The notes below the pieces were generated by a model that was not told the origin of the DNA, did no database searches, and saw nothing but the letters and a program-made list of their open reading frames with translations. DNA of 64,000 nucleotides from Crossiella cryophila (GTDB taxonomy: Bacteria; Actinomycetota; Actinomycetes; Mycobacteriales; Pseudonocardiaceae). Position 1 is the first letter of the stretch; every line of letters starts with the position of its first letter. The position numbers were made by a program, and so were the translations under genes. Location of the stretch: NCBI RefSeq assembly GCF_014204915.1, contig NZ_JACHMH010000001.1, positions 62,001 through 126,000 of the forward strand, read 5' to 3'. Of this stretch, positions 1 to 64,000 are shown piece after piece.

Positions 1-672
1 CAGCGCCAGGCACAGGTCGGTGCCGGGCGCGGGTTGCAGGTGCAGGCTGGCCAGTTCGGCGGTGGCGGTGCGCCGGGGGTCGATCACGATCAGCCCGCCC
101 CGGTCCGCGGCCTGCCGCAGGTGCTGGGTGAACGGCGGCATGGTCTCGGCCACGTTGCCGCCGACCAGCACCACCGCGTCCGCGGTGTCCAGATCGGTGA
201 CCGGGAACGGCATCCCTCGGTCCAGGCCGAAGGCCCGGTTGCCTGCCGCGGCGGCCGAGGACATGCAGAACCGGCCGTTGTAGTCGATCTGCGAGGTGCC
301 CAGCGCGAGCCGGGCGAACTTGCCGAGCAGGTAGGACTTCTCATTCGTCAGCCCGCCGCCGCCGAAGACCGCGACCGAGTCCGGACCGTGCTCGGCCCGC
401 AGCGCGCGCAGCTTGTCCGCGACGAAGTCCAGGGCGATGTCCCAGGTCACCGGGCGCAGCACGCCGTCCTCGCGGAGCAGCGGCGTGGTCAGGCGGCCGG
501 GGGTGGTGAGCAGGCTGGCGGCGGTCCAGCCCTTCTGGCACAGCCCGCCGCGGTTGGTCGGGAACTCCCGGGGGTCGACGCGCGGGGCCTGTTCGTTCCC
601 GCTGACGGCCATGCCGCACTGCAGCGCGCAGTAGGGGCAGTGGGTCGCGGTGGCGGTGGCGATGGCGGTCAC
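1..672 (-). CDS. Molybdopterin oxidoreductase, assimilatory nitrate reductase type, N-terminal part
   Basis: The reading frame runs off the left edge, so only the first 224 residues are present. A CxxCxxxC cluster (C12, C15, C19, in HCPYCALQCGM) followed by C45 in RGGLCQKG is the N-terminal 4Fe-4S site of the molybdopterin oxidoreductase family. It is followed by a molybdopterin-dinucleotide-binding fold (VFGGGGLTNEKSY, YNGRFCMSSAA, VLVGGNVAET). The HCPYCALQCGM form is what I recall for actinobacterial assimilatory nitrate reductases; formate dehydrogenase-like proteins are the main alternative. The start is a GTG; no ATG is available upstream. The MoeZ gene nearby may supply sulfur to the same cofactor pathway, but the operon link is not shown by the sequence. 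Confidence 0.8.
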   Translation of the reverse strand, partial: MTAIATATATHCPYCALQCGMAVSGNEQAPRVDPREFPTNRGGLCQKGWTAASLLTTPGRLTTPLLREDGVLRPVTWDIALDFVADKLRALRAEHGPDSVAVFGGGGLTNEKSYLLGKFARLALGTSQIDYNGRFCMSSAAAAGNRAFGLDRGMPFPVTDLDTADAVVLVGGNVAETMPPFTQHLRQAADRGGLIVIDPRRTATAELASLHLQPAPGTDLCLAL

Positions 673-783
673 CTCTGCGACGCTAGGTCCAGCCGGTAAC
701 CCTCGGATAGCCCCCTGTTGCGTTTGTGCCAACGCCCCCGCACAACGCGCAGGTCGGCACGGTGAGACCGGGGGTGGTGTGAC

Positions 784-1581
784 TCAGATCAGGTCGAGCA
801 GCACGTTGGCGGCGCGGTCCAGACCGGTCAGCGAGGTGGTGGTCGAGCGCGGGTGCAGCGCGTGCACGGCCAGCCGGAACAGCAACGCCCGCAACAGCAC
901 CTGCGGCCAGTCGATCAGGTGCGACCAGCGCTGCGGCAGGCCGTTGTCGGCTCCGCCCCAGGCCAGCGCGTCCACCACGACCACCCCGGCGGCCCATTCG
1001 GCAGGCCGCCAGTACGGGCTGAAGTCCATGATCCCCGGCGGTGCGTTGCCGGCGAAGAGCACGTTGCCGAACAGGTCGCCGTGCACCACCTGCGGGGCCA
1101 GCTTGACCGGCCGCCGGGACCCGGCCAGCGCGCCGAAGAGCCTGCCGCCCTTGTCCGGCGGCAGCGGGACGCCGTCCTCGCCCCAGGCCATCCGGTCGGC
1201 CAGCGCGTAGATGTCCCTGCGCTCCTCCAGGAAACGCGGGCGGGGCAGGCCCGCGGTGGCGTTGTGCAGCCGCAGCGAGACGGAGACGACCTCGTCGTGC
1301 CGGGGTTCGGGCTGTCCGGCCAGATGCCGGGTGGCCGACCAGCCGGAGACCACCCAGCGGCCGTCGGTGGAACGCAACGGCCGGGCCAGGCGCAGGTTCT
1401 CCACGTCCAGGTTGTCCAGGGTCTGCGCGACCCAGGCCGCCTCGGAGGGATTCATGGCCGGGCGGATCACCGCGTCCCCGCACAGCCAGGCCGGACCGGA
1501 GCCGACCAGCTCGGGTTCCGCGGTGCGGGCGCCGAAAGCCGCTCGCACGTGGGCGGGGGGCGGTTCCGGGGTGGCTGTCAC
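784..1581 (-). CDS. TIGR02569 family protein (actinobacterial phosphotransferase-like)
   Basis: The product is about 265 residues if it starts at the GTG giving VTATPEPPPAHV; a GTG 22 codons upstream is possible but lies inside a strong hairpin. The motif HGDLFGNVLF followed by IMDFSPYWRP resembles the catalytic HGDxxxxN and metal-binding D of aminoglycoside phosphotransferase-like kinases. The family is known only from Actinobacteria and its substrate is unknown. It follows moeZ on the same strand, as Rv3205c follows Rv3206c in Mycobacterium tuberculosis. The 17-bp hairpin between them suggests partly separate transcription. Family assignment rests on overall pattern and synteny; the biochemical role is not inferable. 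Confidence 0.75.
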   Translation of the reverse strand: MTATPEPPPAHVRAAFGARTAEPELVGSGPAWLCGDAVIRPAMNPSEAAWVAQTLDNLDVENLRLARPLRSTDGRWVVSGWSATRHLAGQPEPRHDEVVSVSLRLHNATAGLPRPRFLEERRDIYALADRMAWGEDGVPLPPDKGGRLFGALAGSRRPVKLAPQVVHGDLFGNVLFAGNAPPGIMDFSPYWRPAEWAAGVVVVDALAWGGADNGLPQRWSHLIDWPQVLLRALLFRLAVHALHPRSTTTSLTGLDRAANVLLDLI

Positions 1582-1620
1582 GGCAGGGACGCTACCTGCT
1601 GGCGCGCGAGTTGTGTGGGA

Positions 1621-1667
1621 GGCGATGTGACCTTCCCGTTTACCCACAGTGGGAAAGTCACATCGCC
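1621..1667 (-). terminator. 17-bp hairpin downstream of moeZ
   Basis: Arms 1621-1637 and 1651-1667 pair over 17 positions with a 13-base loop. On the minus strand the single imperfect position becomes a G-U wobble, so the structure is best formed in the moeZ transcript. It starts 14 bases after the moeZ stop codon. There is no U-tract, as is common for actinobacterial terminators. It could equally act as an attenuator for the TIGR02569 gene. Confidence 0.65.
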
Positions 1668-1681
1668 ATGATCACGTAACG

Positions 1682-2866
1682 TCAGTAGGTCGGCAGGCTC
1701 GGATCGATCTGCCGGGCCCAGGCGAGCACCCCGCCGCCGACGTGCACCGCGTCCCGGAAACCGGCCTGGTGCAGTGCGGCCAGTGCTTCCGCGGACCGCG
1801 CGCCGGACTTGCAGTGCAGCACGATCTGGCGGTCCTGCGGCAGTTCGGCCAGTGCCGCGCCGGAGAGGATGCGGTCCTTGGGGATGAGCACCGAGCCGGG
1901 GATCCGCACGATCTCGAACTCGTGCTGCTCCCTGACGTCGACCAGCAGGAACTTGTCCTCCCGGTCGATCTTGTCCTTCAGCTCCTGCGGCGTGATGGTG
2001 CTGCCCGCCGCCGCGCTCTGCGCCTCATCGGAGACCACGCCGCAGAACGCCTCGTAGTCGATCAGCCCGGTGATCGGGTCGCCCTGCGGGTCCTTGCGGA
2101 TCTTGATGGTCCGGTAGGTCATCTCGAGTGCGTCGTAGACCATCAGCCTGCCGAGCAGCGTCTCGCCGATGCCGGTGATCAGCTTGATCGCCTCGGTCAC
2201 CATGATCGACCCGATCGAGGCGCACAGCACGCCCAGCACGCCGCCCTCGGCGCAGGAGGGCACCATGCCCGGCGGCGGCGGCTCCGGGTAGAGGTCCCGG
2301 TACTGGATCCCCTCCCGGCCGTCACTCGGCTGCGCCCAGAACACACTGGCCTGGCCCTCGAACCGGAAGATCGAACCCCACACGTAGGGCTTGCCGAGCA
2401 GCACCGCCGCGTCGTTGACCAGGTAGCGGGTGGCGAAGTTGTCGGTGCCGTCCAGGATCAGGTCGTAGTCCCGGAACACGTCGAGGACGTTGCCCGACTC
2501 CAGCCGCAGCTGGTGCAGGTTGACCTTGACGTAGGGGTTCAGCTCGGCGATGGCGTCCCGCGCCGACTCGGCCTTCGGCCGGTCGATGTCGGACTGCCCG
2601 TGGATGATCTGCCGCTGCAGGTTGGACTCGTCCACCACGTCGAACTCGACAATGCCCAGCGTGCCCACCCCGGCCGCGGCCAGGTACATCAGCGCCGGAC
2701 TGCCCAGCCCACCGGCGCCCACCACCAGCACCTTGGCGTTCTTGAGGCGTTTCTGCCCGTCCACCCCGACATCCGGGATGATCAGGTGGCGGCTGTAGCG
2801 GGCGACCTCTTCCTTGGTCAGCTCCGCGGCTGGCTCCACCAGGGGCGGCAACGTCGAGCCCGACAT
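1682..2866 (-). CDS. moeZ: Adenylyltransferase/sulfurtransferase MoeZ (ThiF-MoeB domain plus rhodanese domain)
   Basis: This 394-residue protein activates the C-terminal glycine of ubiquitin-like sulfur carriers (MoaD, ThiS or CysO type) by adenylation and then transfers sulfur from its rhodanese domain. Visible features are the nucleotide loop VVGAGGLGSPA (about 48-58), the R/D-rich E1-like core (IVEFDVVDESNLQRQ), the cysteine segment PSCAEGGVLGVLC, and a C-terminal rhodanese domain with the loop HCKSGARSAEA, where C352 would carry the persulfide. The ATG has an AGGAGG ribosome site 9 bases upstream, which fixes the start; the longer frame to 3193 runs into repeats and is not coding. Length and architecture match the M. 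tuberculosis MoeB1/MoeZ protein. It is likely to serve cofactor and cysteine biosynthesis in the cytosol. Confidence 0.95.
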   Translation of the reverse strand: MSGSTLPPLVEPAAELTKEEVARYSRHLIIPDVGVDGQKRLKNAKVLVVGAGGLGSPALMYLAAAGVGTLGIVEFDVVDESNLQRQIIHGQSDIDRPKAESARDAIAELNPYVKVNLHQLRLESGNVLDVFRDYDLILDGTDNFATRYLVNDAAVLLGKPYVWGSIFRFEGQASVFWAQPSDGREGIQYRDLYPEPPPPGMVPSCAEGGVLGVLCASIGSIMVTEAIKLITGIGETLLGRLMVYDALEMTYRTIKIRKDPQGDPITGLIDYEAFCGVVSDEAQSAAAGSTITPQELKDKIDREDKFLLVDVREQHEFEIVRIPGSVLIPKDRILSGAALAELPQDRQIVLHCKSGARSAEALAALHQAGFRDAVHVGGGVLAWARQIDPSLPTY

Positions 2867-2989
2867 GGGCGCTCCTCCTAGTCCGGTGCACGGGAGTCGG
2901 GTGTCCGGCCTCCCTTGGCTGCAACGACCTGGATACACCACTTCTTCCACCCTGGGACGACTTCCCAGCCAGTGGACACAAACCTCACC

Positions 2990-3149
2990 CGAGTGTTGGC
3001 CGTTCTCGTACGGGGTCTTGGCCGTTCTCGTACGGGGTGTTGGCCGTCGCGTCCCGGCCCGGACCGGATCAGTCCGCCGGAGCGGGCACAACGGCCAACA
3101 CCCCGTACCAGAACGGCCAACACCCCGTACGACTTCGGCCAACACTCGG
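2990..3149. repeat. Inverted array of TGTTGGCCGTT-type units (intergenic repeat family, copy 1)
   Basis: Three direct units of about 22 bases (consensus GTGTTGGCCGTTCTCGTACG, 2990-3047) are followed, after about 43 bases, by three units in inverse orientation (3091-3149). The two halves can fold into an imperfect stem of nearly 60 bp. It lies just after the DUF3152 stop on the minus strand and before moeZ, so it may end DUF3152 transcription. Related units occur at 39.9-40.2, 59.7 and 60.6 kb. Confidence 0.85.
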
Positions 3150-3162
3150 TGGGGTGGGTGGA

Positions 3163-4191
3163 TCAGGTGACCGGCCAGGGGTTCGGTCTGCACTCCTTGC
3201 CGTCCTTGGGCACCGCGTTCTTGTCGCCGCCGTCGACCTGGTTGAGCTGCCAGACGTAGTTGTTCGCGGTGCCGAAGGACTGCTGCATCATCACCGGGGC
3301 CAGGGCGCCGTTCTCGCCGCAGGGCTTGTGGCGCTGGCCGAAGGCGTGGCCGATCTCGTGGTTGATCGCGTACTGGCGGTAGAGCAGCAGGTCGCTCTCG
3401 AAGGCGACCGCGCCGTAGCGCCAGCGGGCCAGGTTGATCACCAGGCGTTTCTTGCCGTTGTTCCAGCAGGAGGCCTCGTACTGGATGGAGAAGTTGCAGT
3501 AGTCGGGGCGGCGGGCGGTGTCGGAGGTGGTCAGGCTGATCCGGATGTCCGCGGTGCCGTTGTCGACCCGCTGCAGCCGGATGTTGCCGCCGCCGACCCA
3601 GCTGCGCTGGTCCTGCAGGGTGCCGTCGATGGTCCTGGCGAAGGCGTCGGCGCCGCCGTAGGTGGAGGCGTCGATGCCCTGTTCGATCTCCACGGTGTAC
3701 TTGTAGAGCTTGCCGCCCCGGCCGAAGAGGTTGGTGGTGCCGCGCACCACCTCCCAGGAGCCGCTGCCCTTGTCCTTGTAGTTCTTGATCCCGGGCAGTT
3801 CGGCGCTGGGGATGTCGGCGTTGAGCTTGCCGGAGGGGGCCTCGCCCATGATGTTGGGCTCGGGCTCCTCGCCACCGCTGGTGCTGGTCGCGCCGGTGCT
3901 GGCACCGGGCTGGGCGGCGCTGTCCGGGGCCGGGTCGTTCATGTTCATCAGGGCCAGCACGGTGAGCACGACCAGCACCGGCACGGCGTAGATCCGCCAG
4001 CCGTAGGTGCCCAGCACGCCGCTCTTCTTCCGCCGCGGCGGCGGGGTGTCCTGCTTGTCCGGGTCCGGGCGCCAGGACGCCGTCAGCGGTTCGCCCGCGG
4101 TGCGGCGCTGGCCACGCTGATAGCGCCCCTCATCCGGGTTGCCACCACGCCGCGTCGCGGCGTCACGGGGTCCTTGCGTCGTCCGGGCCAC
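3163..4191 (-). CDS. DUF3152 protein, membrane-anchored metzincin-like metallopeptidase
   Basis: A basic, proline-rich cytoplasmic start is followed by one membrane segment (IYAVPVLVVLTVLALMNM, about residues 65-85), a Ser/Thr/Gly linker and an extracytoplasmic domain. Near the C-terminus the motif HEIGHAFGQRH fits HExxHxxGxxH, the metzincin zinc site, and VMMQQS 16 residues later could be the Met-turn. Two cysteine pairs may be disulfides. DUF3152 is the family of M. tuberculosis Rv3207c and no function is established. The start is uncertain: GTG at 4191 gives 342 residues, while GTGs at 4233/4236 give 356/357. The latter would place a 15-bp hairpin inside the gene. The protease function is inferred from the motif alone. 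Confidence 0.8.
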   Translation of the reverse strand: MARTTQGPRDAATRRGGNPDEGRYQRGQRRTAGEPLTASWRPDPDKQDTPPPRRKKSGVLGTYGWRIYAVPVLVVLTVLALMNMNDPAPDSAAQPGASTGATSTSGGEEPEPNIMGEAPSGKLNADIPSAELPGIKNYKDKGSGSWEVVRGTTNLFGRGGKLYKYTVEIEQGIDASTYGGADAFARTIDGTLQDQRSWVGGGNIRLQRVDNGTADIRISLTTSDTARRPDYCNFSIQYEASCWNNGKKRLVINLARWRYGAVAFESDLLLYRQYAINHEIGHAFGQRHKPCGENGALAPVMMQQSFGTANNYVWQLNQVDGGDKNAVPKDGKECRPNPWPVT

Positions 4192-4230
4192 GCACCCAGA
4201 TTGCCACACCAGGCGTGCGTGGCCCGGACG
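4180..4230 (-). terminator. 15-bp perfect hairpin between the 138-aa gene and the DUF3152 gene
   Basis: CGTCCGGGCCACGCA (4180-4194) and its exact complement TGCGTGGCCCGGACG (4216-4230) flank a 21-base loop. It begins 27 bases after the stop at 4257 on the minus strand, a normal place for a terminator. Because one candidate DUF3152 start (4191) lies in the arm, it could also control translation of that gene. Confidence 0.5.
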
Positions 4231-4256
4231 CACCACGCCTCACGGACGAGTGCCGG

Positions 4257-4673
4257 TCAGCAGTACTGCTCCAATTCCCGGCCCAGGAGCTGGGCGAACT
4301 CCCGGCGCAGGGTGGCCAGGAAGATCAGCACGACCTGGTCGGCGGCGGTGTCGGGCAGCGCGGCGGAGAACTCGCCTGGGGCGTAGACCGAGCCGAACCG
4401 CCAGCCGTCCGGGACCCGGTCGATCACCAGCACGCCTTGGGACATCGCGAAGGAGTCGTCGTCGAAGCTGAAGCTCGCCCGGCCCGCCGCCGGCACGGCC
4501 AGCCAGCGGCGCAGCGCGGCCGCCAGCTTGACCACCGGGAAGTCCTGTTCGGCGTACAGCTCGCGCCCGTCGTCCAGCAGCCGCAGTGTGCCCTCGACGT
4601 TCTCGCTGATCTCGGCGGCCGAGTGCCCGCCGGAACCCGGCCCGGCCAGCCCGGTCAGCTCCAGTTCGACCAT
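4257..4673 (-). CDS. Conserved hypothetical protein, 138 aa
   Basis: A small soluble acidic protein with no signal peptide or membrane segment. It starts MVELELTG and ends in a helical stretch (VLIFLATLRREFAQLLGRELEQYC). The composition, alternating hydrophobic strands in the first 90 residues and one C-terminal helix, suggests a compact alpha/beta fold, but I do not recognise a named family with confidence. The ATG shares one base with the TGA stop of the hydrolase gene upstream (TGATG), so the two are probably translationally coupled and work together. No catalytic motif is visible. Confidence 0.75.
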   Translation of the reverse strand: MVELELTGLAGPGSGGHSAAEISENVEGTLRLLDDGRELYAEQDFPVVKLAAALRRWLAVPAAGRASFSFDDDSFAMSQGVLVIDRVPDGWRFGSVYAPGEFSAALPDTAADQVVLIFLATLRREFAQLLGRELEQYC

Positions 4674-5671
4674 CACCACTCCCCGCGGTCCACGGCCTCC
4701 ATCATGCCCAGGCTGGCCCTGGCCACCGTCAGCGGCTTCTCCATCTGGGCCACGTGCCCGGTGCGCGGCAGCACCAGCAGCCGGGCGCTGGGCAGCAGCC
4801 GGGCCGTGCGCGGCGCCTTGCCCACGCTGACCAGCCGGTCCTCCGTGCCCCAGATCACCGTGGTGGGCGCGCTCACCTTCGGCAGCAGCCGCCACAGCGA
4901 GCCCTGGGAGAACTCCAGCCAGGCCCGGAACAAGCCCATGGTGGTCCGGCCCAGCGCCTCGCCAGCCCAGCGCATCTGCCTGCGTTCCAGGTACTCCGCC
5001 TCGGCCTCGGCCATCCGGTGCTCCGGCACCAGCTCGGGCTGGGCGAAGCACAGCCTGACCAGCTGTTCGGCCCGCTGACGTGGGGTGACCTCGGCCAGCT
5101 GCCTGCGCACCCGGCGGCCGACCAGCGGCAGCAGGGCCAGGAAGAACCGCGGGTCGGAGAACCGGCGCGGGTCCGGCCGCAGGTCGGGCACTGCCGGGGA
5201 GACCAGGGTCAGCGTGCGCACCAGGTCCGGCCTGCCCGCCGCGACCAGCAGTGAGACCACGCCGCCGAGGGAGTTGCCGAACAGGTGCACCGGGCCGCGG
5301 TCCAGGCCCTCGATGAACCTGGTCATCAGGGCCGCGGTGGCCCGCACCGAGTAGTCGTGCCCGGCCAGCGGCTCGCTCCGGCCGAAGCCCGGCGCGTCCA
5401 GGGCCAGGCCGTTCATCCGGCCGGAGAGCAGGTCGGCCAGGTCGGTCCAGTTCGTGGACGAGCCGCCGAGGCCGTGGATGAACACCGCGGTCTCCTCGGC
5501 CGGGCCAGGGGTCTCGCGCACGTGCAGCCGCACCCCGCCCGAACTTCGCACCTGCCCCGGCCAGGGCTTGCGGGTGAAGTCGGGTTCCGGCAGCGGGGTG
5601 ACGGACAGCGGCGCGCGGCTCAGTGGGGCCAGGCCCGCGCCACCGGCCGTCCGCAGGGACGGTTCGGTCAT
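4673..5671 (-). CDS. Alpha/beta hydrolase, 332 aa
   Basis: Alpha/beta hydrolase fold with the oxyanion loop HGLGGSSTNW (about 86-95), nucleophile elbow GNSLGG (Ser about 153), an acid in WGTEDRLV and the catalytic His in RTGHVAQME. There is no signal peptide, so it is cytosolic. The lid region between the Ser and Asp motifs (rich in Arg/Leu, about 200-250) is large, as in lipid esterases and ring-cleavage hydrolases. Substrate unknown. It is divergent from the FasR-type regulator gene and coupled to the 138-aa gene. The upstream neighbour of the mycobacterial block (Rv3203, lipV) is also a hydrolase, but I cannot claim orthology. Confidence 0.85.
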   Translation of the reverse strand: MTEPSLRTAGGAGLAPLSRAPLSVTPLPEPDFTRKPWPGQVRSSGGVRLHVRETPGPAEETAVFIHGLGGSSTNWTDLADLLSGRMNGLALDAPGFGRSEPLAGHDYSVRATAALMTRFIEGLDRGPVHLFGNSLGGVVSLLVAAGRPDLVRTLTLVSPAVPDLRPDPRRFSDPRFFLALLPLVGRRVRRQLAEVTPRQRAEQLVRLCFAQPELVPEHRMAEAEAEYLERRQMRWAGEALGRTTMGLFRAWLEFSQGSLWRLLPKVSAPTTVIWGTEDRLVSVGKAPRTARLLPSARLLVLPRTGHVAQMEKPLTVARASLGMMEAVDRGEW

Positions 5672-5735
5672 CCGTCCAGGATGCGTGATCGACCTGAGAG
5701 ACGCCTGAGTGGGAAAGGCTTGCCCAACCCGGGTC

Positions 5736-5747
5736 TACTTGCGAGTA
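5736..5747 (+). promoter_or_regulatory. Putative TetR operator TACTTGCGAGTA
   Basis: A near-palindrome (TACT, central TGCG, AGTA) in the 115-base gap between the divergent hydrolase and FasR-type genes, 39 bases before the regulator start. TACTNGCNAGTA-like dyads are the kind of site bound by TetR regulators of lipid metabolism, so autoregulation is plausible. Only one copy is seen here. Confidence 0.4.
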
Positions 5748-5786
5748 AGGTTCGTGCGGAACGAGCACCAGGGTGTGGAGGGCAGC

Positions 5787-6422
5787 ATGACCGACACGGC
5801 GCAACCAGGCACCGACCAGGTCGTGCGCGGCGTACGACTGCCGCGTACCGCGCGACGCGCCCAGCTGCTGGCCGCGGCCCAGGACGTCTTCGTGGCCAAC
5901 GGCTATCACGCGGCGGCCATGGACGAGATCGCCGAGCGCGCCGGGGTCAGCAAACCAGTGCTCTACCAGCACTTCCCCGGCAAGCTGGAGCTGTACCTGG
6001 CGCTGCTGGAGACGCACACCGACGCACTGGTGCAGCGGGTCCGCGGGGCCATCGAGTCCACCACGGACAACAAGCTGCGGGTGCACGCCGCGGTGGCCGC
6101 CTACTTCGAGTTCGTCGACGGCGAGGGCCAGGCGTTCCGGCTGGTCTTCGAGTCCGACCTGCGCCGCGAGCCCGCCGTGCAGGACGCGGTGGACCGGGCC
6201 ACGGCCTCCTGCATCGACATCATCGCCGACGTGGTGGTCGCCGACGCCGGACTCACCGCCGACCAGGCGAAACTGGTCGCGGTCGGGCTGGTCGGGCTGA
6301 GCCAGGTGACCGCCAGGTACTGGCTGGACGGCGAGCGGGCGATCCCCAAGGAAGAGGCCATCGGCCTGATGTACACGCTGGCCTGGAAGGGCATCGGCGG
6401 CGGCTTCCCGCTCCAGCACTGA
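5787..6422 (+). CDS. fasR: TetR family regulator, FasR-type (Rv3208 position)
   Basis: A 211-residue TetR regulator. The helix-turn-helix is at about 20-66 (AAQDVFVANGYHAAAMDEIAERAG, then VSKPVLYQHFPGK), followed by a helical ligand domain. The ATG is preceded by GGAGGG 4 bases upstream; the longer frame from 5709 has no ribosome site. In M. tuberculosis the gene at this position in the same block, Rv3208, is FasR, an activator of the FAS-I/acpS operon that senses long-chain acyl-CoA. Orthology here rests on synteny and length. What it regulates in this organism, which may lack FAS-I, is unknown. Confidence 0.75.
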   Translation: MTDTAQPGTDQVVRGVRLPRTARRAQLLAAAQDVFVANGYHAAAMDEIAERAGVSKPVLYQHFPGKLELYLALLETHTDALVQRVRGAIESTTDNKLRVHAAVAAYFEFVDGEGQAFRLVFESDLRREPAVQDAVDRATASCIDIIADVVVADAGLTADQAKLVAVGLVGLSQVTARYWLDGERAIPKEEAIGLMYTLAWKGIGGGFPLQH

Positions 6423-6430
6423 GACCGCGG

Positions 6431-6463
6431 AAGGCGCGCGTCAGCCAGGCTGACGCGCGCCTT
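6431..6463. terminator. Bidirectional terminator between fasR and the hydrolase gene
   Basis: AAGGCGCGCGTCAGCC (6431-6446) and GGCTGACGCGCGCCTT (6448-6463) form a near-perfect 16-bp palindrome followed by a short T run on the plus strand. It sits between convergent stops at 6422 and 6466 and can end transcription in both directions. Confidence 0.85.
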
Positions 6464-6465
6464 TG

Positions 6466-7380
6466 TCACACCTGCGCGGGCGCCTCGACGACCACGTTGA
6501 CCAGCCGCGCGATCCGCTCGGTGACCTGCACGTCCCGCTCAAGCGGCAGCATGTGCCCCGCACCGGGGAAGACGATCAGCTCGGCCTGCGGCAGCTCCCG
6601 CGCGATCCGCTCGGCGTGCTTCTGCGGGGTCAGCCGGTCGTTGCTCCCGGCCAGCACCACCACCGGCAACCCGCGGAAGGCGGCCAGGGCCTCGCGGCGC
6701 TCGTGCAGGAACAGGTCGTCGAGGTAGCCGGTCAGGGTCAGCGGGCTGCACCCGGCGATCACCGCGGTGGTCTCGGCCACGTCGACCTTCTCCGGCCGAC
6801 GGCCGAACAACATCCACTTCATCGCGGGCCGGATCGCCGCCGGGTACTTGCTCAGTCGCCGCACCTTGCGCTTGACCAGCGCTTTCCCGAACGCGCTCTG
6901 CCCGCGGATGGCCGCCCGGCCCAGCGGCCTCGGCAGGCCGAGGGTGCTGCGGCTGAGGCCGCCGCTGGCCGTGGCCACCAGCGCGACCGCGGCGATCCGC
7001 TCGGCGAAGAGCACCGGGTGCCGCTGCGCCAGGGCCATCGTGGTCATGCCGCCCATGGAGTGTCCGGCCAGCACGATCGGGCCGTCCGGGACCAGCTGGA
7101 CGAGCAGTTCGGCCAGGTCGTCGGCGAGCTGTTCGATGGTGGTGCCGCCGGGCTGGGCCTGGTCGGACTGGCCGTGGCCGCGCAGGTCGTAGCGGAGCAC
7201 GCGGATGTCCCCGCACCGGCCGGGCAGCGCGTGCGCGACCCGGCGCCAGCTCTGCCGGTCCAGGGTCCAGCCGTGGGCCAGCACGACCGTGACGGGGGCA
7301 TCCGCGCGCCCCTGTTCCTCGACGGCGAGGCAGGTGCCGTCGCGGGTGATGAAGGTGGACACGCCCATGTCGCCGCTCAC
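6466..7380 (-). CDS. Alpha/beta hydrolase, 304 aa
   Basis: Alpha/beta hydrolase of the haloperoxidase/esterase type: oxyanion loop AHGWTLDRQSW, nucleophile elbow GHSMGG (Ser near 106), acid in LAGSNDRLTP, and His in GAGHMLPLE near the C-terminus. The GTG start overlaps the stop of the AurF-like gene by four bases (GTGA); an in-frame ATG lies four codons later. The two genes form an operon divergent from a TetR gene. A soluble enzyme; the substrate is unknown and is probably linked to the oxygenase next door. Confidence 0.85.
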   Translation of the reverse strand: MSGDMGVSTFITRDGTCLAVEEQGRADAPVTVVLAHGWTLDRQSWRRVAHALPGRCGDIRVLRYDLRGHGQSDQAQPGGTTIEQLADDLAELLVQLVPDGPIVLAGHSMGGMTTMALAQRHPVLFAERIAAVALVATASGGLSRSTLGLPRPLGRAAIRGQSAFGKALVKRKVRRLSKYPAAIRPAMKWMLFGRRPEKVDVAETTAVIAGCSPLTLTGYLDDLFLHERREALAAFRGLPVVVLAGSNDRLTPQKHAERIARELPQAELIVFPGAGHMLPLERDVQVTERIARLVNVVVEAPAQV

Positions 7381-8282
7381 TTCTGTCCGAGGAAACCGGA
7401 GGCCCGCCACAACGCCCGGCCGGGTGAGCCGATCAGCCCTGCCTCGTCCAGGAAGCCGGTGATCCGCTCGCCTGCCCAGCCCATGGTGGTGCGGAAGTTC
7501 GGGTTGCCCAGCGCCTGCCTGCGCGCTTGTTTGGGGTCCAGTCCGACCGCGCGGTAGACCTCGGGGTGCACCAGCGAGCGGGAGACCACGAACGCGGCCC
7601 GCGCGGTGACGAACCGGTGGTAGCGCAGGGCGGCGCCGGAGCACTTCTGCATGGAACGCAGCAGCTCCTCCCGCGCGTAGCGCACGTGCCGCGCCTCCTC
7701 CAGCACGTGGATGCGGTTGACCATGCGCACCAGCGGCTGCACGGTCTCGTCCGTGGTGGACTCGCGCTGCAGCCGGTCCAGGATCTCCTCGGCGATCAGG
7801 ATGCTGGCGAACATCGACGGGCCGCGGCCGATCGTCTTCATCACGTTGCCCAGCACGTGCGGCAGCCGCTGCGGGCCGTAGGCCGGCACCCCGAGCTTCT
7901 CCACCAGCTTGGCGAACATGATCGAGTGCCGGCACTCGTCGGCGATCTCGGTGAGCGCGTACTGCACGTGCCGTTGCTTGGGGTCCAGGTGGTAGACGTG
8001 CCGCACCAGCAGCTCCATCAGGATCACCTCGAACCAGATCCCGACGCTGGCCACGCAGCCGACCTCGTGCTTGGACAGCTCGATCCGCTGCTCCCGGCTC
8101 ATCCGCTCCCACAGCGGCGTGCCGTAGAGGGAGACCCGGTGCTCGGGCACGAAGAACTTGTCCTCGGCCAGCGGCGCGTCCCAGTCGATGTCCACATCGG
8201 GGTCGTAGGAGTTCTTCGCTGACGAGTTCAGCAGCCGTTCGGCGGTCTTCTCCCGGTCCCCGACCTGCAAGCTCCGGCTCAT
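7377..8282 (-). CDS. AurF-like di-iron oxygenase family protein
   Basis: A 301-residue helical protein with the carboxylate/histidine pattern of non-haem di-iron enzymes: E85 in GIWFEVI, E116 and H119 in EIADECRHS, then ILIAEEILDR and VLEEARHVRYAREE further on. This matches the AurF p-aminobenzoate N-oxygenase family, members of which oxidise aryl amines or other carbon and nitrogen centres. The start is an ATG with GGAGGG upstream; the track-like start MEGGDA simply reads through that site. It is coupled to the hydrolase and divergent from the TetR gene at 8352, which probably represses it. The substrate is not predictable. Confidence 0.85.
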   Translation of the reverse strand: MSRSLQVGDREKTAERLLNSSAKNSYDPDVDIDWDAPLAEDKFFVPEHRVSLYGTPLWERMSREQRIELSKHEVGCVASVGIWFEVILMELLVRHVYHLDPKQRHVQYALTEIADECRHSIMFAKLVEKLGVPAYGPQRLPHVLGNVMKTIGRGPSMFASILIAEEILDRLQRESTTDETVQPLVRMVNRIHVLEEARHVRYAREELLRSMQKCSGAALRYHRFVTARAAFVVSRSLVHPEVYRAVGLDPKQARRQALGNPNFRTTMGWAGERITGFLDEAGLIGSPGRALWRASGFLGQK

Positions 8283-8311
8283 GGCGTCGCCACCCTCCAA
8301 CTGGATGAAGT

Positions 8312-8340
8312 GTTACCGGAAGTAACAGCTACCAGTGGTA
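8312..8340. promoter_or_regulatory. Two adjacent TetR-type operator dyads
   Basis: GTTACCGGAAGTAAC (8312-8326, GTTAC-N5-GTAAC) and TACCAGTGGTA (8330-8340, TACCA-N-TGGTA) lie side by side in the 69-base gap between the divergent AurF-like and TetR genes. This is a typical arrangement for cooperative binding of a TetR regulator controlling both directions. Confidence 0.6.
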
Positions 8341-8351
8341 ACGTCCCGTGA

Positions 8352-9104
8352 ATGGCGGATTCTGTCAAGGGGCAACCGAGCAAGCGGGGCGATGCCCGGC
8401 GCGAGCGCTGGAAGGAACACCGCAGCGTGCGTCGCGCGGAGTTCGTGGAGGCGACCATCAGGGCACTGGCCACGCACGGCCCTGACGTGGGCATGGACGA
8501 GATCGCGGCCGAGGCCGGGGTGACCAAACCGGTGATCTACCGGCACTTCTCGGACAAGGCCGACCTCTACCTCGCGGTCGGCGCGCGGGCCACCGACCTG
8601 CTGATGGAGCAGATCGTGCCCGCCATCGAACGCCGGGGCAGCCCGCGCGAGCGGATCAGCGCGGTGATCGACGCCTACCTGTGCACCATCGAGGAGCGGC
8701 CCGAGCTGTACCGCTTCATGACCCGCCGCTCCTTCGCCGACCGCCCGGTCGACGCGGACCCGGCCAGCCGTACCGAGGCGATGATCGCCTCCCGGCTGGC
8801 CAGGCTGCTCGGTGAGTACATGCGGCTGCTCGGCCTGGACTCCGGCGCGGCAGAGCCCTACGCCTTCGCCGTGGTCGGCGCGGTGGAGAAGGCCGGTGAC
8901 TGGTGGCTGGAACGCCAGACCATGAGCCGGGAGAACCTGCGCGACTACCTGGTCAACATCGTCTGGCACGCCATCGACGGCTTCACCCGGATCAGCGGCG
9001 TCGAGATCGACCCGGACATGCCGCTGGATTTCGACCTGCCGTCCACCCAGTTGCGCCTGGTGCGGGAGAACCCCGACCAGCAGGAGAACCGGGAGACCTC
9101 ATGA
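8352..9104 (+). CDS. TetR family regulator
   Basis: A 250-residue TetR protein. The HTH is at about 30-75 (VEATIRALATHGPDVGMDEIAAEAG, VTKPVIYRHFSDK), with a helical effector domain. It resembles the FasR-type gene at 5787 in its HTH core, so the two may be paralogues. It is divergent from the AurF-like/hydrolase operon with two dyads in between, which points to local control. Its TGA overlaps the ATG of the DUF4873 gene by four bases, so the two are co-translated. Confidence 0.9.
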   Translation: MADSVKGQPSKRGDARRERWKEHRSVRRAEFVEATIRALATHGPDVGMDEIAAEAGVTKPVIYRHFSDKADLYLAVGARATDLLMEQIVPAIERRGSPRERISAVIDAYLCTIEERPELYRFMTRRSFADRPVDADPASRTEAMIASRLARLLGEYMRLLGLDSGAAEPYAFAVVGAVEKAGDWWLERQTMSRENLRDYLVNIVWHAIDGFTRISGVEIDPDMPLDFDLPSTQLRLVRENPDQQENRETS

Positions 9105-9427
9105 GCGAGCACGAGCACGACGAAGAGGGCTACCAGGGCAGCGCCACCCTGCTGGTGGCCGGCCGGGAGCTGCCGGTGGAGGTGCGCCTGCGCGGGCACT
9201 TCGAGCCGATCGACGGGCGTTATCACTGGTACGGCCGGATCGCCGCGCACACCGAGCTGACCGATCTGGTCCAGCGGAGCCGTCCGGAGGCCACCCTGCG
9301 CACCCCCGTCGGCGAGGCCGCGGGCGAGGTCTCCGACCAGGACCCGTGGGGCCGGTACCGGATCACCGGGCTGGGCCGCCCGCCGTTCGAGGTGGACGAC
9401 GTCAACACGGTGCCGCCCGCGGAGTGA
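9101..9427 (+). CDS. DUF4873 domain protein, 108 aa
   Basis: A small soluble protein starting MSEHEHDEEGYQGSATLLV. The YxGxATL opening, the EVRLRGHFEPIDGRYHWYGRI segment (split here by position, about 28-50) and the GxGxPPFEV end fit the DUF4873 family, which often occurs fused to or beside flavin monooxygenases. The predicted fold is all-beta, with no membrane segment. It is coupled to the TetR gene by an ATGA overlap and is therefore part of the same regulatory unit as the AurF-like oxygenase. Function unknown. Confidence 0.75.
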   Translation: MSEHEHDEEGYQGSATLLVAGRELPVEVRLRGHFEPIDGRYHWYGRIAAHTELTDLVQRSRPEATLRTPVGEAAGEVSDQDPWGRYRITGLGRPPFEVDDVNTVPPAE

Positions 9428-9445
9428 CCAGGCCCGGACACAGCT

Positions 9446-9479
9446 CGGCCCGGTGACCGAATTCATGGTCACCGGGCCG
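9446..9479. terminator. Bidirectional terminator hairpin
   Basis: CGGCCCGGTGACC (9446-9458) and GGTCACCGGGCCG (9467-9479) form a perfect 13-bp stem with an 8-base loop between convergent stops at 9427 and 9502. Flanking AGCT sequences extend the symmetry. Confidence 0.85.
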
Positions 9480-9501
9480 TCAGCTGTGATTCGCGGGGGC
9501 G

Positions 9502-9732
9502 TCAGCTCCCGACGGCGAAGCCCACCCGACGCGCGTCCGACACGCCGATCTCCACGTAGGAGACCTTCGCGGAGGGCACCACGTACCGCTTGCCCTTGTC
9601 GTCGACCAGGCTCAGCAGGCCCTTGCTGTCACGCAGCGCCTCGGTGACCACGGCCTCGACCTCGTCCTGGGACAGCGCGCTAGAGACGACAAGCTCCCGC
9701 GGGCTGTCCGCGACGCCGATCTTGACCTCCAC
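9502..9732 (-). CDS. DUF3107 protein (TB9.4-like)
   Basis: A 76-residue protein from a GTG start (VEVKIGVADSPRELVV) with GGAGG upstream at good spacing; the longer frame to 9789 has no supporting site. It has the EVKIGxxDSPREL opening and the C-terminal VEIGVSDARRVGF seen in M. tuberculosis Rv3208A (TB9.4). It is small, soluble and conserved across actinomycetes; its function is unknown. It sits between a regulator and the ferritin-like gene, as in the mycobacterial block. Confidence 0.9.
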   Translation of the reverse strand: MEVKIGVADSPRELVVSSALSQDEVEAVVTEALRDSKGLLSLVDDKGKRYVVPSAKVSYVEIGVSDARRVGFAVGS

Positions 9733-9838
9733 ACCGACCTCCGTGTGCTCAAAGTGTTTTGTACTGATCGTCAGCCTAGTCGCGTCCACGCCACCGCCGT
9801 GGACCGCCCGCTCCGCCCTTGGCGAACACGATCGGGCA

Positions 9839-10492
9839 TCAGCCGAGGCCGAGTGCGCTCATCCGCTGCGAGTGACCGGTCTGCAGCCGCTTGAACAGGG
9901 CCGCGATGCCGGAGAGGTCGCCGGAAGCCCGCACCAGCAGCTCGGCTAGCGCGTCCCGTTCGGCCACCACGTGCTGGGCCTGGGTGAGCGCCTCGCCGAG
10001 CAGGCGGCGGCCCCACAGCGCGAGCCGGTCGCGCACCTTGCGGTCATCCGCGCAGGCGGCCTGCACCTCGCGTTCGGCGAAGGCGGAGTAGCCGGTGTCG
10101 GTGAGCACCTCCAGCACCAGCTCCTTGGCCGGTGATTCCAGCCAGCCGGCGATCTCCCGGTAGAAATCAGCGGCCAGCCCGTCGCCCACGTATGCCTTGA
10201 CCAGCGATTCCAGCCAGTTGTGCGGGGCGGTGGAGGCGTGGAAGGCGTCGAAGGGGGCCACGAACGGGGTCATCGCGGTCTCCACGGCCACCCCGTGCAG
10301 CGCCAGGTGCTGCTCCAGCAGCCGGAAGTGGCCGATCTCGGCGGAGGCCATGGTGGCCAGCGCGGCCCGGCCGGCCAGCGTCGGCGCGGTCCGCGCGTCC
10401 TCGGCCAGGCGGTCGAAGGCCGACAGCTCGCCGTAGGCCAGCACACCCAGTAGATCGACGATGCCGGCGTCGGCACTGCCCGTCTCGGTCAT
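9839..10492 (-). CDS. Ferritin-like fold protein (Rv3210c-type)
   Basis: A 217-residue helical protein. The spaced carboxylates and histidines ([13 protein letters not shown] near 20-32, [14 protein letters not shown] near 52-65, and EREVQAA and [12 protein letters not shown] in the second half) fit a ferritin-like four-helix bundle of the MiaE/tRNA hydroxylase type. The ATG of MTETGSAD is chosen because the longer frame enters the promoter region of the helicase gene. It is divergent from the helicase as in the mycobacterial block. The enzymatic role is not established. Confidence 0.8.
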
Positions 10493-10586
10493 GCGGGAGA
10501 GCGTATCCGGCCACGACACCCCCTGGAGAGGCGTTCCAGCCGCTAGAATGCCTCTCGACGCCCGGCGCGCGCTGCCGAGAAGGACG

Positions 10587-10751
10587 ATGAGGACACTGCG
10601 CGGCGCGGGGCGAGTGGAAGACGGCGACAGCAGTCGCCCAACGGAAAGGTGCGCGTACGCCTCGCCCTCCCGTGCCGCAGGCAGGAGTGACCGACCCCGG
10701 TCACCGCCCGGCTCGGTCGAGCGCATCCAGTGGCTGTACGTGCTGGTATGA
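10587..10751 (+). CDS. Candidate upstream ORF coupled to the RNA helicase gene, 54 aa
   Basis: An ATG with GAGAAGGA just upstream opens a frame of 54 codons ([13 protein letters not shown]...) whose TGA overlaps the ATG of the helicase (ATGA). The helicase ATG has no ribosome site of its own, so translation of this frame may deliver ribosomes to it. The peptide is basic and low-complexity, and the ribosome site spacing is short. It may be only a leader frame or a chance ORF. A TAGAAT hexamer at 10544-10549 could be the promoter -10. Confidence 0.35.
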
Positions 10752-12676
10752 GAGAGGCGATCACGCTGACCTTCGACGACAACACCACCGACCTGCGCGA
10801 ACTCGATCACAGCGAGGCCGGGCTGCCCGATGAGGGCGACACCTCACATCCGCTGCGTGGCGACGCCCCGGTTCCGCCGGACGCGCCGACCTTCGCCGAG
10901 CTTGGCGTGGACGAGCGGATCGTCCGCGCGCTGGCCGAGGCAGGCATCGAGCGGACCTTCGCGATCCAGGAACTGACCCTCCCACTGGCCCTGCGTGGTG
11001 AGGATCTCATCGGCCAGGCCCGCACCGGCACCGGCAAGACGCTTGGCTTCGGCGTGCCGCTGCTGCACCGGCTGACCATCCCCGGCGACGGCACCCCGCA
11101 GGTGCTGGTCGTGGTGCCGACCAGGGAGCTGTGCCTCCAGGTCACGCACGACCTCCGGGACGCGGGCAAGCACCTCGGCGTGCGCGTGCTCGACGTCTAC
11201 GGCGGCCGTCCCTACGAGCCGCAGGTGGCGGCGCTGCGCAAGGGCGTCGACGTGATCGTCGGCACCCCCGGCCGCCTGCTCGACCTGGCCGAACGCCGGG
11301 ACCTGGTGCTCGGCAAGGTCCGCGCCCTGGTGCTGGACGAGGCCGACGAGATGCTCGACCTTGGCTTCCTGCCCGACATCGAGCGGATCCTGCGCATGGT
11401 GCCGGAGAAGCGGCAGACCATGCTGTTCTCCGCGACCATGCCGGGCCCGATCATCACCCTGGCCCGCACCTTCCTCACCCAGCCCACGCACATCAGGGCC
11501 GAGGAGGTCAACGCCGGGCAGACGCACGAGCTGACCGAGCAGTTCGCCTACCGGGCGCACTCGCTGGACAAGATCGAGGTCGTCTCCCGGGTGCTCCAGG
11601 CCACCGAACGCGGCCTGACCATGATCTTCACCCGGACCAAGCGCACCGCGCAGAAGCTCGCCGACGACCTGGCCGAACGCGGTTTCGCGGTCGCCCCGGT
11701 GCACGGTGACCTCGGCCAGGGCGCCCGCGAGCAGGCGCTGCGCGCCTTCCGCAGCGGCAAGGTGGACGTGCTGGTCTGCACCGACGTGGCCGCCCGCGGC
11801 ATCGACGTCGGCGGGATCACGCACGTGATCAACTACCAGTGCCCCGAGGACGAGAAGGCCTACGTGCACCGCATCGGCCGGACCGGCCGCGCGGGTCGCA
11901 CCGGGGTCGCGGTCACGCTGGTCGACTGGGACGAGGAGGCGCGCTGGAAGCTGATCAGCGACACCCTCGGCCTCGGCAAGCCGGAGCCGGTGGAGACCTA
12001 CTCCACCTCCGACCACCTGTTCACCGACCTCAACATCGACCCCAAGTCGACGGGCCGGCTGCCGCTGTCCCAGCGCACCAGGGCCGGTCTGGACGCCGAG
12101 CACCTGGAAGAGGACGCCCCCAAGCGCGGCGGCCGCAACCGCAGCAAGCGGCCCACCAGGGGCGCGGGCAGTGACAAGCCGGTCGGCGGCAGCCCCGACA
12201 AGCCCGAGTCCGACGACCCCGGCGCGCGCCCGGCCACCAAGCGCCGCAGCCGCCGCCGCACCAGGGGCGGGGAGAACGTCGGCGGCGAGGCCACTCCCGC
12301 CGAGGCCACCGAGTCGGGCGAGCCCGCCGAGGCCAAGACCAGGACGCGCACCCGCACCCGGTCCCGCGCCAAGACCGCCGACGCCCCCGCCAAGGCCGAG
12401 GTGAGCACCGAGGCCCCGGCCGAGGTCGCCGTCAAGGCCCCGGCCAAGGCGAAGGTCGCGGCCAAGGCCGAGGTCAGCGCCAAGGCAGAGGTCACGGCCG
12501 AGGCTCCGGCCGAGGCGGCCACGAAGCCCAGGGTCCGCAAGGCCAGCACCGCGGTCAGCTTCACCGCCCCGGAGGCCCCGGCCTTCAGCGCCCCGGAGGC
12601 GGCCCCGGCCGCCGACGGCGACGCCCCGGCCCGCAGGCGGCGTCGCCGCCGCACCGGCGAGGCCCCGGCCGAGTAA
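10748..12676 (+). CDS. DEAD-box ATP-dependent RNA helicase, RhlE type, with long basic tail
   Basis: A 642-residue RNA helicase. Visible motifs are the Q motif ([18 protein letters not shown] in FAIQELTLP), motif I ARTGTGKT (about 91-98), [18 protein letters not shown] near 198, SAT in LFSATMPG, and [13 protein letters not shown] near 374. After about residue 445 comes an Ala/Glu/Lys-rich and Arg-rich tail with AKAEV-like repeats and an RRRRRRR cluster near the end, probably disordered and RNA-binding. The ATG at 10748 overlaps an upstream ORF; a GTG six codons earlier is an alternative. It corresponds to Rv3211 in M. tuberculosis by position. It is likely to act in ribosome assembly or mRNA turnover. 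Confidence 0.93.
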
Positions 12677-12690
12677 CCAGCGCCACCACG

Positions 12691-12719
12691 AACGGCCCTT
12701 CCCAGCGGGGAGGGCCGTT
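12691..12719 (+). terminator. Terminator after the helicase gene
   Basis: AACGGCCCTTCCC (12691-12703) pairs with GGGAGGGCCGTT (12708-12719) around an AGCG loop, with one bulged T. It starts 14 bases after the helicase stop. Confidence 0.75.
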
Positions 12720-12749
12720 CCGCGTACCCGGGGGGCCGAGGGGACTACG

Positions 12750-14450
12750 GTGGTCCCCGTGCCGCCCGAGCAGAACGCCGCGCCCGAGGACCCCGCCGCC
12801 CGCGACGCCGCCCAGGCCCAGCCGGAACAGCCCGGCACCCCGGCCAACCCCGAGCAGCCCAGCGCCGAGTCGGGCGAGCCCGCGACCGAGGCCCCCGCCG
12901 AACCCGCCGCCGTCCAGGCCGAGCCCGCCGCAACCCCGGCAGAGCCAGCGTCCGCCGCGATCCCGGGCGACACACCCACCGAGCCATCGGCCGCTGCGTC
13001 CGAGCCCCCGGCCCTCTCGGCGGAGGCCCCGGCCGTCGCCCCCGCCGAGGCCGTCCCGGCCGAGCCACTCCTGGCCGCTCCCCTGCTCCCCGGCGCCCTG
13101 CTCGCCGAGTCCGCCGCCACCCCGAGCGACGCCGAACCCCCGCCCCCCGTCCCGCCCCGCTCCTTCGTCACCCGCTGGGACCTGGTCGCCACCGCCGTCA
13201 TCACCGTCACCCTGCTGGTCGCCGCCCTGCTCGTCTGGACCTTCAGCGACGCCCGCGCCACCGTCTCCCAGACCAGCAACCCCCCGCTCCCCCTGCTCGA
13301 CGCCCCCACCTCCCTGCCGCCCACGCTGGCCGAGGTCTGGCGCGCGCCCAGCACCGCGACCCAGAACGCCGTGACCACCGCCCAGGTCGTGGTCACCGCG
13401 GACAACGGCGCCGTGGTCGGCCGGGATCCGCTCAGCGGGCAGGAGCGCTGGCGGTACCAGCGGGATCTGCCGCTGTGCACCGTGGCCCCGGCCTTCGGCC
13501 AGATCCTGGCCGTCTTCCAGCGTGGGGACACCTGCAGCGAGGTCACCGCGCTGGATCCGGCCACCGGCAAGCGCGGGGCGCAGCGCAACGGGGACGCGGA
13601 GGTGGGCACCCGGCTGCTCGTCGACGGGGTGCACCTGACCACCACCGGCAAGAAGTACCTTGAGGGCTGGCGCTCGGATCTGGTCAAGACCCAGGAGTAC
13701 GGCCAGGTCAGGGCCATGGTGCAGCCGGGAAAGCAGCTGCGGACGGGGTGCACCTACGGCTCGGTGGCGGTGACGCCCAACCGGGTCGGCGTGATCGAGC
13801 GCTGCCCGGACGACCCGGGTGACCGGCTCACCGTGTTCAAGCCCAACCCCAAGGACTTCGACAAGCCAGAGGCGTCGATGAGCGTGGTGCTCAGCGGCAG
13901 TGGCGCCAGGGTGATCGCGCTCGGGCCGGACCGGGTGGCCGCCGCACTGCCCGACCCGGCGCGGCTGGCCATCTACGACGGCAATGGCGCGCCCGTCTCC
14001 GAGGTGCCGCTGAACCTGCCGGCGAGCGACCTCCAGGGCGATCCGGACGGTGGTGTGGCGCCGACGACGGTCGCGCTGAGCGCGCGCTGCTCGGACGGCA
14101 CGGCCACCCCGCTGACCTTCGCCGCGAACACCACCTGCCCGAGCGGGGAACCGGCCTCCACGGTGCCGACCGTCGTCTACTGGTGGACCGGCTCCAGGAC
14201 GATCGCGCTGGCCTCGGCCACCATGACTCCACTGTGGACGATGGAGAACACGCTCGGCCCCGGCACGCTGTTCGCGGGCAGGCTGATGGTGCCCACCCCG
14301 GCCGGACTGTCCGTGGCGGACCCGAACTCCGGCGCGCTGCTGGGCAGGCTGCCGCTCAACCGGGAGGGCTACCGCGGGCTGGTGACGCTGGCCAGTGCCG
14401 GGCCGGTCCTGGTCGAGCAGCGCGGCGGCACGCTGGTGGCGCTGCGCTGA
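12750..14450 (+). CDS. Membrane-anchored PQQ-like beta-propeller protein (Rv3212-type)
   Basis: Residues 1-135 are a Pro/Ala/Glu-rich low-complexity cytoplasmic region. One membrane segment follows (LVATAVITVTLLVAALLVW, about 147-166), then an extracytoplasmic domain of about 390 residues with PQQ-like blade motifs (VVTADNGAVVGRDPLSGQE, ALDPATGKRG, LSVADPNSGALLGRLP). Several cysteines may pair. The GTG at 12750 has GAGGGG 6 bases upstream; a second GTG follows three codons later. It corresponds to the Ala/Val-rich Rv3212 by position, though the N-terminal region is longer here. A scaffold or binding role at the cell surface is likely; the ligand is unknown. Confidence 0.8.
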   Translation: MVPVPPEQNAAPEDPAARDAAQAQPEQPGTPANPEQPSAESGEPATEAPAEPAAVQAEPAATPAEPASAAIPGDTPTEPSAAASEPPALSAEAPAVAPAEAVPAEPLLAAPLLPGALLAESAATPSDAEPPPPVPPRSFVTRWDLVATAVITVTLLVAALLVWTFSDARATVSQTSNPPLPLLDAPTSLPPTLAEVWRAPSTATQNAVTTAQVVVTADNGAVVGRDPLSGQERWRYQRDLPLCTVAPAFGQILAVFQRGDTCSEVTALDPATGKRGAQRNGDAEVGTRLLVDGVHLTTTGKKYLEGWRSDLVKTQEYGQVRAMVQPGKQLRTGCTYGSVAVTPNRVGVIERCPDDPGDRLTVFKPNPKDFDKPEASMSVVLSGSGARVIALGPDRVAAALPDPARLAIYDGNGAPVSEVPLNLPASDLQGDPDGGVAPTTVALSARCSDGTATPLTFAANTTCPSGEPASTVPTVVYWWTGSRTIALASATMTPLWTMENTLGPGTLFAGRLMVPTPAGLSVADPNSGALLGRLPLNREGYRGLVTLASAGPVLVEQRGGTLVALR

Positions 14451-14494
14451 GCAGGTTTCGCGATTTCCGGGCTTCGGTGAGGCAGACTCAGCAC

Positions 14495-15382
14495 GTGAGC
14501 GTGTTGCCGTACTCCCAGCTCAGCCCGCACCGGGCGCGTCGCGTCGACCTGGCGGGCGACTACGGACCGATCGCCGCCCTGCACGCGGTGCCGTCGGCCG
14601 CGGCCGACCGGGGTGCGATCGCGGTGCTGCTGCCCGGCTACACCGGGTCCAAAGAGGACTTCGTGCCGCTGCTGGACCCGTTGGCGGAGGCGGGTTTCAC
14701 CGCCTACGCCATCGATCTGCCCGGCCAGTACGAGTCGCCGGGCCCGGACGACCCGTCGGCGTACCTGCCTGCCGCGCTGGGCGGGGTGATCGCCAAACTG
14801 CTCACCCAGCTCGCCGCGGGCGGCCGCAAGGTGCTGCTGCTCGGCCATTCCTTCGGCGGCCTGGTGGCCAGGGGCGCGGTACTCTCCGGGGTGCGGGTGG
14901 ACGGGCTGACGCTGCTCTCCTCCGGCCCGAACGAACTGCCCGAGGGCGAACGCCGCCGCGCGCTGGAGGCCGGTGAACCCCTGCTGCGCGCCGGCGGGGT
15001 GCCCGCGGCCCAGCAACTCCGCGAGGCCCGCGACGCCGCCTCGGCGAACTGGGAGAACACCCCCGAATCGCTCAAGGAGCTGTTCCGGGTCCGATTCCTG
15101 GAGTCCAGCGCGGCCGGCCTGCTCGGCATGGCCGAGGGCCTGCGCCGCGAACCGGACCTGGTAGGCAGGCTGGCCGCGGCCCTGCGCACCGGCGGCACCC
15201 CGGCGCTGGTGGTCTGCGGCGAGCACGACGACGCCTGGTCGGTGGCCACCCAGCGGGACATGGCCGACCGCCTGGACGCCGATTTCGCCGTGGTCGCCGG
15301 GGCCGCGCACTCGGCCAACACCGAGAACCCGGAAACCCTGCTGGCCACCCTGCTCCCGACCTGGCGGGCCTGGCTGGCCTAA
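14495..15382 (+). CDS. Alpha/beta hydrolase, 295 aa
   Basis: Alpha/beta hydrolase with LLPGYTGSKEDF as the oxyanion strand, nucleophile elbow GHSFGG (Ser near 121), acid in VVCGEHDDAWS and His in GAAHSANTENPE. The start is a GTG (VSVLPYSQL) 44 bases after the propeller stop; the longer frame overlaps that gene and is rejected. The next gene (HipA-like) begins 11 bases after its stop, so it may be in the same transcript. No signal peptide; substrate unknown. Confidence 0.85.
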   Translation: MSVLPYSQLSPHRARRVDLAGDYGPIAALHAVPSAAADRGAIAVLLPGYTGSKEDFVPLLDPLAEAGFTAYAIDLPGQYESPGPDDPSAYLPAALGGVIAKLLTQLAAGGRKVLLLGHSFGGLVARGAVLSGVRVDGLTLLSSGPNELPEGERRRALEAGEPLLRAGGVPAAQQLREARDAASANWENTPESLKELFRVRFLESSAAGLLGMAEGLRREPDLVGRLAAALRTGGTPALVVCGEHDDAWSVATQRDMADRLDADFAVVAGAAHSANTENPETLLATLLPTWRAWLA

Positions 15383-15392
15383 AGTCGCGACC

Positions 15393-16241
15393 GTGCTCCG
15401 CCACGTCACCGCGACCAGATACGTCACCCCGCTGCGCGAGGGTGGTTCGCTGCCCGGCCTGATGGAGGCCGACGACCTGGGCACCTACGTGGTGAAGTTC
15501 CGGGGTGCGGGGCAGGGGCGCAAGACGCTGGTCGCCGAGGTGGTCACCGGGGAGCTGGCGCGGGCGCTGGGGCTGCCGGTGCCGGAGCTGGTGACCGCTC
15601 AGGTGGACCAGGCGCTGGCGCCGAGTGAGCCGGACGAGGAGGTCCAGGACCTGCTCAAGGCCAGCCACGGGCTGAACCTGGGTATGGACTTCCTGCCGGG
15701 TGCGCTGGACTTCGACCCCGGCGCGTTCACCGCCGAGCCGGACTTCGCCGGGCGGGTGCTGTGGTTCGACGCGCTGACCGGCAACGTGGACCGGTCCTGG
15801 AAGAACCCGAACATGCTGTACTGGCACGGGAAACCGCAGCTCATCGACCACGGCGCCACGCTGATCTTCCACCACAACTGGCCGGGCGCGGCGGCCTCGG
15901 CGGCTCGGCCGTACAAGGCCTCCGACCACCTGCTGATCGAGTTCGGCCCGGACGTGCCTGCCGCCGACGCGGCACTGGCCCCGCTGGTCACCACCGAGTT
16001 GCTCACCGAGGTGCTGGCCAAGGTCCCGGACGACTGGCTCGCTGACGAACCCGGTTTCGACAGCACCGACGAGCTGCGCCGGGCCTACGTCAACCAGCTG
16101 AGCGCCCGCCTCGCCGCCCGCGAAGCCTGGCTGCCCGGTCTGGTGGAGACGGCGGTGAACCGGGGAAACGACCGGGTGGTCCCGGAACGGGGCCAGAACC
16201 GGCCGGAGTGGCTCAAGCACCTGCCGGGGGACGTGCGATGA
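15393..16241 (+). CDS. HipA-like kinase family protein
   Basis: A 282-residue protein of the single-domain HipA-like family. It has an N-terminal KFRGAGQGRKTLVAE (nucleotide-binding strand with Lys), then FDALTGNVDRSWKNPNML, which corresponds to the HipA catalytic D-x-x-x-x-N loop, and LIDHGATL as the metal-binding Asp-containing motif. There is no HipB-type antitoxin gene. Its TGA overlaps the ATG of the DUF3037 gene by four bases; HipA-like plus DUF3037 is a pair I recall from many bacteria. Protein kinase activity is plausible but unproven, and the target is unknown. Confidence 0.8.
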   Translation: MLRHVTATRYVTPLREGGSLPGLMEADDLGTYVVKFRGAGQGRKTLVAEVVTGELARALGLPVPELVTAQVDQALAPSEPDEEVQDLLKASHGLNLGMDFLPGALDFDPGAFTAEPDFAGRVLWFDALTGNVDRSWKNPNMLYWHGKPQLIDHGATLIFHHNWPGAAASAARPYKASDHLLIEFGPDVPAADAALAPLVTTELLTEVLAKVPDDWLADEPGFDSTDELRRAYVNQLSARLAAREAWLPGLVETAVNRGNDRVVPERGQNRPEWLKHLPGDVR

Positions 16242-16624
16242 CCGAGCAGCGCTACCCCTTCGAGTACGCCGTGCTGCGGGTGATCCCCCGGGTCGAACGC
16301 GGTGAGTCCATCAACGCGGGCGTGCTGGTCTACTGCCACCGCCTTGGCTACCTGGGCTCCCGGGTGCACCTGGACCAGGACCGGTTGCGGGCGCTGGATC
16401 CCACCGCGGATCCGGTGGCGATCTCCTCGGTGCTGCGCTCGCTGGCCGGGGTGTGCTCGGACGCGGCGGTCGGGCCGACCGCGGAGCAGAGCATCGGGCA
16501 GCGGTTCCGCCAGCTCACCGCGCCGAAGAGCACGGTGATCCAGCCCGGTCCGGTGCACACCGGCCTGACCACCGACCCGGCCGCGGAGACCGAACGCCTG
16601 CTGCGCCTGCTGGTGCTGCCCTAG
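16238..16624 (+). CDS. DUF3037 domain protein, 128 aa
   Basis: A small soluble protein with the DUF3037 pattern: YPFEYAVLRVIPRVERGE at the start, then INAGVLVYC and DxxRLRALDP. It is translationally coupled to the HipA-like gene (ATGA), which strongly suggests the two proteins act together. Its stop shares the bases CTAG with the stop of the convergent LuxR gene, so there is no room for a separate terminator. Function unknown. Confidence 0.85.
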   Translation: MTEQRYPFEYAVLRVIPRVERGESINAGVLVYCHRLGYLGSRVHLDQDRLRALDPTADPVAISSVLRSLAGVCSDAAVGPTAEQSIGQRFRQLTAPKSTVIQPGPVHTGLTTDPAAETERLLRLLVLP

Positions 16625-19416
16625 CCGCCCAGCGCGGCGGTCAGTTCGGTCCGGCCGGAGACGCCGAGCTTGCGGTAGGCGTTGGTCAGGTGCATCTCCA
16701 CCGTGCGCACGCCCACGGTCAGTTCGGCCGCGATCTGCGGGTTGGACCGGCCGTCCGCGGCCAGTGCGGCCACCCGCCGCTCGGTGCCGGTCAGCGCCGC
16801 CGGACCGGTGTGCTCGGCCCGCCGCTGCCGCCCGCCGGCCGCCCGCAACCCGGCCTTTGCCCGGCGGCCCACCGCGATCGCGCCGCACTGCTCGGCCACG
16901 GCCAGCGCCCGGCGCAGGGTCTCCCGCGCGGACTGCTCCGCGCCCAGCCGGTGCCGCAGCAGCCCCAGGTCGGCGAGCACCTCGGCGTGCACCAGGCCCA
17001 CTTCGGCCTGTTCGACCACGGCCAGCGCCTCGGCCAGCAAAGCCTCCCCGGCCCGGCCGCCGGTGACCGTACCCGCCACCCGCAGCACCGTGCCCAGCGT
17101 CCAGGGCAGCCCCCACTGCCGGGCCGCGGCCAGCTCCGGGGCGAGGGCGGTCAGTGCCTCGCTCCGGCGGCCCGCGGCGTGCAGGGCGAGGGCCTGGTAG
17201 CCGCGCCAGGGGATCACCGCCGGGTTGCGCACGTCCCAGACGGCGAGCCTGCGGCCGCATTCGGTGAAGTCGGCCAGTGCGCCGTCCAGGTCGCCCAGCG
17301 CCAGCCGGAGCCTGCCGCGCACGTCCAGGACCTGGTTGAAGTGCCAGAGTTCCGGGAGTTCGCCGTCCAGTTCCATCCGGTAGAGCAGTTCGAGGGCGTC
17401 GTCGGTGCGGTCCAGGGCGAGCAGCACGTCCAGGTAGTGCGCGTACCGGTGCGCGGCCAGGGGTTGCCAGCCGGGATCGCGGTCGCCGATGGACTCCTCG
17501 GCGTCGGCCAGCGCCAGGTCGAGCCTGCCCTGGCGGAGCCGGACCTGGACGCGCAGGCAGGTGGACAGCGCGTAGCGCAGGAAGGAGCCCTGCCGCCGGG
17601 CGTGCGTGACCGCCTCGCTGGTCACCGCGGCGGCCCGGTCCAGGTCGTCGCAGCGGATCAGGGTCATCACCGCGGACATGTGCGGGCCCCAGTGCTCGGT
17701 GTAGAGCGCCGGACCGGCCAGTGCCCGCCGGGCCTGGGCCACCGCCAGCGCGGGTGAGCCGAGCCGGAACACCTCGTGGCAGGAGCGCAGGCCGAGCAGG
17801 CCGGACTCATCCGTCTCGGCCACCGCGGCCAGCCGCTGGGTGATCATCGGCGCGGTGCCGCTGTGCTGCCAGCCCAGGAAGTACAGCTCGCTCTGCAGGT
17901 AGCCGTGCGCGCTGCCGCCCTCGGCCGCGGTCACCGCGGCGGTGATCAGGGACAGGCCCTCGGCACCGCGGCCGACGGTGAGCAGCGCCCTGGCCAGGTC
18001 CACGGTCAGCCCCGGTTTGGCCTGGTCCTCGGCGCGCTCGTGCGCGATGCCCAGGGTGCGCACCGCGGCCAGTCCGTCGAAGTGCAGCTGCGCCCGGCCC
18101 AGTTCGGCGTGCAGCTCCGGCGCGACCTCCGGGCCCTCCTCGATCGCGCGGGCCAGGTAGGCGGCGCTGGTCTCCGGCGCGCCCCTGGTCCTGGCCACCG
18201 CGGCCGCCGCCCGCAGCGCGGTCACCCGCCAGGTCACGCCGGCGGGCGCCACCGGCAGCAGGTGGGTGGCCACCTGGTCCGGTCCGGCCCGCTCGAACCC
18301 GGCCGCGCGGGCCTGCATCAGCTCGGCCACCCGCTCGTGCAGCGCGGAACGTGCCCCGGTCGGCAGATCCCGGTAGACCACCTCGCGCACCATCGGATGC
18401 ACGAACCGCGGACCGTCCACAGCGAACAGTCCCAACGCGACCAACCGCCGCACACACGCCTGCACCTGCGGCCCGCCCAGCCCGGTCAGCCGCTCGACCT
18501 GGGCCAGGGTGGCCGCCGGACCGAGCACCGCGACCGCGTCGGCGACCTGGCCGGTCTCCGGCGGGCACCGGCGCAGCCGCCCGAGCACGCCGGTGGCGAT
18601 CGCGGCCACCCCGAACTCCGGCACCAGCCCGGTCTCCTCGGCCGCCCCGGTGACCCGGTGCGCGCGCAGGCCGCGGAGCAATTCGGTCAGCAGCAACGGA
18701 TTCCCGCCGGTGGAGTCCACACAGGCGGCCGCGAACTCGGCCGCCACCGGCCCGCCCAGCTCGACCCTGGCCAGGTCCCCGACGGCGGTCGCGCTCAACG
18801 GCTCCGGCCGCAGCACCTGACACAGTGGACTGGCCAGGATCTCCTCCACCGCCCGCGGATCGGCCGGGGTCTCCCCCGCGCGCACCGCGAGCAGCAGGCC
18901 GACCGGCAGCCCGTCCAGCCGCCGGGCCAGGTAGGCCAGCCAGCGCAGCGAGGACAGGTCGGCCCAGTGCACATCGTCGACCAGCACCAGGAACGGCCCG
19001 TGGTCGGCGAATCCGGCCAGCAGCCAGTAGAGCCCGTGCAGGGCCGCGCCGAGCGCGTCCGCGGGCACCGCGTCCACCGGACCGGGCGCCTCCTCCAGCA
19101 CCGGCCGGGCGAACCGGGCCGGGCCGGTGAACCACTGCTCCCGGCGGGCCGCCCCGGCCGCGGCCAGTCGCGGTTCGATCAGCTGGCGCACCACGCCGAA
19201 GCCGAACTGCCGCTCCAGCTCGCTGCCCACCCCGGTCACCACCGGCAGCCCGGCCACCTCGGCCCGCGCCCGCACCGAACGCAGCAGCGTGGTCTTGCCG
19301 ATCCCGGCCGGGCCGTCGAGCACGACCAGCGCCGAGCCACCGTCCCGCACCCGGCGCACCAGGTCCTCGAGCACGGCGAGTTCGGCCCCCCGTTCCAGCA
19401 CGGTCCGCTCCGGCAT
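16621..19416 (-). CDS. LAL-type LuxR family regulator (AAA ATPase plus HTH)
   Basis: A 931-residue regulator of the MalT/LAL class. N-terminal ATPase with Walker A DGPAGIGKTTLL (about 35-46) and Walker B LVLVDDVHWADLSSLRWL, a central helical TPR-like region of about 500 residues, and a C-terminal LuxR HTH (TGTERRVAALAADGRSNPQIA, then TVEMHLTNAYRKLGVSGR). The ATG of MPERTVLERG is preceded by GAGGGGA, which rules out the longer frame. LAL regulators often switch secondary metabolism; nothing here identifies the target. It is divergent from the SDR gene, with a dyad in between. Confidence 0.92.
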   Translation of the reverse strand: MPERTVLERGAELAVLEDLVRRVRDGGSALVVLDGPAGIGKTTLLRSVRARAEVAGLPVVTGVGSELERQFGFGVVRQLIEPRLAAAGAARREQWFTGPARFARPVLEEAPGPVDAVPADALGAALHGLYWLLAGFADHGPFLVLVDDVHWADLSSLRWLAYLARRLDGLPVGLLLAVRAGETPADPRAVEEILASPLCQVLRPEPLSATAVGDLARVELGGPVAAEFAAACVDSTGGNPLLLTELLRGLRAHRVTGAAEETGLVPEFGVAAIATGVLGRLRRCPPETGQVADAVAVLGPAATLAQVERLTGLGGPQVQACVRRLVALGLFAVDGPRFVHPMVREVVYRDLPTGARSALHERVAELMQARAAGFERAGPDQVATHLLPVAPAGVTWRVTALRAAAAVARTRGAPETSAAYLARAIEEGPEVAPELHAELGRAQLHFDGLAAVRTLGIAHERAEDQAKPGLTVDLARALLTVGRGAEGLSLITAAVTAAEGGSAHGYLQSELYFLGWQHSGTAPMITQRLAAVAETDESGLLGLRSCHEVFRLGSPALAVAQARRALAGPALYTEHWGPHMSAVMTLIRCDDLDRAAAVTSEAVTHARRQGSFLRYALSTCLRVQVRLRQGRLDLALADAEESIGDRDPGWQPLAAHRYAHYLDVLLALDRTDDALELLYRMELDGELPELWHFNQVLDVRGRLRLALGDLDGALADFTECGRRLAVWDVRNPAVIPWRGYQALALHAAGRRSEALTALAPELAAARQWGLPWTLGTVLRVAGTVTGGRAGEALLAEALAVVEQAEVGLVHAEVLADLGLLRHRLGAEQSARETLRRALAVAEQCGAIAVGRRAKAGLRAAGGRQRRAEHTGPAALTGTERRVAALAADGRSNPQIAAELTVGVRTVEMHLTNAYRKLGVSGRTELTAALGG

Positions 19417-19445
19417 GCGCTCCCCTCGGCTTTGTGCCGATGCTA

Positions 19446-19473
19446 GTGAGCGGCCGCGGGTGCGACCGCTCAC
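19446..19473. promoter_or_regulatory. Inverted repeat GTGAGCGG-N12-CCGCTCAC upstream of the LAL regulator
   Basis: Perfect 8-base arms (19446-19453 and 19466-19473) lie 30 bases upstream of the regulator start in the 233-base divergent region. This is a plausible operator for the regulator itself or for the SDR gene. The rest of the gap shows no ORF. Confidence 0.45.
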
Positions 19474-19649
19474 ATCCGATTTTCGAGTCAATACCCCAAC
19501 CGAAGGACTTACCGAAGCCATAGGCCGCCGCCGCAGGTCGGCACCCCCGTCCGCCTGGCCCGGCCGAACCCGTTGTGCCACCGGCAAACCCCACGGTTGC
19601 CAGGACCGCTCGCCGGTGCCTGGATGGACCCGGACGAAAGGACGTGCCG

Positions 19650-20480
19650 GTGCGGGTGGCGGTGATCGGGGGCGCGGGGTTCGTCGGCGCCCGCCTGATC
19701 ACCGAGCTGGCCGCCCAGGGCCACCGCGTGCTCAGCCCGGCGGCCCGGGAGATCGAGGTCCTCTTCCTCACCGCCCGGCTCAGCCCGGCCATCCTGCGCC
19801 GGATCCTGGCCTGCGCCCCGCGCCGCCTGGTCTGCCTCAGCTCGGACGCCGCCGTGCAGCACGGCCAACCCCTGGTCGAGGCCACCGAACTCAGCCCGCG
19901 CCAGCCCCGTTCGCCCTCACCAAGGGCCGCCGCCACGGCCCGCGCCGAAGCCGCGTTGCTGGCCACCGGCCTGGCCCCGGTGCTGATCCGGCCAAGGCTG
20001 TTGTGGGGCGCGGGCGATGCACGCACGCCCCGGCTGCGCGCGGCGGTGCGCGCGGACCGGTTCCGCTGGATCGGCGGCGGTTCCCAGCTCACCGACACCA
20101 CGCACGTGGCCAACGCGGTGCACGCACTGCTGCTGGCCGCCCGGCGTGGCCGTCCGGGCGAGAGTTACTTCGTCACCGACCACGACCCGGTGGCCTACCG
20201 GCACTTCATCGCCGACCTGCTCGCCGCCGACGGCCTGACCGCCCCGACCAGGTCGATCTCCTACCGCCGGGCGCATGCCCTGACCGCGCTCAGCGAGACC
20301 AGCTGGCAGGCCCTGCGGCTGCCCGGCCCGCCGCCGCTGGACTACCTGACGCTGTGGCGTGCGGGCCTGACCGGCACCCTGGACATCAGCAAGGCCCGCG
20401 TCCAGCTCGGCTACGAACCGGTGCGCACCCGCGGTCAGGGCCTGGCCGAACTACGCGACGACCTGGCCTACGCGGTCTAG
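19650..20480 (+). CDS. NAD-dependent epimerase/SDR-fold protein (atypical)
   Basis: A 276-residue extended/atypical SDR protein. The nucleotide motif GGAGFVGARLI is at the N-terminus, VCLSSDAAV is the strand-4 segment, and RPRLLWGAGDA and SQLTDTTHVANAVHALLLA match epimerase-family positions. The usual YxxxK is not found where expected (SPRAAATARAEAA), so it may bind NAD(P) without classical dehydrogenase chemistry. The GTG at 19650 is chosen because GAAAGGA lies 8 bases upstream. Its stop shares CTAG with the convergent membrane protein gene. Substrate unknown. Confidence 0.75.
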   Translation: MRVAVIGGAGFVGARLITELAAQGHRVLSPAAREIEVLFLTARLSPAILRRILACAPRRLVCLSSDAAVQHGQPLVEATELSPRQPRSPSPRAAATARAEAALLATGLAPVLIRPRLLWGAGDARTPRLRAAVRADRFRWIGGGSQLTDTTHVANAVHALLLAARRGRPGESYFVTDHDPVAYRHFIADLLAADGLTAPTRSISYRRAHALTALSETSWQALRLPGPPPLDYLTLWRAGLTGTLDISKARVQLGYEPVRTRGQGLAELRDDLAYAV

Positions 20481-20785
20481 CTCCACCACCACAGCCACAG
20501 CGCGGCCCCGGCCACCACCAGCACGCCGATCCCGGCGCCCCAGGCCCCGGCCCCGGTCCGCCGGTCGGCGAAGAACTGCAGCAGCACCGCCAGCACCGCG
20601 GCCACCACGTGCCCGATCACCGCGAACCAGCCCGGCCCGGCCCAGGACTCGGTGGCGGCGAAGATCTGCGCGCCGATCACCAGCACCGCCAGCAGCACCA
20701 CCGCGGCCGCCACCGACCCGCTCAGGCCGCGCAGCACCGCACCCAGCCGGACCCGGCGCGGTGTCTCGTCCAATGCTCCGGTCAT
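20477..20785 (-). CDS. Small membrane protein, 102 aa
   Basis: Three predicted membrane segments: VAAAVVLLAVLVIGAQIFAA, WFAVIGHVVAAVLAVLLQFF and AGIGVLVVAGAALWLWWW. It has a short cytoplasmic N-terminus (MTGALDETPRRVRLG). The ATG overlaps the TGA of the RecB-family gene by four bases, so it is co-translated with that gene. I recognise no family. The C-terminal WLWWWS cluster is unusual. Confidence 0.8.
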   Translation of the reverse strand: MTGALDETPRRVRLGAVLRGLSGSVAAAVVLLAVLVIGAQIFAATESWAGPGWFAVIGHVVAAVLAVLLQFFADRRTGAGAWGAGIGVLVVAGAALWLWWWS

Positions 20786-21642
20786 GGGGCCAGCATCGCC
20801 CACGGCTCGATCTCCGGTGCGGCCGCCCGGCCTTCCGGGCAGTGCCTGCGGAAATCGCACCAGGTGCAGTGCCGTCCGGTCACCGTCGGGAACAACGCCT
20901 CCCGGTCGCCACCGGCGGCCAGCTCCTCCCCGGCCGTGGCCAGCTCGTCGGCGGCCTCCTCGGCGCGGCGGACCTGGCGGGCCAGCGACTCGTCGGTGTG
21001 CTCCCAGCTCAGCACCTGACCGGTGGGCAGGTGGTGCAGTTCGACCTGGTGGCAGGGCCGCCGCAACGTGCGGGCCGCGGCCAGCGCGTACAGCGCCAGC
21101 GCCTGCGAACCCCTGGCGTCATCGGTGGTCAGCGCGTGCCTGCCGGTCTTGTAGTCGACGATGACCAGCTCGCCGTCCCGCTCGTCGATCCGGTCCACCC
21201 GGCCCTCGGCCACGATCCGCCCGGTCGGCGCGGACACCCAGCGCTCCAGCCCGACCGGCTCGATGCTCACATCGGTGTTGGCCACGTACTCGTGCACCCA
21301 GCCGCGGGCCCGCTCCCGGTAGGTCCCGGCCTGCTCGCCGTCCTGGAAGCCGTCGCCCTTCCAGTGCCGGACCACCAGCGCCTCGGCCTGTTCCGGGGTG
21401 CGCCGGGCCACCGGCAGGTCGAAGAAGGCACGCAGCGCGTTGTGCACCACCGCGCCCAGCGTGTTGTGCGCCCAGGCCCCGCCACGCGGCAGCGCCGGGC
21501 GGTCCAGGTAGCTCATCCGGTACCGCCGAGGACACCCGGTCCAGGTGGCCAGCTTCGCCGGCGTCACCCGCACCAGTTTGCGCGGCATGCCTTCCAGTTC
21601 CAGTCCAAGCTGACCCACGACGCCCACCGTACGCACCCCCAC
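20782..21642 (-). CDS. RecB-family PD-(D/E)XK exonuclease with 4Fe-4S-type cysteines
   Basis: A 286-residue single-domain nuclease. The catalytic core is visible as GRVDRIDERDGELVIVDYKTG (D..., D-YK = PD-(D/E)XK). C in TWTGCPRRYR near the N-terminus together with HCTWCDFRRHC near the C-terminus gives the four-cysteine iron-sulfur clasp seen in AddB/Cas4-like nucleases. The family includes M. tuberculosis Rv2119. A GTG with GGAGA six bases upstream was chosen as start; neighbouring GTGs differ by two to ten codons. It is likely to act on DNA ends in the cytosol; the partner is unknown. Confidence 0.88.
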   Translation of the reverse strand: MGVRTVGVVGQLGLELEGMPRKLVRVTPAKLATWTGCPRRYRMSYLDRPALPRGGAWAHNTLGAVVHNALRAFFDLPVARRTPEQAEALVVRHWKGDGFQDGEQAGTYRERARGWVHEYVANTDVSIEPVGLERWVSAPTGRIVAEGRVDRIDERDGELVIVDYKTGRHALTTDDARGSQALALYALAAARTLRRPCHQVELHHLPTGQVLSWEHTDESLARQVRRAEEAADELATAGEELAAGGDREALFPTVTGRHCTWCDFRRHCPEGRAAAPEIEPWAMLAP

Positions 21643-21669
21643 CGACACTCTCCGCGTCGGCGGTCACAC

Positions 21670-22533
21670 TCAGCCGAGTACCGGCACCGCGCTCGCCTTG
21701 GCCACCAGCGCCTCCAGCTGCTCCGGCGCGGTGGTCTCGGCCGCCAGCCGGACGGTCTTGTTGGTGCCGTGGTAGTCGCTGGAGCCGGTGATCACCAGGT
21801 TCTCCGCCTGGGCCAGCGCACGCAGCTCGTCCCGGTCGGCGGGCTCGTGGTCGGGGTGGTCGACCTCCACCCCGGTCAGCCCGTGCCGGACCAGGTCCCT
21901 GATCACCTCGGCCTCGACCACCGGACCGCGCCGCCGGGCGAAGGGGTGCGCGAACACGGTCACCCCACCCGCCTCGGCGATCATCTCCACCGCGCGCTGG
22001 ACCGGGGTGTCGGTGCGCGGCAGGTAGTAGGCCCCGCCATCGCGCAGGTACTTCGCGAACGCCTCGTCCACCGTGTTCACCAGCCCGGCCTTGACCAGCA
22101 CGCGGGCCAGGTGCGGGCGGCCGACCGAGGCGTCGGGGGCCAGCCCGGCGAACATCGCGTCCGGGTCCACCGGCACCCCGTCGGCGGCCATCCGCTCGGC
22201 GATCAGCCGCAGCCGGGCGCGGCGCTCGGCGCGCAGCCGGGTCTGTTCGGCCACGATCGCGGGCGAGTCCGGGTCGAACAGGTAGGCCAGCAGGTGCACG
22301 GTCACCCGGCTGCCCCGGCCGTCCGGCGCGATGCAGGACAGCTCAGCGCCCCTGACCACGCGAAGGCCGGCCGGGCGAGACTGCTCAGCCTCGGCCCAGC
22401 CGGCTGTCGTGTCGTGATCGGTGATCGCCACCGCGTGCAGTCCGGCGGCCGACGCCGCGGCCATCAGTTCGGCCGGGGTGTCGGTTCCGTCGGACGCGGT
22501 CGTGTGGGCGTGCAGGTCGATGAGCACACCCAC
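21670..22533 (-). CDS. PHP domain phosphoesterase (RNase AM/TrpH-like)
   Basis: A 287-residue PHP protein with all metal motifs: DLHAHTTASDG at the start, AITDHDT, RGAELSC, VFAHPFA and GSSDYHG near the C-terminus. Enzymes of this subgroup hydrolyse 3',5'-nucleoside bisphosphates and 5' ends of short RNA. The start is a GTG (two options two codons apart) without a clear ribosome site. It lies 13 bases after the PH-domain gene stop, so it is probably in one operon with that gene and the 53-aa membrane peptide. Confidence 0.9.
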   Translation of the reverse strand: MGVLIDLHAHTTASDGTDTPAELMAAASAAGLHAVAITDHDTTAGWAEAEQSRPAGLRVVRGAELSCIAPDGRGSRVTVHLLAYLFDPDSPAIVAEQTRLRAERRARLRLIAERMAADGVPVDPDAMFAGLAPDASVGRPHLARVLVKAGLVNTVDEAFAKYLRDGGAYYLPRTDTPVQRAVEMIAEAGGVTVFAHPFARRRGPVVEAEVIRDLVRHGLTGVEVDHPDHEPADRDELRALAQAENLVITGSSDYHGTNKTVRLAAETTAPEQLEALVAKASAVPVLG

Positions 22534-22546
22534 GAGTGTGGACCAT

Positions 22547-23107
22547 TCAGCCGATGATCTTCTTACCGGCTGTTTGCTTCTTGGCCTTCATCATGGTGAA
22601 GCGCTCGGCCTGGGCCTTCTTGTCACCGAACACCAGCTCGGAGATGGCGTCGTTGATCTGCTCCGGCTTCGGCAGGTACTCGATCTTGTTGAGCGCCTGG
22701 ATCTGACCGGCCGACTCGACCACGATCGTGCCGTAACCGAGCATCCGCCCGGTCATGGTCCGCTCGAAGGTCAGGTCGGTCACCTTGGTCACCGGCATCA
22801 TGGCCACCTTGGTGGTGAACACCCCACTGGTGATCATGAAGCGCTTGTCCGTGATGACCAGTCGTTCGACCCACCAGTCGATGACGATGTAGGCGAACCG
22901 GAGCAGGATGACCAGCGCCGCGTACCACAGGAGGTTCTGGATGATCCAGGCATCCGGTGGCAGCAGGTAGGAGATCATCACTGCTCCGGCGAGCAGCGCC
23001 ATCGCCTCGAAGATGTCCCAGAGCAGACTGGCCCAGTGCCGGCGCACGCGGATGACGCGCCGCTCGGTGTCGAGCAGGTACTCGTCTGAGTCACGAGGCG
23101 AGAACAC
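22547..23107 (-). CDS. PH domain-containing membrane protein (bPH2/YdbS-like)
   Basis: A 186-residue protein: a basic N-terminus (RRVIRVRRHW), two membrane segments (about 25-75), then a bacterial PH-like domain with the characteristic ERLVITDKRFMITSGVFT and PVTKVTDLTFERT motifs, and a Lys-rich C-terminus (KAKKQTAGKKIIG). The start is a GTG with a G-rich stretch upstream. It lies 19 bases downstream of the 53-aa peptide gene. A membrane-associated scaffold; exact role unknown. Confidence 0.85.
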   Translation of the reverse strand: MFSPRDSDEYLLDTERRVIRVRRHWASLLWDIFEAMALLAGAVMISYLLPPDAWIIQNLLWYAALVILLRFAYIVIDWWVERLVITDKRFMITSGVFTTKVAMMPVTKVTDLTFERTMTGRMLGYGTIVVESAGQIQALNKIEYLPKPEQINDAISELVFGDKKAQAERFTMMKAKKQTAGKKIIG

Positions 23108-23126
23108 GTGTGGCTACCCCCGGCCG

Positions 23127-23288
23127 CTAGTTGAACAGCGACCGGACGAAGGTGATGATCGACTCTGCCGCGCCACGAAGCGTGCCGAGGATGCCGGTGA
23201 CGCCGTCCGCTGCCTGCGTTGGCTGTGTAACGAGCAAGAAGAGAACCAGAGCAACACCTGCGAAGATCAGGATCTTCTTCAAGTTCAT
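23127..23288 (-). CDS. Small single-pass membrane protein, 53 aa
   Basis: A short gene beginning [19 protein letters not shown]. It has a positively charged start, one membrane segment (about 5-20) that could also be a signal peptide with a cut near TQA-A, and an amphipathic C-terminal stretch ([19 protein letters not shown]). It ends 19 bases before the PH-domain gene, with which it is probably co-transcribed. Coding is supported by the clear hydrophobic pattern and position, although the ribosome site (GGACGGGG) is weak. Confidence 0.7.
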
Positions 23289-23336
23289 GTAAACCAACCC
23301 CGTCCGCTAACGGCCTTGTTGGCGCCTGCGGAACCG

Positions 23337-23379
23337 TTGTACCGCACTCCGCCGCGCTATGGCAGATTTGTACCGCACT
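23337..23379. promoter_or_regulatory. Direct repeats TTGTACCGCACT
   Basis: Two identical 12-base copies (23337-23348 and 23368-23379) are spaced by 31 bases, about three helical turns, in the 140-base divergent region between the 53-aa peptide/PH operon and the Nudix gene. This is consistent with an activator or response-regulator site. Confidence 0.5.
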
Positions 23380-23428
23380 TGGGGCAGCGGATCACGTGGC
23401 CTTCCCAGGTGAACTACTCTCCGTGGTC

Positions 23429-23878
23429 ATGCCGGAGGCCCAGGACCAGCGCGTCCGCTGTGTCGGCGCAGTCGTCTTCGACCCGATCGGACGCATTCTG
23501 TTGATCCGTCGAGGCCAGCCCCCGGCGGCCGGTTCCTGGTCCATCCCGGGGGGCCGGGTGGAGCCGGGAGAAGATGATCACAGGGCTGTGATCAGGGAGT
23601 TGTCCGAGGAGACCGGCCTGACCGGGGCGATCGATCGCTGGATCGGTTCGGTGGAGCGGCCGTCACTGACCGGCGTCTATGTGATCCACGACTACTCCGT
23701 ACGGGCGAACGCCGGGCTTATCCGGGCTGGTGACGACGCTTCGGCGGTGGCCTGGATCGACGGTGTGATCTTCGACGCACTGCACAGCGCAGGGTCCCTT
23801 TCGCCCGGTTTGGCGGAGGCGCTCGCCGGGTGGGGAGCGCTCCCCGCCGGCGCCAGGGCCGGAACCACGCCCGACTAG
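23429..23878 (+). CDS. Nudix hydrolase
   Basis: A 149-residue Nudix protein. The Nudix box is complete: [18 protein letters not shown] followed by SEETGL, with the REUxEE core. An ADP-ribose, (d)NTP or other nucleoside-diphosphate-X substrate cannot be told from sequence. The ATG of MPEAQDQ is preferred over a GTG eleven codons earlier that lies in the promoter region. Its stop shares CTAG with the convergent DUF2332 gene. Confidence 0.92.
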
Positions 23879-24966
23879 TTCGGACCGAGCCAGGTGAGTC
23901 CTCGGGTCAACCGATCGGCGGTAGCCAGTCTGCGCACCCGGACCTTGCCGTCGGCCCAGTTGATCACGCTCAGCACCCGGTCGGCCTCGGCCAGGTGAGC
24001 CGCCCCGTCACGGAGTTCGGCCGGGAAGCCCTGGTAACTCTCCTGGCTGACCCACCACAGTGGACGGTGACTCGCGAGCGTGCGCAACGCGTCCACCCAG
24101 GCCGTCGCGAAGTCCCCGGAACGACCGTCGAGCAGCCCGCAACTGGTGACCACCAGAGGGTTTTCCGCCGGAATCCGGGCCGCGGCAGCCGCCAGTCCGG
24201 TGACCGGGTCGGTCCGCAGCAGCGGTGGCTTGGCCGCCATGACCTCGTCCGCGGCCAGCCGGAGCAGCCGCAGCCGCCGGGGCTGGTCGGGCCGGACACA
24301 GGCCTCCAGCCAGGTCAGCTCGTCCTCGTCGGCCACGTCCACCGGGTCCGCGTCCAGGCCGACCCGCTCGGCGATCGCGGGCAGCTTGGCCTGCTTGCCG
24401 AAGGCCTCGGCCGGTTTGCCCGCCTGGTCGATGACCTGGCAGTCCAGCACCAGCCGGGCCGTCTTCTTGCCGCGGCTGATGTCCGGTCCGCCGCCCTCGA
24501 CGGAGTAGCGGAAGCCGTAGCGGTCCAGGACCAGCCGGAACCCGGCCCCCGCCCCGGCCTCGACCAGGCCGATCGGGGTCTTGCCCGCCTCCTTGGCCAC
24601 CACGGCCAGGCCCGGGTAGAGCAGTGCGGCCGGGCGGACCAGCTCCTCCCGCACCGAGCGCTCGGCCAGCAGCGGCCGGATCGAGTCGGCGCGTTCGAGC
24701 ACGAAGGAGCGGAACAGCGGCCACAGCTCGCCGTCCGGACCATCGGCCCCGCCCAGCGCGGGGTAGTAGCGGGTCAGGGCGTGCCAGGGCTCGCGGAAGA
24801 GCACCCGCTGGGCCGCGGCCAGGAACAACTCGGGCGAGGCATCGCCAACCAGGGCGGTCACCCCGGCGTCCTCGGCCGCACCCGCGGCCAGGCATTCGTA
24901 CAGCGGGGAGGCGGCGGACTGCTCCGCCGCGAACTGGCGCAGCCGCTCGGCGGCCGGTGCGCTCAT
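23875..24966 (-). CDS. DUF2332 family protein (paralogue 1)
   Basis: A 363-residue soluble protein of the DUF2332 family. The segment [19 protein letters not shown] (about 125-145) looks like motif I of a Rossmann methyltransferase (E-x-G-x-x-x-G), and [12 protein letters not shown] may carry the following acidic residue. A second DUF2332 gene is at 44125-45210 with EIGASGGLNL in the same place. It lies 5 bases after the MaoC stop, so the two are probably one operon. No function is established for the family; methyltransferase activity is an inference. Confidence 0.85.
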
Positions 24967-24971
24967 CGGGC

Positions 24972-25475
24972 TCAGACCTTCGGCTCGGGGCGGCCGGGCT
25001 GCTCGCCACCGCGAGCCTCGCCGTAGCTGCGCTTGGGCACCATCACCTTGCGCCGGAACACGCACACCACGGTGCCGTCCTGCTTGTAACCCTTGGTCTC
25101 CACGTAGACCACTCCCCGGTCGTCCTTGGACCTGGACTCGGTCTTGTCCAGCACCTCGGTCTCGCCGTAGATGGTGTCACCGTGGAAGGTCGGCTTGATG
25201 TGCCGCAGCGACTCGACCTCCAGGTTGGCGATGGCCTTGCCGGAGACATCGGCCACCGACATGCCCAGCAGCAGCGAGTAGATGTAGTTGCCGACCACCA
25301 CGTTCTTGCCGAAGTCGGTGGTCTCCCCCGCGTAGTGGGCGTCCAGGTGCAGCGGGTGGTGGTTCATCGTGATCAGGCAGAACAGGTGGTCGTCGTACTC
25401 GGTGACCGTCTTTCCCGGCCAGTGCTTATAGACCGCGCCGACCTCGAACTCCTCGAAGTACCGCCCGAACTGCAC
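24972..25475 (-). CDS. MaoC-like dehydratase (hotdog fold)
   Basis: A 167-residue hotdog-fold protein. The N-terminal GRYFEEFEVGAVYKHWPGKTV and the hydratase-2 type motif LITMNHHPLHLDAHYA (Asn/His and Asp near 36-48) are typical of MaoC enzymes that hydrate enoyl-CoA. The GTG has GGGAGG 4 bases upstream. The frame continues far upstream (to 27617) only as a shadow of CorA and MMPL. It is likely to hydrate or dehydrate a CoA thioester in fatty-acid or dicarboxylate metabolism. Confidence 0.85.
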   Translation of the reverse strand: MQFGRYFEEFEVGAVYKHWPGKTVTEYDDHLFCLITMNHHPLHLDAHYAGETTDFGKNVVVGNYIYSLLLGMSVADVSGKAIANLEVESLRHIKPTFHGDTIYGETEVLDKTESRSKDDRGVVYVETKGYKQDGTVVCVFRRKVMVPKRSYGEARGGEQPGRPEPKV

Positions 25476-25607
25476 GCTGCCTCCCAAGGGTGGTGCCCGG
25501 ACCAGCAGGACCGGGGAGGACAGTGTTGCCCGGGTACGGGTAGTCTCGACAACCGGTCTGTGAGCGAATCCACCGTTCCGGCCACGGCCCCGAGGAGGTG
25601 AGATGCG

Positions 25608-25676
25608 ATGAGTACGGACAGCAACCCTCCCAGTACCGACCGCGTCCTCACCGGTGGGCCTTCTACAACGAGGTAG
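25608..25676 (+). CDS. Candidate leader ORF upstream of corA, 22 aa
   Basis: ATG preceded by GAGGAGGTG at good spacing, then 22 codons (MSTDSNPPSTDRVLTGGPST, then TR) and TAG, ending 96 bases before the corA ATG. The ribosome site is stronger than that of corA itself. It contains Pro-Pro and Gly-Gly-Pro. Upstream peptides with proline codons control Mg transporter genes in enterobacteria, so a similar role is possible but unproven. No other feature is evident in the roughly 300-base divergent region. Confidence 0.45.
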   Translation: MSTDSNPPSTDRVLTGGPSTTR

Positions 25677-25772
25677 GACCCATCGACCGGTCGGGACGCG
25701 CTCTCGTGCCGGAACCCCAGCCAGGTTCCGGCCGCACACCCGTGTTCGCGTCGCGTTCGACTGGAGCCCTCC

Positions 25773-26855
25773 ATGTCCGTTCTGCCCACGCTCGGCCTGC
25801 GCGGCCGTGCTCCCCGTAACGGAAGTGCCATGCCGCAGCAGATTCCCGTGCCGCTTTCCGCTTATGTGGTCGACTGCGGTGTCTACGTGGACGGCAAGCG
25901 GTTGCCCGGCCGCTGGACCCACACCGGCGCGGTGGAGGAGGTCCGCAAGCGCGGCACCGGCTTCGTCTGGATCGGCCTGCACGAGCCGGACGAGCAGCAG
26001 ATCCAGAGCATCGCGGAGACCTTCGGGCTGCACGAGCTGGCCGTGGAGGACGCGGTGCACGCGCACCAGCGGCCGAAGCTGGAGCGCTACGACGACAGCC
26101 TGTTCATGGTGCTCAAGACGGTCCGCTACGTCGCGCACGAGTCGCCGACCACGGCGAATGAGATCGTGGAGACCGGCGAGGTGATGGTCTTCGTCGGCCG
26201 CCACTTCGTGATCACCGTCCGGCACGGCAAGCACCAGGCGCTGGCCGGGCTGCGGGCCGAGCTTGAGCAGGACCCGGCCAAGCTGGCGCTGGGTCCGGCC
26301 GCGGTGCTCTACGCCATCGCCGACCACGTGGTGGACACCTACCTGGAGGTCACCAGCGCGGTCGAGGACGACATCGACACCCTCGAGGTGGAGGTCTTCG
26401 ACCCGCGCAGCGCGGTGGACCCCGAGCAGATCTACCTGATGAAGCGCGAGGTCATGGAGCTGCGCCGGGCGGTTGGCCCGCTGGCCACCCCGCTGCGGCG
26501 GCTGGCCGAGGGCTACATCCCGCTGGTGCCCGATGAGGTCCGGTCCTACTTCCGGGACGTCGACGACCACCTGACCACGGTGCACGACCGCATCGTCACC
26601 TTCGACGAGATGCTGACCACGCTGATCGACGCGGTGCTGGCCAAGATCACCATGCGGCAGAACAACGACATGCGCAAGATCAGCGCCTGGGTGGCGATCA
26701 TCTCGGTGCCGACCATGGTCGCCGGTATCTACGGGATGAACTTCGACACCATGCCCGAGCTGAAGTGGACCTACGGGTATCCCGTCGTGCTGGGCGTGGT
26801 CCTGGTGGCCTGCACGGTCCTGTACCGCATCTTCCGCCGCAACCAGTGGCTGTGA
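25773..26855 (+). CDS. corA: CorA family magnesium/cobalt channel
   Basis: A 360-residue CorA-type channel: a large N-terminal cytoplasmic funnel, a long helix (about 240-300) and two C-terminal membrane helices with the signature YGMNFDTMPEL (G321-M322-N323) at the pore mouth. The positively charged C-terminus RIFRRNQWL is normal. It transports Mg2+ (or Co2+/Ni2+) as a pentamer. It starts at an ATG with GGAG upstream. The next gene begins 4 bases after its stop. It may be controlled by the leader ORF at 25608. Confidence 0.93.
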   Translation: MSVLPTLGLRGRAPRNGSAMPQQIPVPLSAYVVDCGVYVDGKRLPGRWTHTGAVEEVRKRGTGFVWIGLHEPDEQQIQSIAETFGLHELAVEDAVHAHQRPKLERYDDSLFMVLKTVRYVAHESPTTANEIVETGEVMVFVGRHFVITVRHGKHQALAGLRAELEQDPAKLALGPAAVLYAIADHVVDTYLEVTSAVEDDIDTLEVEVFDPRSAVDPEQIYLMKREVMELRRAVGPLATPLRRLAEGYIPLVPDEVRSYFRDVDDHLTTVHDRIVTFDEMLTTLIDAVLAKITMRQNNDMRKISAWVAIISVPTMVAGIYGMNFDTMPELKWTYGYPVVLGVVLVACTVLYRIFRRNQWL

Positions 26856-26859
26856 CGAG

Positions 26860-27261
26860 ATGCTGACCAAGGCAGCGCGCAGCCCGCGCACCTGGATGGT
26901 GCTCTTCGGCATCGGGTGGATCATCGCGATCGTCCTGATGATCTCCAACCGGCCCGAGCACGGCACCCAGACGGTCGAGGAACTGGCCGACCGGGTCACC
27001 GAGGCCCTGCGGGCCGCCGACTCGGGGCAACTGGCCGAACTTGTCTCGCTGAAATCCGGCGCCGACGAAGCCGCCCAGGCCACCGTGGCCGGCTTCGCCG
27101 AGGCCGGGGTCACCGACATCTCCACCCGCTCCGAGCTGGTCAGGGGGCGGATGCAGCTCGCGGTCGAGTTCCGGCGGCCGGAGGGCTCCAGGGGCATCCT
27201 GCACCTGCCAACGGTGCACATGGACGGCCGCTGGACGATGACGCCGGTGTCGCTGCCCTGA
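26860..27261 (+). CDS. Hypothetical membrane-anchored protein, 133 aa
   Basis: One N-terminal membrane segment (TWMVLFGIGWIIAIVLMIS, about 11-29) is followed by a small extracytoplasmic domain of about 100 residues. The start of that domain is helical and acidic, and the end shows beta-strands (GRMQLAVEF, WTMTPVSL). It lacks a lipobox. The ATG is four bases after the corA stop, so it is co-transcribed and may accompany the channel. No family recognised. Confidence 0.75.
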   Translation: MLTKAARSPRTWMVLFGIGWIIAIVLMISNRPEHGTQTVEELADRVTEALRAADSGQLAELVSLKSGADEAAQATVAGFAEAGVTDISTRSELVRGRMQLAVEFRRPEGSRGILHLPTVHMDGRWTMTPVSLP

Positions 27262-27383
27262 AACCTGGGGTGACCGGACGGGCTGTGTGACAGGACACCG
27301 GGCGCACCCGACCTTCGGCTGGTCTGCGCTCTGGTGGCGGCGTTCATCATCGGGTTTCCTCGCCCAGCCGCCAGGGGGTCCCG

Positions 27384-29459
27384 GTGTCCCGTCTTCGCCT
27401 TGTGCTGCCCGCGTTCGCCCTGCTCGCCTGGATCGTGATCGGCGCCGTCGGCCTGCCCGACCTGGGGAAGTTGTCCCAGGTCCAACGCAATGACAACGCC
27501 TCCTTCCTGCCCGCCAGTGCGGAGGCGACCAGGGCGGCGAACGAGCAGAAGCGCTTCACCGAGGCCGATGTGCTGCCCGCGGTGCTGGTCTTCGAACGCG
27601 ATTCCGGCCTGACGCAAGCGGATCAGGACGCGATCGCCCGGTCGGTACAGCGTGCGTCCACTGTGGACGGACTTAAGGGAACAGCCTCACCGGTGGTGCC
27701 CGCGCCGGATGGCAGGGCGGCGCAGGCGCTGCTGCCGGTGGACGGCAGTGACGGGTTCCGGGCCGGGGAGACGGTCAAGGCGTTGCGGGACAAGGTCCGC
27801 GAGGGCCTGCCCGGCGGGTTGAGCGCGCACGTGACCGGACCGGCCGGGATCGTCGGGGACTTCGCGGCCACCTTCGGCGGCATCGACGGGTTGCTGCTGG
27901 GGGTGACCGCGGCGGTGGTGGCGCTGATCCTGGTGCTGGTCTACCGGAGTCCGCTGCTGCCGGTGGTGGTGCTGGCCACGGCCGGACTGGCGTTGCTGGG
28001 CGCGGCCGCGGTGGTGTACCGGCTGGCCAGGGATGGGGTGCTCACGCTGAACGGGCAGAGCCAGGGCATCCTGTTCATCCTGGTCTTCGGCGCCTCCACC
28101 GACTACGCGCTGCTGCTGGTGGCGCGCTACCGGGAGGAGTTGCGGCAGGCCGGGCCGCGACTGGCCATGCGGCGGGCCTGGCGGGCCTCGCTGGAGCCGA
28201 TCTGCGCCTCGGCCGGGACCGTGGTGCTGGGCATGCTGTGCCTGCTGTTCAGCGATCTCAACTCGAACAAGGGCCTCGGCCCGGTGGCCGCGATCGGCAT
28301 CGTCGCCTCGCTGCTGGCCTCGCTGACCTTCCTGCCGCCCGCGCTGATGTTGTTGGGGCGTAGTGCGTTCTGGCCGCGGAAACCGGCGGCGGCCAAGGAC
28401 GGGATCTGGGGCCGGGTGGCGAACCTGGTGGGCCGCAGGCCGCGCTGGACCTGGGTGCTGACCACCGCGGTGCTGTTGTTCGGGGTGGCCTTCGTGCCGC
28501 AGCTCAAGGCGGACGGGGTGGCCCAGACCGACGTGTTCCTGTCCACAGTGGACTCGGTGTACGGGCAGCAGGCGCTGGGACGGCACTTCCCCGGCGGCAG
28601 CGGCTCGCCCGCGGTGATCGTGACCGCGGCGGACACGGTGGAACCGGTGCTGGTGGCCGCGCGTGGGGTGGCGGGCGTGGCCGAGGCGACGGCGTTGCCC
28701 AAGGTGGTGGACGGCCGGGTGGAGATCAACGCCACCCTGCGCTCGGCCGCGGACAGCGAGGCCGCGATCGAGGCGGTGCGCGCGTTGCGGACCGCGGTGC
28801 ACGCGGTGCCGGGGGCCTCGGCGGTGGTGGGCGGGCCGACCGCGGCCCAGCTGGACGTGCAGGACACCGCGTTGCGGGACCGGGCGCTGATCATCCCGTT
28901 GGTGGTGCTGGTGATCCTGGTGGTGCTGGCCCTGCTGCTGCGTTCGCTGCTGGCCCCGCTGCTGCTGATGCTGACCGTGGTGCTCAGCTTCGCGGCCACC
29001 CTGGGAGTCTCCGCGCTGGTGTTCAACCACGTCTTCGACTTCCCCGGCGCCGATCCCGGGGTTCCGTTGTACGCCTTCGTGTTCCTGGTCGCGCTGGGCA
29101 TCGACTACAACATCTTCCTGATGACCAGGGTGCGCGAGGAGGCCGCCCGCCGGGGCACCGAGGCCGGCACCCTGGTCGGGCTGTCGGTGACCGGCGGGGT
29201 GATCACCTCGGCCGGGGTGGTGCTGGCCGCGACCTTCGCCGCGCTGGCGGTGCTGCCGATCCTGTTCCTGGCCCAGATCGCCTTCCTGGTCGCCTTCGGC
29301 GTGCTGCTGGACACCCTGGTGGTGCGTTCGCTGCTGGTGCCCGCGCTCGCGGTGGACCTGGGCCGGGCGATCTGGTGGCCCAGCAGGCTTTCCCGCCCTC
29401 GACCGGTGTCGGTGCTCAATGACGCCGCAGCAGCACGGCGAGCGGCGCGCTCAGGATGA
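27384..29459 (+). CDS. MMPL family transporter, 691 aa
   Basis: An RND-superfamily MMPL transporter made of two repeats: TM1, an extracytoplasmic domain (about 30-165), TM2-6 (VTAAVVALILVLVYRSPLLP, FGASTDYALLLVARYREEL), and again a domain (about 370-490) and TM8-12 with LVALGIDYNIFLMTRVREEA. The paired Asp-Tyr motifs (STDYALLLV and GIDYNIFLM) are the proton-relay positions of the family. MMPL proteins export lipids or polyketides, and this one is close to the FAAL/PKS locus. The GTG start has GGGGG upstream. Its 3' end overlaps the convergent MFS gene by 44 bases. Confidence 0.92.
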   Translation: MSRLRLVLPAFALLAWIVIGAVGLPDLGKLSQVQRNDNASFLPASAEATRAANEQKRFTEADVLPAVLVFERDSGLTQADQDAIARSVQRASTVDGLKGTASPVVPAPDGRAAQALLPVDGSDGFRAGETVKALRDKVREGLPGGLSAHVTGPAGIVGDFAATFGGIDGLLLGVTAAVVALILVLVYRSPLLPVVVLATAGLALLGAAAVVYRLARDGVLTLNGQSQGILFILVFGASTDYALLLVARYREELRQAGPRLAMRRAWRASLEPICASAGTVVLGMLCLLFSDLNSNKGLGPVAAIGIVASLLASLTFLPPALMLLGRSAFWPRKPAAAKDGIWGRVANLVGRRPRWTWVLTTAVLLFGVAFVPQLKADGVAQTDVFLSTVDSVYGQQALGRHFPGGSGSPAVIVTAADTVEPVLVAARGVAGVAEATALPKVVDGRVEINATLRSAADSEAAIEAVRALRTAVHAVPGASAVVGGPTAAQLDVQDTALRDRALIIPLVVLVILVVLALLLRSLLAPLLLMLTVVLSFAATLGVSALVFNHVFDFPGADPGVPLYAFVFLVALGIDYNIFLMTRVREEAARRGTEAGTLVGLSVTGGVITSAGVVLAATFAALAVLPILFLAQIAFLVAFGVLLDTLVVRSLLVPALAVDLGRAIWWPSRLSRPRPVSVLNDAAAARRAARSG

Positions 29460-30600
29460 CCGCGGCCGCGGCCACCAGCACGGCCAGGTGCATCCCGTGC
29501 GTGAAGTCGCGACCACCGGCCAGGATCGAGCCCAGCACGGCGATCCCGGCCAGGCCGCCGAGTTGACCGGCCACCTGCTGCACCGCCGAGGCCAGACCCG
29601 CCTCCGCCGGCGGGGCGGCGGCCAGGATCGCCTCGGTGGCCGCCACCAGGGCCAGTCCGCCACCCAGGCCGAGCGGGACGGTGGCCAGTGCGACCTGGGC
29701 CGCGCCGGAGTGCAGGTCCAGGGTGGCCATCGCGCCCAGGCCGACCGCGAGCAGCAGCAGACCGGCGCTGGCTGGCGGCAGTGGGCCGTGGCGACGGGTG
29801 AGCAGGCCGCCGAGCGGGGCGCTGAGCACCACCACACCGGTCACCGGGACCAGCCACAGCCCGGCGGTCACCGGGTCCAGGGATTTGTGCGTCTGCAGGT
29901 AGAGGGTGAGCAGGAACAGCACCCCGAACAACGCGCCGAAGTTCACCGCGACCAGGGCCACCCCGACCCGGAACTGCCTGGGGCGCACCAGGTTCAGCAC
30001 GGTGCGCACCCGGAGTGCCTGGCCGGAGCGGGATTCCCGGACGAAGGTCAGGGTGAGGCCGATGGCGAGCAGGCCGACCGGCAGGTTGACATAGAAGATC
30101 GCCGACCAGCCCCCTGCCGCCACCAGCAGCCCGCCGAGCAGTGGTCCGGCCGCCAGGCCGAGCGCGGCCACCGCACTCCACACGCCGATCGCCGGACCCA
30201 GTGTCCTGGCAGGGAAACCGGCCCGGATCAGGCCGAGCGCCGCCGGTTGCAGCATCGCGCTGAACACCCCTTGCAGGGCCCGCAACGCGATCACCAGCCA
30301 CACCTGGCCGGAGAGCGCGATGGCCAGCGAGGTCAGGGTGAATCCGGCCACCCCGCACAGGAAAACCGCGCGGCGGCCGTAGCGGTCGGCCAGCGCGCCC
30401 GCCGGCAGCAGCGCCAGTGCGGTGGCCAGCAGGTAGGCGTTGGCCACCCACTGCAGGTCGGTGATGGAGGCGCCAAGGTCGACGGCGAGGTCCGGGCCGG
30501 CGATGGTGAGCGCGGTGCCGTCCACGCCGGTCATCACCGAGCCGACGGCCACCGCGGCCAGGGTCAGCCAGGGCGATCGAGTCCGTTCCACGGTATTCAC
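29416..30600 (-). CDS. MFS transporter (DHA2-like drug/lipid efflux)
   Basis: A 394-residue major facilitator. Motif A is at LADRYGRRAVFL, the TM4-5 motif LRALQGVFSAMLQPAALGL follows, and there is a motif-C-like GPLLGGLLV, typical of drug:H+ antiporters. It is shorter than usual 14-helix DHA2 proteins, so 12 helices are likely. The GTG at 30600 has AAGGA 7 bases upstream and is preferred; an ATG six codons earlier has no ribosome site. It is divergent from the esterase gene with only 35 bases between, and overlaps the MMPL gene tail-to-tail. Confidence 0.88.
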   Translation of the reverse strand: MNTVERTRSPWLTLAAVAVGSVMTGVDGTALTIAGPDLAVDLGASITDLQWVANAYLLATALALLPAGALADRYGRRAVFLCGVAGFTLTSLAIALSGQVWLVIALRALQGVFSAMLQPAALGLIRAGFPARTLGPAIGVWSAVAALGLAAGPLLGGLLVAAGGWSAIFYVNLPVGLLAIGLTLTFVRESRSGQALRVRTVLNLVRPRQFRVGVALVAVNFGALFGVLFLLTLYLQTHKSLDPVTAGLWLVPVTGVVVLSAPLGGLLTRRHGPLPPASAGLLLLAVGLGAMATLDLHSGAAQVALATVPLGLGGGLALVAATEAILAAAPPAEAGLASAVQQVAGQLGGLAGIAVLGSILAGGRDFTHGMHLAVLVAAAAVILSAPLAVLLRRH

Positions 30601-30635
30601 GTATTTGTCCTTCGGCATGAATGGAGGCTGGTGGC

Positions 30636-31478
30636 ATGCCCAGTGAACGCTGGCGTGACGAACGAGTGGTCGACATCCAGGTGAAATCTTCCGCACTCCG
30701 GCGGGAGACGGAACTCACCCTGCTCGTTCCCAAGCAGTGGCGAAAGAGCACGCATAGCTGGCCGACGCTGTACCTGCTGCACGGCGCGGGCGATGACCAT
30801 ACCTGCTGGCTGCACTGGACAGATATCCTTCGGTTGGCCGACGAGGCGGAGATCCTGGTGGTGATGCCACCGGGCGGCCGGGTCGGACTCTACAGCGACT
30901 GGATCGCACCGGATCGGATGGGAACGATCCCACACTGGGATGAATTCGTTTTCAGCGAACTGCCCGCACTTCTGGAAAAGCATTACCGGGCCAATGAGGT
31001 GCGCGCCGGGGCCGGGGTGTCGATGGGTGGTTACGGCGTGCTGCGCGGCGCTCAGCGGCATCCCGGCTTCTTCCGCGCGGTGGCCTCCTACAGCGGGCTG
31101 CTGCACACCACCCGCCGCGGCATGCCGGCCTTCGCCCGCGCGATGCTCCGTCGCGAGGGGGAAAAGACCAGCTCACTGTGGTCCTCGCGGGCGAACTGGC
31201 TGGCCGAGGACCCCTACCGCAACGCCGAGGCGCTGCGCGGCACCCCGCTCCACCTGAGTACCGGGGACGGCCGGCGGGGTCCGCTGGACCGGCGATTCTC
31301 CGGCGGCTCGGTACTGGAATGGATCATCGGACCCGGCACCCTCGACCTGGCCGCGCGCCTCACCGAGCTGGGCATTCCGGCCACCGTGCACGCCTACGCC
31401 GGAACCCACACCTGGCCCTATTGGCGACGGGAACTGAACACCTCCTTCCCATTTCTGCTGGCGGCACTACGAAAGTAG
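30636..31478 (+). CDS. Esterase D/antigen 85-type alpha/beta hydrolase
   Basis: A 280-residue alpha/beta hydrolase: LYLLHGAGDDHTCWLHWTD (oxyanion loop), the nucleophile GVSMGGYG (Ser near 128) and C-terminal GTHTWPYWRREL with the catalytic His. The GxSMxG plus THxWxxW ending is shared by esterase D, S-formylglutathione hydrolases and the antigen 85 mycolyltransferases. There is no signal peptide here, so a surface mycolyltransferase role is unlikely. The ATG at 30636 has GGAGG 8 bases upstream. It stands directly before the FAAL/PKS genes in the same direction, so it may process the PKS product. Confidence 0.85.
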   Translation: MPSERWRDERVVDIQVKSSALRRETELTLLVPKQWRKSTHSWPTLYLLHGAGDDHTCWLHWTDILRLADEAEILVVMPPGGRVGLYSDWIAPDRMGTIPHWDEFVFSELPALLEKHYRANEVRAGAGVSMGGYGVLRGAQRHPGFFRAVASYSGLLHTTRRGMPAFARAMLRREGEKTSSLWSSRANWLAEDPYRNAEALRGTPLHLSTGDGRRGPLDRRFSGGSVLEWIIGPGTLDLAARLTELGIPATVHAYAGTHTWPYWRRELNTSFPFLLAALRK

Positions 31479-31613
31479 GTTCTGCCGCGTGCGAGGGTTC
31501 ACATACCCAAGCATCTTGCCTTCCACGGGATCCGTTCGACAATGGATTCACACCGGCCATTCGACGACGCGCGGCCAGTACTCCTGCCTCCCTTCCTGAA
31601 AAGGGTGACCCCG

Positions 31614-33368
31614 ATGACCCCCATCGAATTCGCCGTGCCCGAACAGCACGACTTCACCGGGTCGATGCCGCTCACCGGATTTCTGCACCGGAACGCCGAC
31701 AGTGACCGTCCGGCATTCACCTTCGTCGACTACAGCGTGGACCGGGCCGGGATCGAGCACACCCTGACCTGGCGGGAACTCGACGTGCTGGCCAGGGCGC
31801 TGGCCGCGCAGCTCCGCCAGGCCACCGCGCCCGGCGCCAGGGTGGCCATCCTGACCCCGCACGACCTCAACTACGTGGTGGCCTTCCTCGGCTGCCTGTA
31901 CGCGGGCGTGATCGGGGTGCCGCTGTTCGCGCCCGAGGTGAGCCTGCACGGCTCCCGGCTGGTCGGCGCGCTGGCCGACTGCGATCCCGAGGTGTGGCTG
32001 GCCACCGAGCACGCGCTGCCACAGGTGCGCAAGCTGCTGGACGGCGAGCTGGCGCCCAGCCCCAAGCAGGTGCTCGCGGTGGACAAGGTGGATCCGCTGG
32101 CCGCGGTGGGCTTCCGCCCGGCGGTGGTGTCGATGGACGATCCGGCCTACCTGCAGTACACCTCCGGCTCCACCCGCGCGCCAAGCGGCGCGGTGATCAC
32201 GCACCGGAACCTGGTGGTCAACTCGGCCCAGATCGCCGCCGCGTACGGCATGGACCAGAGCTTCACCTGCTCCGGCTGGATCCCGTTCTTCCACGACATG
32301 GGCCTGATGTCGATGCTGGCGGTGCCGGTGCTGCTGGGCGCGCGCGGGGTGTTCTGCACGCCGTTCGCCTTCCTGCAGCGGCCGGAACGCTGGCTGCGCC
32401 AGCTCGCCGCGCACCCGAACACGCTGACCGCCGCACCCAACTTCGCCTTCGACTACGCGTCCGCGCGCACCAGCGAGGAGTTCAGGTCCACTGTGGACCT
32501 GTCTCGGGTCAAGATCATGATCAACGGCAGTGAACCGGTGCGGGCCAAGACGATCGAGCGGTTCAACGCCGCCTTCGGGCAGGCCGGGCTGCGGCCCGAG
32601 GCGCACCGGCCGTCCTACGGGCTGGCCGAGGCGACCGTGTACGTGACCGCCACCGGACCGGCCGGACCGACCGTGCTGCACGTGGACCGGACCGACCTCA
32701 GCGCCGGAAGACTCACACCGTCCACTTCGGACACCGCGCTGGCACTGGTCGGCGCGGGCAGCGGGATCGGATTGCAGGTGCTGGTGGTGGATCCGGCCAC
32801 CGGCGCGGCCCGGCCCGAGGGCACGGTGGGCGAGGTGTGGGTGCACGGGCCGAACGTGGCCGACGGGTACTGGCAGAAGCCCGAGGAGTCCGCCGAGGAC
32901 TTCGACGGCCATCTGACCAGCGGCCCGGATTCGGCCCCACAGCGCGGCTGGCTGCGCACCGGGGACCTGGGCGCCTTCCACGAGGGCGAGCTGTTCATCA
33001 CCGGGCGGGCCAAGGACCTGATCATCATCGACGGCAAGAACCACTACCCGCAGGACATCGAGGGCACCGTGCACGAGGCGCACCCGGCCATCCGGCGGGA
33101 CTACGTGGCCGCGTTCGCCTTGTCGGACAATGACTCCGAGCAGGTGGTGGTGATCGCGGAGTACTCGCGGCACGCCTCGGCGGAGGATCGCGATCCCGAC
33201 CTGGTCGGGCTGGCCGTGCGCCAGGCGGTCGCGGCCCACCACGACCTGCGGCTGGCCGATTTCCGGCTGGTGCCGCCGGGCAAGGTGCGCCGCACCTCCA
33301 GCGGCAAGATCGCCCGCAACGCCACCCGTGAGCAGTACCTCGGCGGGGTTTACGGGGAGCGGCCATGA
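31614..33368 (+). CDS. Fatty acyl-AMP ligase (FAAL, FadD32-like)
   Basis: A 584-residue adenylate-forming enzyme of the FAAL subgroup. The P-loop QYTSGSTRAPSGAVITH is at about 181-197; GWIPFFHDMGLM and YGLAEATVYV are the A4/A5 motifs; LRTGDLGAFHEGELFITG, RAKDLIIIDGKNHYPQDIE and the C-terminal Lys in SGKIARNATRE complete the core. FAALs activate free fatty acids as acyl-AMP and pass them to an acyl carrier domain, not to CoA. The ATG has AAAAGGG 8 bases upstream. Its stop overlaps the PKS start (ATGA), so its acceptor is almost certainly the N-terminal ACP of that PKS. Confidence 0.93.
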   Translation: MTPIEFAVPEQHDFTGSMPLTGFLHRNADSDRPAFTFVDYSVDRAGIEHTLTWRELDVLARALAAQLRQATAPGARVAILTPHDLNYVVAFLGCLYAGVIGVPLFAPEVSLHGSRLVGALADCDPEVWLATEHALPQVRKLLDGELAPSPKQVLAVDKVDPLAAVGFRPAVVSMDDPAYLQYTSGSTRAPSGAVITHRNLVVNSAQIAAAYGMDQSFTCSGWIPFFHDMGLMSMLAVPVLLGARGVFCTPFAFLQRPERWLRQLAAHPNTLTAAPNFAFDYASARTSEEFRSTVDLSRVKIMINGSEPVRAKTIERFNAAFGQAGLRPEAHRPSYGLAEATVYVTATGPAGPTVLHVDRTDLSAGRLTPSTSDTALALVGAGSGIGLQVLVVDPATGAARPEGTVGEVWVHGPNVADGYWQKPEESAEDFDGHLTSGPDSAPQRGWLRTGDLGAFHEGELFITGRAKDLIIIDGKNHYPQDIEGTVHEAHPAIRRDYVAAFALSDNDSEQVVVIAEYSRHASAEDRDPDLVGLAVRQAVAAHHDLRLADFRLVPPGKVRRTSSGKIARNATREQYLGGVYGERP

Positions 33369-36300
33369 GCCCCGTGCGCACCGAGCAGCAGCTGCGGGAC
33401 TGGCTGCTGCGCCGGGTCGCGGAGGCCACCGGCCGCGCGCCAGGTGAGATCGACGTGCACCAGCCGCTGGACAGCTACGGGCTGTCCTCCCGGGACGCGG
33501 TCGCGCTGTCCGGGCAGCTCGAAGAACACCTCGACCGCAGTCTTCCGGCGACGCTGGTCTGGGAGTACCCGACGATCGCCGGAATCAGCGCGGCCCTGCT
33601 CGGTGTGGCCGCGCCGAAGGCCGCTGACGCCGCCCCGCCCGCGGCGTCAGCGGCCCCACCCAGCGCCGAACCGATCGCGGTGGTCGGGCTCGGCTGCCGC
33701 CTGCCCGGCGGGGTGCACGGCCCGAAAGCCTTCTGGGACCTGCTTTCCGGCGGCCGGGAGGCCATTTCCGAGGTGCCGGAACAACGCTGGGCCGGGCACG
33801 CCGGTTCGCCGGAGGCGGCCGAGGTGCTGGCCCGCACCACCCGCTGGGGCGGCTACCTCAACGACATCACCGGTTTCGACGCCGACTTCTTCGGCATCAG
33901 CCCGCGCGAGGCCGCCGGGATGGACCCGCAGCAACGCCTGCTGCTGGAGGTGAGCTGGGAGGCCCTGGAACACGCGGGCATCGCGCCGGCCGGGCTGCGC
34001 GGCAGCCGGACCGGGGTGTTCGTCGGGATCAGCGGCAACGAGTACGGGCAGCTGGCGATCAGCGAGGCCGAGCGGATCGACGCCTGGAGCGGCACCGGCG
34101 CGGCGCTGAGCATCGCGGCCAACCGGCTCTCCTACGTGCTGGACCTGCGCGGACCCAGTGTCGCGGTGGACAGCGCCTGCTCATCCTCGCTGGTCGCGGT
34201 GCACCTGGCCATGCAGAGCCTGCGTGCGGGTGAGAGCGCGGTGGCGCTGGCCGGGGGCGTGAACCTGTTGCTGTCACCGGGAGTCACGGTCAACTTCGAC
34301 CAGATGGGCGTGACCTCGCCGGATGGCCGGTGCCGGGCCTTCGACGCGGCGGCCAACGGCATGGTGCGGGCCGAGGGCGCGGGCGTGGTGGTGCTCAAGC
34401 GACTCGCCGACGCCCGGCGGGACGGGGACCGGGTGCTCGCGGTGCTGCGCGGCTCCGCGGTCAACTCCGACGGCCGGTCCAACGGCATCACCGCGCCCAA
34501 TCCCGAGGCGCAGGAAGCCCTGTTGCGCACCGCCTATGCCAACGCTGGCATCGAACCGTCCGAAGTGGACTATGTGGAGGCGCACGGCACGGGTACGTTG
34601 CTCGGAGACCCGATCGAGGCAGGCGCCCTGGGTGCGGTGCTCGGCACGGGCCGGGATCCGGAGGCGCCGCTGCTGATCGGGTCGGTGAAGACCAACGTTG
34701 GCCACCTGGAGGCCGCGGCAGGCATCACCGGGCTGATCAAGGTGGTGCTCGCGCTGGCCAACGACGCCATCCCGGCCAGCCTGCACTTCACCGAGCCCAA
34801 CCCGCACATCCCGTTCGACCGGCTGGGCCTGGCGGTGGCCAGTGTTTCCCGGCCGTGGCCGCGTCAGGACCGCCCTGCCCGCGCCGGAGTCTCCGGCTTC
34901 GGTTTCGGCGGCACCAACGCGCATGTGATCGTCGAGGAGGTAGCCGCGACTGCCTCCGCTTCGACGGCGGAGGGGCCGGACGGCTACCTGTTGTCCGGCC
35001 CCTCTCCAGAACGCATCCGGGACACCGCGGGCAGCCTGGCCGAATGGCTGGTCACCGCGGAGGCCGATCTCGGCGCGGTGCGGCACGCGCTGCACCGCCG
35101 GTTCGCCGGACCCAGCCGGGCCCTGATCACCGCAGCGGACAAGGCAGAACTGCTTGCCGGACTGCGCACACTGGCTGCGGGCCGGGTCGCGCCGAACATC
35201 GCCGCCGGCCGCGGGGACCGGCTGGGCGCTGGCGTGGTGTGGGTGTTCTCCGGGCACGGCTCGCAGTGGGCGGGCATGGGCGCGGAACTCCTCGCCACCG
35301 AACCGGCCTTCGCCGACGCACTGTCCGAAGTGGACGAAATGGTGCAGGCCCTTGCCGGGTTCTCACCGAAGCGACTGCTGCTGGACCGGGCCGAGCTGGA
35401 CGGGTTCGCCGTGGTGCAGCCGACCTTGTTCGCGGTGCAGGTGGCCCTGGCCGAACTGTGGCGCTCCTACGGTGTGCGGCCGGACGCGGTGATCGGGCAT
35501 TCGGTGGGCGAGGTGGCGGCCGCCGTGGTGAGCGGCGCGTTGTCGCTGGCCGACGGGGTGCACGTGGTGACAGCCCGGTCCCGGCTGGCCGCTGCACTTG
35601 CCGAACCCGGGGTGATGGCGGTGCTGGAGCTGCGGGCCGAGGAGGTGGCCGCGGCAGCCGAAGGACTGTCCGATGTGGACATCGCGGTGCACAACGCGCC
35701 GGAGCAGACCGTGGTGGCCGGACCCTCGGATTCGGTGGCGCGGCTGGTCGAGCGAGTGGAGGCGGGTGGGCGGATGGCCCGGCTGGTCCGGGTGGACGTG
35801 GCCAGCCACTCCGCCAGGGTCGAACCGGTGCTGCCCGCACTGGCCGCCGAACTGCGTGGGTTGCGCGGCCGCAAACCGGAGATCCCCTTCTACAGCACGG
35901 TGTCCGAGCAGCCCGCCTTCGACGCCGGGTACTGGGTGGCCAACCTGCGCCGGCCGGTGCGCTTCGCCGACGCGGTGACCGCGGCGCTGGCCGACGGGTT
36001 CGGGGCGTTCCTGGAGATCGCGCCGCATCCGGTGCTGGCCCAGGCGATCACCGAGACCGCGCGGGCACACGAGTCCGAGCCGGTGGTGCTGGCCAGTCTG
36101 CGCCGGGACGAACCCGAGCGCGCGCAGCTGCGGCATGAGCTGGGCCGGTTGCGTCTGGCCGGACATCCGTTGCCGCGCACCAAGGGCGCGCTGGCCGAGC
36201 TGCCCACCACGCCCTGGCGGCACCAGCCGTACTGGGTGGCGCCGAGCCGCCGCCGCGGCGTGCTGCCCGCCGGGCACCCGTTCCTGGGCACCCACCTGGA

Positions 36301-39300
36301 GCTGCCCGAGGACGGTCGGCACCTGTGGTCGGCCGAGATCGGCCTGGACGCGTTGCCCTGGCTGACCGATCACCGGGTGGACGACGTGCCGGTGCTGCCC
36401 GGCGTGGCCTACGCGGAGATCGCGCTGTCCGCGGCGAGTGCCGCCTTCGGCCTGCCGGTCAGCCAGGTGCAGGCCAGTGACGTGGCCCTGCACCGGCCGC
36501 TCGTCCTGGGCGCGCGCACCGGACTGACCACCGTGCTCATCCCCGGCGGCGACCTGCGTGGCCTGGTGAACATCTACAGCCGGGCCGAGGACGACGCCTG
36601 GCTGCTGCACGCCACCGCCAAGGTCGCCGCCGCCGAGCCAGTGTCCACTGTGGACATAGATCCCTTCGACGGCTCGGATGTGCTTGCCGGGGAAGGCATC
36701 GAGCGGGCCGAGCTGTACCGGCGGCTGCGGGCGCTTGGCCAGCAGCACGGACCGGCCTTCGCCGGGGTCACCGAGGTGCACGCCACCGGCGACGGCACCG
36801 CGGCGGCCAGTGTGGTGCTGCCCGAACAGGCCCCGCCCAACCCGCGCTTCGCCGCACACCCCGCGGTGCTGGACTCCTGCCTGCAGGTGCTCGGCGCGGC
36901 CCTGCCCCCGGCCGCGGACAACGAGCTGCACCTGCCGATGGAGTTCGGCGCGATCCGGGTCTACGGCGAGGTCGGGCAGGGCGGGCTGTGCCAGGTCACG
37001 GTCTCCGGCGAGGACGGCGGCGTGCTGGCCGACGTGCGGCTCAGCGATCCGGACGGCAGGCTGGTGCTGGAGATCAACGGCGTGTTCGTGCGCCGGGTGC
37101 AGCGCACCGAACTGACCGTTCCGCTGGGTGAGCTGCTGCTGGAAACGGTGTGGCAGCGCGCTGATCCGCCGCCCGGACCGGTCGCGGAGACCAGCGGGAC
37201 CTGGCTGGTGATCGGCGAGGACGACCGGCTCACCTGCGACCTGACCGACGGCCTGCTCGCCGCCGGACGGCACCCGATCCTGCTGTCCACTGTGGACCTC
37301 ACCCCCGAGCTGCTGACCAGCGTGCTCGACCAGACCACACCGGCCGGGATCGTCTTGGTGCAGCCGGAACCGGACGGCCCCGAGGGCCTGGACGCGGCAC
37401 TGCGGCTGACCGTGGCCGCCTCCACCCTGGTCGGCGCGCTTGCCGACCGCGGGCTCACGCCCAGGTTGTGGCTGCTCGGCGTGGGTGGCGCGGATGTGGT
37501 GGGCGCGGAGCTGGTGCGCCCGGCCGCGGCCGCGTTGCGTGGGCTGGCCAGGGTGCTGACCTTCGAGCAACCAGCGCTGCGGGCGAGCTGGGTCGACGTC
37601 GATGACACCGCCGCGGTGACCGGGTTGCTGGCCGAACTGCTCGGCGGCGGCACCGAGGACGAGGTGGCCTGGCGCGGCGGGATCCGTTACGCGGCAAGGC
37701 TGCGCCGGGCCGTGCTGCCCGAACCGGGCGAGGCCCCGGTGGTGCGCTCCGGCGGCGCGTACGTGGTCACCGGCGGACTCGGCGGGCTGGGCCTGGTGCT
37801 GGCCCGCTGGCTGGTCGACCGCGGCGCGGGCAAGGTGGTGCTCAACGGCCGGTCCAACCCGAACTCGGCCGCCCAGCAGGTGATCGCCGAACTGCGGGCA
37901 GGCGGCGCGCTGGTCGAGGTGGTCGCCGGGGACATCGCCGATCCCGGGGTGGCGGAACGGATCGTGGCCACCGCCCAGGACGGCGCGAGCCTGCGCGGAG
38001 TGGTGCACGCGGCCGCGGTGCTCGACGACCGGGTGCTGGGCAGGCTGGACGCGGACAACGTGCGCCGGGTGTGGCGCCCCAAGGCTTATGGCGCCTGGCG
38101 GTTGCACGAGGCCACCGCCGGACTGCCACTGGACTGGTGGCTCGGCTTCTCCTCCGCGGCCGCCCTGCTCGGCTCCCCCGGCCAGGCCGCCTACGCCGCC
38201 GCGAACGCCTACCTGGACGCGATCACCGCCCGCCGCCGCGGCGAGGGCCAGCTCGCGGCCACCATCAACTGGGGCACCTGGGCCGAGGTCGGCCTGGCCG
38301 CGGACCGCGAGGTCGGCGCGGTCGCCCCCATCACCCCGGACCAGGGCCTGGCCGCGCTGGAGGCGGTGCTCGCCTCGGGCCGGGCGGCCACCGGCGTGCT
38401 GCGCCTGGACGTCCGGGCGCTGGCGGAGCTGTTCCCGGCCGCGGCCGAGTCACCGTTCTTCGCCGAACTCGTCCCGGCCGCACCCGCGGTCACCCCGGAC
38501 TGGCCCGGCGTCGACGCACTGTCCACAGTGGACCAAGCTGAGGCCCGCCGGATCGCCGGTGGCCAGTTGCGGGCCCGGATCGCCGGGCTGATGGGCTTCG
38601 CCGCCGAGGCATTGCCCGCCGACACCGCGCTGACCGGGCTGGGTCTGGATTCCCTGCTCGCGGTGCGGGTGAAGAACGCGGTGCAGCACGACTTCGGCCT
38701 GACCCTGGCCACCGCGGTGCTGTTGCGCGGGGCCAGCGTCGCCGAGCTGGAGAGCTGGCTGTTCACCGAACTCACCCTGGGCGCGCGGGAGTCCGGCCCG
38801 GCCAAACCGGTGCTGGTGCCGCCGAGGGACGCGGCCGAGCGGCTGGTCAGCGCGGTGTGGCAGGAGGTGCTGGTGCGGCCGGTCGGCGTCACCGAGACTT
38901 TCGAGGCCGCCGGCGGCACGCCGGTGCAGGCCGAGCGGATCGCCGCACTGCTGGCCGAGCGCAGTGGTCGCACGCTGCGGGTGGACGAGCTGTTCGGGGT
39001 GCCGACGGTGGAGGGCATGGCGCGCTGGGTGCGGGAGCGGGAGGTCGGCAGCGGGCAGTCCCCGCTGCGGGTGCTGCGCCGCGACGGCGGTCAGCCACCG
39101 CTGTTCTTCTTCCACCCGGCTGGCGGGGACACCGCGGTGTACCGGCAGCTGGTCGACCTGCTCGACGCCGATCAACCGGCGTATGGCCTGGACCGGGTCG
39201 ACCACGTGCGCGAACTGACGGAGAAGGCCGGGTGCTATCTGGATCACGTCCGGGCGGTTGCCCCGCACGGTCCGTATCGGTTGGCCGGGTGGTCGCTGGG

Positions 39301-39895
39301 TGGGTTCCTCGCGTACGAGGTCGCGCAACAACTCACGGCGGCCGGTGCCGAGGTGGAACTGGTGGCGATGATCGACTCGCTGAACCCGCTGCCGTTGCCA
39401 GCCGGCCTGGACGAGGTGCGGCTGGCCGAGCTTCGTTTCCGACGGTTCGCCGATTTCCTGGAGGCCAGTTATGGCAGGCGGATCGAGCTGCCGTACGACG
39501 TGCTGGCCAGGTTGGGCGATGAGGAGCAGATCGATCTGCTGATCGAGCAGATGACCACGCACGAGCTGGTCAACGTCGAGGTCAGCACGGCGATCCTGCA
39601 TCACCAGCGGACTTCGTTCCTGGATACCCGGGTGCTGGAGCGGTATCAGCCCGAGCTGTATGACGGGCGGGTGGTGCTGTACAGCGCAGCGGAGAAGACG
39701 CCTGGTGGGCTGAAGGATCCGCGGTTCGACCGGGATGACGCGCCGCTGGGGTGGGATGAGTTCTGCCCGGGGTTGGAGGTGGTCCGGGTGCCGGGCCACC
39801 ACCTGTCGGTGCTGGACCCGCCCAACGTCGAGACCATCGGCGCGCACCTCCGCGACCTACTCCGCTCCCTCGCCCCCACCCCGAACCACCCCTGA
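33365..39895 (+). CDS. Type I polyketide synthase ACP-KS-AT-DH-KR-ACP-(ACP-like)-TE, Pks13-like with a reducing module
   Basis: This 2176-residue enzyme receives an acyl chain from the coupled FAAL and extends it. Domain order: ACP (about 5-85, S42 in GLSSRDA); KS (about 98-520, C272 in DSACSSS, with EAHGTG and NVGHLE); AT (about 615-920, S713 in GHSVGE, specificity motif VASH 812-815, as in methylmalonyl-using Mas-type ATs); DH (about 980-1235, H1003 and D1170 in LDSCLQ); KR (about 1460-1650, GGLGGLG at 1470, LDD 1553-1555 indicating B-type, Y1610, N1614); ACP (S1763 in GLDSLL); a carrier-like domain with GGTP where GGxS is expected (1850-1853); TE (about 1915-2170, S1977 in GWSLGG, H2145/H2146). 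No ER is seen, so an unsaturated or polyene product would be expected if DH and KR act each cycle. Confidence 0.93.
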   Translation: MSPVRTEQQLRDWLLRRVAEATGRAPGEIDVHQPLDSYGLSSRDAVALSGQLEEHLDRSLPATLVWEYPTIAGISAALLGVAAPKAADAAPPAASAAPPSAEPIAVVGLGCRLPGGVHGPKAFWDLLSGGREAISEVPEQRWAGHAGSPEAAEVLARTTRWGGYLNDITGFDADFFGISPREAAGMDPQQRLLLEVSWEALEHAGIAPAGLRGSRTGVFVGISGNEYGQLAISEAERIDAWSGTGAALSIAANRLSYVLDLRGPSVAVDSACSSSLVAVHLAMQSLRAGESAVALAGGVNLLLSPGVTVNFDQMGVTSPDGRCRAFDAAANGMVRAEGAGVVVLKRLADARRDGDRVLAVLRGSAVNSDGRSNGITAPNPEAQEALLRTAYANAGIEPSEVDYVEAHGTGTLLGDPIEAGALGAVLGTGRDPEAPLLIGSVKTNVGHLEAAAGITGLIKVVLALANDAIPASLHFTEPNPHIPFDRLGLAVASVSRPWPRQDRPARAGVSGFGFGGTNAHVIVEEVAATASASTAEGPDGYLLSGPSPERIRDTAGSLAEWLVTAEADLGAVRHALHRRFAGPSRALITAADKAELLAGLRTLAAGRVAPNIAAGRGDRLGAGVVWVFSGHGSQWAGMGAELLATEPAFADALSEVDEMVQALAGFSPKRLLLDRAELDGFAVVQPTLFAVQVALAELWRSYGVRPDAVIGHSVGEVAAAVVSGALSLADGVHVVTARSRLAAALAEPGVMAVLELRAEEVAAAAEGLSDVDIAVHNAPEQTVVAGPSDSVARLVERVEAGGRMARLVRVDVASHSARVEPVLPALAAELRGLRGRKPEIPFYSTVSEQPAFDAGYWVANLRRPVRFADAVTAALADGFGAFLEIAPHPVLAQAITETARAHESEPVVLASLRRDEPERAQLRHELGRLRLAGHPLPRTKGALAELPTTPWRHQPYWVAPSRRRGVLPAGHPFLGTHLELPEDGRHLWSAEIGLDALPWLTDHRVDDVPVLPGVAYAEIALSAASAAFGLPVSQVQASDVALHRPLVLGARTGLTTVLIPGGDLRGLVNIYSRAEDDAWLLHATAKVAAAEPVSTVDIDPFDGSDVLAGEGIERAELYRRLRALGQQHGPAFAGVTEVHATGDGTAAASVVLPEQAPPNPRFAAHPAVLDSCLQVLGAALPPAADNELHLPMEFGAIRVYGEVGQGGLCQVTVSGEDGGVLADVRLSDPDGRLVLEINGVFVRRVQRTELTVPLGELLLETVWQRADPPPGPVAETSGTWLVIGEDDRLTCDLTDGLLAAGRHPILLSTVDLTPELLTSVLDQTTPAGIVLVQPEPDGPEGLDAALRLTVAASTLVGALADRGLTPRLWLLGVGGADVVGAELVRPAAAALRGLARVLTFEQPALRASWVDVDDTAAVTGLLAELLGGGTEDEVAWRGGIRYAARLRRAVLPEPGEAPVVRSGGAYVVTGGLGGLGLVLARWLVDRGAGKVVLNGRSNPNSAAQQVIAELRAGGALVEVVAGDIADPGVAERIVATAQDGASLRGVVHAAAVLDDRVLGRLDADNVRRVWRPKAYGAWRLHEATAGLPLDWWLGFSSAAALLGSPGQAAYAAANAYLDAITARRRGEGQLAATINWGTWAEVGLAADREVGAVAPITPDQGLAALEAVLASGRAATGVLRLDVRALAELFPAAAESPFFAELVPAAPAVTPDWPGVDALSTVDQAEARRIAGGQLRARIAGLMGFAAEALPADTALTGLGLDSLLAVRVKNAVQHDFGLTLATAVLLRGASVAELESWLFTELTLGARESGPAKPVLVPPRDAAERLVSAVWQEVLVRPVGVTETFEAAGGTPVQAERIAALLAERSGRTLRVDELFGVPTVEGMARWVREREVGSGQSPLRVLRRDGGQPPLFFFHPAGGDTAVYRQLVDLLDADQPAYGLDRVDHVRELTEKAGCYLDHVRAVAPHGPYRLAGWSLGGFLAYEVAQQLTAAGAEVELVAMIDSLNPLPLPAGLDEVRLAELRFRRFADFLEASYGRRIELPYDVLARLGDEEQIDLLIEQMTTHELVNVEVSTAILHHQRTSFLDTRVLERYQPELYDGRVVLYSAAEKTPGGLKDPRFDRDDAPLGWDEFCPGLEVVRVPGHHLSVLDPPNVETIGAHLRDLLRSLAPTPNHP

Positions 39896-39908
39896 ACCTC
39901 GAGTCCGC

Positions 39909-40217
39909 GTGTTGGCCGTTGTTGTACGGCGTGTTGGCCGTTCTCGTACGCCACGTTGGCCGTTGTGGGACGGGTTGTGGCAAGAGCCAAGATCAAAGGC
40001 GTCCGCGCCGGACGGGCAGACCTCAAAAGCCACCCCGGCTGCTCGTCCTCGGGCTTCACCCGCACGCAATCGCCCAAGGCGTACAACAACGGCCAACGTG
40101 GTGTCCCACAACGGCCAACACTGGGTACAACAACGGCCAACACGCGCGGAGGGGGTTCAAACCCGAACCCCTCGCCGGCGTGTTGGCCGTTGTTGTACGC
40201 CGTGTTGGCCGTTGTGG
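39909..40217. repeat. Intergenic repeat family, copy 2 (complete, uninterrupted)
   Basis: The 322-base gap between the PKS stop and the convergent MgtC stop is filled by repeats. It holds three TGTTGGCCGTT units (39909-39970), a central block (39991-40080, including GATCAAAGGCGTCC, AAAAGCCACCCC and GCAATCGCCCAAGGCGTACA), three inverse ACGGCCAACA units (40088-40143), and a terminal hairpin (ACGGCCAACACGCG ... GGCGTGTTGGCCGT, 40132-40190) followed by one more direct unit. The central block and terminal hairpin recur at 60281-60665. The hairpins can terminate transcription from both sides. Confidence 0.85.
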
Positions 40218-40922
40218 TCATAGTTCTGGGTCGGACTCCACCACTCTCCAGCTCACCGAGCTGATCCCGGGTTCCAGGCTCATCCGGCTGACCGCGGATT
40301 CCAGCTCCGTGCCTTGTTTGCCCTTGCCGGACAACCTCGCGGTGACCTCGACCTTGCCGGAGGCGCCCAGGTCCTCGCTTTCCAGGCCCTGCAACACGAA
40401 GCCCGCCGAGGTCACCGACTGGACGACCAGGGCTCGGATGTGGGCTTCCTCGGCGTCTCGGCAGACTGCCTTGAAGTCGTACAGGTAGCGGCGGTCTGTT
40501 TCGGATTGGGTTCGGTCCACCTTGCGGGCCAGGGAACGCAGGACGACGTTGGCCAGGACGATCGCCACCGCGCCCGCGGCGGCGATGGGGTACAGGCCCG
40601 CGCCGGAGAGGCAGCCGACGCCCGCGGCACCCCAGATGGTGGCCGCGGTGTTGATGCCGCGGAGGCTGACGCCGTCGCGGATGATCACGCCGGCGCCCAG
40701 GAAACCGATGCCGGAGACCACCTGGGCGGCGATGCGGGTTGGGCTGCCCTCGCCTGGGGTCAGGACGCTGAGCAGGACGAACAGCGCGGCGCCGGTGGCT
40801 ACCAGTGCGTTGGTGCGCAGGCCTGCCATCCTGGCCCGCCACTGGCGTTCCAGGCCGATCATCGAACCGAGTACCAGGGCCGAGCCCAGGCGGGCGCCGA
40901 CCTCCCACCACAGCAACGTCAT
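40218..40922 (-). CDS. MgtC/SapB family membrane protein
   Basis: A 234-residue protein. The N-terminal half has four to five membrane segments with the family motifs GSMIGLERQWR, AGLRTNALVATGAALF, QVVSGIGFLGAGVIIRDG and RGINTAATIWGAAGVG. The C-terminal soluble part looks like an ACT-type domain (VVQSVTSAGFVLQGLESED, VSWRVVE). MgtC proteins modulate P-type ATPases or phosphate and Mg2+ homeostasis. The ATG overlaps the stop of the ABC ATPase gene by four bases, so it is the last gene of that operon. Confidence 0.9.
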   Translation of the reverse strand: MTLLWWEVGARLGSALVLGSMIGLERQWRARMAGLRTNALVATGAALFVLLSVLTPGEGSPTRIAAQVVSGIGFLGAGVIIRDGVSLRGINTAATIWGAAGVGCLSGAGLYPIAAAGAVAIVLANVVLRSLARKVDRTQSETDRRYLYDFKAVCRDAEEAHIRALVVQSVTSAGFVLQGLESEDLGASGKVEVTARLSGKGKQGTELESAVSRMSLEPGISSVSWRVVESDPEL

Positions 40923-42184
40923 GACCGCTCCCCGTCCGCCAGCACCAGCTCGTGTGCGACCGCGTCGAAGTCGAACAGCTCGCCGTAGCGTCCCCAGTCC
41001 ACCGCCACGGCGAGTTGCCGCATCGCCTCCTGTTGGGTGAATCCGCGGCGCAGCAGATCCAGGAAGAAGGTCTGGCGGAGGCGGCCGGTGCGGCTGGTGC
41101 GCAGGGCGTGGGTGATCATGCCGATCAGCGGGGCGTTGGCCTCGGCGAGTTTGGCGAACTGGCGCTTGCTGTCCGGGATGTTGGCCTCGGCCCAGGCCTG
41201 GCCCTCCAGGGTCAGGTGCGCGCCCGCGCCCGCGACCTGGACCAGGCCGAGCATGCCCGCCGCGTCCACCAGTGGCATCAGGTCGTCGACCTCGAAGGAC
41301 AGCTTGGCGGCCAACTCGGGCAGTTCGGCCCGGCCGCCGCTGCCCGCGACCAGCTCGACCAGGCCGGCCAGTCCGCCGACGGTGGCCTCGGGAAGCGGGC
41401 GCATCAGCGGGGTGCGCGGGTCCGGCGCGGTGCGACCGGCCGCGGACCCGGTGAGGGCGGTGTAGATCTGGTCGACCACGGCCAGGAAGCCCGCGCCGCG
41501 CCGGTCCCTCGGCCTGCTCAGCGGCACGGTGATCTCCGCGGTGATCCGGCCCGGGTTCGCGCCCAGCACCAACACCCGGTCGGCCAGCAGCACCGCCTCC
41601 TCGATGTTGTGCGTCACCACGCAGATCGCCCTGGTCGGGAACTGCGCGCTGCCCCACAACGCCATCAGCTCGCCACGCAGGTTCTCCGCGGTGAGCACGT
41701 CCAGCGCGGAGAACGGCTCGTCCATGAGCAGCGCGTCCGGCTCCAGCACCAGCGCGCGGGCGAAGCCGACCCGCTGCCGCATGCCGCCGGAGAGTTCCTT
41801 CGGGTAGGCCCCGGCGAAACCGTCCAGGCCGATCAGGTCGATCATCTCCTCGGCCCGCCGCCGCCGTTCCGCCGGTGCGACGCCGCGGGCCTGCAGGCCG
41901 AGTTCGACGTTCTCCCGGACGGTCAGCCAGGGCAGCAACGCGAAGCTCTGGAACACCATGGCGGTGCCGGGGTTGGCCCCGCGCAGTTCCTCGCCGCGGT
42001 AGCTGACCCGGCCGCTGCTCGGCTCGACCAGTCCGGCGATGGTGCGCAGCAGGGTGGACTTGCCCGAACCGGACTTGCCCAGCAGCGCCACCACCTCGCC
42101 TGCGCGCAGTTCCAGGTTGATGTCGGCCAGCACGGGCAGGCCGGTGAAGTTCTTGGAGACGTGCTCCAGCGCCACGATGGTCAT
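40919..42184 (-). CDS. ABC transporter ATPase, nitrate/sulfonate/taurine type with C-terminal AAA-associated domain
   Basis: A 421-residue protein. Residues 1-250 are an ABC ATPase: Walker A LLGKSGSGKSTLL, Q-loop VFQSFALLPW, signature LSGGMRQRVGFARAL, Walker B LLMDEPFSALD and the H-loop VVTHNIEEA. Residues about 270-421 form the extra helical/winged domain (LAAKLSFEVDDLMPLVDAAGMLGL ... LRRGFTQQEAMRQL) found in some NitT/TauT-family ATPases. AAGGAG precedes the ATG. It partners the fused permease 23 bases upstream. No binding-protein gene is in the window, so the substrate is undefined. Confidence 0.9.
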   Translation of the reverse strand: MTIVALEHVSKNFTGLPVLADINLELRAGEVVALLGKSGSGKSTLLRTIAGLVEPSSGRVSYRGEELRGANPGTAMVFQSFALLPWLTVRENVELGLQARGVAPAERRRRAEEMIDLIGLDGFAGAYPKELSGGMRQRVGFARALVLEPDALLMDEPFSALDVLTAENLRGELMALWGSAQFPTRAICVVTHNIEEAVLLADRVLVLGANPGRITAEITVPLSRPRDRRGAGFLAVVDQIYTALTGSAAGRTAPDPRTPLMRPLPEATVGGLAGLVELVAGSGGRAELPELAAKLSFEVDDLMPLVDAAGMLGLVQVAGAGAHLTLEGQAWAEANIPDSKRQFAKLAEANAPLIGMITHALRTSRTGRLRQTFFLDLLRRGFTQQEAMRQLAVAVDWGRYGELFDFDAVAHELVLADGERS

Positions 42185-42207
42185 CTCGGTACTCCTTTTT
42201 CGCGTGC

Positions 42208-43929
42208 TCAGAGGTGGTAGCGGCGCTGGGCGTGGGCCTGCAGTGGCCGCCAGCAAAGCCGGTTGAGGGCGACGACGTAGCCGCTCATGACCACCACGCC
42301 GATCAGGATGTGCGGCTGGTTCCCGCCTTCGGTGGCGGTCTTGATGTAGGCGCCCAGGCCGGTGGCGGTGAGCGTGTCCCCGCCGTAGGAGACGTACTCC
42401 GAGACGATCGAGGCGTTCCACGCCCCACCCGCCGCGGTCAGCGCGCCGGTCACCCAGGCCGGGAACACCGCGGGCAGGATCAGTCGCCGCCAGCGCAGCC
42501 AGCCACGCAACCGCAGGTCCGCGGCTGCCTCACGCAGGTCGGCCGGGATCGCGCTGGCCCCGGCGATCACGTTGAACAGCACGTACCACTGCGCGCCAAG
42601 GCTCATCAGCAGGATGCCGCCCCAGTCCAGGGTGACGCCGGTGCCAATCAGCAACGCGGTGACGAACGGGAACAGGAAGTTGGTCGGGAAGCTGGCCAGC
42701 ACCTGCACCACCGGCTGGGCCAGCCGGGACACCTTCGGGTGCAGCCCGATCCACACCCCGATCGGCACCCACACCAGCGAGGACACCGCCACGATCAGCA
42801 GCACCCGGCCGAAGGTGACCAGCCCCAGCCAGGCAGCCTCACCGACATCGGCCCAGCTCGCGGTGCCGGCGAGGTAGCCGACCGCGGACACCGTGCCCCA
42901 GCCCAGCAACGCCAGCACCGCCACCAGCAGCACCGCGTCGCCGAACCGGCGGCGACCCGGCGCGACCGACCAGTCCGCCCTCGGCCGACCGAACACCCTG
43001 GCCACCCGGTCCAGGCCCGCGCCGAGTGGACGCAGCAACGCGGCCAGGCGGCGGGGCAGGCTGGAGCGGCGCAGCAGGTCCAGCACCAGGCTGCGCGGGG
43101 CGGTCGCCGCCTCGGCCTCCTCGATCCGGAACCGCTCGGCCCAGGCCGTCAGCGGCCGCCAGAACAGCAGGTTCACCGCCAGCACCAGCAACACCATCGC
43201 GCCGATGGCCAGCAGCAGCCTGCCGTCCTCCGCACGTTCGGTGGCCGCGGCCACGTAGGAGCCGATGCCGGGCAGCGCGTAGGTCTGGTTGAGCACGCTG
43301 ATCGCCTCGGCGGCCACCACGAAGAACCAGCCGCCGCCGAAACTCATCATTCCGTTCCACAACAGCGGAATCACCGTGCTCGGCGCGTCCAGCTTCCAGA
43401 ACCGTTGCCAGCGGGTCAGTCGCAGCATTGTCGCGGCCTCACCGAGTTCCCGTGGCTGGGCGCGCAATGCCTGATACCAGGCGAAGGTCATGTTCCACGC
43501 CTGCGAGGTGAAGATGGCGAAAATCGACGCGCATTCCACCCCCAGCGTGGAGCCGGGGAAAAGCCCGATGAAACCGGTGATGGTGATGGACAGGAAGCCC
43601 AGGATCGGCACCGATTGGAGAATGTCCAGCGCGGGCAGGATGACCCGCTCGGCCCGCCGGAACCGCGCGGCCAGCGTGCCCACCACCATGGTGAAGACCA
43701 GCGAGAGCGCGAACGCGGCGAACATCCGCAGCAGCGTGCGGCCCGCGTAGTAGGGCAGCACCGCGGGATCAGTGCTGATCCGGGCCAGTGAGTGGTCCTC
43801 GGGCAGCGGGTCGAGGGTGCCAGCGCCGAGACGGATGGCGAGGTAGAGCAGCAGGCCGACGCCGAGTGCGACGGCGGCGTCAACCAGGACGGTACGACGG
43901 CGTGCGGGCACGCCAAGGACTGCGAACAT
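42208..43929 (-). CDS. Fused double ABC permease, NitT/TauT type
   Basis: A 573-residue protein carrying two BPD_transp_1 domains in one chain, about 12 membrane helices in all. The EAA-type loops are at PRELGEAATMLRLTRWQRFWKLDAP (about 157-181, split by position) and IPADLREAAADLRLRGWLRWRRL in the second half. Normally two copies of a single permease pair; here both halves are fused, with a soluble linker of about 60 residues. It is the first long gene of the permease-ATPase-MgtC operon and is preceded by a short leader ORF. The ATG at 43929 has no strong ribosome site. Confidence 0.9.
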   Translation of the reverse strand: MFAVLGVPARRRTVLVDAAVALGVGLLLYLAIRLGAGTLDPLPEDHSLARISTDPAVLPYYAGRTLLRMFAAFALSLVFTMVVGTLAARFRRAERVILPALDILQSVPILGFLSITITGFIGLFPGSTLGVECASIFAIFTSQAWNMTFAWYQALRAQPRELGEAATMLRLTRWQRFWKLDAPSTVIPLLWNGMMSFGGGWFFVVAAEAISVLNQTYALPGIGSYVAAATERAEDGRLLLAIGAMVLLVLAVNLLFWRPLTAWAERFRIEEAEAATAPRSLVLDLLRRSSLPRRLAALLRPLGAGLDRVARVFGRPRADWSVAPGRRRFGDAVLLVAVLALLGWGTVSAVGYLAGTASWADVGEAAWLGLVTFGRVLLIVAVSSLVWVPIGVWIGLHPKVSRLAQPVVQVLASFPTNFLFPFVTALLIGTGVTLDWGGILLMSLGAQWYVLFNVIAGASAIPADLREAAADLRLRGWLRWRRLILPAVFPAWVTGALTAAGGAWNASIVSEYVSYGGDTLTATGLGAYIKTATEGGNQPHILIGVVVMSGYVVALNRLCWRPLQAHAQRRYHL

Positions 43930-44025
43930 GACAAAGTTCCGAACTGTGCGAAAGCCGGAAAAGGGCAGCAGAAGTCACCGGCTACGCCAGCTCAGGGCGC
44001 ACCGGGAAATAAGGAAAGAAAGAAG

Positions 44026-44061
44026 TCAGAAGCGACTACTAGGAGGATCACCGAGAGTCAT
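44026..44061 (-). CDS. Candidate leader peptide of the ABC transporter operon, 11 aa
   Basis: ATG ACT CTC ... TGA encodes MTLGDPPSSRF. It is preceded 9 bases upstream by AGGAGGTGATC, which is fully complementary to the 3' end of 16S rRNA as known for bacteria. The frame ends 96 bases before the permease ATG. A Shine-Dalgarno this strong outside a longer gene is suggestive. The ORF codons GATCCTCCTAG pair with the ribosome site itself, so translation is likely to be self-limited. Confidence 0.55.
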   Translation of the reverse strand: MTLGDPPSSRF

Positions 44062-44078
44062 GGGCGATCACCTCCTAG
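44038..44078 (-). promoter_or_regulatory. Hairpin sequestering the leader ribosome site
   Basis: On the minus strand CTAGGAGG (44071-44078) pairs with CCTCCTAG (44039-44046), with ATC/GAT pairing extending the stem. The ribosome site of the 11-aa ORF and its start codon lie in the stem and loop. This is a plausible translational or attenuation switch for the downstream transporter genes. Confidence 0.5.
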
Positions 44079-44124
44079 CGCGCGAAATCGAGCAAACCTT
44101 CAGCAGGCTAGCAGCGATTCCGCA

Positions 44125-45210
44125 TCAGCTCCAGCGTTGCTCGTCCCATGTGAACGGGATCCCATGTCCGGACCCGCTGCCGAGGTGGAGCGAAATTCCG
44201 GCAGGCCACAACCGCAGCAACAGGTCGAACCGGAACAATCCGCCCACCCGTTCCCGGGGTTCATAGACCAGCAGCGCGAGCGGACTCTCCGGCGTGGCCT
44301 GCGCGGCCGCCTCGGCCAGCACGGTCCGGCCCTGCGCACGCTGCGCGGGCGAGACGTACTGCCACACCACCGAATGCCAGACCACGGTGAGCACGCCCGG
44401 CCGCGGCTGGGCCAGGTGCCGCCGCAGCCAGTCCGGTCCGGCGGCGCGTTCCACCTTCACCGGATCGTCCACGGCCAGCCGCATCGCGCGCTGCAACCGG
44501 CGCCAGCGATCGAGCTGGTCCGGCCAGACGAAGGAGGAGAGCTGCCGCTGGCCATCCAAAGTGGACACATCCACCGGCTTGAGGTCACAACCGGCGCGCT
44601 CGACGAGTTCCAGCGGTGCGTCCAGGTCGGTGGGCGGCAGGCCGGTCCACTCCGGGTCGAGCTGCAACCGGCTGCGCTTGTCCCCGAGCACCCGGCCGTC
44701 GGAGAGCCGGTAGCCGACCCGGTGCGGGCGCAGGTTGAGCCCGCCGCTCGCGCCGATCTCCAGCAACCGCACCGGATACGGCTCGGTGCGCCCGGCGGCC
44801 TGGGCCGCCCGGCCCGCGGCCACCAGCAGCCCGCCGTAGAGCGGGGCGGTGCGGCCGGGCTCATTGGTCTGCACGACCGTGGAGCGCACCAGGCCGCGCA
44901 GTTCGTCGGCGTACTCGGCCAGCACCGGTTCGACGTCCGCCCAGAGATTGCCCAGATCGGTGGCACCACCGACGCTGGGGTAATGCTTTGCCAGGCCGGG
45001 GGCCTTGCCCTCCAGCACCAGCCGATGCAGTGAGCCTGCGAATCGCAGACCGGGCACAGTTCCGCGCCGGTCCCGCTCGGATCCGGCCATCACCGACGCC
45101 GTGACGCCACCGGCGGCCAGATCTTCGGCAGCGGCGGTCAGCAAGGCGTGGTTGAGCGGACTCCGCTGGCGGCAACCACGGGCGGCATCCTGGAAAAGCT
45201 CCACGAGCAC
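44125..45210 (-). CDS. DUF2332 family protein (paralogue 2)
   Basis: A 361-residue soluble protein of the same family as the gene at 23875, with the shared order of conserved segments: FxGSLHRLVLEGKAPGLAKHYPS, PLYGGLLVAAGRAA, LLEIGASGGLNLRPHRVGY (Rossmann-like Gly loop) and VVWHSVVWQYV. The last resembles a fold-level catalytic or acceptor strand. The GTG giving VLVELFQDA is taken as start since upstream codons lie in a terminator-like hairpin. Sequence divergence from paralogue 1 is large, so different substrates are likely. Function unknown. Confidence 0.85.
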   Translation of the reverse strand: MLVELFQDAARGCRQRSPLNHALLTAAAEDLAAGGVTASVMAGSERDRRGTVPGLRFAGSLHRLVLEGKAPGLAKHYPSVGGATDLGNLWADVEPVLAEYADELRGLVRSTVVQTNEPGRTAPLYGGLLVAAGRAAQAAGRTEPYPVRLLEIGASGGLNLRPHRVGYRLSDGRVLGDKRSRLQLDPEWTGLPPTDLDAPLELVERAGCDLKPVDVSTLDGQRQLSSFVWPDQLDRWRRLQRAMRLAVDDPVKVERAAGPDWLRRHLAQPRPGVLTVVWHSVVWQYVSPAQRAQGRTVLAEAAAQATPESPLALLVYEPRERVGGLFRFDLLLRLWPAGISLHLGSGSGHGIPFTWDEQRWS

Positions 45211-45225
45211 AGAGGCGAGGCTAGT

Positions 45226-45290
45226 CCCCCGGCGCGCTGATCGGCAGTCCCCCCAAGGGTTTTCACCCTGCTGCCCAGCGACGCCGGGGG
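45226..45290 (-). terminator. Terminator-like hairpin after the propeller gene
   Basis: CCCCCGGCG (45226-45234) pairs with CGCCGGGGG (45282-45290), enclosing a second small hairpin AGGGT-TTTC-ACCCT (45256-45269). It begins 13 bases after the stop of the propeller gene on the minus strand. Confidence 0.6.
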
Positions 45291-45302
45291 TGCCATTGAT
45301 CA

Positions 45303-46232
45303 CTACCGAATGTCGACCGCGACCGCGTTGTAGGGCGTGGTCGGCGTCGGCGGAGTGGTGAACCGGGCGTTCGGCAGGTACAGCCGGTGACCGAACTGGG
45401 CGACGGTGGCCGGCACGTCGAAGCGCGGGTCGGTGATCGAACGGGTCAGCTTGCCGCTGCCGCCGTCCGCGGCGAGCTTGAACTCGGTGACCACGTTGAG
45501 CCGGTTCTGCACCACGTAGAGCGTGCGGCCGTCACGCAGCAGGCCGTCGCCGTTGGTCAGCAGCGCGCCGCCCAGGTCCACCGTCCTGGCCACACCGGTG
45601 CGCGGGTCCACCCGGAACAGCTTGCCGGTGTTGGACTGCACCACCAGCAGCGCGTCCCCGGCGGGCGTGGTGACCAGGCCGTTGGCGTTGACCCCCTCGC
45701 CGACCTGGGCGAAGTCCCCGGTCAGCGGGATCTTGGTGAACTTGTCCGCTGCGGGCAGCGCACCGTCGCGACCCAGCGGCAGCCGGTACAGCGCCGGGTT
45801 GCGCGAGTCGGTGAAGTAGGCCGCGCCCGGGGTCAGCACCACGTCGTTGATGAAGCTCTTGCCGGCCTCGGCGAAGGCGTAACTGGCAAGGACCTTGCCG
45901 GTCCGGGTGTCCACCACCCGCGCGTCCCCGCCGGTGCCGCCGGAGACGAACAGCCGTCCGCGCCAGTCGGTCTTGAGGCCAAGCGAGGGCGTGCCGGGCC
46001 CCTTGCTGAACACCGTGCCCTTGCCGCTGGCCAGGTCGACCTTGTAGATCGAACCGTCCACTCTGGACCCGAAGTAGGCGCTGGCCCCGCCGATGGCCAC
46101 GCCCTCCGGCTGGAACCCGTTCGGTAGCGCGAACTCGGTCGGGAATGGCGCCGTCCCGGCCACCGCGACCGGCGCCCCGGCCAGCGCGGTCACCACCACC
46201 GCGGTCCCCGCCAACAGTCTCCGAACGCGCAT
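45303..46232 (-). CDS. Secreted SMP-30/NHL-type beta-propeller protein
   Basis: A 309-residue protein with a clear Sec signal peptide (MRVRRLLAGTAVVVTALAGA, cut probably after AVA near 25). The mature part is a six-bladed propeller with repeats such as FQPEGVAIGGASAYFGSRVDG (by position 42-62), VVDTRTGKVLASY, FINDVVLTPGAAYFTDS, GVNANGLVTTPAG and LFRVDPRTG. It resembles SMP-30/gluconolactonase-like or quinoprotein-like proteins, but metal ligands cannot be assigned safely. GAGAGGA precedes the ATG. Probably extracellular; ligand or substrate unknown. Confidence 0.85.
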   Translation of the reverse strand: MRVRRLLAGTAVVVTALAGAPVAVAGTAPFPTEFALPNGFQPEGVAIGGASAYFGSRVDGSIYKVDLASGKGTVFSKGPGTPSLGLKTDWRGRLFVSGGTGGDARVVDTRTGKVLASYAFAEAGKSFINDVVLTPGAAYFTDSRNPALYRLPLGRDGALPAADKFTKIPLTGDFAQVGEGVNANGLVTTPAGDALLVVQSNTGKLFRVDPRTGVARTVDLGGALLTNGDGLLRDGRTLYVVQNRLNVVTEFKLAADGGSGKLTRSITDPRFDVPATVAQFGHRLYLPNARFTTPPTPTTPYNAVAVDIR

Positions 46233-46323
46233 CGCTTGTTCCTCTCACCCAGGGCGAAACCTGACGCCTGGACCCTCTCGGACCGACCTGATGATCCGCT
46301 GAAGATGTTGCCGCGACGGCGAT

Positions 46324-46821
46324 TCAGGGGTTCATGGTGCGCGGCCCGTTGCGCGGAACGGCACCCCGCCGGATGGAATCCTCATGTGTCAGCCGGACCC
46401 ACAGCCGCACCCGGGGGCGGCTGAGCAGGACCAGCACCGCCACGCACACCGCGAGCATGGCGAAGGTGCCCAGCGCGGGCAGCAGCCCGACCGAGACGCC
46501 CCGCATCAGCGAGCGGACCAGGCCGATCGAGCAGATCAGGATCGGCAGCGCGGTGGCCAGTTGGGACTGCTGGAGGTTGGGGAAGTCCCGGTGTGCCAGG
46601 GAGAGCGCGCCGAGCAGGTTGAGCAGGCCCGGACCGGCCACGATGACCGCGATCGGGATCATCACGACCAGGCTGCCCTCGCCGCCGACACTCGCGGCCA
46701 GGATGACGCCGCCGAAGACCAGCATGCCGAGTGCGAGCAGGTAGTTGAGCCCGATCGCGATCGAGACCTCGCTCGGCCGGTTCGCCTGCCCCGGACGGAC
46801 CCCGTAACCCGGCTGCGTCAT
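46324..46821 (-). CDS. Membrane protein, 165 aa, four predicted helices
   Basis: Four membrane segments (about 20-45, 52-72, 90-108, 115-138) between a short polar N-terminus (MTQPGYGVRPGQANRPSE) and a basic C-terminal tail (RVRLWVRLTHEDSIRRGAVPRNG). The N-terminal Pro/Gly/Tyr-rich start is common in small actinobacterial membrane proteins. GGGGGAGA precedes the ATG, so the longer frame to 46977 is not used. No family recognised. It is divergent from the metallophosphoesterase gene. Confidence 0.8.
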   Translation of the reverse strand: MTQPGYGVRPGQANRPSEVSIAIGLNYLLALGMLVFGGVILAASVGGEGSLVVMIPIAVIVAGPGLLNLLGALSLAHRDFPNLQQSQLATALPILICSIGLVRSLMRGVSVGLLPALGTFAMLAVCVAVLVLLSRPRVRLWVRLTHEDSIRRGAVPRNGPRTMNP

Positions 46822-46891
46822 CGTCTCCCCCTGGCTGGACTGCCCCGGCAAGCTACCGCACCCGGCGGCCGAACGGCCTACCCTCGGGCCC

Positions 46892-47569
46892 ATGACGCGG
46901 GTGCTGGTGGTCTCCGACGAGGTGGTGGCGCAGCTCTGGACCGAGCAAGTCCGCCAGCACCGGGTCGACCTGATCATCGGAGCCGGCGACCTGCCGTTCG
47001 ACTACCTGGAATACCTGGTCAGCGCGCTGGACCGGCCGTGCGTGTTCGTGCCGGGCAACCACGATCCCGACCTGTCCGGCTACAGCAACGTGCGCGGTCT
47101 GTGGACCAGGGACGGCATGCCCGCGCGCTGGCCGGGCCCGGCAGGGGCGGCCAACATCGACGGCACCGTGGTGGACGTGGCCGGGTTGCGCATCGCCGGA
47201 CTGGGCGGCTCGATCCGGTACAACACCGGGCCCAACCAGTGGACCGAACGCCAGCAGTCCCGGCGGGCCCGGCGGCTGGTCCGGCAGGCGAACTGGCGCA
47301 GGCTGCGCGACGGCAAACCGGTGGACCTGCTGCTCACCCACTCCCCGCCGCTGGACTGCGGGGACCGGGACGACCCGCCGCATCGCGGTTTCGCCTGCCT
47401 GCACGACACCGTGCACCGGCTGCGCCCGCGGCTGCTGCTGCACGGCCACATTCACCCGCACGGTGAGACGACACCCGATCGTCGGCTCGGCGACACCCTG
47501 GTGCGCAACGTTGTGGGCTATCACCTGCTGGACATCGGATCGACCGAGGAGGTTCGGCGTGCGCGGTGA
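46892..47569 (+). CDS. Metallophosphoesterase, 225 aa
   Basis: Calcineurin-like phosphoesterase fold: IIGAGDLPFDY (second metal motif), VPGNHDPDL, LLLTHSPPLD and LLLHGHIHPHGE. The usual first motif DxH appears as VSDEVV, lacking the His, so one metal ligand may differ. The substrate could be a nucleotide, nucleic acid end or phosphoprotein. Its last 11 bases overlap the start of the ParB-like gene, whose ribosome site lies inside this gene, which suggests tight co-expression. Confidence 0.88.
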   Translation: MTRVLVVSDEVVAQLWTEQVRQHRVDLIIGAGDLPFDYLEYLVSALDRPCVFVPGNHDPDLSGYSNVRGLWTRDGMPARWPGPAGAANIDGTVVDVAGLRIAGLGGSIRYNTGPNQWTERQQSRRARRLVRQANWRRLRDGKPVDLLLTHSPPLDCGDRDDPPHRGFACLHDTVHRLRPRLLLHGHIHPHGETTPDRRLGDTLVRNVVGYHLLDIGSTEEVRRAR

Positions 47570-48404
47570 CACCGGTTTCCCGCGGGCCGACGCGGAGCAC
47601 GACTTCCTGCGCGCCCGGCGGCGGCAGGTGCTGTCCCGGCTGGCCGCCTGGCTGCGCAGGGAGCCCGACGACGTGAACATCATGCTGCCCTTCGACGAGG
47701 TGGTGGCCGCGCTGGGCAGGCAGAGCGAGCGGCGGCTCGGGCTGCAGGTGATCCGGCTGGACTCGATCGTCGGCAGTGTGGACCGGACCAGGGATTTCGA
47801 CCGCCGGTTCCGGCCGACCTCGGTCAGGGTGCGGGAACGCTGGCAGCGGCTGGCGCTGGCCCAGCGGCGCGGCGAGAGCGTGCCGCCGATCGAGGTCTAC
47901 CGGATCGGCGACCTGCACTTCGTCAACGACGGGCACCACCGGGTGTCGGTGGCGCACGCGCTTGGCCTGCGCACCATCGACGCCTACGTGACCGAGGTGC
48001 GCACCAAACTGGACCCCTACGGTGTGCGGCACCGCGGCGACCTGATCGTCAAGGACTACCGGCGGATCTTCCTGGAGCGGGTGCCGCTGGTCGGGCAGGC
48101 GCGGGCCGCGGTGGTGATGAGCGATCCGTGGGACTACGCTGAACTGGGCGAGTCGATCGAGGCCTGGGGCTTCCGGCTGATGCAGGACGAGGGCAGGTTC
48201 AGCGACCGGGCCGTCATCGCGCAACGCTGGTTCGCCGAGGAGTTCACCCCGGTGGTGGGCATGCTGCGGCAGGCCGACCTGGTCGGCGAGCGCACCGAGG
48301 CCGAGGCGTACCTGGTGGTCAGCGGCGAACGCTACCGGCTGATCCGCACGCACCGGTGGAGCGATGAGGTGGTCAACGCGCTGCGGGACCGGATGCGGTC
48401 TTAG
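47559..48404 (+). CDS. ParB/sulfiredoxin-like nuclease-fold protein
   Basis: A 281-residue protein. The central region GESVPPIEVYRIGDLHFVNDGHHRVSVAHALG (about 106-137, given by position) has the ParB/Srx-type [ND]GxHR motif as VNDGHHRVSVA. Flanking regions are helical and basic. The GTG start has AGGAGG 6 bases upstream within the preceding gene. The fold binds or hydrolyses nucleotides (CTP or ATP) in known relatives, but the rest does not match plasmid partition ParB. Together with the metallophosphoesterase it may process nucleic acid or nucleotides; no proof here. Confidence 0.8.
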   Translation: MRGDTGFPRADAEHDFLRARRRQVLSRLAAWLRREPDDVNIMLPFDEVVAALGRQSERRLGLQVIRLDSIVGSVDRTRDFDRRFRPTSVRVRERWQRLALAQRRGESVPPIEVYRIGDLHFVNDGHHRVSVAHALGLRTIDAYVTEVRTKLDPYGVRHRGDLIVKDYRRIFLERVPLVGQARAAVVMSDPWDYAELGESIEAWGFRLMQDEGRFSDRAVIAQRWFAEEFTPVVGMLRQADLVGERTEAEAYLVVSGERYRLIRTHRWSDEVVNALRDRMRS

Positions 48405-49144
48405 CCAGAAGAAGTCCTGATCGTGGCCCAGGCGACCCGGCGACCGTCGCCGGTGGGGGTGTAGCCCCAGGTGTGCGCGACCGCGGCCAGCTCCCGGCCG
48501 CGGTCGAAGCCGCCGCCGAGCTGGGGCAGGAACGGGTCGTCCACCCGCACCGCCACGGTGAGCAGCCCGTCGCACAGCTCCACCCGCAGCAGCAGGCCAT
48601 CGCCCCAGGAGGCGTCCCCGGCCAGCGCCTCGAAGATCAGCTGCTCGGCCACCGTGGTCGCCGGGCCCTCGATCTGTGGCACGCCCCAGTTCCGGCACAC
48701 CTCGCCGATCACCTCGGCGATCCACCGCGGGCTGACCCGGTGCACCGGCACGCGCAACCGCACCCGTTCGCGCGGTGGCGCGTCCAGCACCGAGGCCAGC
48801 GCCGCGTCCACGGTCGGGAACACCGGCACGAACTCCAGCACGGTGCTGCGCTCCATCACCGCCCGCAACTCCGGGCCTGGCTCGGCCAGCAGCAGCGGCA
48901 CGCCAGGCCAGCGGGCCACGGACAGCCGGACCACGGCGAAGACCGACAGCGGCGCGGGCGTGTGCGCGGTGAGCCTGGACAGGTCGACCACCAGCGCGTG
49001 CGGGGCCGGATCCACCGCGTGCAGCAGCACATCGCGCAGCTGCGGGTAGGAGCTGGAGTCCAGCAGACCGTCCACCCGCAGCACCGCGGCTGTGCCCCGG
49101 GGCTCGATCTTGGTCGCCAGGACGCTGTCCTCGACCGACATCAT
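48401..49144 (-). CDS. STAS domain fused to an anti-sigma-type ATPase domain
   Basis: A 247-residue fusion. Residues 1-115 form a STAS domain (VLRVDGLLDSSSYPQLRDVLL, ALVVDLSRLT with the D/S phosphosite region). Residues about 125-247 look like a GHKL/HATPase domain of the RsbW type (AEQLIFEALAGDA as N box, VRVDDPFLPQ, GRELAAVAHTWGYTPTGDGRRVAWATI as G-box-like end), with weakened ATP motifs. In most Firmicutes and actinobacteria these are separate proteins that antagonise each other. Its stop overlaps the ParB-like gene stop (TTAG). No sigma factor gene is nearby. Confidence 0.8.
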   Translation of the reverse strand: MMSVEDSVLATKIEPRGTAAVLRVDGLLDSSSYPQLRDVLLHAVDPAPHALVVDLSRLTAHTPAPLSVFAVVRLSVARWPGVPLLLAEPGPELRAVMERSTVLEFVPVFPTVDAALASVLDAPPRERVRLRVPVHRVSPRWIAEVIGEVCRNWGVPQIEGPATTVAEQLIFEALAGDASWGDGLLLRVELCDGLLTVAVRVDDPFLPQLGGGFDRGRELAAVAHTWGYTPTGDGRRVAWATIRTSSG

Positions 49145-49197
49145 CTCCAGCCTCGCTCTCGGGCGGCCCGCGAGGACTCTGATCAGGGATTAGTGGC

Positions 49198-49240
49198 GGT
49201 GGCGTCGATTCGAGGGGGGAGTTCAGACATCGACGCCACC
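49198..49240 (-). terminator. 12-bp hairpin downstream of the NB-ARC/LuxR gene
   Basis: GGTGGCGTCGAT (49198-49209) and ATCGACGCCACC (49229-49240) are perfectly complementary with a 19-base loop. It lies in the 223-base gap between the LuxR-type stop (49368) and the STAS-ATPase start. It could end the former or regulate the latter. Confidence 0.5.
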
Positions 49241-49367
49241 CGCCTCCGGCGCCGACACGCAGGGGTCAGCAAACGCGTCGCGCCGGTTCTGAGGGCTCCC
49301 GGGGGGGGTGGAACCCTCTGCCTGACATCGTCGGTCCCGCGCGCCGTCGAAAGGACGGGATAAATAC

Positions 49368-51698
49368 CTATCTTTGCCCCGAACCGCCGGACTGGCTGCG
49401 CCGTTCGGCGACCCAGGCCGCGATCCGGGCCCGCGAGCTGAAGCCCAGCTTCTGCAGGATCCGCTCCACATGGCCCTCGGCGGTGCGCACCGCGATCACC
49501 AGTCGTTCGGCGATCTCCTTGTTGGACAGGCCCTCCGCGACCAGCTCGGCGACCTGGCGCTCCCGCCTGGTCAGCAGGCTGGGCTCGGCCGCCCGGTCCG
49601 GCCGGGGCCGGGCAGGCGGGCGCTGGCCAAGGGCCAGGTCGATGGCGGCGTCGGTGGTCAGGTCCCGGCCACGTTCGTGCGCGGCGGTGAAGGCGGCCGC
49701 GCTGATGGCCGCCTGCGCGGTCTCCGCGCACCGGGCGTGCGGTTCGGTGAAGTAGCGCGAGCCGAACAGCGGGTAGCCGACCGCGCCCCACTGCGCCTCG
49801 GTCGCGCCGAGCAGCACCGCGGCCCGCTCCGGCTGACCTTCGGCCGCGGCGACCCAGGCCAGCAGCTCCACCGCGAGCACGATGCCGAGCAGGTCGTGGA
49901 AGTCCCGCTTGGCCCGCAGCGCGGCGCAGGCGCCCTCGCGCGCGGCGGCCAGGTCGCCGCGGCAGAAGTCGACCAGGCCGAGGCAGAAGGTGGCGTAGGC
50001 GCTGGCCCAGCGTTCGCCCGCGGCGTTGCTCAGCGCGCAGGCGGCGTGGCACAGCTGCGCGGCGCGGTCGAACTCGCCTTGGAAGGCCAGTGCCACGGCC
50101 AGTTCGACGTAGCACATCAGCACGTGCCCATCGAGCAGGTCGAGCCGGTGGTAGTGCGCCATCGCGGTGTCGAACAGCTCCACCGCCCGGTCCAGGTCGT
50201 CGCCGATCAGGCTCAGGCAGCCCTGCCGGTGGATGGCGTAGGCCAGCACCACATCGTCGCCGTCGGCCTCGGCCAGCGCCCTGACCTCGGTCAGGGTGGC
50301 CACCGCGATGTCCACCCGACCCTGCAGGGTGGCCACGTAACCGTTGACCCACAACGCCTTGCGCCGGGCCGGGTGGTCCGCCGGGCTCAGCTCCAGCGCC
50401 CGGCCCAGCCAGTAGCCGCCCTCGGCCAGGTAGCCGCAGCCCGCCCAGTAGCACCACAGCGCGCCTGCCAGCCGCAGCCCGTGCTCGGTCCGGTCCGCCT
50501 CGGCCAGGCAGAACTCCAGCGCGGCCCGCAGGTTGGCGTGCTCGGACTCCAGCCAGCGGAAGGTCTCCAGCTGCCGCGGCCCGAACCACTCGTGCTCGGC
50601 CCGCTCGATCAACCGCAGGTAGTGCGCGCAGTGCCGGGTCCGCACGGTGGTCCGGGCCGGGGCGCCCAGCTTCTCCCTGCCGAACTCGCGCAGGGTCTCC
50701 AGCAGCCGGTAGCGGGCGCCACCGGGGTGGTCCTCCCGGCTCAGGATCGACTTGTCCACCAGCCCGGCGACCAGGTCGAAGACCTCCTCCACCAGCAGCC
50801 CGTCGCCACTGCACACCGCACCGGCCGCGGCCAGGTCGAAGGTGCCCGCGAAGACCGAGAGCCGGGCCCACAGCAGTTGCTCGCGCGGGGCGCACAGCTC
50901 GAAGCTCCAGTCCACCGCGGCGCGCAGGGTCTGGTGCCTGGGTAAGGCGGCCCGGCTGCCACCGGTGAGCAGGCCGTAGCGGTCGTGCAGGCGTTCCTCA
51001 ATCTCGCCGACGGTCAGCGCGCGCACCCGCACCGCGGCCAGTTCGATGGCCAGTGGCAGGCCGTCGAGCTGCTGGCACAGCCGGGCAACGGTGGGCCGGT
51101 TCTCCGCGGTCAGCGCGAAGTCCGGGGCCACCGCGGCGGCCCGTTCGGCGAACAGCGTCAGCGCGGTGTCCGGTTGCCAGTCCGCGGCCGGATCGGGCAC
51201 GACCAGCGGGGGCACCGGCCAGACCTGTTCCCCGGCAACGCCCAGCGGTTGCCTGCTGGTGGCCAGCACCCGCAGCCCCGGCGCGGCCCGCAGCAGCCGG
51301 GCGGCCAGGGTGGCGCAGGCGTCGAGGAGGTGTTCGCAGTTGTCCAGCACCAGCAACAGGGTCCGGGCGCGGAGTTGTTCGGCGAGCACCTCCAGGCGGT
51401 CCCGGCCGGTGTCGTCGTGCAGGCCGAGGGCGGTGGCCACCGCGTGCGGCACGAGTTCCGGACCGGTCAGATCGGCCAGTTCGACCAGCCAGACCCCGTC
51501 CCGGAACGAGCGGCGCAGTTCGGCGGCGGCCCTGGCGGCCAGCCTGGTCTTGCCGACCCCGCCCACCCCGGTCAGGGTGAGCAGTCTGGTGCCGCTGAGT
51601 TGTCGTTTGACCTCGGCGATATCCGGACGGCGCCCCACCAAGGTGTTCACCTCGGCCGGCAGGTTCCCCGCCGGTCGCGGTGACAGCGCGCTCCCCAC
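49368..51698 (-). CDS. NB-ARC/TPR regulator with C-terminal LuxR HTH
   Basis: A 776-residue regulator: NB-ARC-type ATPase with P-loop LTGVGGVGKTRLAARAA (about 43-59), Walker B LLLVLDNCEHLLD, sensor LATSRQPLGVAGE and GLPLAIELAA. An all-helical TPR-like middle follows (about 400-690), then a LuxR HTH at the C-terminus (LTRRERQVAELVAEGLSNKEIA, given by position about 708-729, with RTAEGHVERILQKLG). It resembles AfsR/SARP-related STAND regulators without the SARP domain. The GTG start has no visible ribosome site. Its signal and targets are unknown. Confidence 0.9.
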   Translation of the reverse strand: MGSALSPRPAGNLPAEVNTLVGRRPDIAEVKRQLSGTRLLTLTGVGGVGKTRLAARAAAELRRSFRDGVWLVELADLTGPELVPHAVATALGLHDDTGRDRLEVLAEQLRARTLLLVLDNCEHLLDACATLAARLLRAAPGLRVLATSRQPLGVAGEQVWPVPPLVVPDPAADWQPDTALTLFAERAAAVAPDFALTAENRPTVARLCQQLDGLPLAIELAAVRVRALTVGEIEERLHDRYGLLTGGSRAALPRHQTLRAAVDWSFELCAPREQLLWARLSVFAGTFDLAAAGAVCSGDGLLVEEVFDLVAGLVDKSILSREDHPGGARYRLLETLREFGREKLGAPARTTVRTRHCAHYLRLIERAEHEWFGPRQLETFRWLESEHANLRAALEFCLAEADRTEHGLRLAGALWCYWAGCGYLAEGGYWLGRALELSPADHPARRKALWVNGYVATLQGRVDIAVATLTEVRALAEADGDDVVLAYAIHRQGCLSLIGDDLDRAVELFDTAMAHYHRLDLLDGHVLMCYVELAVALAFQGEFDRAAQLCHAACALSNAAGERWASAYATFCLGLVDFCRGDLAAAREGACAALRAKRDFHDLLGIVLAVELLAWVAAAEGQPERAAVLLGATEAQWGAVGYPLFGSRYFTEPHARCAETAQAAISAAAFTAAHERGRDLTTDAAIDLALGQRPPARPRPDRAAEPSLLTRRERQVAELVAEGLSNKEIAERLVIAVRTAEGHVERILQKLGFSSRARIAAWVAERRSQSGGSGQR

Positions 51699-51739
51699 GT
51701 GACGACCCTAGGTCGCCGGGGGTAGCCAATCAACCACGG

Positions 51740-52474
51740 TCAGCGTGGTGCGCCCGACCGGTCCACCGCTTCCTTGATCGCCCGGTCGACCGCCTGCTGG
51801 AAAGCGGTCACCACGGCCCGGGTGGTGGCCGGGCGCAGCTTGCGCAGGGCGACGATCAACTGCTCGCGTTCCTCGGGCAGACCGCCGTGCTCCCGGTAAG
51901 GCCGCAGCACCCGTTCGGCGAAGAGCCTGCGCAGGTCCAGCGCGATCCGATCGGCGTGCTTGTTGATCACCTCGCCCGCGTCCATCAGCAGCTCGAACGG
52001 CATCGGCAGATCGACCAGCTCCAGTGCCAGGGAGAACTCCACCGCGCTGGCCACCCGGAACCGGCCCTCGCCCAGGTCCTCCAGCACGTGCAGCATGACC
52101 AGCCTGCCCAGCTCAGCGTCGGTGAGCCGCCGCCCGGCCCGCCGGTCGACCGCGTCCCGGTCCATCTCCTCGTACTCATCGGCCGCCCATGGCGCGACCA
52201 GCGCGCCGTGCAGGGCGATGTCCTGCACGGTGGCATCCGGTTCCAGCCGGGCCATGTAGCGCTCGACCGCGGCCAGCGTGAAGCCCAGGTTCTGCAGTTC
52301 GCGGATCAGGTCCAGCCGGGCCAGGTGCTCGGGGCCGTACAGACCGACCCGGCCGCGCAGCTGCGGCGGCGGCAGCATGCCCTTGCCCGCGTAGAAGCGG
52401 ACCGTGCGCACGGTCATCCCGGCGCGAGCGGCCAACTCGTCCACGGTGAGCATCGGATCGGCGGCGTTGAGCAC
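51740..52474 (-). CDS. MerR family regulator of the fatty-acid degradation locus
   Basis: A 244-residue MerR protein. The winged HTH is at the N-terminus (LTVDELAARAGMTVRTVRFY, then GKGMLPPPQLRGRVGLYGPEHLARL), followed by a long helical domain without cysteine metal sites, so a small-molecule or acyl-CoA effector is more likely than a metal. The start is a GTG (VLNAADPMLTV) or an ATG seven codons later. It is divergent from the racemase gene, with an 8-base-arm dyad between. The same dyad core is found before the thiolase gene, so it probably controls both units. Confidence 0.88.
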   Translation of the reverse strand: MLNAADPMLTVDELAARAGMTVRTVRFYAGKGMLPPPQLRGRVGLYGPEHLARLDLIRELQNLGFTLAAVERYMARLEPDATVQDIALHGALVAPWAADEYEEMDRDAVDRRAGRRLTDAELGRLVMLHVLEDLGEGRFRVASAVEFSLALELVDLPMPFELLMDAGEVINKHADRIALDLRRLFAERVLRPYREHGGLPEEREQLIVALRKLRPATTRAVVTAFQQAVDRAIKEAVDRSGAPR

Positions 52475-52498
52475 GGATTGGACAATACACCCCAGTTG

Positions 52499-52521
52499 GT
52501 GTGACAGTATCGGTGTCACAC
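52499..52521. promoter_or_regulatory. Dyad GTGTGACA-N7-TGTCACAC, probable MerR operator (site 1)
   Basis: Perfect 8-base arms with a 7-base spacer lie in the 81-base gap between the divergent merR and racemase genes, a typical MerR operator position. A matching TGACA-N7-TGTCA lies before the thiolase gene at 56211. Confidence 0.7.
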
Positions 52522-52555
52522 TCATCACGGCACATTGACCTGATGGAGGTACGGC

Positions 52556-53662
52556 ATGGCTGGCCCGCTGAGCGGGATCCGGGTGGTCGAGCTGTCCGGG
52601 CTCGGTCCCGGCCCCTTCGCCGGCATGCTGCTCGCCGACCTCGGCGCCGATGTGGTGATCGTGCAGCGCCCCGGCGGCGGCCCGCTCACCGGCGGCGGTG
52701 GCCGCTACGACCTGCTCAACCGCGGCAAGCGCTCGGTGCTGGCCAACCTCAAGGATCCGGCCGACCGGGACACCGTGCTCGACCTGGTCGAACGCGCCGA
52801 CGTGCTGATCGAGGGCTTCCGCCCCGGCGTCACCGAACGCCTGGGGCTCGGCCCCGAGGACTGCTGGTCCCGCAACCCGAAACTCGTCTACGGCCGGATG
52901 ACCGGCTGGGGCCAGGACGGCCCCTGGTCGGCCATGGCAGGCCACGACATCGGCTACATCGCGGTGACCGGCGCCCTGGGTGCCATCGGCCGCGCCGACG
53001 GCCCACCCCAGGTCCCGCTCAACCTGCTCGGCGACTTCGGCGGCGGCGGCATGTACCTGGTGGTCGGCGTGCTGGCCGCGCTGCTCAACGCCAAGACCAC
53101 CGGCCAGGGCCAGGTCGTGGACGCCGCCATCGTGGACGGCACCGCCCACCTGTCCACCCTGATCTTCGGCATGCTCGCCAGCGGCGGCTGGCAGGACCAG
53201 CGCGGCGTCAACATGCTCGACACCGGCGCCCCGTTCTACGACGTCTACCCCACCGCGGACGGCCGCCACCTGGCCGTTGGCGCGATCGAGCCCCAGTTCT
53301 TCGCCGAACTGCTGGCCAAACTCGACCTCACCGGCACCGCCCCACCCCAGCACGACCCAGCCCGCTGGCCGGAACTCCGCACCCTGATCGCCACCGCCAT
53401 CGCCGCCCACCCCCTGTCCCACTGGACCAAGGTCTTCGACGGCAGCGACGCCTGCGTCGCCCCCGTCCTGACCCTGTCCGAAGCCCAGACCCATCCCCAC
53501 CTGGTGGCCCGCGACACCTTCACCACCCGCGACGGCGTGCCCCAGCCCACCGCCGCCCCCCGCTTCTCCAAGACCCCGAACACCCCCACCGCCGCACCCC
53601 CCACCCCCGGCCAGCACACCGAGGAAGTCCTCTCGGACTGGGGCGTCCCCCGCGATGCCTGA
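52556..53662 (+). CDS. CaiB/BaiF family enzyme, probable alpha-methylacyl-CoA racemase
   Basis: A 368-residue protein of the family III CoA-transferase fold (GIRVVELSGLGPGPFAGMLLADLGADV at the N-terminus, given by position 8-34). The pair H130 in AGHDIGY and D160 in LLGDFGGGG, 30 residues apart, matches the catalytic His/Asp of alpha-methylacyl-CoA racemase (H126/D156 in the M. tuberculosis enzyme as I recall). It would make 2-methylacyl-CoA esters accessible to beta-oxidation. GGAGG precedes the ATG. First gene of the MerR-linked operon. The C-terminus is Pro/Thr-rich and runs into a low-complexity spacer. Confidence 0.85.
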   Translation: MAGPLSGIRVVELSGLGPGPFAGMLLADLGADVVIVQRPGGGPLTGGGGRYDLLNRGKRSVLANLKDPADRDTVLDLVERADVLIEGFRPGVTERLGLGPEDCWSRNPKLVYGRMTGWGQDGPWSAMAGHDIGYIAVTGALGAIGRADGPPQVPLNLLGDFGGGGMYLVVGVLAALLNAKTTGQGQVVDAAIVDGTAHLSTLIFGMLASGGWQDQRGVNMLDTGAPFYDVYPTADGRHLAVGAIEPQFFAELLAKLDLTGTAPPQHDPARWPELRTLIATAIAAHPLSHWTKVFDGSDACVAPVLTLSEAQTHPHLVARDTFTTRDGVPQPTAAPRFSKTPNTPTAAPPTPGQHTEEVLSDWGVPRDA

Positions 53663-54168
53663 CCCCCGCGCCACCAAAACCACCCGCGCCCACCCGGCGG
53701 ACGAGCGGCCACTCCCGCACGCGGCGGCCCAACCGCCCCACCGCCAACGCCCCGGAGATCCCCACCGGCCCTCGAACTCCCCGGCGCCACCGGCAGCCAC
53801 CCGCGCAGCACCACCGAGCACCTGCGCCCGCACCATCCCCGGCACCCCGGAATCCCGCGCCCGACGCACCTTCCCAGGCACCCGGCCCGCCACATCCGGC
53901 GCGAGCCACCCGCTTCGCACCCACGCGCCAGGGAAATCCCGCCGGGCATCGGCACCCGCACCGTCCCAAGCACCCCGCCGCACCGCGCCCGACGCACCGC
54001 CCCTGGCACTCCGCGGCACCGCCCCCGGTGCGGGCCACCCGCTCCGCACCCACACGCCCCGGGCAGCGCCCCCAGCTCCAGGCCGGGCCACCTCGCCCGC
54101 CCCCGAACACCAAGCCCCTGACACCACTTCCGGCCGCACCGCCGCGGCCGCACCGACGGGAGGGCCCG
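53663..54168 (+). repeat. Low-complexity spacer with two diverged ~128-bp tandem repeats
   Basis: About 500 bases of C-rich DNA separate the racemase and acyl-CoA dehydrogenase genes. Within 53820-54075 two units of about 128 bases are recognisable: CGCGCCCGACGCACC occurs at 53856 and 53984, and CCACCCGCT(T/C)CGCACCCAC at 53906 and 54035. An open frame of 181 codons (53655-54200) encodes only Pro/Ala/Arg/Thr-rich sequence and has no ribosome site, so I do not call it a gene. Confidence 0.65.
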
Positions 54169-55311
54169 ATGCGCCGGGAGATCTTCACCAGCGAGCATGA
54201 CGAGTTCCGCGAGCTGGCCCGCACCTTCATCGCCAAGGAGATCGAGCCGAACCACGCCCGCTGGGAGGACAACGGCATCGTCGACCGCGAGGCGTGGCTG
54301 GCCGCGGGACGGATCGGCCTGCTCGGCATGGCCGTGCCCGAGGAGCACGGCGGTGGCGGCGCGCTCGACTACCGGTTCAACACCGTGCTGGCCGAGGAAC
54401 TCGTGCGGGCGGGCGCCAGTGGGCTGGCCCTGCCGCTGCACAACGACATCATCCTGCCCTACCTGCTGAACCTGGCCACCGAGGAGCAGAAACGCCGGTG
54501 GCTGCCCGGGTTCTGCTCCGGCGAGCTGATCAGCGCGATCGCGATGACCGAGCCCGGCACCGGCAGTGATCTCCAGGGCATCGCGACCACCGCGGTGCGG
54601 GACGGGGACGACTACGTCCTCAACGGGCAGAAGACCTTCATCAGCAACGGGATCCTGGCCGACCTGGTGATCGTGGCGGCCAAGACCGACCCGGCCGCCG
54701 GGGCGCACGGGGTCAGCCTGCTGGTGGTCGAACGCGGCATGACCGGGTTCAGCCGGGGGCGGAACCTGGACAAGATCGGGCAGAAGGCACAGGACACCGC
54801 GGAGCTGTTCTTCGACGAGGTCCGGGTGCCCGCGGCGAACCTGCTCGGCGAGGAAGGCAAGGGCTTCTTCTACCTGATGCAGAACCTGCCGCAGGAGCGG
54901 CTGTCCATCGCGGTGGCCGCGGTCGCAGGCGCCGAGCGGGTGCTGGAGCTGACCAAGCAGTACTGCAAGGACCGCGAGGCGTTCGGGCGGCCGATCGGCA
55001 AGTTCCAGCACAACCGGTTCCTGCTGGCCGAGATGGCCACCGAGATCACCATCGCCAGGGTGTTCGTGGACCGCTGCATCAGCGAGCACAACAACGGCGC
55101 GCTGGCCATCGACGAGGCCGCGATGGCCAAGTGGTGGACAACCGAGCTACAGACGAAGGTGGCGGACCGCTGCCTGCAGCTGCACGGTGGATACGGCTAC
55201 ATGACCGAGTACCCGGTGGCGAAGGCGTTCCTGGACGGCCGGGTGCAGACGATCTACGGCGGCACCACCGAGATCATGAAAGAGATCATCGGCCGCTCGA
55301 TGGGGTTCTAG
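54169..55311 (+). CDS. Acyl-CoA dehydrogenase
   Basis: A 380-residue FAD enzyme of acyl-CoA beta-oxidation. The FAD and substrate motif AIAMTEPGTGSDLQGIATTA is central, GQKTFISNG follows, and the C-terminal domain has LHGGYGYMTEYPVAKAF and the catalytic Glu E368 in IYGGTTEIMKEII. The position of the Glu fits short-, medium- and branched-chain enzymes. GGGAGGG is 5 bases before the ATG. It starts after a low-complexity spacer and is followed by the MpaB-type gene 16 bases later. Confidence 0.93.
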   Translation: MRREIFTSEHDEFRELARTFIAKEIEPNHARWEDNGIVDREAWLAAGRIGLLGMAVPEEHGGGGALDYRFNTVLAEELVRAGASGLALPLHNDIILPYLLNLATEEQKRRWLPGFCSGELISAIAMTEPGTGSDLQGIATTAVRDGDDYVLNGQKTFISNGILADLVIVAAKTDPAAGAHGVSLLVVERGMTGFSRGRNLDKIGQKAQDTAELFFDEVRVPAANLLGEEGKGFFYLMQNLPQERLSIAVAAVAGAERVLELTKQYCKDREAFGRPIGKFQHNRFLLAEMATEITIARVFVDRCISEHNNGALAIDEAAMAKWWTTELQTKVADRCLQLHGGYGYMTEYPVAKAFLDGRVQTIYGGTTEIMKEIIGRSMGF

Positions 55312-55327
55312 CGGGAGGGATCAGGCC

Positions 55328-56179
55328 ATGGCGCGCTACCGGCGGCTGGAGATCATCCGAAGACTCGACCCGGTCGAGGACCACTGGGAGATCTACCGCC
55401 TGTCCGCCAGTTTCGAGTTTCCCTGGGACTACCGGAAGGCGCTGGAGTTCGCGTTGTTCCGCACCTACGCGGTGCCGAGCATCTCCGCGCTGCTGGACAA
55501 GACGAGGGAGTTCGCGCGGCGCCCGCAACGGCGCTACGACGACACCCTGCTGCTGATGGGCGCGCTGACCGAGCACGGCTACGACTCCGCGCCCGGCCGG
55601 GCCGCACTGCGCCGGATCAACCAGATGCACGGCCGCTACGCCATCGGCAACGAGGACATGCTCTATGTGCTGTCCACCTTCGTCTACGAACCGATCCGGT
55701 GGCTGGGCAAGTACGGCTGGCGGGCGCCGCACGAGCACGAACGGCTGGCCGCCTTCCACTTCTACCGCGAGGTCGGCAGCCGGATGGGCATCAAGGACAT
55801 CCCGGCAGGCTACCGCGAGTTCGAGGCGTTCAACCGGGACTACGAGCGCGAGCACTTCCACTACCGGGACAGCAACCAGCGGGTCGGCACCGCCACCGTG
55901 GACCTGTTCTGCTCCTGGTACCCGGCCATCGGCAGGCCCGCGGTGCGCCGCGCGGTGTACGCGGCCATGGACGAACCACTGCTGCGCGCCTTCGGCTTCC
56001 CGCGCCAGCCGGCCTGGCTGGAGCGGGCGGTCGAGCGCGGGCTGGCCGGGCGCGGGCGCCTGGTGCGGCACCTGCCGGTGCGGCGGTACTCGCGCAGCGC
56101 GCGGGACCCTGGCAACCGCACCTACCCTGGCTACCCCGAGGGCTACCGGATCACCGATCTGGGGGTACCTCCGCAGTGA
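55328..56179 (+). CDS. Oxygenase MpaB/DUF2236 family protein
   Basis: A 283-residue all-helical protein of the MpaB/DUF2236 family (related to rubber oxygenase Lcp and ER-bound oxygenase MpaB'). Recognisable features are FEFPWDYRKALEFALFRTYAVP at the start, RRYDDTLLLMGALTEHGYDS, the signature MHGRYAIGNEDMLYVLSTFV with the haem-proximal His candidate, and FNRDYEREHFHY. It has a basic C-terminus. Family members are haem-dependent oxygenases or of unknown activity. It sits inside the acyl-CoA degradation unit, so it may oxidise a lipid or isoprenoid chain that then enters beta-oxidation. Confidence 0.8.
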   Translation: MARYRRLEIIRRLDPVEDHWEIYRLSASFEFPWDYRKALEFALFRTYAVPSISALLDKTREFARRPQRRYDDTLLLMGALTEHGYDSAPGRAALRRINQMHGRYAIGNEDMLYVLSTFVYEPIRWLGKYGWRAPHEHERLAAFHFYREVGSRMGIKDIPAGYREFEAFNRDYEREHFHYRDSNQRVGTATVDLFCSWYPAIGRPAVRRAVYAAMDEPLLRAFGFPRQPAWLERAVERGLAGRGRLVRHLPVRRYSRSARDPGNRTYPGYPEGYRITDLGVPPQ

Positions 56180-56210
56180 GTTGGCTCTCAACGGCCTCCC
56201 CCGGCTACCA

Positions 56211-56227
56211 TGACATCATTACTGTCA
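56211..56227 (+). promoter_or_regulatory. Dyad TGACA-N7-TGTCA, probable MerR operator (site 2)
   Basis: TGACATCATTACTGTCA lies 50 bases before the thiolase ATG. Arm sequence and the 7-base spacer equal those of the merR/racemase site at 52499, implying control of the thiolase-FadB unit by the same regulator. Confidence 0.65.
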
Positions 56228-56276
56228 CATCACCAGTGCACGATTCACGAGCCGCGATCAGGGAGGCTCCCCGCCG

Positions 56277-57491
56277 ATGACGTCAGAGGCCTTTGTCTAC
56301 GAAGCCGTACGCACCCCGCGGGGTCGCGGCAAGCAGAACGGATCGCTGCACGGCACCAAGCCGATCAGCCTGGTCGTGGGGCTCATCGACGAGCTGCGCG
56401 CCCGGCATCCGAACCTGGACCCGAACTGGATCTCCGACGTGGTGCTGGGCGTGGTCTCCCCCGTCGGCGACCAGGGCTCGGTCATCTCCCGCATCGCCGC
56501 GCTCAAGGCCGGCCTGCCCGACACCGTTGCCGGGCTGCAGATCGACCGGTTCTGCGGTTCCGGCCTCGAGGCGGTGAACCTGGCCGCGCAGAAGGTCCGC
56601 TCCGGCTGGGAGGAGCTGGTCATCGCCGGCGGCGTGGAGTCGATGTCCCGGGTGCCGATGGCCTCCGACGGCGGCGCCTGGTTCAACGACCCGGAGACCA
56701 ACTACGCGGTGGACTTCGTGCCGCAGGGCATCAGCGCGGACCTGATCGCCACCATCGAGGGCTTCAGCCGCGATGACGTGGACGCCTTCGCGGTGGAGTC
56801 GCAGAGCCGTGCGGGCAAGGCCCAGGCCAACGGGTACTTCGACCGCTCGGTGGTCCCGGTGCGCGACCGCAACGGGCTGACCGTGCTGGAGCGGGACGAG
56901 TTCCTGCGCCCCGGCACCACCCCGCAGGCGCTGGCCGGACTGCAGCCCTCCTTCGCCGGCATCGGCGAGCTGGGCGGCTTCGACGCGGTGGCGCTGCAGA
57001 AGTACCACTACGTGGAGAAGATCAACCACGTGCACCACGCCGGCAACTCCTCCGGCATCGTCGACGGCGCCGCGCTGGTGCTGGTCGGTTCCGAGCGGGC
57101 GGGCACCGAACTGGGCCTGACCCCGCGCGGGCGGATCGTCTCGGCCGCGCTCAGCGGCGCGGACACCACGATCATGCTCACCGGTCCGGCCCCGGCCGCC
57201 CGCAAGGCGCTCGGCCTGGCCGGGCTGACCGCGGCCGACATCGACCTGTTCGAGATGAACGAGGCATTCGCCGCGGTGGTGCTGAAGTTCATGCGGGACC
57301 TGGACATCCCGCACGACAAGGTCAACGTCAACGGCGGCGCGATCGCGCTGGGCCACCCGCTGGGCGCGACCGGCGCGATGCTGCTGGGCACCGTGCTGGA
57401 CGAGCTGGAGCGGCGCGGCGGCCGGTACGGCCTGGTCACCCTGTGCATCGGCGGCGGCATGGGCGTCGCGACCATCATCGAGCGACTCTGA
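56277..57491 (+). CDS. fadA: Acetyl-CoA C-acyltransferase (thiolase)
   Basis: A 404-residue degradative thiolase. The nucleophile is C93 in [19 protein letters not shown], the His in [15 protein letters not shown] (near 360) and C390 in LCIGGGMG complete the active site. It cleaves 3-ketoacyl-CoA to acetyl-CoA and a shortened acyl-CoA. GGAGG lies 10 bases before the ATG. Only 14 bases separate it from the FadB-type gene, with which it would form the trifunctional beta-oxidation complex. Confidence 0.95.
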
Positions 57492-57505
57492 GAGCGGAAG
57501 GCGAC

Positions 57506-59677
57506 ATGTCGGAACACACCTCCACCATCCGCTGGGACGTCGACGAGGACGGCATCGTCCTGCTCACCCTGGACGACCCCGAGCAGAGCGCGAACACGAT
57601 GAACGAGCGGTACCACCGCTCGATGGCCGAGACCGTCGACCGGCTGGAGGCCGAGCGCGAGCAGATCACCGGTGTGGTGATCACCTCGGCCAAGAAGACC
57701 TTCTTCGCCGGCGGCGACCTCAACGACCTGCGCCAGGTGACCCCGGCCGACGCGCAGCGGTTCTTCACCGGGCTGACCGAGATCAAGGCGCAGCTGCGGC
57801 GGCTGGAGAAGCTGGGCCGCCCGGTGGTGGCCGCGCTCAACGGCACCGCGCTGGGCGGCGGCCTGGAGATCGCGCTGGCCTGTCACCACCGCATCGCCAT
57901 CGACGACGGCCGCAGCAAGTTCGGCCTGCCCGAGGTCACCCTGGGCCTGCTGCCCGGCGCCGGCGGCGTCACCCGCACCGTGCGCATGCTCGGCGTGGCC
58001 GACGCGCTGCTGAAACTGCTGTTGCAGGGCCAGCAGCTGCGCCCGGCGCAGGCCAAGGAAACCGGCATCGTGGACGAGCTGGTGAGCGACCGGGAAGAGC
58101 TGATCGCCCGCGCCAAGGAGTGGGTCAAGGCCAACCCGGACGCGGTGCAGCCCTGGGACGTCAAGGGACACAAGATCCCCGGCGGCACCCCGTCGAACCC
58201 GAGGTTCGCGGCCAACCTGCCCGCGTTCCCGGCCAACCTGCGCAAGCAGCTCAAGGGCGCGCACTACCCGGCGCCGCACAACATCCTGTGCGCCGCGGTC
58301 GAGGGCAGCCAGGTCGACATCGACAACGCGCTGGTGATCGAGAGCCGGTACCTGACCGAGCTGGCCGCCGGGCAGATCTCGAAGAACATGATCAAGGCGT
58401 TCTTCTTCGACCTGCAGCACATCAACAACGGCGGCTCCCGCCCGGCCGGTGTGGCCAAGTACGAACCGCGGAAGGTCGCGGTGCTCGGCGCGGGCATGAT
58501 GGGCGCCGGCATCGCCTATGTCTGCGCCCGCAACGGGATCGAGGTCCTGCTCAAGGACGTCTCGCTGGCCGCGGCGGAGAAGGGCAAGGCCTACTCCGAG
58601 GGCATCCTGGACAAGGCGGTCTCCCGGGGCAAGCTCACCGCGGAGAAGCGGGATGAGGTGCTGGCCCGGATCACGCCCACCGACAACGCCGCCGACCTGG
58701 CGGGCGCGGACCTGGTGATCGAGGCGGTCTTCGAGGACGTCTCGTTGAAGCACAAGGTCTTCGCCGAGGTGGAGCCGGTGGTCGAGCCGGACGCGCTGCT
58801 GGCCTCCAACACCTCCACGCTGCCGATCACCGGCCTGGCCGAGGGTGTGTCCCGGCGACCGGACTTCGTCGGCCTGCACTTCTTCTCCCCGGTGGACAAG
58901 ATGCCCCTGGTGGAGATCATCCGCGGCGAGCACACCAGCGATGAGGCGCTGGCCAAGGCCTTCGACGTGGTGCTCAAGATCAAGAAGACCCCCATCGTGG
59001 TGAACGACAGCCGCGGCTTCTTCACCAGCCGGGTGATCGGCACCTTCCTCAACGAGGGCGTGGCCATGCTGGCCGAGGGCGTGCCCGCACCCAGCATCGA
59101 ACAGGCATCAGCCCAAGCCGGCTACCCCGCCCCCGTGCTCCAACTGATGGACGAGCTGACCCTCACCCTGCCTCGCAAGATCCGCAACGAGACCAAGGCC
59201 GCCTTCGAGGCCGCGGGCCAGCCCTGGGCGTCCCACCCCGCCGAGCAGATCATCGACCGCCTGGTCGAGGAGTTCGACCGCAAGGGCAAGTCCAGCGGCG
59301 CCGGCTTCTACGACTACGCCGACGGCAAGCGCACCGGCCTGTGGCCGGGCCTGGCCGAGCACTTCCCAGCCACCCCGAACGAGCTGCCCTTCACCGACCT
59401 CAAGGAGCGAATGCTCTTCATCGAGGCGATCGAAACGGTCCGCTGCTTCGAGGAAGGCGTACTCACCTCCGTACCGGACGCCAACATCGGCTCCATCTTC
59501 GGCATCGGCTTCCCAGCCTGGACCGGCGGCGTCATCCAGTACATCTTCGGCTACGAAGGCGGCCCAGAAGGCTTCGCAACCCGAGCCACCCAACTAGCCG
59601 AAAAATACGGCACCCGCTTCACCCCACCCGCCGTCCTCACCGACCCCTCAGCCCGAGAAAAACTCCTGGGCGCCTAG
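57506..59677 (+). CDS. fadB: Multifunctional fatty-acid oxidation protein (enoyl-CoA hydratase/3-hydroxyacyl-CoA dehydrogenase)
   Basis: A 723-residue two-part enzyme. Residues 1-300 are the crotonase/hydratase domain (AKKTFFAGGDLNDL, NGTALGGGLEIALACHHR, GLPEVTLGLLPGAGG with the catalytic Glu positions). Residues about 322-510 are the NAD domain (VAVLGAGMMGAGIAYVCA at 324-341) with HFFSPVDKMPLVEIIRG, and the C-terminal 3HCDH domains follow (SRGFFTSRVIG, KGKSSGAGFYDY). GGAAGG precedes the ATG. It performs hydration and oxidation of enoyl-CoA with the thiolase encoded just upstream. The last 60 codons use more A/T-ending codons than the rest. Confidence 0.95.
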   Translation: MSEHTSTIRWDVDEDGIVLLTLDDPEQSANTMNERYHRSMAETVDRLEAEREQITGVVITSAKKTFFAGGDLNDLRQVTPADAQRFFTGLTEIKAQLRRLEKLGRPVVAALNGTALGGGLEIALACHHRIAIDDGRSKFGLPEVTLGLLPGAGGVTRTVRMLGVADALLKLLLQGQQLRPAQAKETGIVDELVSDREELIARAKEWVKANPDAVQPWDVKGHKIPGGTPSNPRFAANLPAFPANLRKQLKGAHYPAPHNILCAAVEGSQVDIDNALVIESRYLTELAAGQISKNMIKAFFFDLQHINNGGSRPAGVAKYEPRKVAVLGAGMMGAGIAYVCARNGIEVLLKDVSLAAAEKGKAYSEGILDKAVSRGKLTAEKRDEVLARITPTDNAADLAGADLVIEAVFEDVSLKHKVFAEVEPVVEPDALLASNTSTLPITGLAEGVSRRPDFVGLHFFSPVDKMPLVEIIRGEHTSDEALAKAFDVVLKIKKTPIVVNDSRGFFTSRVIGTFLNEGVAMLAEGVPAPSIEQASAQAGYPAPVLQLMDELTLTLPRKIRNETKAAFEAAGQPWASHPAEQIIDRLVEEFDRKGKSSGAGFYDYADGKRTGLWPGLAEHFPATPNELPFTDLKERMLFIEAIETVRCFEEGVLTSVPDANIGSIFGIGFPAWTGGVIQYIFGYEGGPEGFATRATQLAEKYGTRFTPPAVLTDPSAREKLLGA

Positions 59678-59689
59678 CACCCACAACAA

Positions 59690-59775
59690 CGACAAACACT
59701 CCGGCAAGAGGCTTGAAACCCTCTCGCCGGAGTGTTTGCCGTTGTGGGACGGCACGTTGGCAGTTGTGGGACGGG
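59690..59775. terminator. Terminal hairpin of the intergenic repeat family, after fadB
   Basis: ACAAACACTCCGGC (59694 onward) pairs with GCCGGAGTGTTTG around AGAGGCTTGAAACCCTCT, giving a long stem starting 13 bases after the fadB stop. Two degenerate GTTGGCAGTTGTGGGACG units follow. The sequence is a diverged copy of the hairpins at 40132-40190 and 60591-60650. Confidence 0.7.
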
Positions 59776-59864
59776 GCGAGGTGGGGTTTGGGGCGAGGTT
59801 GTCCGGGGTTCAAAGCCGGGAGCGGGGGCGGGGGCCCGAAGCGAGGCGAGGCGAAACGGGGCTG

Positions 59865-59919
59865 GGGCGGAGCGGAGCGGAGCGGGGCGGAGCGGGGCGG
59901 AGCGGGGCGGAGCGGGGGG
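59865..59919. repeat. Simple tandem repeat GGCGGAGCGG
   Basis: Units of 10 bases (AGCGGGGCGG) and 5 bases (AGCGG) repeat about eight times in a purine-rich strand. Such a tract could form G-rich structures, but no function is indicated. Confidence 0.85.
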
Positions 59920-59973
59920 CGATCTTCAGGGGTTCGCGACCCATGACGGGGCAGGGGGTGAAAACCCCACGAC

Positions 59974-60135
59974 GAGGGTTCTCGTGTGTTCTCCGTACGG
60001 CCTGGAGCTTGCTGACCGCGCCTCGCCGAGTGGCCCCTGCAACCCGCCGCCGCCCTAGCCTCCCAACGCGACGGGGGCCACTCGGTGAGGTGTGGTTGGC
60101 TTGCGGAAGGCCGTGCGGAGAACACGCGAGCCCTC
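59974..60135 (+). repeat. Long hairpin element 1 (loop CCGCCCTAGCCTCCCAAC)
   Basis: Outer arms 59974-60003 and 60108-60135 pair imperfectly. Inner arms CTCGCCGAGTGGCCCC (60022-60037) and GGGGCCACTCGGTGAG (60074-60089) pair over 16 positions with one wobble. The 36-base loop contains a 22-base segment (60046-60067) whose exact reverse complement forms the loop of element 2 (60428-60449). Confidence 0.7.
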
Positions 60136-60280
60136 GGAGCCACGCTGGAACCGGCCCCGGCAACACAAACCCAGCCCCGCAACCTGCTCATCCCGGTTCT
60201 TGATCTGCCCTCCCCCCTCCGGTGGTCTGCCCGGCCGGCGAGGCCATCTTTTGTCTTTTGATCTCTGGTCTCACAATCAA

Positions 60281-60665
60281 GATCAAGGGCGTCCTCGCCG
60301 GACGGGCAGAAATCAAAGGATGGGGGGGAAAGTCAAAGACAAGAGCAAAGACGCAGTGCTCGTACGGTTCCCCCATCCCCGTCAGCCTTCCGATACCAAA
60401 CCACATCCCGAACAAGCAGACCGTGCGGTTGGGAGGCTAGGGCGGCGGCAGGTTGCGGTCTGCTTGCCCGGGATGTGGTGTGTCCTCTCCAGGCTGACGG
60501 GGATGGGGGAACCGCTCGGGGATGTTTGAAAAGCCACCCCAGCCGCCTGTCCGGGCTTCGCCCGGCCGCAATCGCCCAAGGCGTACAAGAACGGCCAACA
60601 CGCGCGGAGGGTTGAAACCCTCGCTGGCGTGTTGGCCGTTGTCGTACGGCGTGTTGGCCGTTATG
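60281..60665. repeat. Intergenic repeat family, copy 3, interrupted by hairpin element 2
   Basis: 60281-60319 matches 39991-40024 of copy 2 and 60529-60600 matches 40025-40095, continuing through the terminal hairpin (ACGGCCAACACGCG ... GGCGTGTTGGCCGT) and a last TGTTGGCCGTT unit that ends at the sugC stop. In copy 2 the two parts are nearly contiguous; here about 209 bases (60320-60528) intervene, including hairpin element 2. Confidence 0.75.
60365..60514 (-). repeat. Long hairpin element 2 (same loop as element 1, opposite strand)
   Basis: Outer arms 60365-60388 and 60491-60514 are perfectly complementary over 24 bp, middle arms ACCACATCCCG (60400-60410) and CGGGATGTGGT (60469-60479) over 11 bp, and inner arms AAGCAGACCG (60414-60423) and CGGTCTGCTT (60456-60465) over 10 bp. 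Read on the minus strand, the loop has the same 22-base sequence as element 1 although the stems differ. Confidence 0.75.
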
Positions 60666-60676
60666 GGGGTTGGGGA

Positions 60677-61867
60677 TCAGGCTGAGTAGGTCAGGTTTTT
60701 GCCGGATTGGGGGTCGAAGAGCTGGATTTTGTCTGGGTCGAACCAGACATCCAGTTGGTGGCCCTCGGTGGCGGCGGAAGCCGCTGACAGGCGGGTGATG
60801 ATGGCGCTGCCTTCGGTTGCGCTGGAGGCGAGGTCGGTCAGGCCTGCGTCGGCTGCCAGTTCTTCCAGTTCCGCGGAGCTGGCTCGTTCGCCGGAGACGG
60901 TGAAGTAGGCGTACTTGTCCGAGCCCATCGACTCCAGCACGTCCACGTGTGCGGTGAACACCGCGCCGCGGGCCTTGCTGGTGGGGTCGACGACGGCGGC
61001 GTCCTCGAAGTGTTCGGGGCGTACGCCCATGATCACCTCTCGGCCCGCTCCGGCCTGTTCGACCAGTGCTCGTACCCGGTCGGACAGCGGGATGTCGCCC
61101 AGGCCGCTGCGGACCTTGCCCTCTTCCAGCATCGCTGGGACGAAGTTCATCGCCGGGGAGCCGATGAAGCCTGCCACGAACAGGTTCGCCGGGTTCTCGT
61201 AGAGGAACTGCGGAGCGCCGATCTGTTGCACCAGGCCGCCTCGCATGACCACTACCCGGTCGCCGAGGGTCATCGCCTCGGTCTGGTCGTGGGTCACGTA
61301 GACCATGGTGGTGCCCAGCTTCTTCTGCAGCCGGGAGACCTCGGTGCGCATCTGCACGCGCAGTTTGGCGTCCAGGTTGGACAGTGGTTCGTCCATCAGG
61401 AACGCCTTGGGGCTACGGACGATCGCCCGGCCCATCGCCACCCGCTGCCGCTGGCCACCGGACAGGTTCGCCGGTTTGCGGTCCAGGTGCTGACCCAGGT
61501 CAAGGACCTCGGCGGCCTCGTTGACCTTGCGGGTCACCGTGGCGTTGTCCACCTTGGCCAGCCGCAGTGGGAAGGCCATGTTCTCCCGCACGGTCATGTG
61601 CGGGTAGAGCGCGTAGGACTGGAACACCATCGCGATGTCCCGGTCCTTTGGCGCCCGCTCGTTCACGCGCTCACCACCGATGCGCAGTTCACCGGAGGTG
61701 ATGTCCTCCAGCCCCGCGATCATGTTCAGCGTCGTGGACTTCCCGCAACCAGAGGGACCCACCAGGATGATGAACTCGCCGTCGGCGATCTCGACGTTCA
61801 CCTCCGAGACGGCGAGTGCGCCGTCCGGGTACTTCTTGGTCACCTTGTCCAACACGATGTCGGCCAC
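60677..61867 (-). CDS. sugC: ABC transporter ATPase SugC/UgpC type
   Basis: A 396-residue sugar-importer ATPase of the MalK/UgpC class: Walker A VGPSGCGKSTTLN, Q-loop FQSYALYPHMTV, signature LSGGQRQRVAMGRAI, Walker B FLMDEPLSNLDAKLR and the H-loop VTHDQTEAMTL. A C-terminal TOBE/OB regulatory domain (MGVRPEHFED) follows. It energises the SugA/SugB permease. GTG start 8 bases after the sugB stop. Gene order (binding protein, two permeases, ATPase) and length match the trehalose importer LpqY-SugABC of mycobacteria. ATPases of this class may serve several importers. Confidence 0.9.
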   Translation of the reverse strand: MADIVLDKVTKKYPDGALAVSEVNVEIADGEFIILVGPSGCGKSTTLNMIAGLEDITSGELRIGGERVNERAPKDRDIAMVFQSYALYPHMTVRENMAFPLRLAKVDNATVTRKVNEAAEVLDLGQHLDRKPANLSGGQRQRVAMGRAIVRSPKAFLMDEPLSNLDAKLRVQMRTEVSRLQKKLGTTMVYVTHDQTEAMTLGDRVVVMRGGLVQQIGAPQFLYENPANLFVAGFIGSPAMNFVPAMLEEGKVRSGLGDIPLSDRVRALVEQAGAGREVIMGVRPEHFEDAAVVDPTSKARGAVFTAHVDVLESMGSDKYAYFTVSGERASSAELEELAADAGLTDLASSATEGSAIITRLSAASAATEGHQLDVWFDPDKIQLFDPQSGKNLTYSA

Positions 61868-61875
61868 GACTCACC

Positions 61876-62718
61876 TCACCCCTTCACGGCACCGGACGTC
61901 AGTCCGGCGACGATGCGGCGCTGGAAGAACAACACGAACAGAATGATCGGCACGGTGATCACGACCGCGGCCGCCGACGTGGACCCGGTCGGGTCCTCGA
62001 ACTGCGAATCGCCGGTGAAGAACGCCAGTGCGGCTGGCACGGTTCGCGAGGTCTCGGTGGAGGTCAGCGAGATCGCGAACAGGAAGTCGTTCCAGCAGAA
62101 GATGAACACCAGGATCGCGGTGGTGAACACGCCGGGCGCCGCCAGCGGCGCCACCACCTTGAAGAAGGCCTGGCTCGGGGTGGCCCCGTCCATCTTGGCC
62201 GCCTTCTCCAGCTCCCAGGGGATCTCCCGGAAGAACGCCGAGAGCGTGTAGATCGCCAGCGGCAGGGAGAAGGTGATGTACGGCAGGATCAGGCCGGGCC
62301 AGGTGTCGAACAACCCGAGCGAGCGCTCGATGTCGAACAACGGCGAGACCAGGGACACCTGCGGGAACATCGCGATCAGCAGCGAGACGCCCACCAGCAA
62401 CCGCTTGCCGGGGAAGTCCAGGCGGGCGATCGCGTAGGCGGCCATGGTGCCCAGCACCACGGCGATGGCGGTCGCGATGATCGCGATGCCGATCGAGTTG
62501 AACAGCGGCCGGAGGAACCCGGTGCTGCCGAAGATCGCGCTGTAGTTGGCCAGCGTCCACTCGGTCGGCCACAGGCCACCCTCGACCACTGCCTTCTTGG
62601 TCTTGAACGACAGCGACACGATCCACAGCACCGGGAACATCGCGTACACCACGACAATGGTGTTGATCAGGCCCCAGCCCCATTTACGGCCGGTCGTCAC
62701 GGCTCCACCGATAGCCAT
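61876..62718 (-). CDS. sugB: Sugar ABC transporter permease SugB
   Basis: A 280-residue MalG-type permease with six membrane helices. The EAA loop is visible as [20 protein letters not shown], and the chain ends [16 protein letters not shown], the same ending I recall for M. tuberculosis SugB. Several internal stretches ([20 protein letters not shown]) also look very close to it. The ATG shares one base with the sugA stop (TGATG), so translation is coupled. It takes up trehalose if the family assignment holds. Confidence 0.92.
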
Positions 62719-63617
62719 CAACGCCTCCCCTGCGGGTCGCTGCCGGGTGCCGCGGTGCCGAACACCTTGATGAAGACGAAGGCGATGATCGCCACCGCGA
62801 TGAAGATCAGCACCGACATGGTGGACCCGATGCCGAGGTTCAACCCCTTGATCAGGTTGTTGTAGGTCAGCATCGACACCGAGGACGTCTGTTGCGCGCC
62901 CGCGGTGAGCACGAAGATGTTGTCGAAGATGCGGAACGCGTCCAGGGTGCGGAACAGCAGCGCGACCAGGATGGCCGGCTTCATCATCGGCACGATGATC
63001 CTGGTGAACCGCTGCCAGCCGGACGCGCCGTCCAGCGCGGCGGCCTTGAGCAGGTCATCCGGCACCAGCGCCAGGCCAGCCATCAGCAGCAGGGCCATGA
63101 ACGGCGTGGTCTTCCAGATCTCGGCCAGCGAGATGATCAGCAGTGACGGCACCCGCTCGGTCAGCGGCGCGCCGCCACCGGCGAACCACTCGGCCAGGTA
63201 GCCGGCGCCGGGGGTCCAGGCGTACTTCCAGGAGAACGCCGCGACCACGGTCACGATGCCGTACGGGATCAGCGCGGCGGTGCGCACCAGCCCCCTGCCG
63301 ACGATCGTGCGGTGCATGACCAGCGCGAGCGCCATGCCCAGCACCAGTTCCACCACCACGGTGGCCATGGTGACGATGGAGGTCACCCCGAAGGCGGTCC
63401 ACCAGTAACTGTTGCCGAGCACCGCGATGTAGTTGTCCAGCCCGATGAATTCCTGCTTGTCCGGGAACTTCAGGTCGAACCGCTGCAGGGACAGCCAGAC
63501 CGAGTAGATGATCGGCCAGCCGGTGACCGCGACCATCACCAGCGCGGCGGGGGCACACAGCAGCAGACCCAGCCGCCGCTCAGCCCGTTTTCCTTCGCTC
63601 AGAACAGCTTTCCCCAT
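62718..63617 (-). CDS. sugA: Sugar ABC transporter permease SugA
   Basis: A 299-residue MalF-type permease with six membrane helices and the EAA-type loop [21 protein letters not shown] periplasmic loop ([20 protein letters not shown]) lies in the middle. The ATG overlaps the TAA of the binding-protein gene by one base (TAATG), and its TGA overlaps sugB, so the operon is translated as a unit. The partner permease is SugB. Confidence 0.9.
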
Positions 63618-64000
63618 TACGGCAGCACCCCCTTCGAGTCGATGGCGTCCTGGATCTCGGTCCGCAGCCGGGCCGCGGTCTTCTCCGGATCGATCGCCGA
63701 GGGCGGGGACAGCACGGTGGAGAGCACCGAGGAGACGTTCTGCCAGGACGCCGTCAGCGGCCGGTTCGCCGCGTCCCGCAGTTCCTCGCGGATGGTCTCC
63801 TTCATCGGGTACGCCTCCATCATCTCGGGCTTGTCATAGACCGAGTCGATGGTCGGCGGCACCCCGTCGTTCATCGCGGAGAACAGCTGGTTCTCCGGGC
63901 TGCGCAGGCACAACGTGGCCGCGAAGGCGAGTTCGGGCTTGCGCGAGTTCTTGCTCACGCCCCAGTTCGCGCCGCCAAGGGTGACCTTGCTCGGCACGCC
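63617..64000 (-). CDS. lpqY: Sugar ABC transporter substrate-binding protein, LpqY type, C-terminal part
   Basis: Only the last 127 residues are in the window; the gene continues past the right edge. The segment ELAFAATLCLRSPENQLFSA and the ending TSARLRTEIQ-like helix (AARLRTEIQDAIDSKGVLP) fit the C-terminal lobe of family 1 solute-binding proteins. The position directly upstream of sugA fits LpqY, the trehalose-binding lipoprotein. The lipobox and signal peptide would lie outside the window, so the lipoprotein status cannot be checked. Confidence 0.85.
   Translation of the reverse strand, partial: GVPSKVTLGGANWGVSKNSRKPELAFAATLCLRSPENQLFSAMNDGVPPTIDSVYDKPEMMEAYPMKETIREELRDAANRPLTASWQNVSSVLSTVLSPPSAIDPEKTAARLRTEIQDAIDSKGVLP

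What the first reader, a model, noticed from the sequence alone, without database searches (positions are those of the whole stretch)
30636..39895. FAAL-PKS locus resembling FadD32-Pks13 but with a reducing DH-KR module
Seen: an esterase, a FAAL and a 2176-aa PKS in one direction, the last two with a 4-base overlap. The PKS starts with an ACP, like Pks13 (ACP-KS-AT-ACP-TE), yet adds DH and KR domains with intact catalytic residues and no ER. Known: FadD32/Pks13 condense two long acyl chains into mycolic acids. Inference: this system would extend an activated fatty acid by one or more units, giving an unsaturated, possibly 2-methyl-branched acid, released by TE. I know of no described product for this architecture.
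Basis: partly seen in the sequence, partly recalled or inferred. Interest (0 to 1): 0.78.

Follow-up and report, generated by a model that had tools for sequence, protein, structure and literature searches.

The report
Mycobacterial-style lipid synthesis locus in Crossiella
A soil bacterium (Crossiella) and some of its relatives carry a conserved gene set, not found described so far, that looks built to make, release and export a branched, unsaturated fatty acid with parts related to those tuberculosis-type bacteria use for their waxy coat.

The parts
27384..29459 (+). MMPL-family (RND) exporter, 691 aa; conserved first gene of the cassette
   Evidence: Pfam MMPL 9.6e-115; NCBIfam TIGR00833 below its cut-off; nearest solved MmpL5/MmpL4 1.6e-56, MmpL3 2.4e-23; present in 14 of 17 named loci L043-L059
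29416..30696 (-). MFS efflux-type transporter, divergent, conserved between MMPL and est/FAAL (true start probably inside this ORF, since it overlaps est)
   Evidence: Pfam MFS_1 9e-58; synteny
30636..31478 (+). Alpha/beta-hydrolase of the PF00756 mycolyltransferase-like family, Ser/Glu/His triad, no signal peptide; probable acyltransferase or hydrolase (longest ORF starts at 30621)
   Evidence: PDB phmmer: PS1 2.5e-36, Cmt1 1.5e-26, Ag85A 2.5e-19; triad and N-terminal check; start choice, with an in-frame stop just before 30621
31542..33368 (+). Fatty acyl-AMP ligase (FAAL), 608 aa
   Evidence: NCBIfam FAAL models up to 563 bits, each below its cut-off; nearest solved: 5d6j 'acyl-CoA synthase' and FadD32
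33365..39895 (+). Type I PKS, 2176 aa: ACP-KS-AT-DH-KR-ACP-pseudoACP-TE
33380..33628 (+). N-terminal ACP (GLSSRD, Ser42), presumed FAAL acceptor
33662..34954 (+). KS (Cys272 and both His motifs intact)
35042..36250 (+). AT with linker; GHSVGE ... VDVASHS; nearest solved = Mas
36251..37150 (+). DH, double hotdog, His1003 and Asp1170; nearest solved = PpsC/Mas-like DH
37727..38479 (+). KR, K/S/Y/N intact, LDD motif; nearest solved = Mas KR
38537..38788 (+). C-terminal ACP (Ser1763)
38807..39049 (+). Serine-less carrier-like domain (VPPRDAAER... GGTPVQ), also matched in mycobacterial Pks13
39062..39880 (+). Thioesterase of Pks13 type (Ser1977)
   Evidence: Pks13 TE 3e-46, next other kind 4e-23

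Best explanation
A self-contained lipid synthesis and export cassette (MMPL - MFS - mycolyltransferase-family hydrolase - FAAL - PKS) made of enzymes related to those mycobacteria use for envelope lipids. Shown by sequence: gene set, domain order, intact catalytic residues, conserved synteny. Inferred steps: (1) FAAL adenylates a free medium- or long-chain fatty acid and loads it on the N-terminal ACP. (2) KS condenses it once with an alpha-substituted malonyl unit, most likely methylmalonyl, loaded by the AT on the C-terminal ACP. (3) KR makes the beta-hydroxyl and DH removes water; with no ER, the product is a 2-methyl-2-enoic acid, formally like the head of mycolipenic acid (recalled). (4) The Pks13-type TE releases it or passes it to an alcohol acceptor. 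(5) The cytosolic PF00756 enzyme transfers or hydrolyses the ester. (6) MMPL exports the lipid.
Against: No chemistry. AT motif differs across the family (VAGH 13, VAAH 8, VASH 5, YASH 1, AAAH 1 of 28), and one paper reads VASH as ethylmalonyl (PMC10646177, passages); the genome has two crotonyl-CoA carboxylase/reductases over cut-off, so ethylmalonyl-CoA may be on hand. By bit score the AT is not nearer the mycobacterial loci fetched (219, over 275 residues) or Pks13 (229) than the own modular ATs (250). KS has no clear preference among solved chains (CurL 509, Pks13 506 bits). DH is weakened in some kin, so dehydration may not be essential. The hydrolase lacks a signal peptide, unlike Ag85. 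No acceptor-making gene or AccD was seen in the Crossiella cassette. MMPL is nearest siderophore exporters MmpL5/4 and is not an MmpL3 orthologue by score. The PDB is rich in mycobacterial lipid enzymes, which biases nearest-structure naming.
Confidence: 0.5

Rival explanations
1. Mycolate-like product: the AT takes a long alkylmalonyl (2-carboxyacyl-CoA) extender, as Pks13 does (recalled), and the DH is slow or silent, so the product is an alpha-branched beta-hydroxy (or alpha-alkyl-enoic) acid: a mycolate made with a built-in ketoreductase.
For: Pks13-type TE and serine-less ACP. Kin loci L041, L042 and L102 carry an AccD-type carboxyltransferase gene beside FAAL-PKS or one gene away; those of L041 and L042 group with AccD4 in the tree (SH-aLRT 94, not starred). 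The catalytic DH His is lost in L041 and L102 (their Asp remains), and L056, L189 and L190 give no DH hit, while all five keep the KR residues. AT motifs VAGH/VAAH in 21 of 28 may suit bulkier side chains (inference).
Against: No AccD hit in any of the 14 full named loci. The window AT matches Mas better than Pks13 (284 against 220 bits). Window DH residues are intact. The closest own-genome carboxyltransferase groups with rows I read as AccD5/PccB-like, not with AccD4.
Confidence: 0.17
2. Iterative PKS: the single module runs several rounds and makes a poly-methylated or polyene acid.
For: Mas, the nearest solved relative of AT and KR, is iterative (recalled); TE-terminated single modules can iterate (recalled).
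Against: No ER; FAAL priming with a preformed chain and a Pks13-type release favour one round (inference); Pks13 acts once (recalled).
Confidence: 0.15
3. Ordinary orphan type I PKS cluster for a secreted small molecule; MMPL and MFS are drug efflux pumps (compare ActII-3), the hydrolase a tailoring or resistance esterase.
For: MMPL's top NCBIfam model TIGR00833 is named actII and the top MFS hits are drug-efflux families, all below cut-off; MMPL nearest siderophore exporters; patchy distribution, 24 of 297 family genomes by FAAL at E<=1e-170.
Against: None of the seven window flanking genes tested is conserved with the set outside Crossiella (genes peculiar to other loci were not surveyed). 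The nearest solved relatives of hydrolase, AT, DH, KR and TE are lipid-pathway enzymes; KS is a tie with CurL, MFS was not searched in the PDB.
Confidence: 0.18

Closest known systems
FadD32-Pks13-AccD4 with Ag85 (mycolic acid condensation, Mycobacteriaceae)
   Same: FAAL directly followed by an N-ACP PKS ending ACP - serine-less ACP - Pks13-type TE; PF00756 hydrolase gene nearby
   Different: DH and KR inserted; AT nearer Mas among solved chains; no AccD seen; hydrolase not secreted in Crossiella; scores below the curated Pks13 (1402 of 2100) and FadD32 (536 of 975) cut-offs; MMPL not MmpL3-like
Mas / Pks2 / Pks3-4 type methyl-branched lipid synthases with FAAL and MmpL (SL-1, PAT/DAT, PDIM loci; organisation recalled)
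   Same: FAAL + PKS + MmpL + acyl-transfer enzyme; AT and KR nearest Mas among solved chains; predicted 2-methyl, alpha,beta-unsaturated head as in mycolipenic acid (recalled)
   Different: No ER; carries its own N-terminal ACP and a TE; no Pap acyltransferase among the neighbours scanned; Pks2 model score 1248 of cut-off 2400
PpsA-PpsC (phthiocerol synthesis, FAAL FadD26; recalled)
   Same: FAAL-primed N-ACP-KS (recalled for PpsA); KS 63% identical to a PpsA-sized PKS (1881-aa frame) of Mycobacterium kyogaense; DH nearest PpsC
   Different: Pps is a multi-protein assembly line without this TE (recalled); here one module with TE

Membership tests
Pks13 (NF040607) | Whole-protein score over curated cut-off 2100 | tested here: not met
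   1401.9 bits
Pks13 (NF040607) | ACP-KS-AT-ACP-TE without reducing domains | tested here: not met
   DH and KR present
Pks13 (NF040607) | Pks13-type TE | tested here: met
   3e-46 to Pks13 TE chains over 266 residues; next kind of chain 4e-23
Pks13 (NF040607) | AccD4 gene in the array | tested here: not met
   No AccD hit in any of the 14 full named cassettes; none among the window neighbours scanned. Present beside or near distant kin L041, L042, L102
Pks13 (NF040607) | Condenses two long acyl chains (2-carboxyacyl-CoA extender) | not testable with these tools
   AT nearer Mas than Pks13, no assay
FadD32 (NF038339) | Score over cut-off 975 | tested here: not met
   535.6 bits
FAAL (general) | AMP-binding plus DIP2-like C-terminal domain, best hits fatty acid-AMP ligases | tested here: met
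   Pfam PF00501 and PF23024 over cut-off; top six NCBIfam hits all FAAL, though each below its own cut-off; solved hits include FadD32, FadD23, FadD28
Mas / Pks2 iterative synthases | KS-AT-DH-ER-KR-ACP including ER | tested here: not met
   No ER hit in Pfam; Pks2 model 1248 of 2400
Ag85/PS1 mycolyltransferases | PF00756 family with Ser-Glu-His triad | tested here: met
   alignment; triad in the window and all other aligned rows except two second copies whose alignment is cut (L045b lacks Glu and His, L048b lacks His)
Ag85/PS1 mycolyltransferases | Secreted (signal peptide) | tested here: not met
   In-frame stop just before the window ORF and closed frames in the four congeners L031-L034. 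Hydrophobicity count only, no signal-peptide program. Undecided in L035/L055 and L054, whose upstream open frame holds a hydrophobic stretch; L040, L042, L102 and the mycobacterial rows have one
MmpL3 | Score over NF052608 cut-off 1400 | tested here: not met
   74.4 bits
Active PKS dehydratase | Double-hotdog fold with catalytic His and Asp | tested here: met
   activity itself not tested

The most novel reading that the evidence does not exclude
Scattered actinomycetes outside the mycolate producers carry a complete mycobacterial-style envelope-lipid module that makes, releases and exports an unsaturated alpha-branched (in kin with a dead DH, beta-hydroxy and mycolate-like) acid; and Pks13, the mycolic acid condensase, descends from such a reducing FAAL-PKS that lost DH and KR, its ketoreduction moving to a separate enzyme.
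Probability: 0.25. Interest if true: 0.82.

Novelty: new variant of a known kind. Interest (0 to 1): 0.62.

Why it matters
Pks13 and FadD32 are tuberculosis drug targets (recalled), and how the mycolate condensation machinery arose is, as far as I know, unsettled. A conserved relative with its own KR and DH, in bacteria that are not pathogens, plus kin whose DH has lost its His and which sit near an AccD-type gene, gives concrete sequences for testing how the condensase arose. It also predicts an exported lipid in Crossiella, Amycolatopsis, Kibdelosporangium, Longimycelium and others that my searches did not find reported, checkable by lipidomics of a single PKS deletion.

Tried and rejected
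Is the genome a mycolate producer with a true Pks13? The Pks13 model gives no single Pks13 over cut-off: one 5670-aa modular PKS frame passes only with its neighbours in the frame summed, and the window PKS is the best single stretch, below cut-off. Rejected.

AccD in L042 as proof of a mycolate-type extender: rejected as proof; it is 65% identical to an own-genome protein and, in each of two Mycolicibacterium/Mycobacterium genomes, 57-58% to one paralogue and 52-53% to another, the latter being the AccD4 next to Pks13 (identical rows). L041 and L042 nevertheless join AccD4 in the tree at 94; L102 does not.

Pks13 as sister of L041/L042/L102: not shown and not rejected (p-AU 0.337, long branches). 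The direction of DH/KR loss or gain is therefore open. KS tree with Mycolicibacterium PKSs: cassette + Pks13 + kin on one side at 88 only.

VASH read as ethylmalonyl (PMC10646177, passages): weighed against Mas carrying the same stretch; left open. Third PP-binding stretch as a working tandem ACP: rejected for the window; the serine is missing from the expected place in all aligned rows, though L042 and L050 have a serine one residue off.

Rows dropped before counts: L043, L044 and L055 (repeats of L031, L032, L035) from the 28-PKS census; L031, L032 and L055 from the trees (L043 and L044 were never in that alignment); 13 of 29 modular rows thinned; one search used 19 of the 28 core PKSs, 7 of 13 Pks13 and 5 modular rows plus L039.

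Literature: ten searches found no description of the locus; open-access PMC only. Searches returned nothing; for the others I saw listings, plus passages of PMC10646177, PMC6164871, PMC5168871, PMC9415966 and PMC8460268. The Crossiella cluster paper PMC9415966 does not use the term 'fatty acyl'. The PpsC dehydratase paper that I asked for by DOI is not held. The plasmid search with the FAAL gave 132 records, all under 60% identity. No MIBiG or antiSMASH database was available. A Foldseek list and a model of the hydrolase could not be obtained, so its fold rests on sequence.
Full report
What is there. The window is stretch 62001-126000 of a 10.06 Mb single-contig genome. Two of its four congeners carry contigs identical in length to contigs of Crossiella sp. 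S99.2 and SN42, so the organism is a Crossiella (Pseudonocardiaceae). The three ORFs of the finding are real: hydrolase 30621/30636-31478, FAAL 31542-33368, PKS 33365-39895, the last two sharing ATGA. The PKS reads ACP - KS - AT - DH - KR - ACP - ACP-like - TE, no ER. The third carrier-like domain lacks the serine at the expected place in the window and in the other aligned rows; L042 and L050 have a serine one residue off.

The unit is larger than the finding. Upstream are an MMPL gene (27384-29459) and a divergent MFS gene. I compared twelve window genes with related loci. Exceptions: L051 and L053 lie at contig ends; L056 (Conexibacter MAG) lacks MMPL and a DH hit. Of the other 63 loci, 45 show a FAAL without a PKS hit, 17 are FadD32-Pks13-type arrays of mycobacteria or unnamed actinomycete MAGs (some cut) and one is L102. 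Of 12 regions first fetched from related genomes, 7 (L031-L037) have the full set. The seven flanking genes tested (CorA, a short hypothetical, two DUF2332, ABC, permease, SGL) match only in Crossiella; elsewhere just the five cassette genes do. Named carriers of the full set: Crossiella, Amycolatopsis, Actinosynnema, Kibdelosporangium, Longimycelium and a Pseudonocardiaceae MAG. In L037, L046, L047, L049, L050 and L059 the hydrolase lies downstream of the PKS instead.

A second set was chosen by FAAL similarity alone: 24 of 297 family genomes at E <= 1e-170; the 19 matches not already fetched were taken. Fourteen of 19 have FAAL beside a DH/KR PKS (L188 cut by its contig end); 11 of those 14 have MMPL and MFS, 10 also the hydrolase; L189 and L190 have a PKS with KR but no DH hit; L191-L193 have a FAAL alone.

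Identity of the parts. Nearest solved chains, by sequence: hydrolase PS1 2.5e-36, Cmt1 1.5e-26, Ag85A 2.5e-19; FAAL 5d6j 'acyl-CoA synthase' 2.5e-136 and FadD32 5e-129; MMPL MmpL5/MmpL4 1.6e-56, MmpL3 2.4e-23; AT Mas 2e-83, with the same VDVASHS stretch; DH PpsC 4e-39, sharing HxxxDxxxxP and QQHGPAF; KR Mas 4e-58; TE Pks13 3e-46, next other kind 4e-23. For the KS, CurL (509 bits) and Pks13 (506) tie as single stretches, and 7zma leads only as a summed score. Against genome loci the KS is 63% identical to a PpsA-sized PKS, 58% to the own modular PKSs and 57% to Pks13; the PpsA label is my inference from cluster and size. The AT scores 250 bits against own modular ATs, 229 against Pks13 and 219 (275 residues) against the mycobacterial loci. 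The PDB holds many mycobacterial lipid enzymes, so these names are leads. The KR is 49% identical to a mycobacterial KR and 38% to own modular ones; the DH reaches 32% in own modular PKSs; the short mycobacterial loci fetched gave no DH hit.

Kinship with Pks13. The serine-less domain before the TE starts VPPRDAAER in the window and VPPR(D/E)A(A/S)ER in the three mycobacterial Pks13 tested (E 3e-7, 4e-6, 1e-4 to L111, L110, L119). I did not search the literature for it. Trees (quick, SH-aLRT): KS, 68 rows, cassette + Pks13 + kin apart from modular rows at 97*; AT, 62 rows, 98*; joined ACP-KS-AT/ACP-TE, 39 rows, 100*, with core rows plus L056/L189/L190 at 98*. With 20 Mycolicibacterium KSs added and 13 modular rows thinned (75 rows) the grouping stands at 88, unstarred. 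Mas itself was in none of the trees by name. The branching order of Pks13, the core and L040/L041/L042/L102 is unresolved (p-AU 0.337 for Pks13 + L041/L042/L102). The genome itself has no Pks13 over the curated cut-off apart from a summed modular artefact. That Pseudonocardiaceae lack mycolates is recalled; a passage says so for Actinoalloteichus hymeniacidonis only (PMC5168871).

Mechanism. FAAL charges the first ACP; KS condenses once; KR reduces; DH dehydrates; TE releases or transfers; MMPL exports. The extender is the weakest step. No core AT has the malonyl motif HAFH (0 of 28). The window's VASH is called ethylmalonyl in one paper, yet Mas, a methylmalonyl enzyme (recalled), has the same stretch. 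Both units look available: a carboxyltransferase that I read as PccB-like and two CCRs over cut-off. Other family members (VAGH, VAAH) may use other units. The cytosolic hydrolase is unexpected for an Ag85 relative: frames are closed upstream in the window and in L031-L034, while L040, L042 and L102 have hydrophobic N-termini and L035/L055 and L054 are undecided. I read it as an acyltransferase or editing enzyme acting before export.

Known or new. It fails FadD32 and Pks13 curated cut-offs and has extra domains, so it is not filed as either. Its parts are known kinds; the combination of Pks13-type priming and release with a PpsC/Mas-type reducing pair, in a cassette with MMPL, was not found in my ten searches. 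Hence a new variant of a known kind.

Noticed in passing
L041:3742-14570 (G036): FAAL - PKS (KR intact, DH catalytic His lost, Asp kept) - AccD-type carboxyltransferase - phosphopantetheinyl transferase inside a purine-gene neighbourhood: a built-in-KR, mycolate-like synthase candidate.
   Followed up: partly
L042:4340-16181 (G012) and L102 (Actinacidiphila guanduensis): FAAL - PKS(KR) arrays with an AccD gene and a PF00756 hydrolase with a hydrophobic N-terminus, outside the named Mycobacteriaceae loci.
   Followed up: partly
L040:3699-11907 (G019): A Pks13-shaped ACP-KS-AT-ACP-TE PKS without DH/KR beside a FAAL and a PF00756 hydrolase with a signal-peptide-like N-terminus, in the window's family, which is not known for mycolates (recalled).
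   Followed up: no
L045 and L047: Amycolatopsis anabasis carries two diverged copies of the cassette, with the hydrolase upstream of the FAAL in one and downstream of the PKS in the other.
   Followed up: no
L039:1-13934 (G014): FAAL with a two-protein reducing PKS; its first KS and its AT fall with the cassette/Pks13 group, its second KS elsewhere.
   Followed up: partly
G002:C1:2616288-2617970 and G004:C36:20003-21685: A second FAAL-like frame in two congeners, each read by the search with one in-frame TGA.
   Followed up: no
window 23875-25065 and 44125-45303: Two DUF2332 genes on either side of the cassette, found in Crossiella but not with the cassette elsewhere.
   Followed up: no
L191-L193 and 45 of the loci L060-L122: Many FAALs about 47-53% identical to the window's stand without a PKS hit nearby; function not examined.
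   Followed up: no
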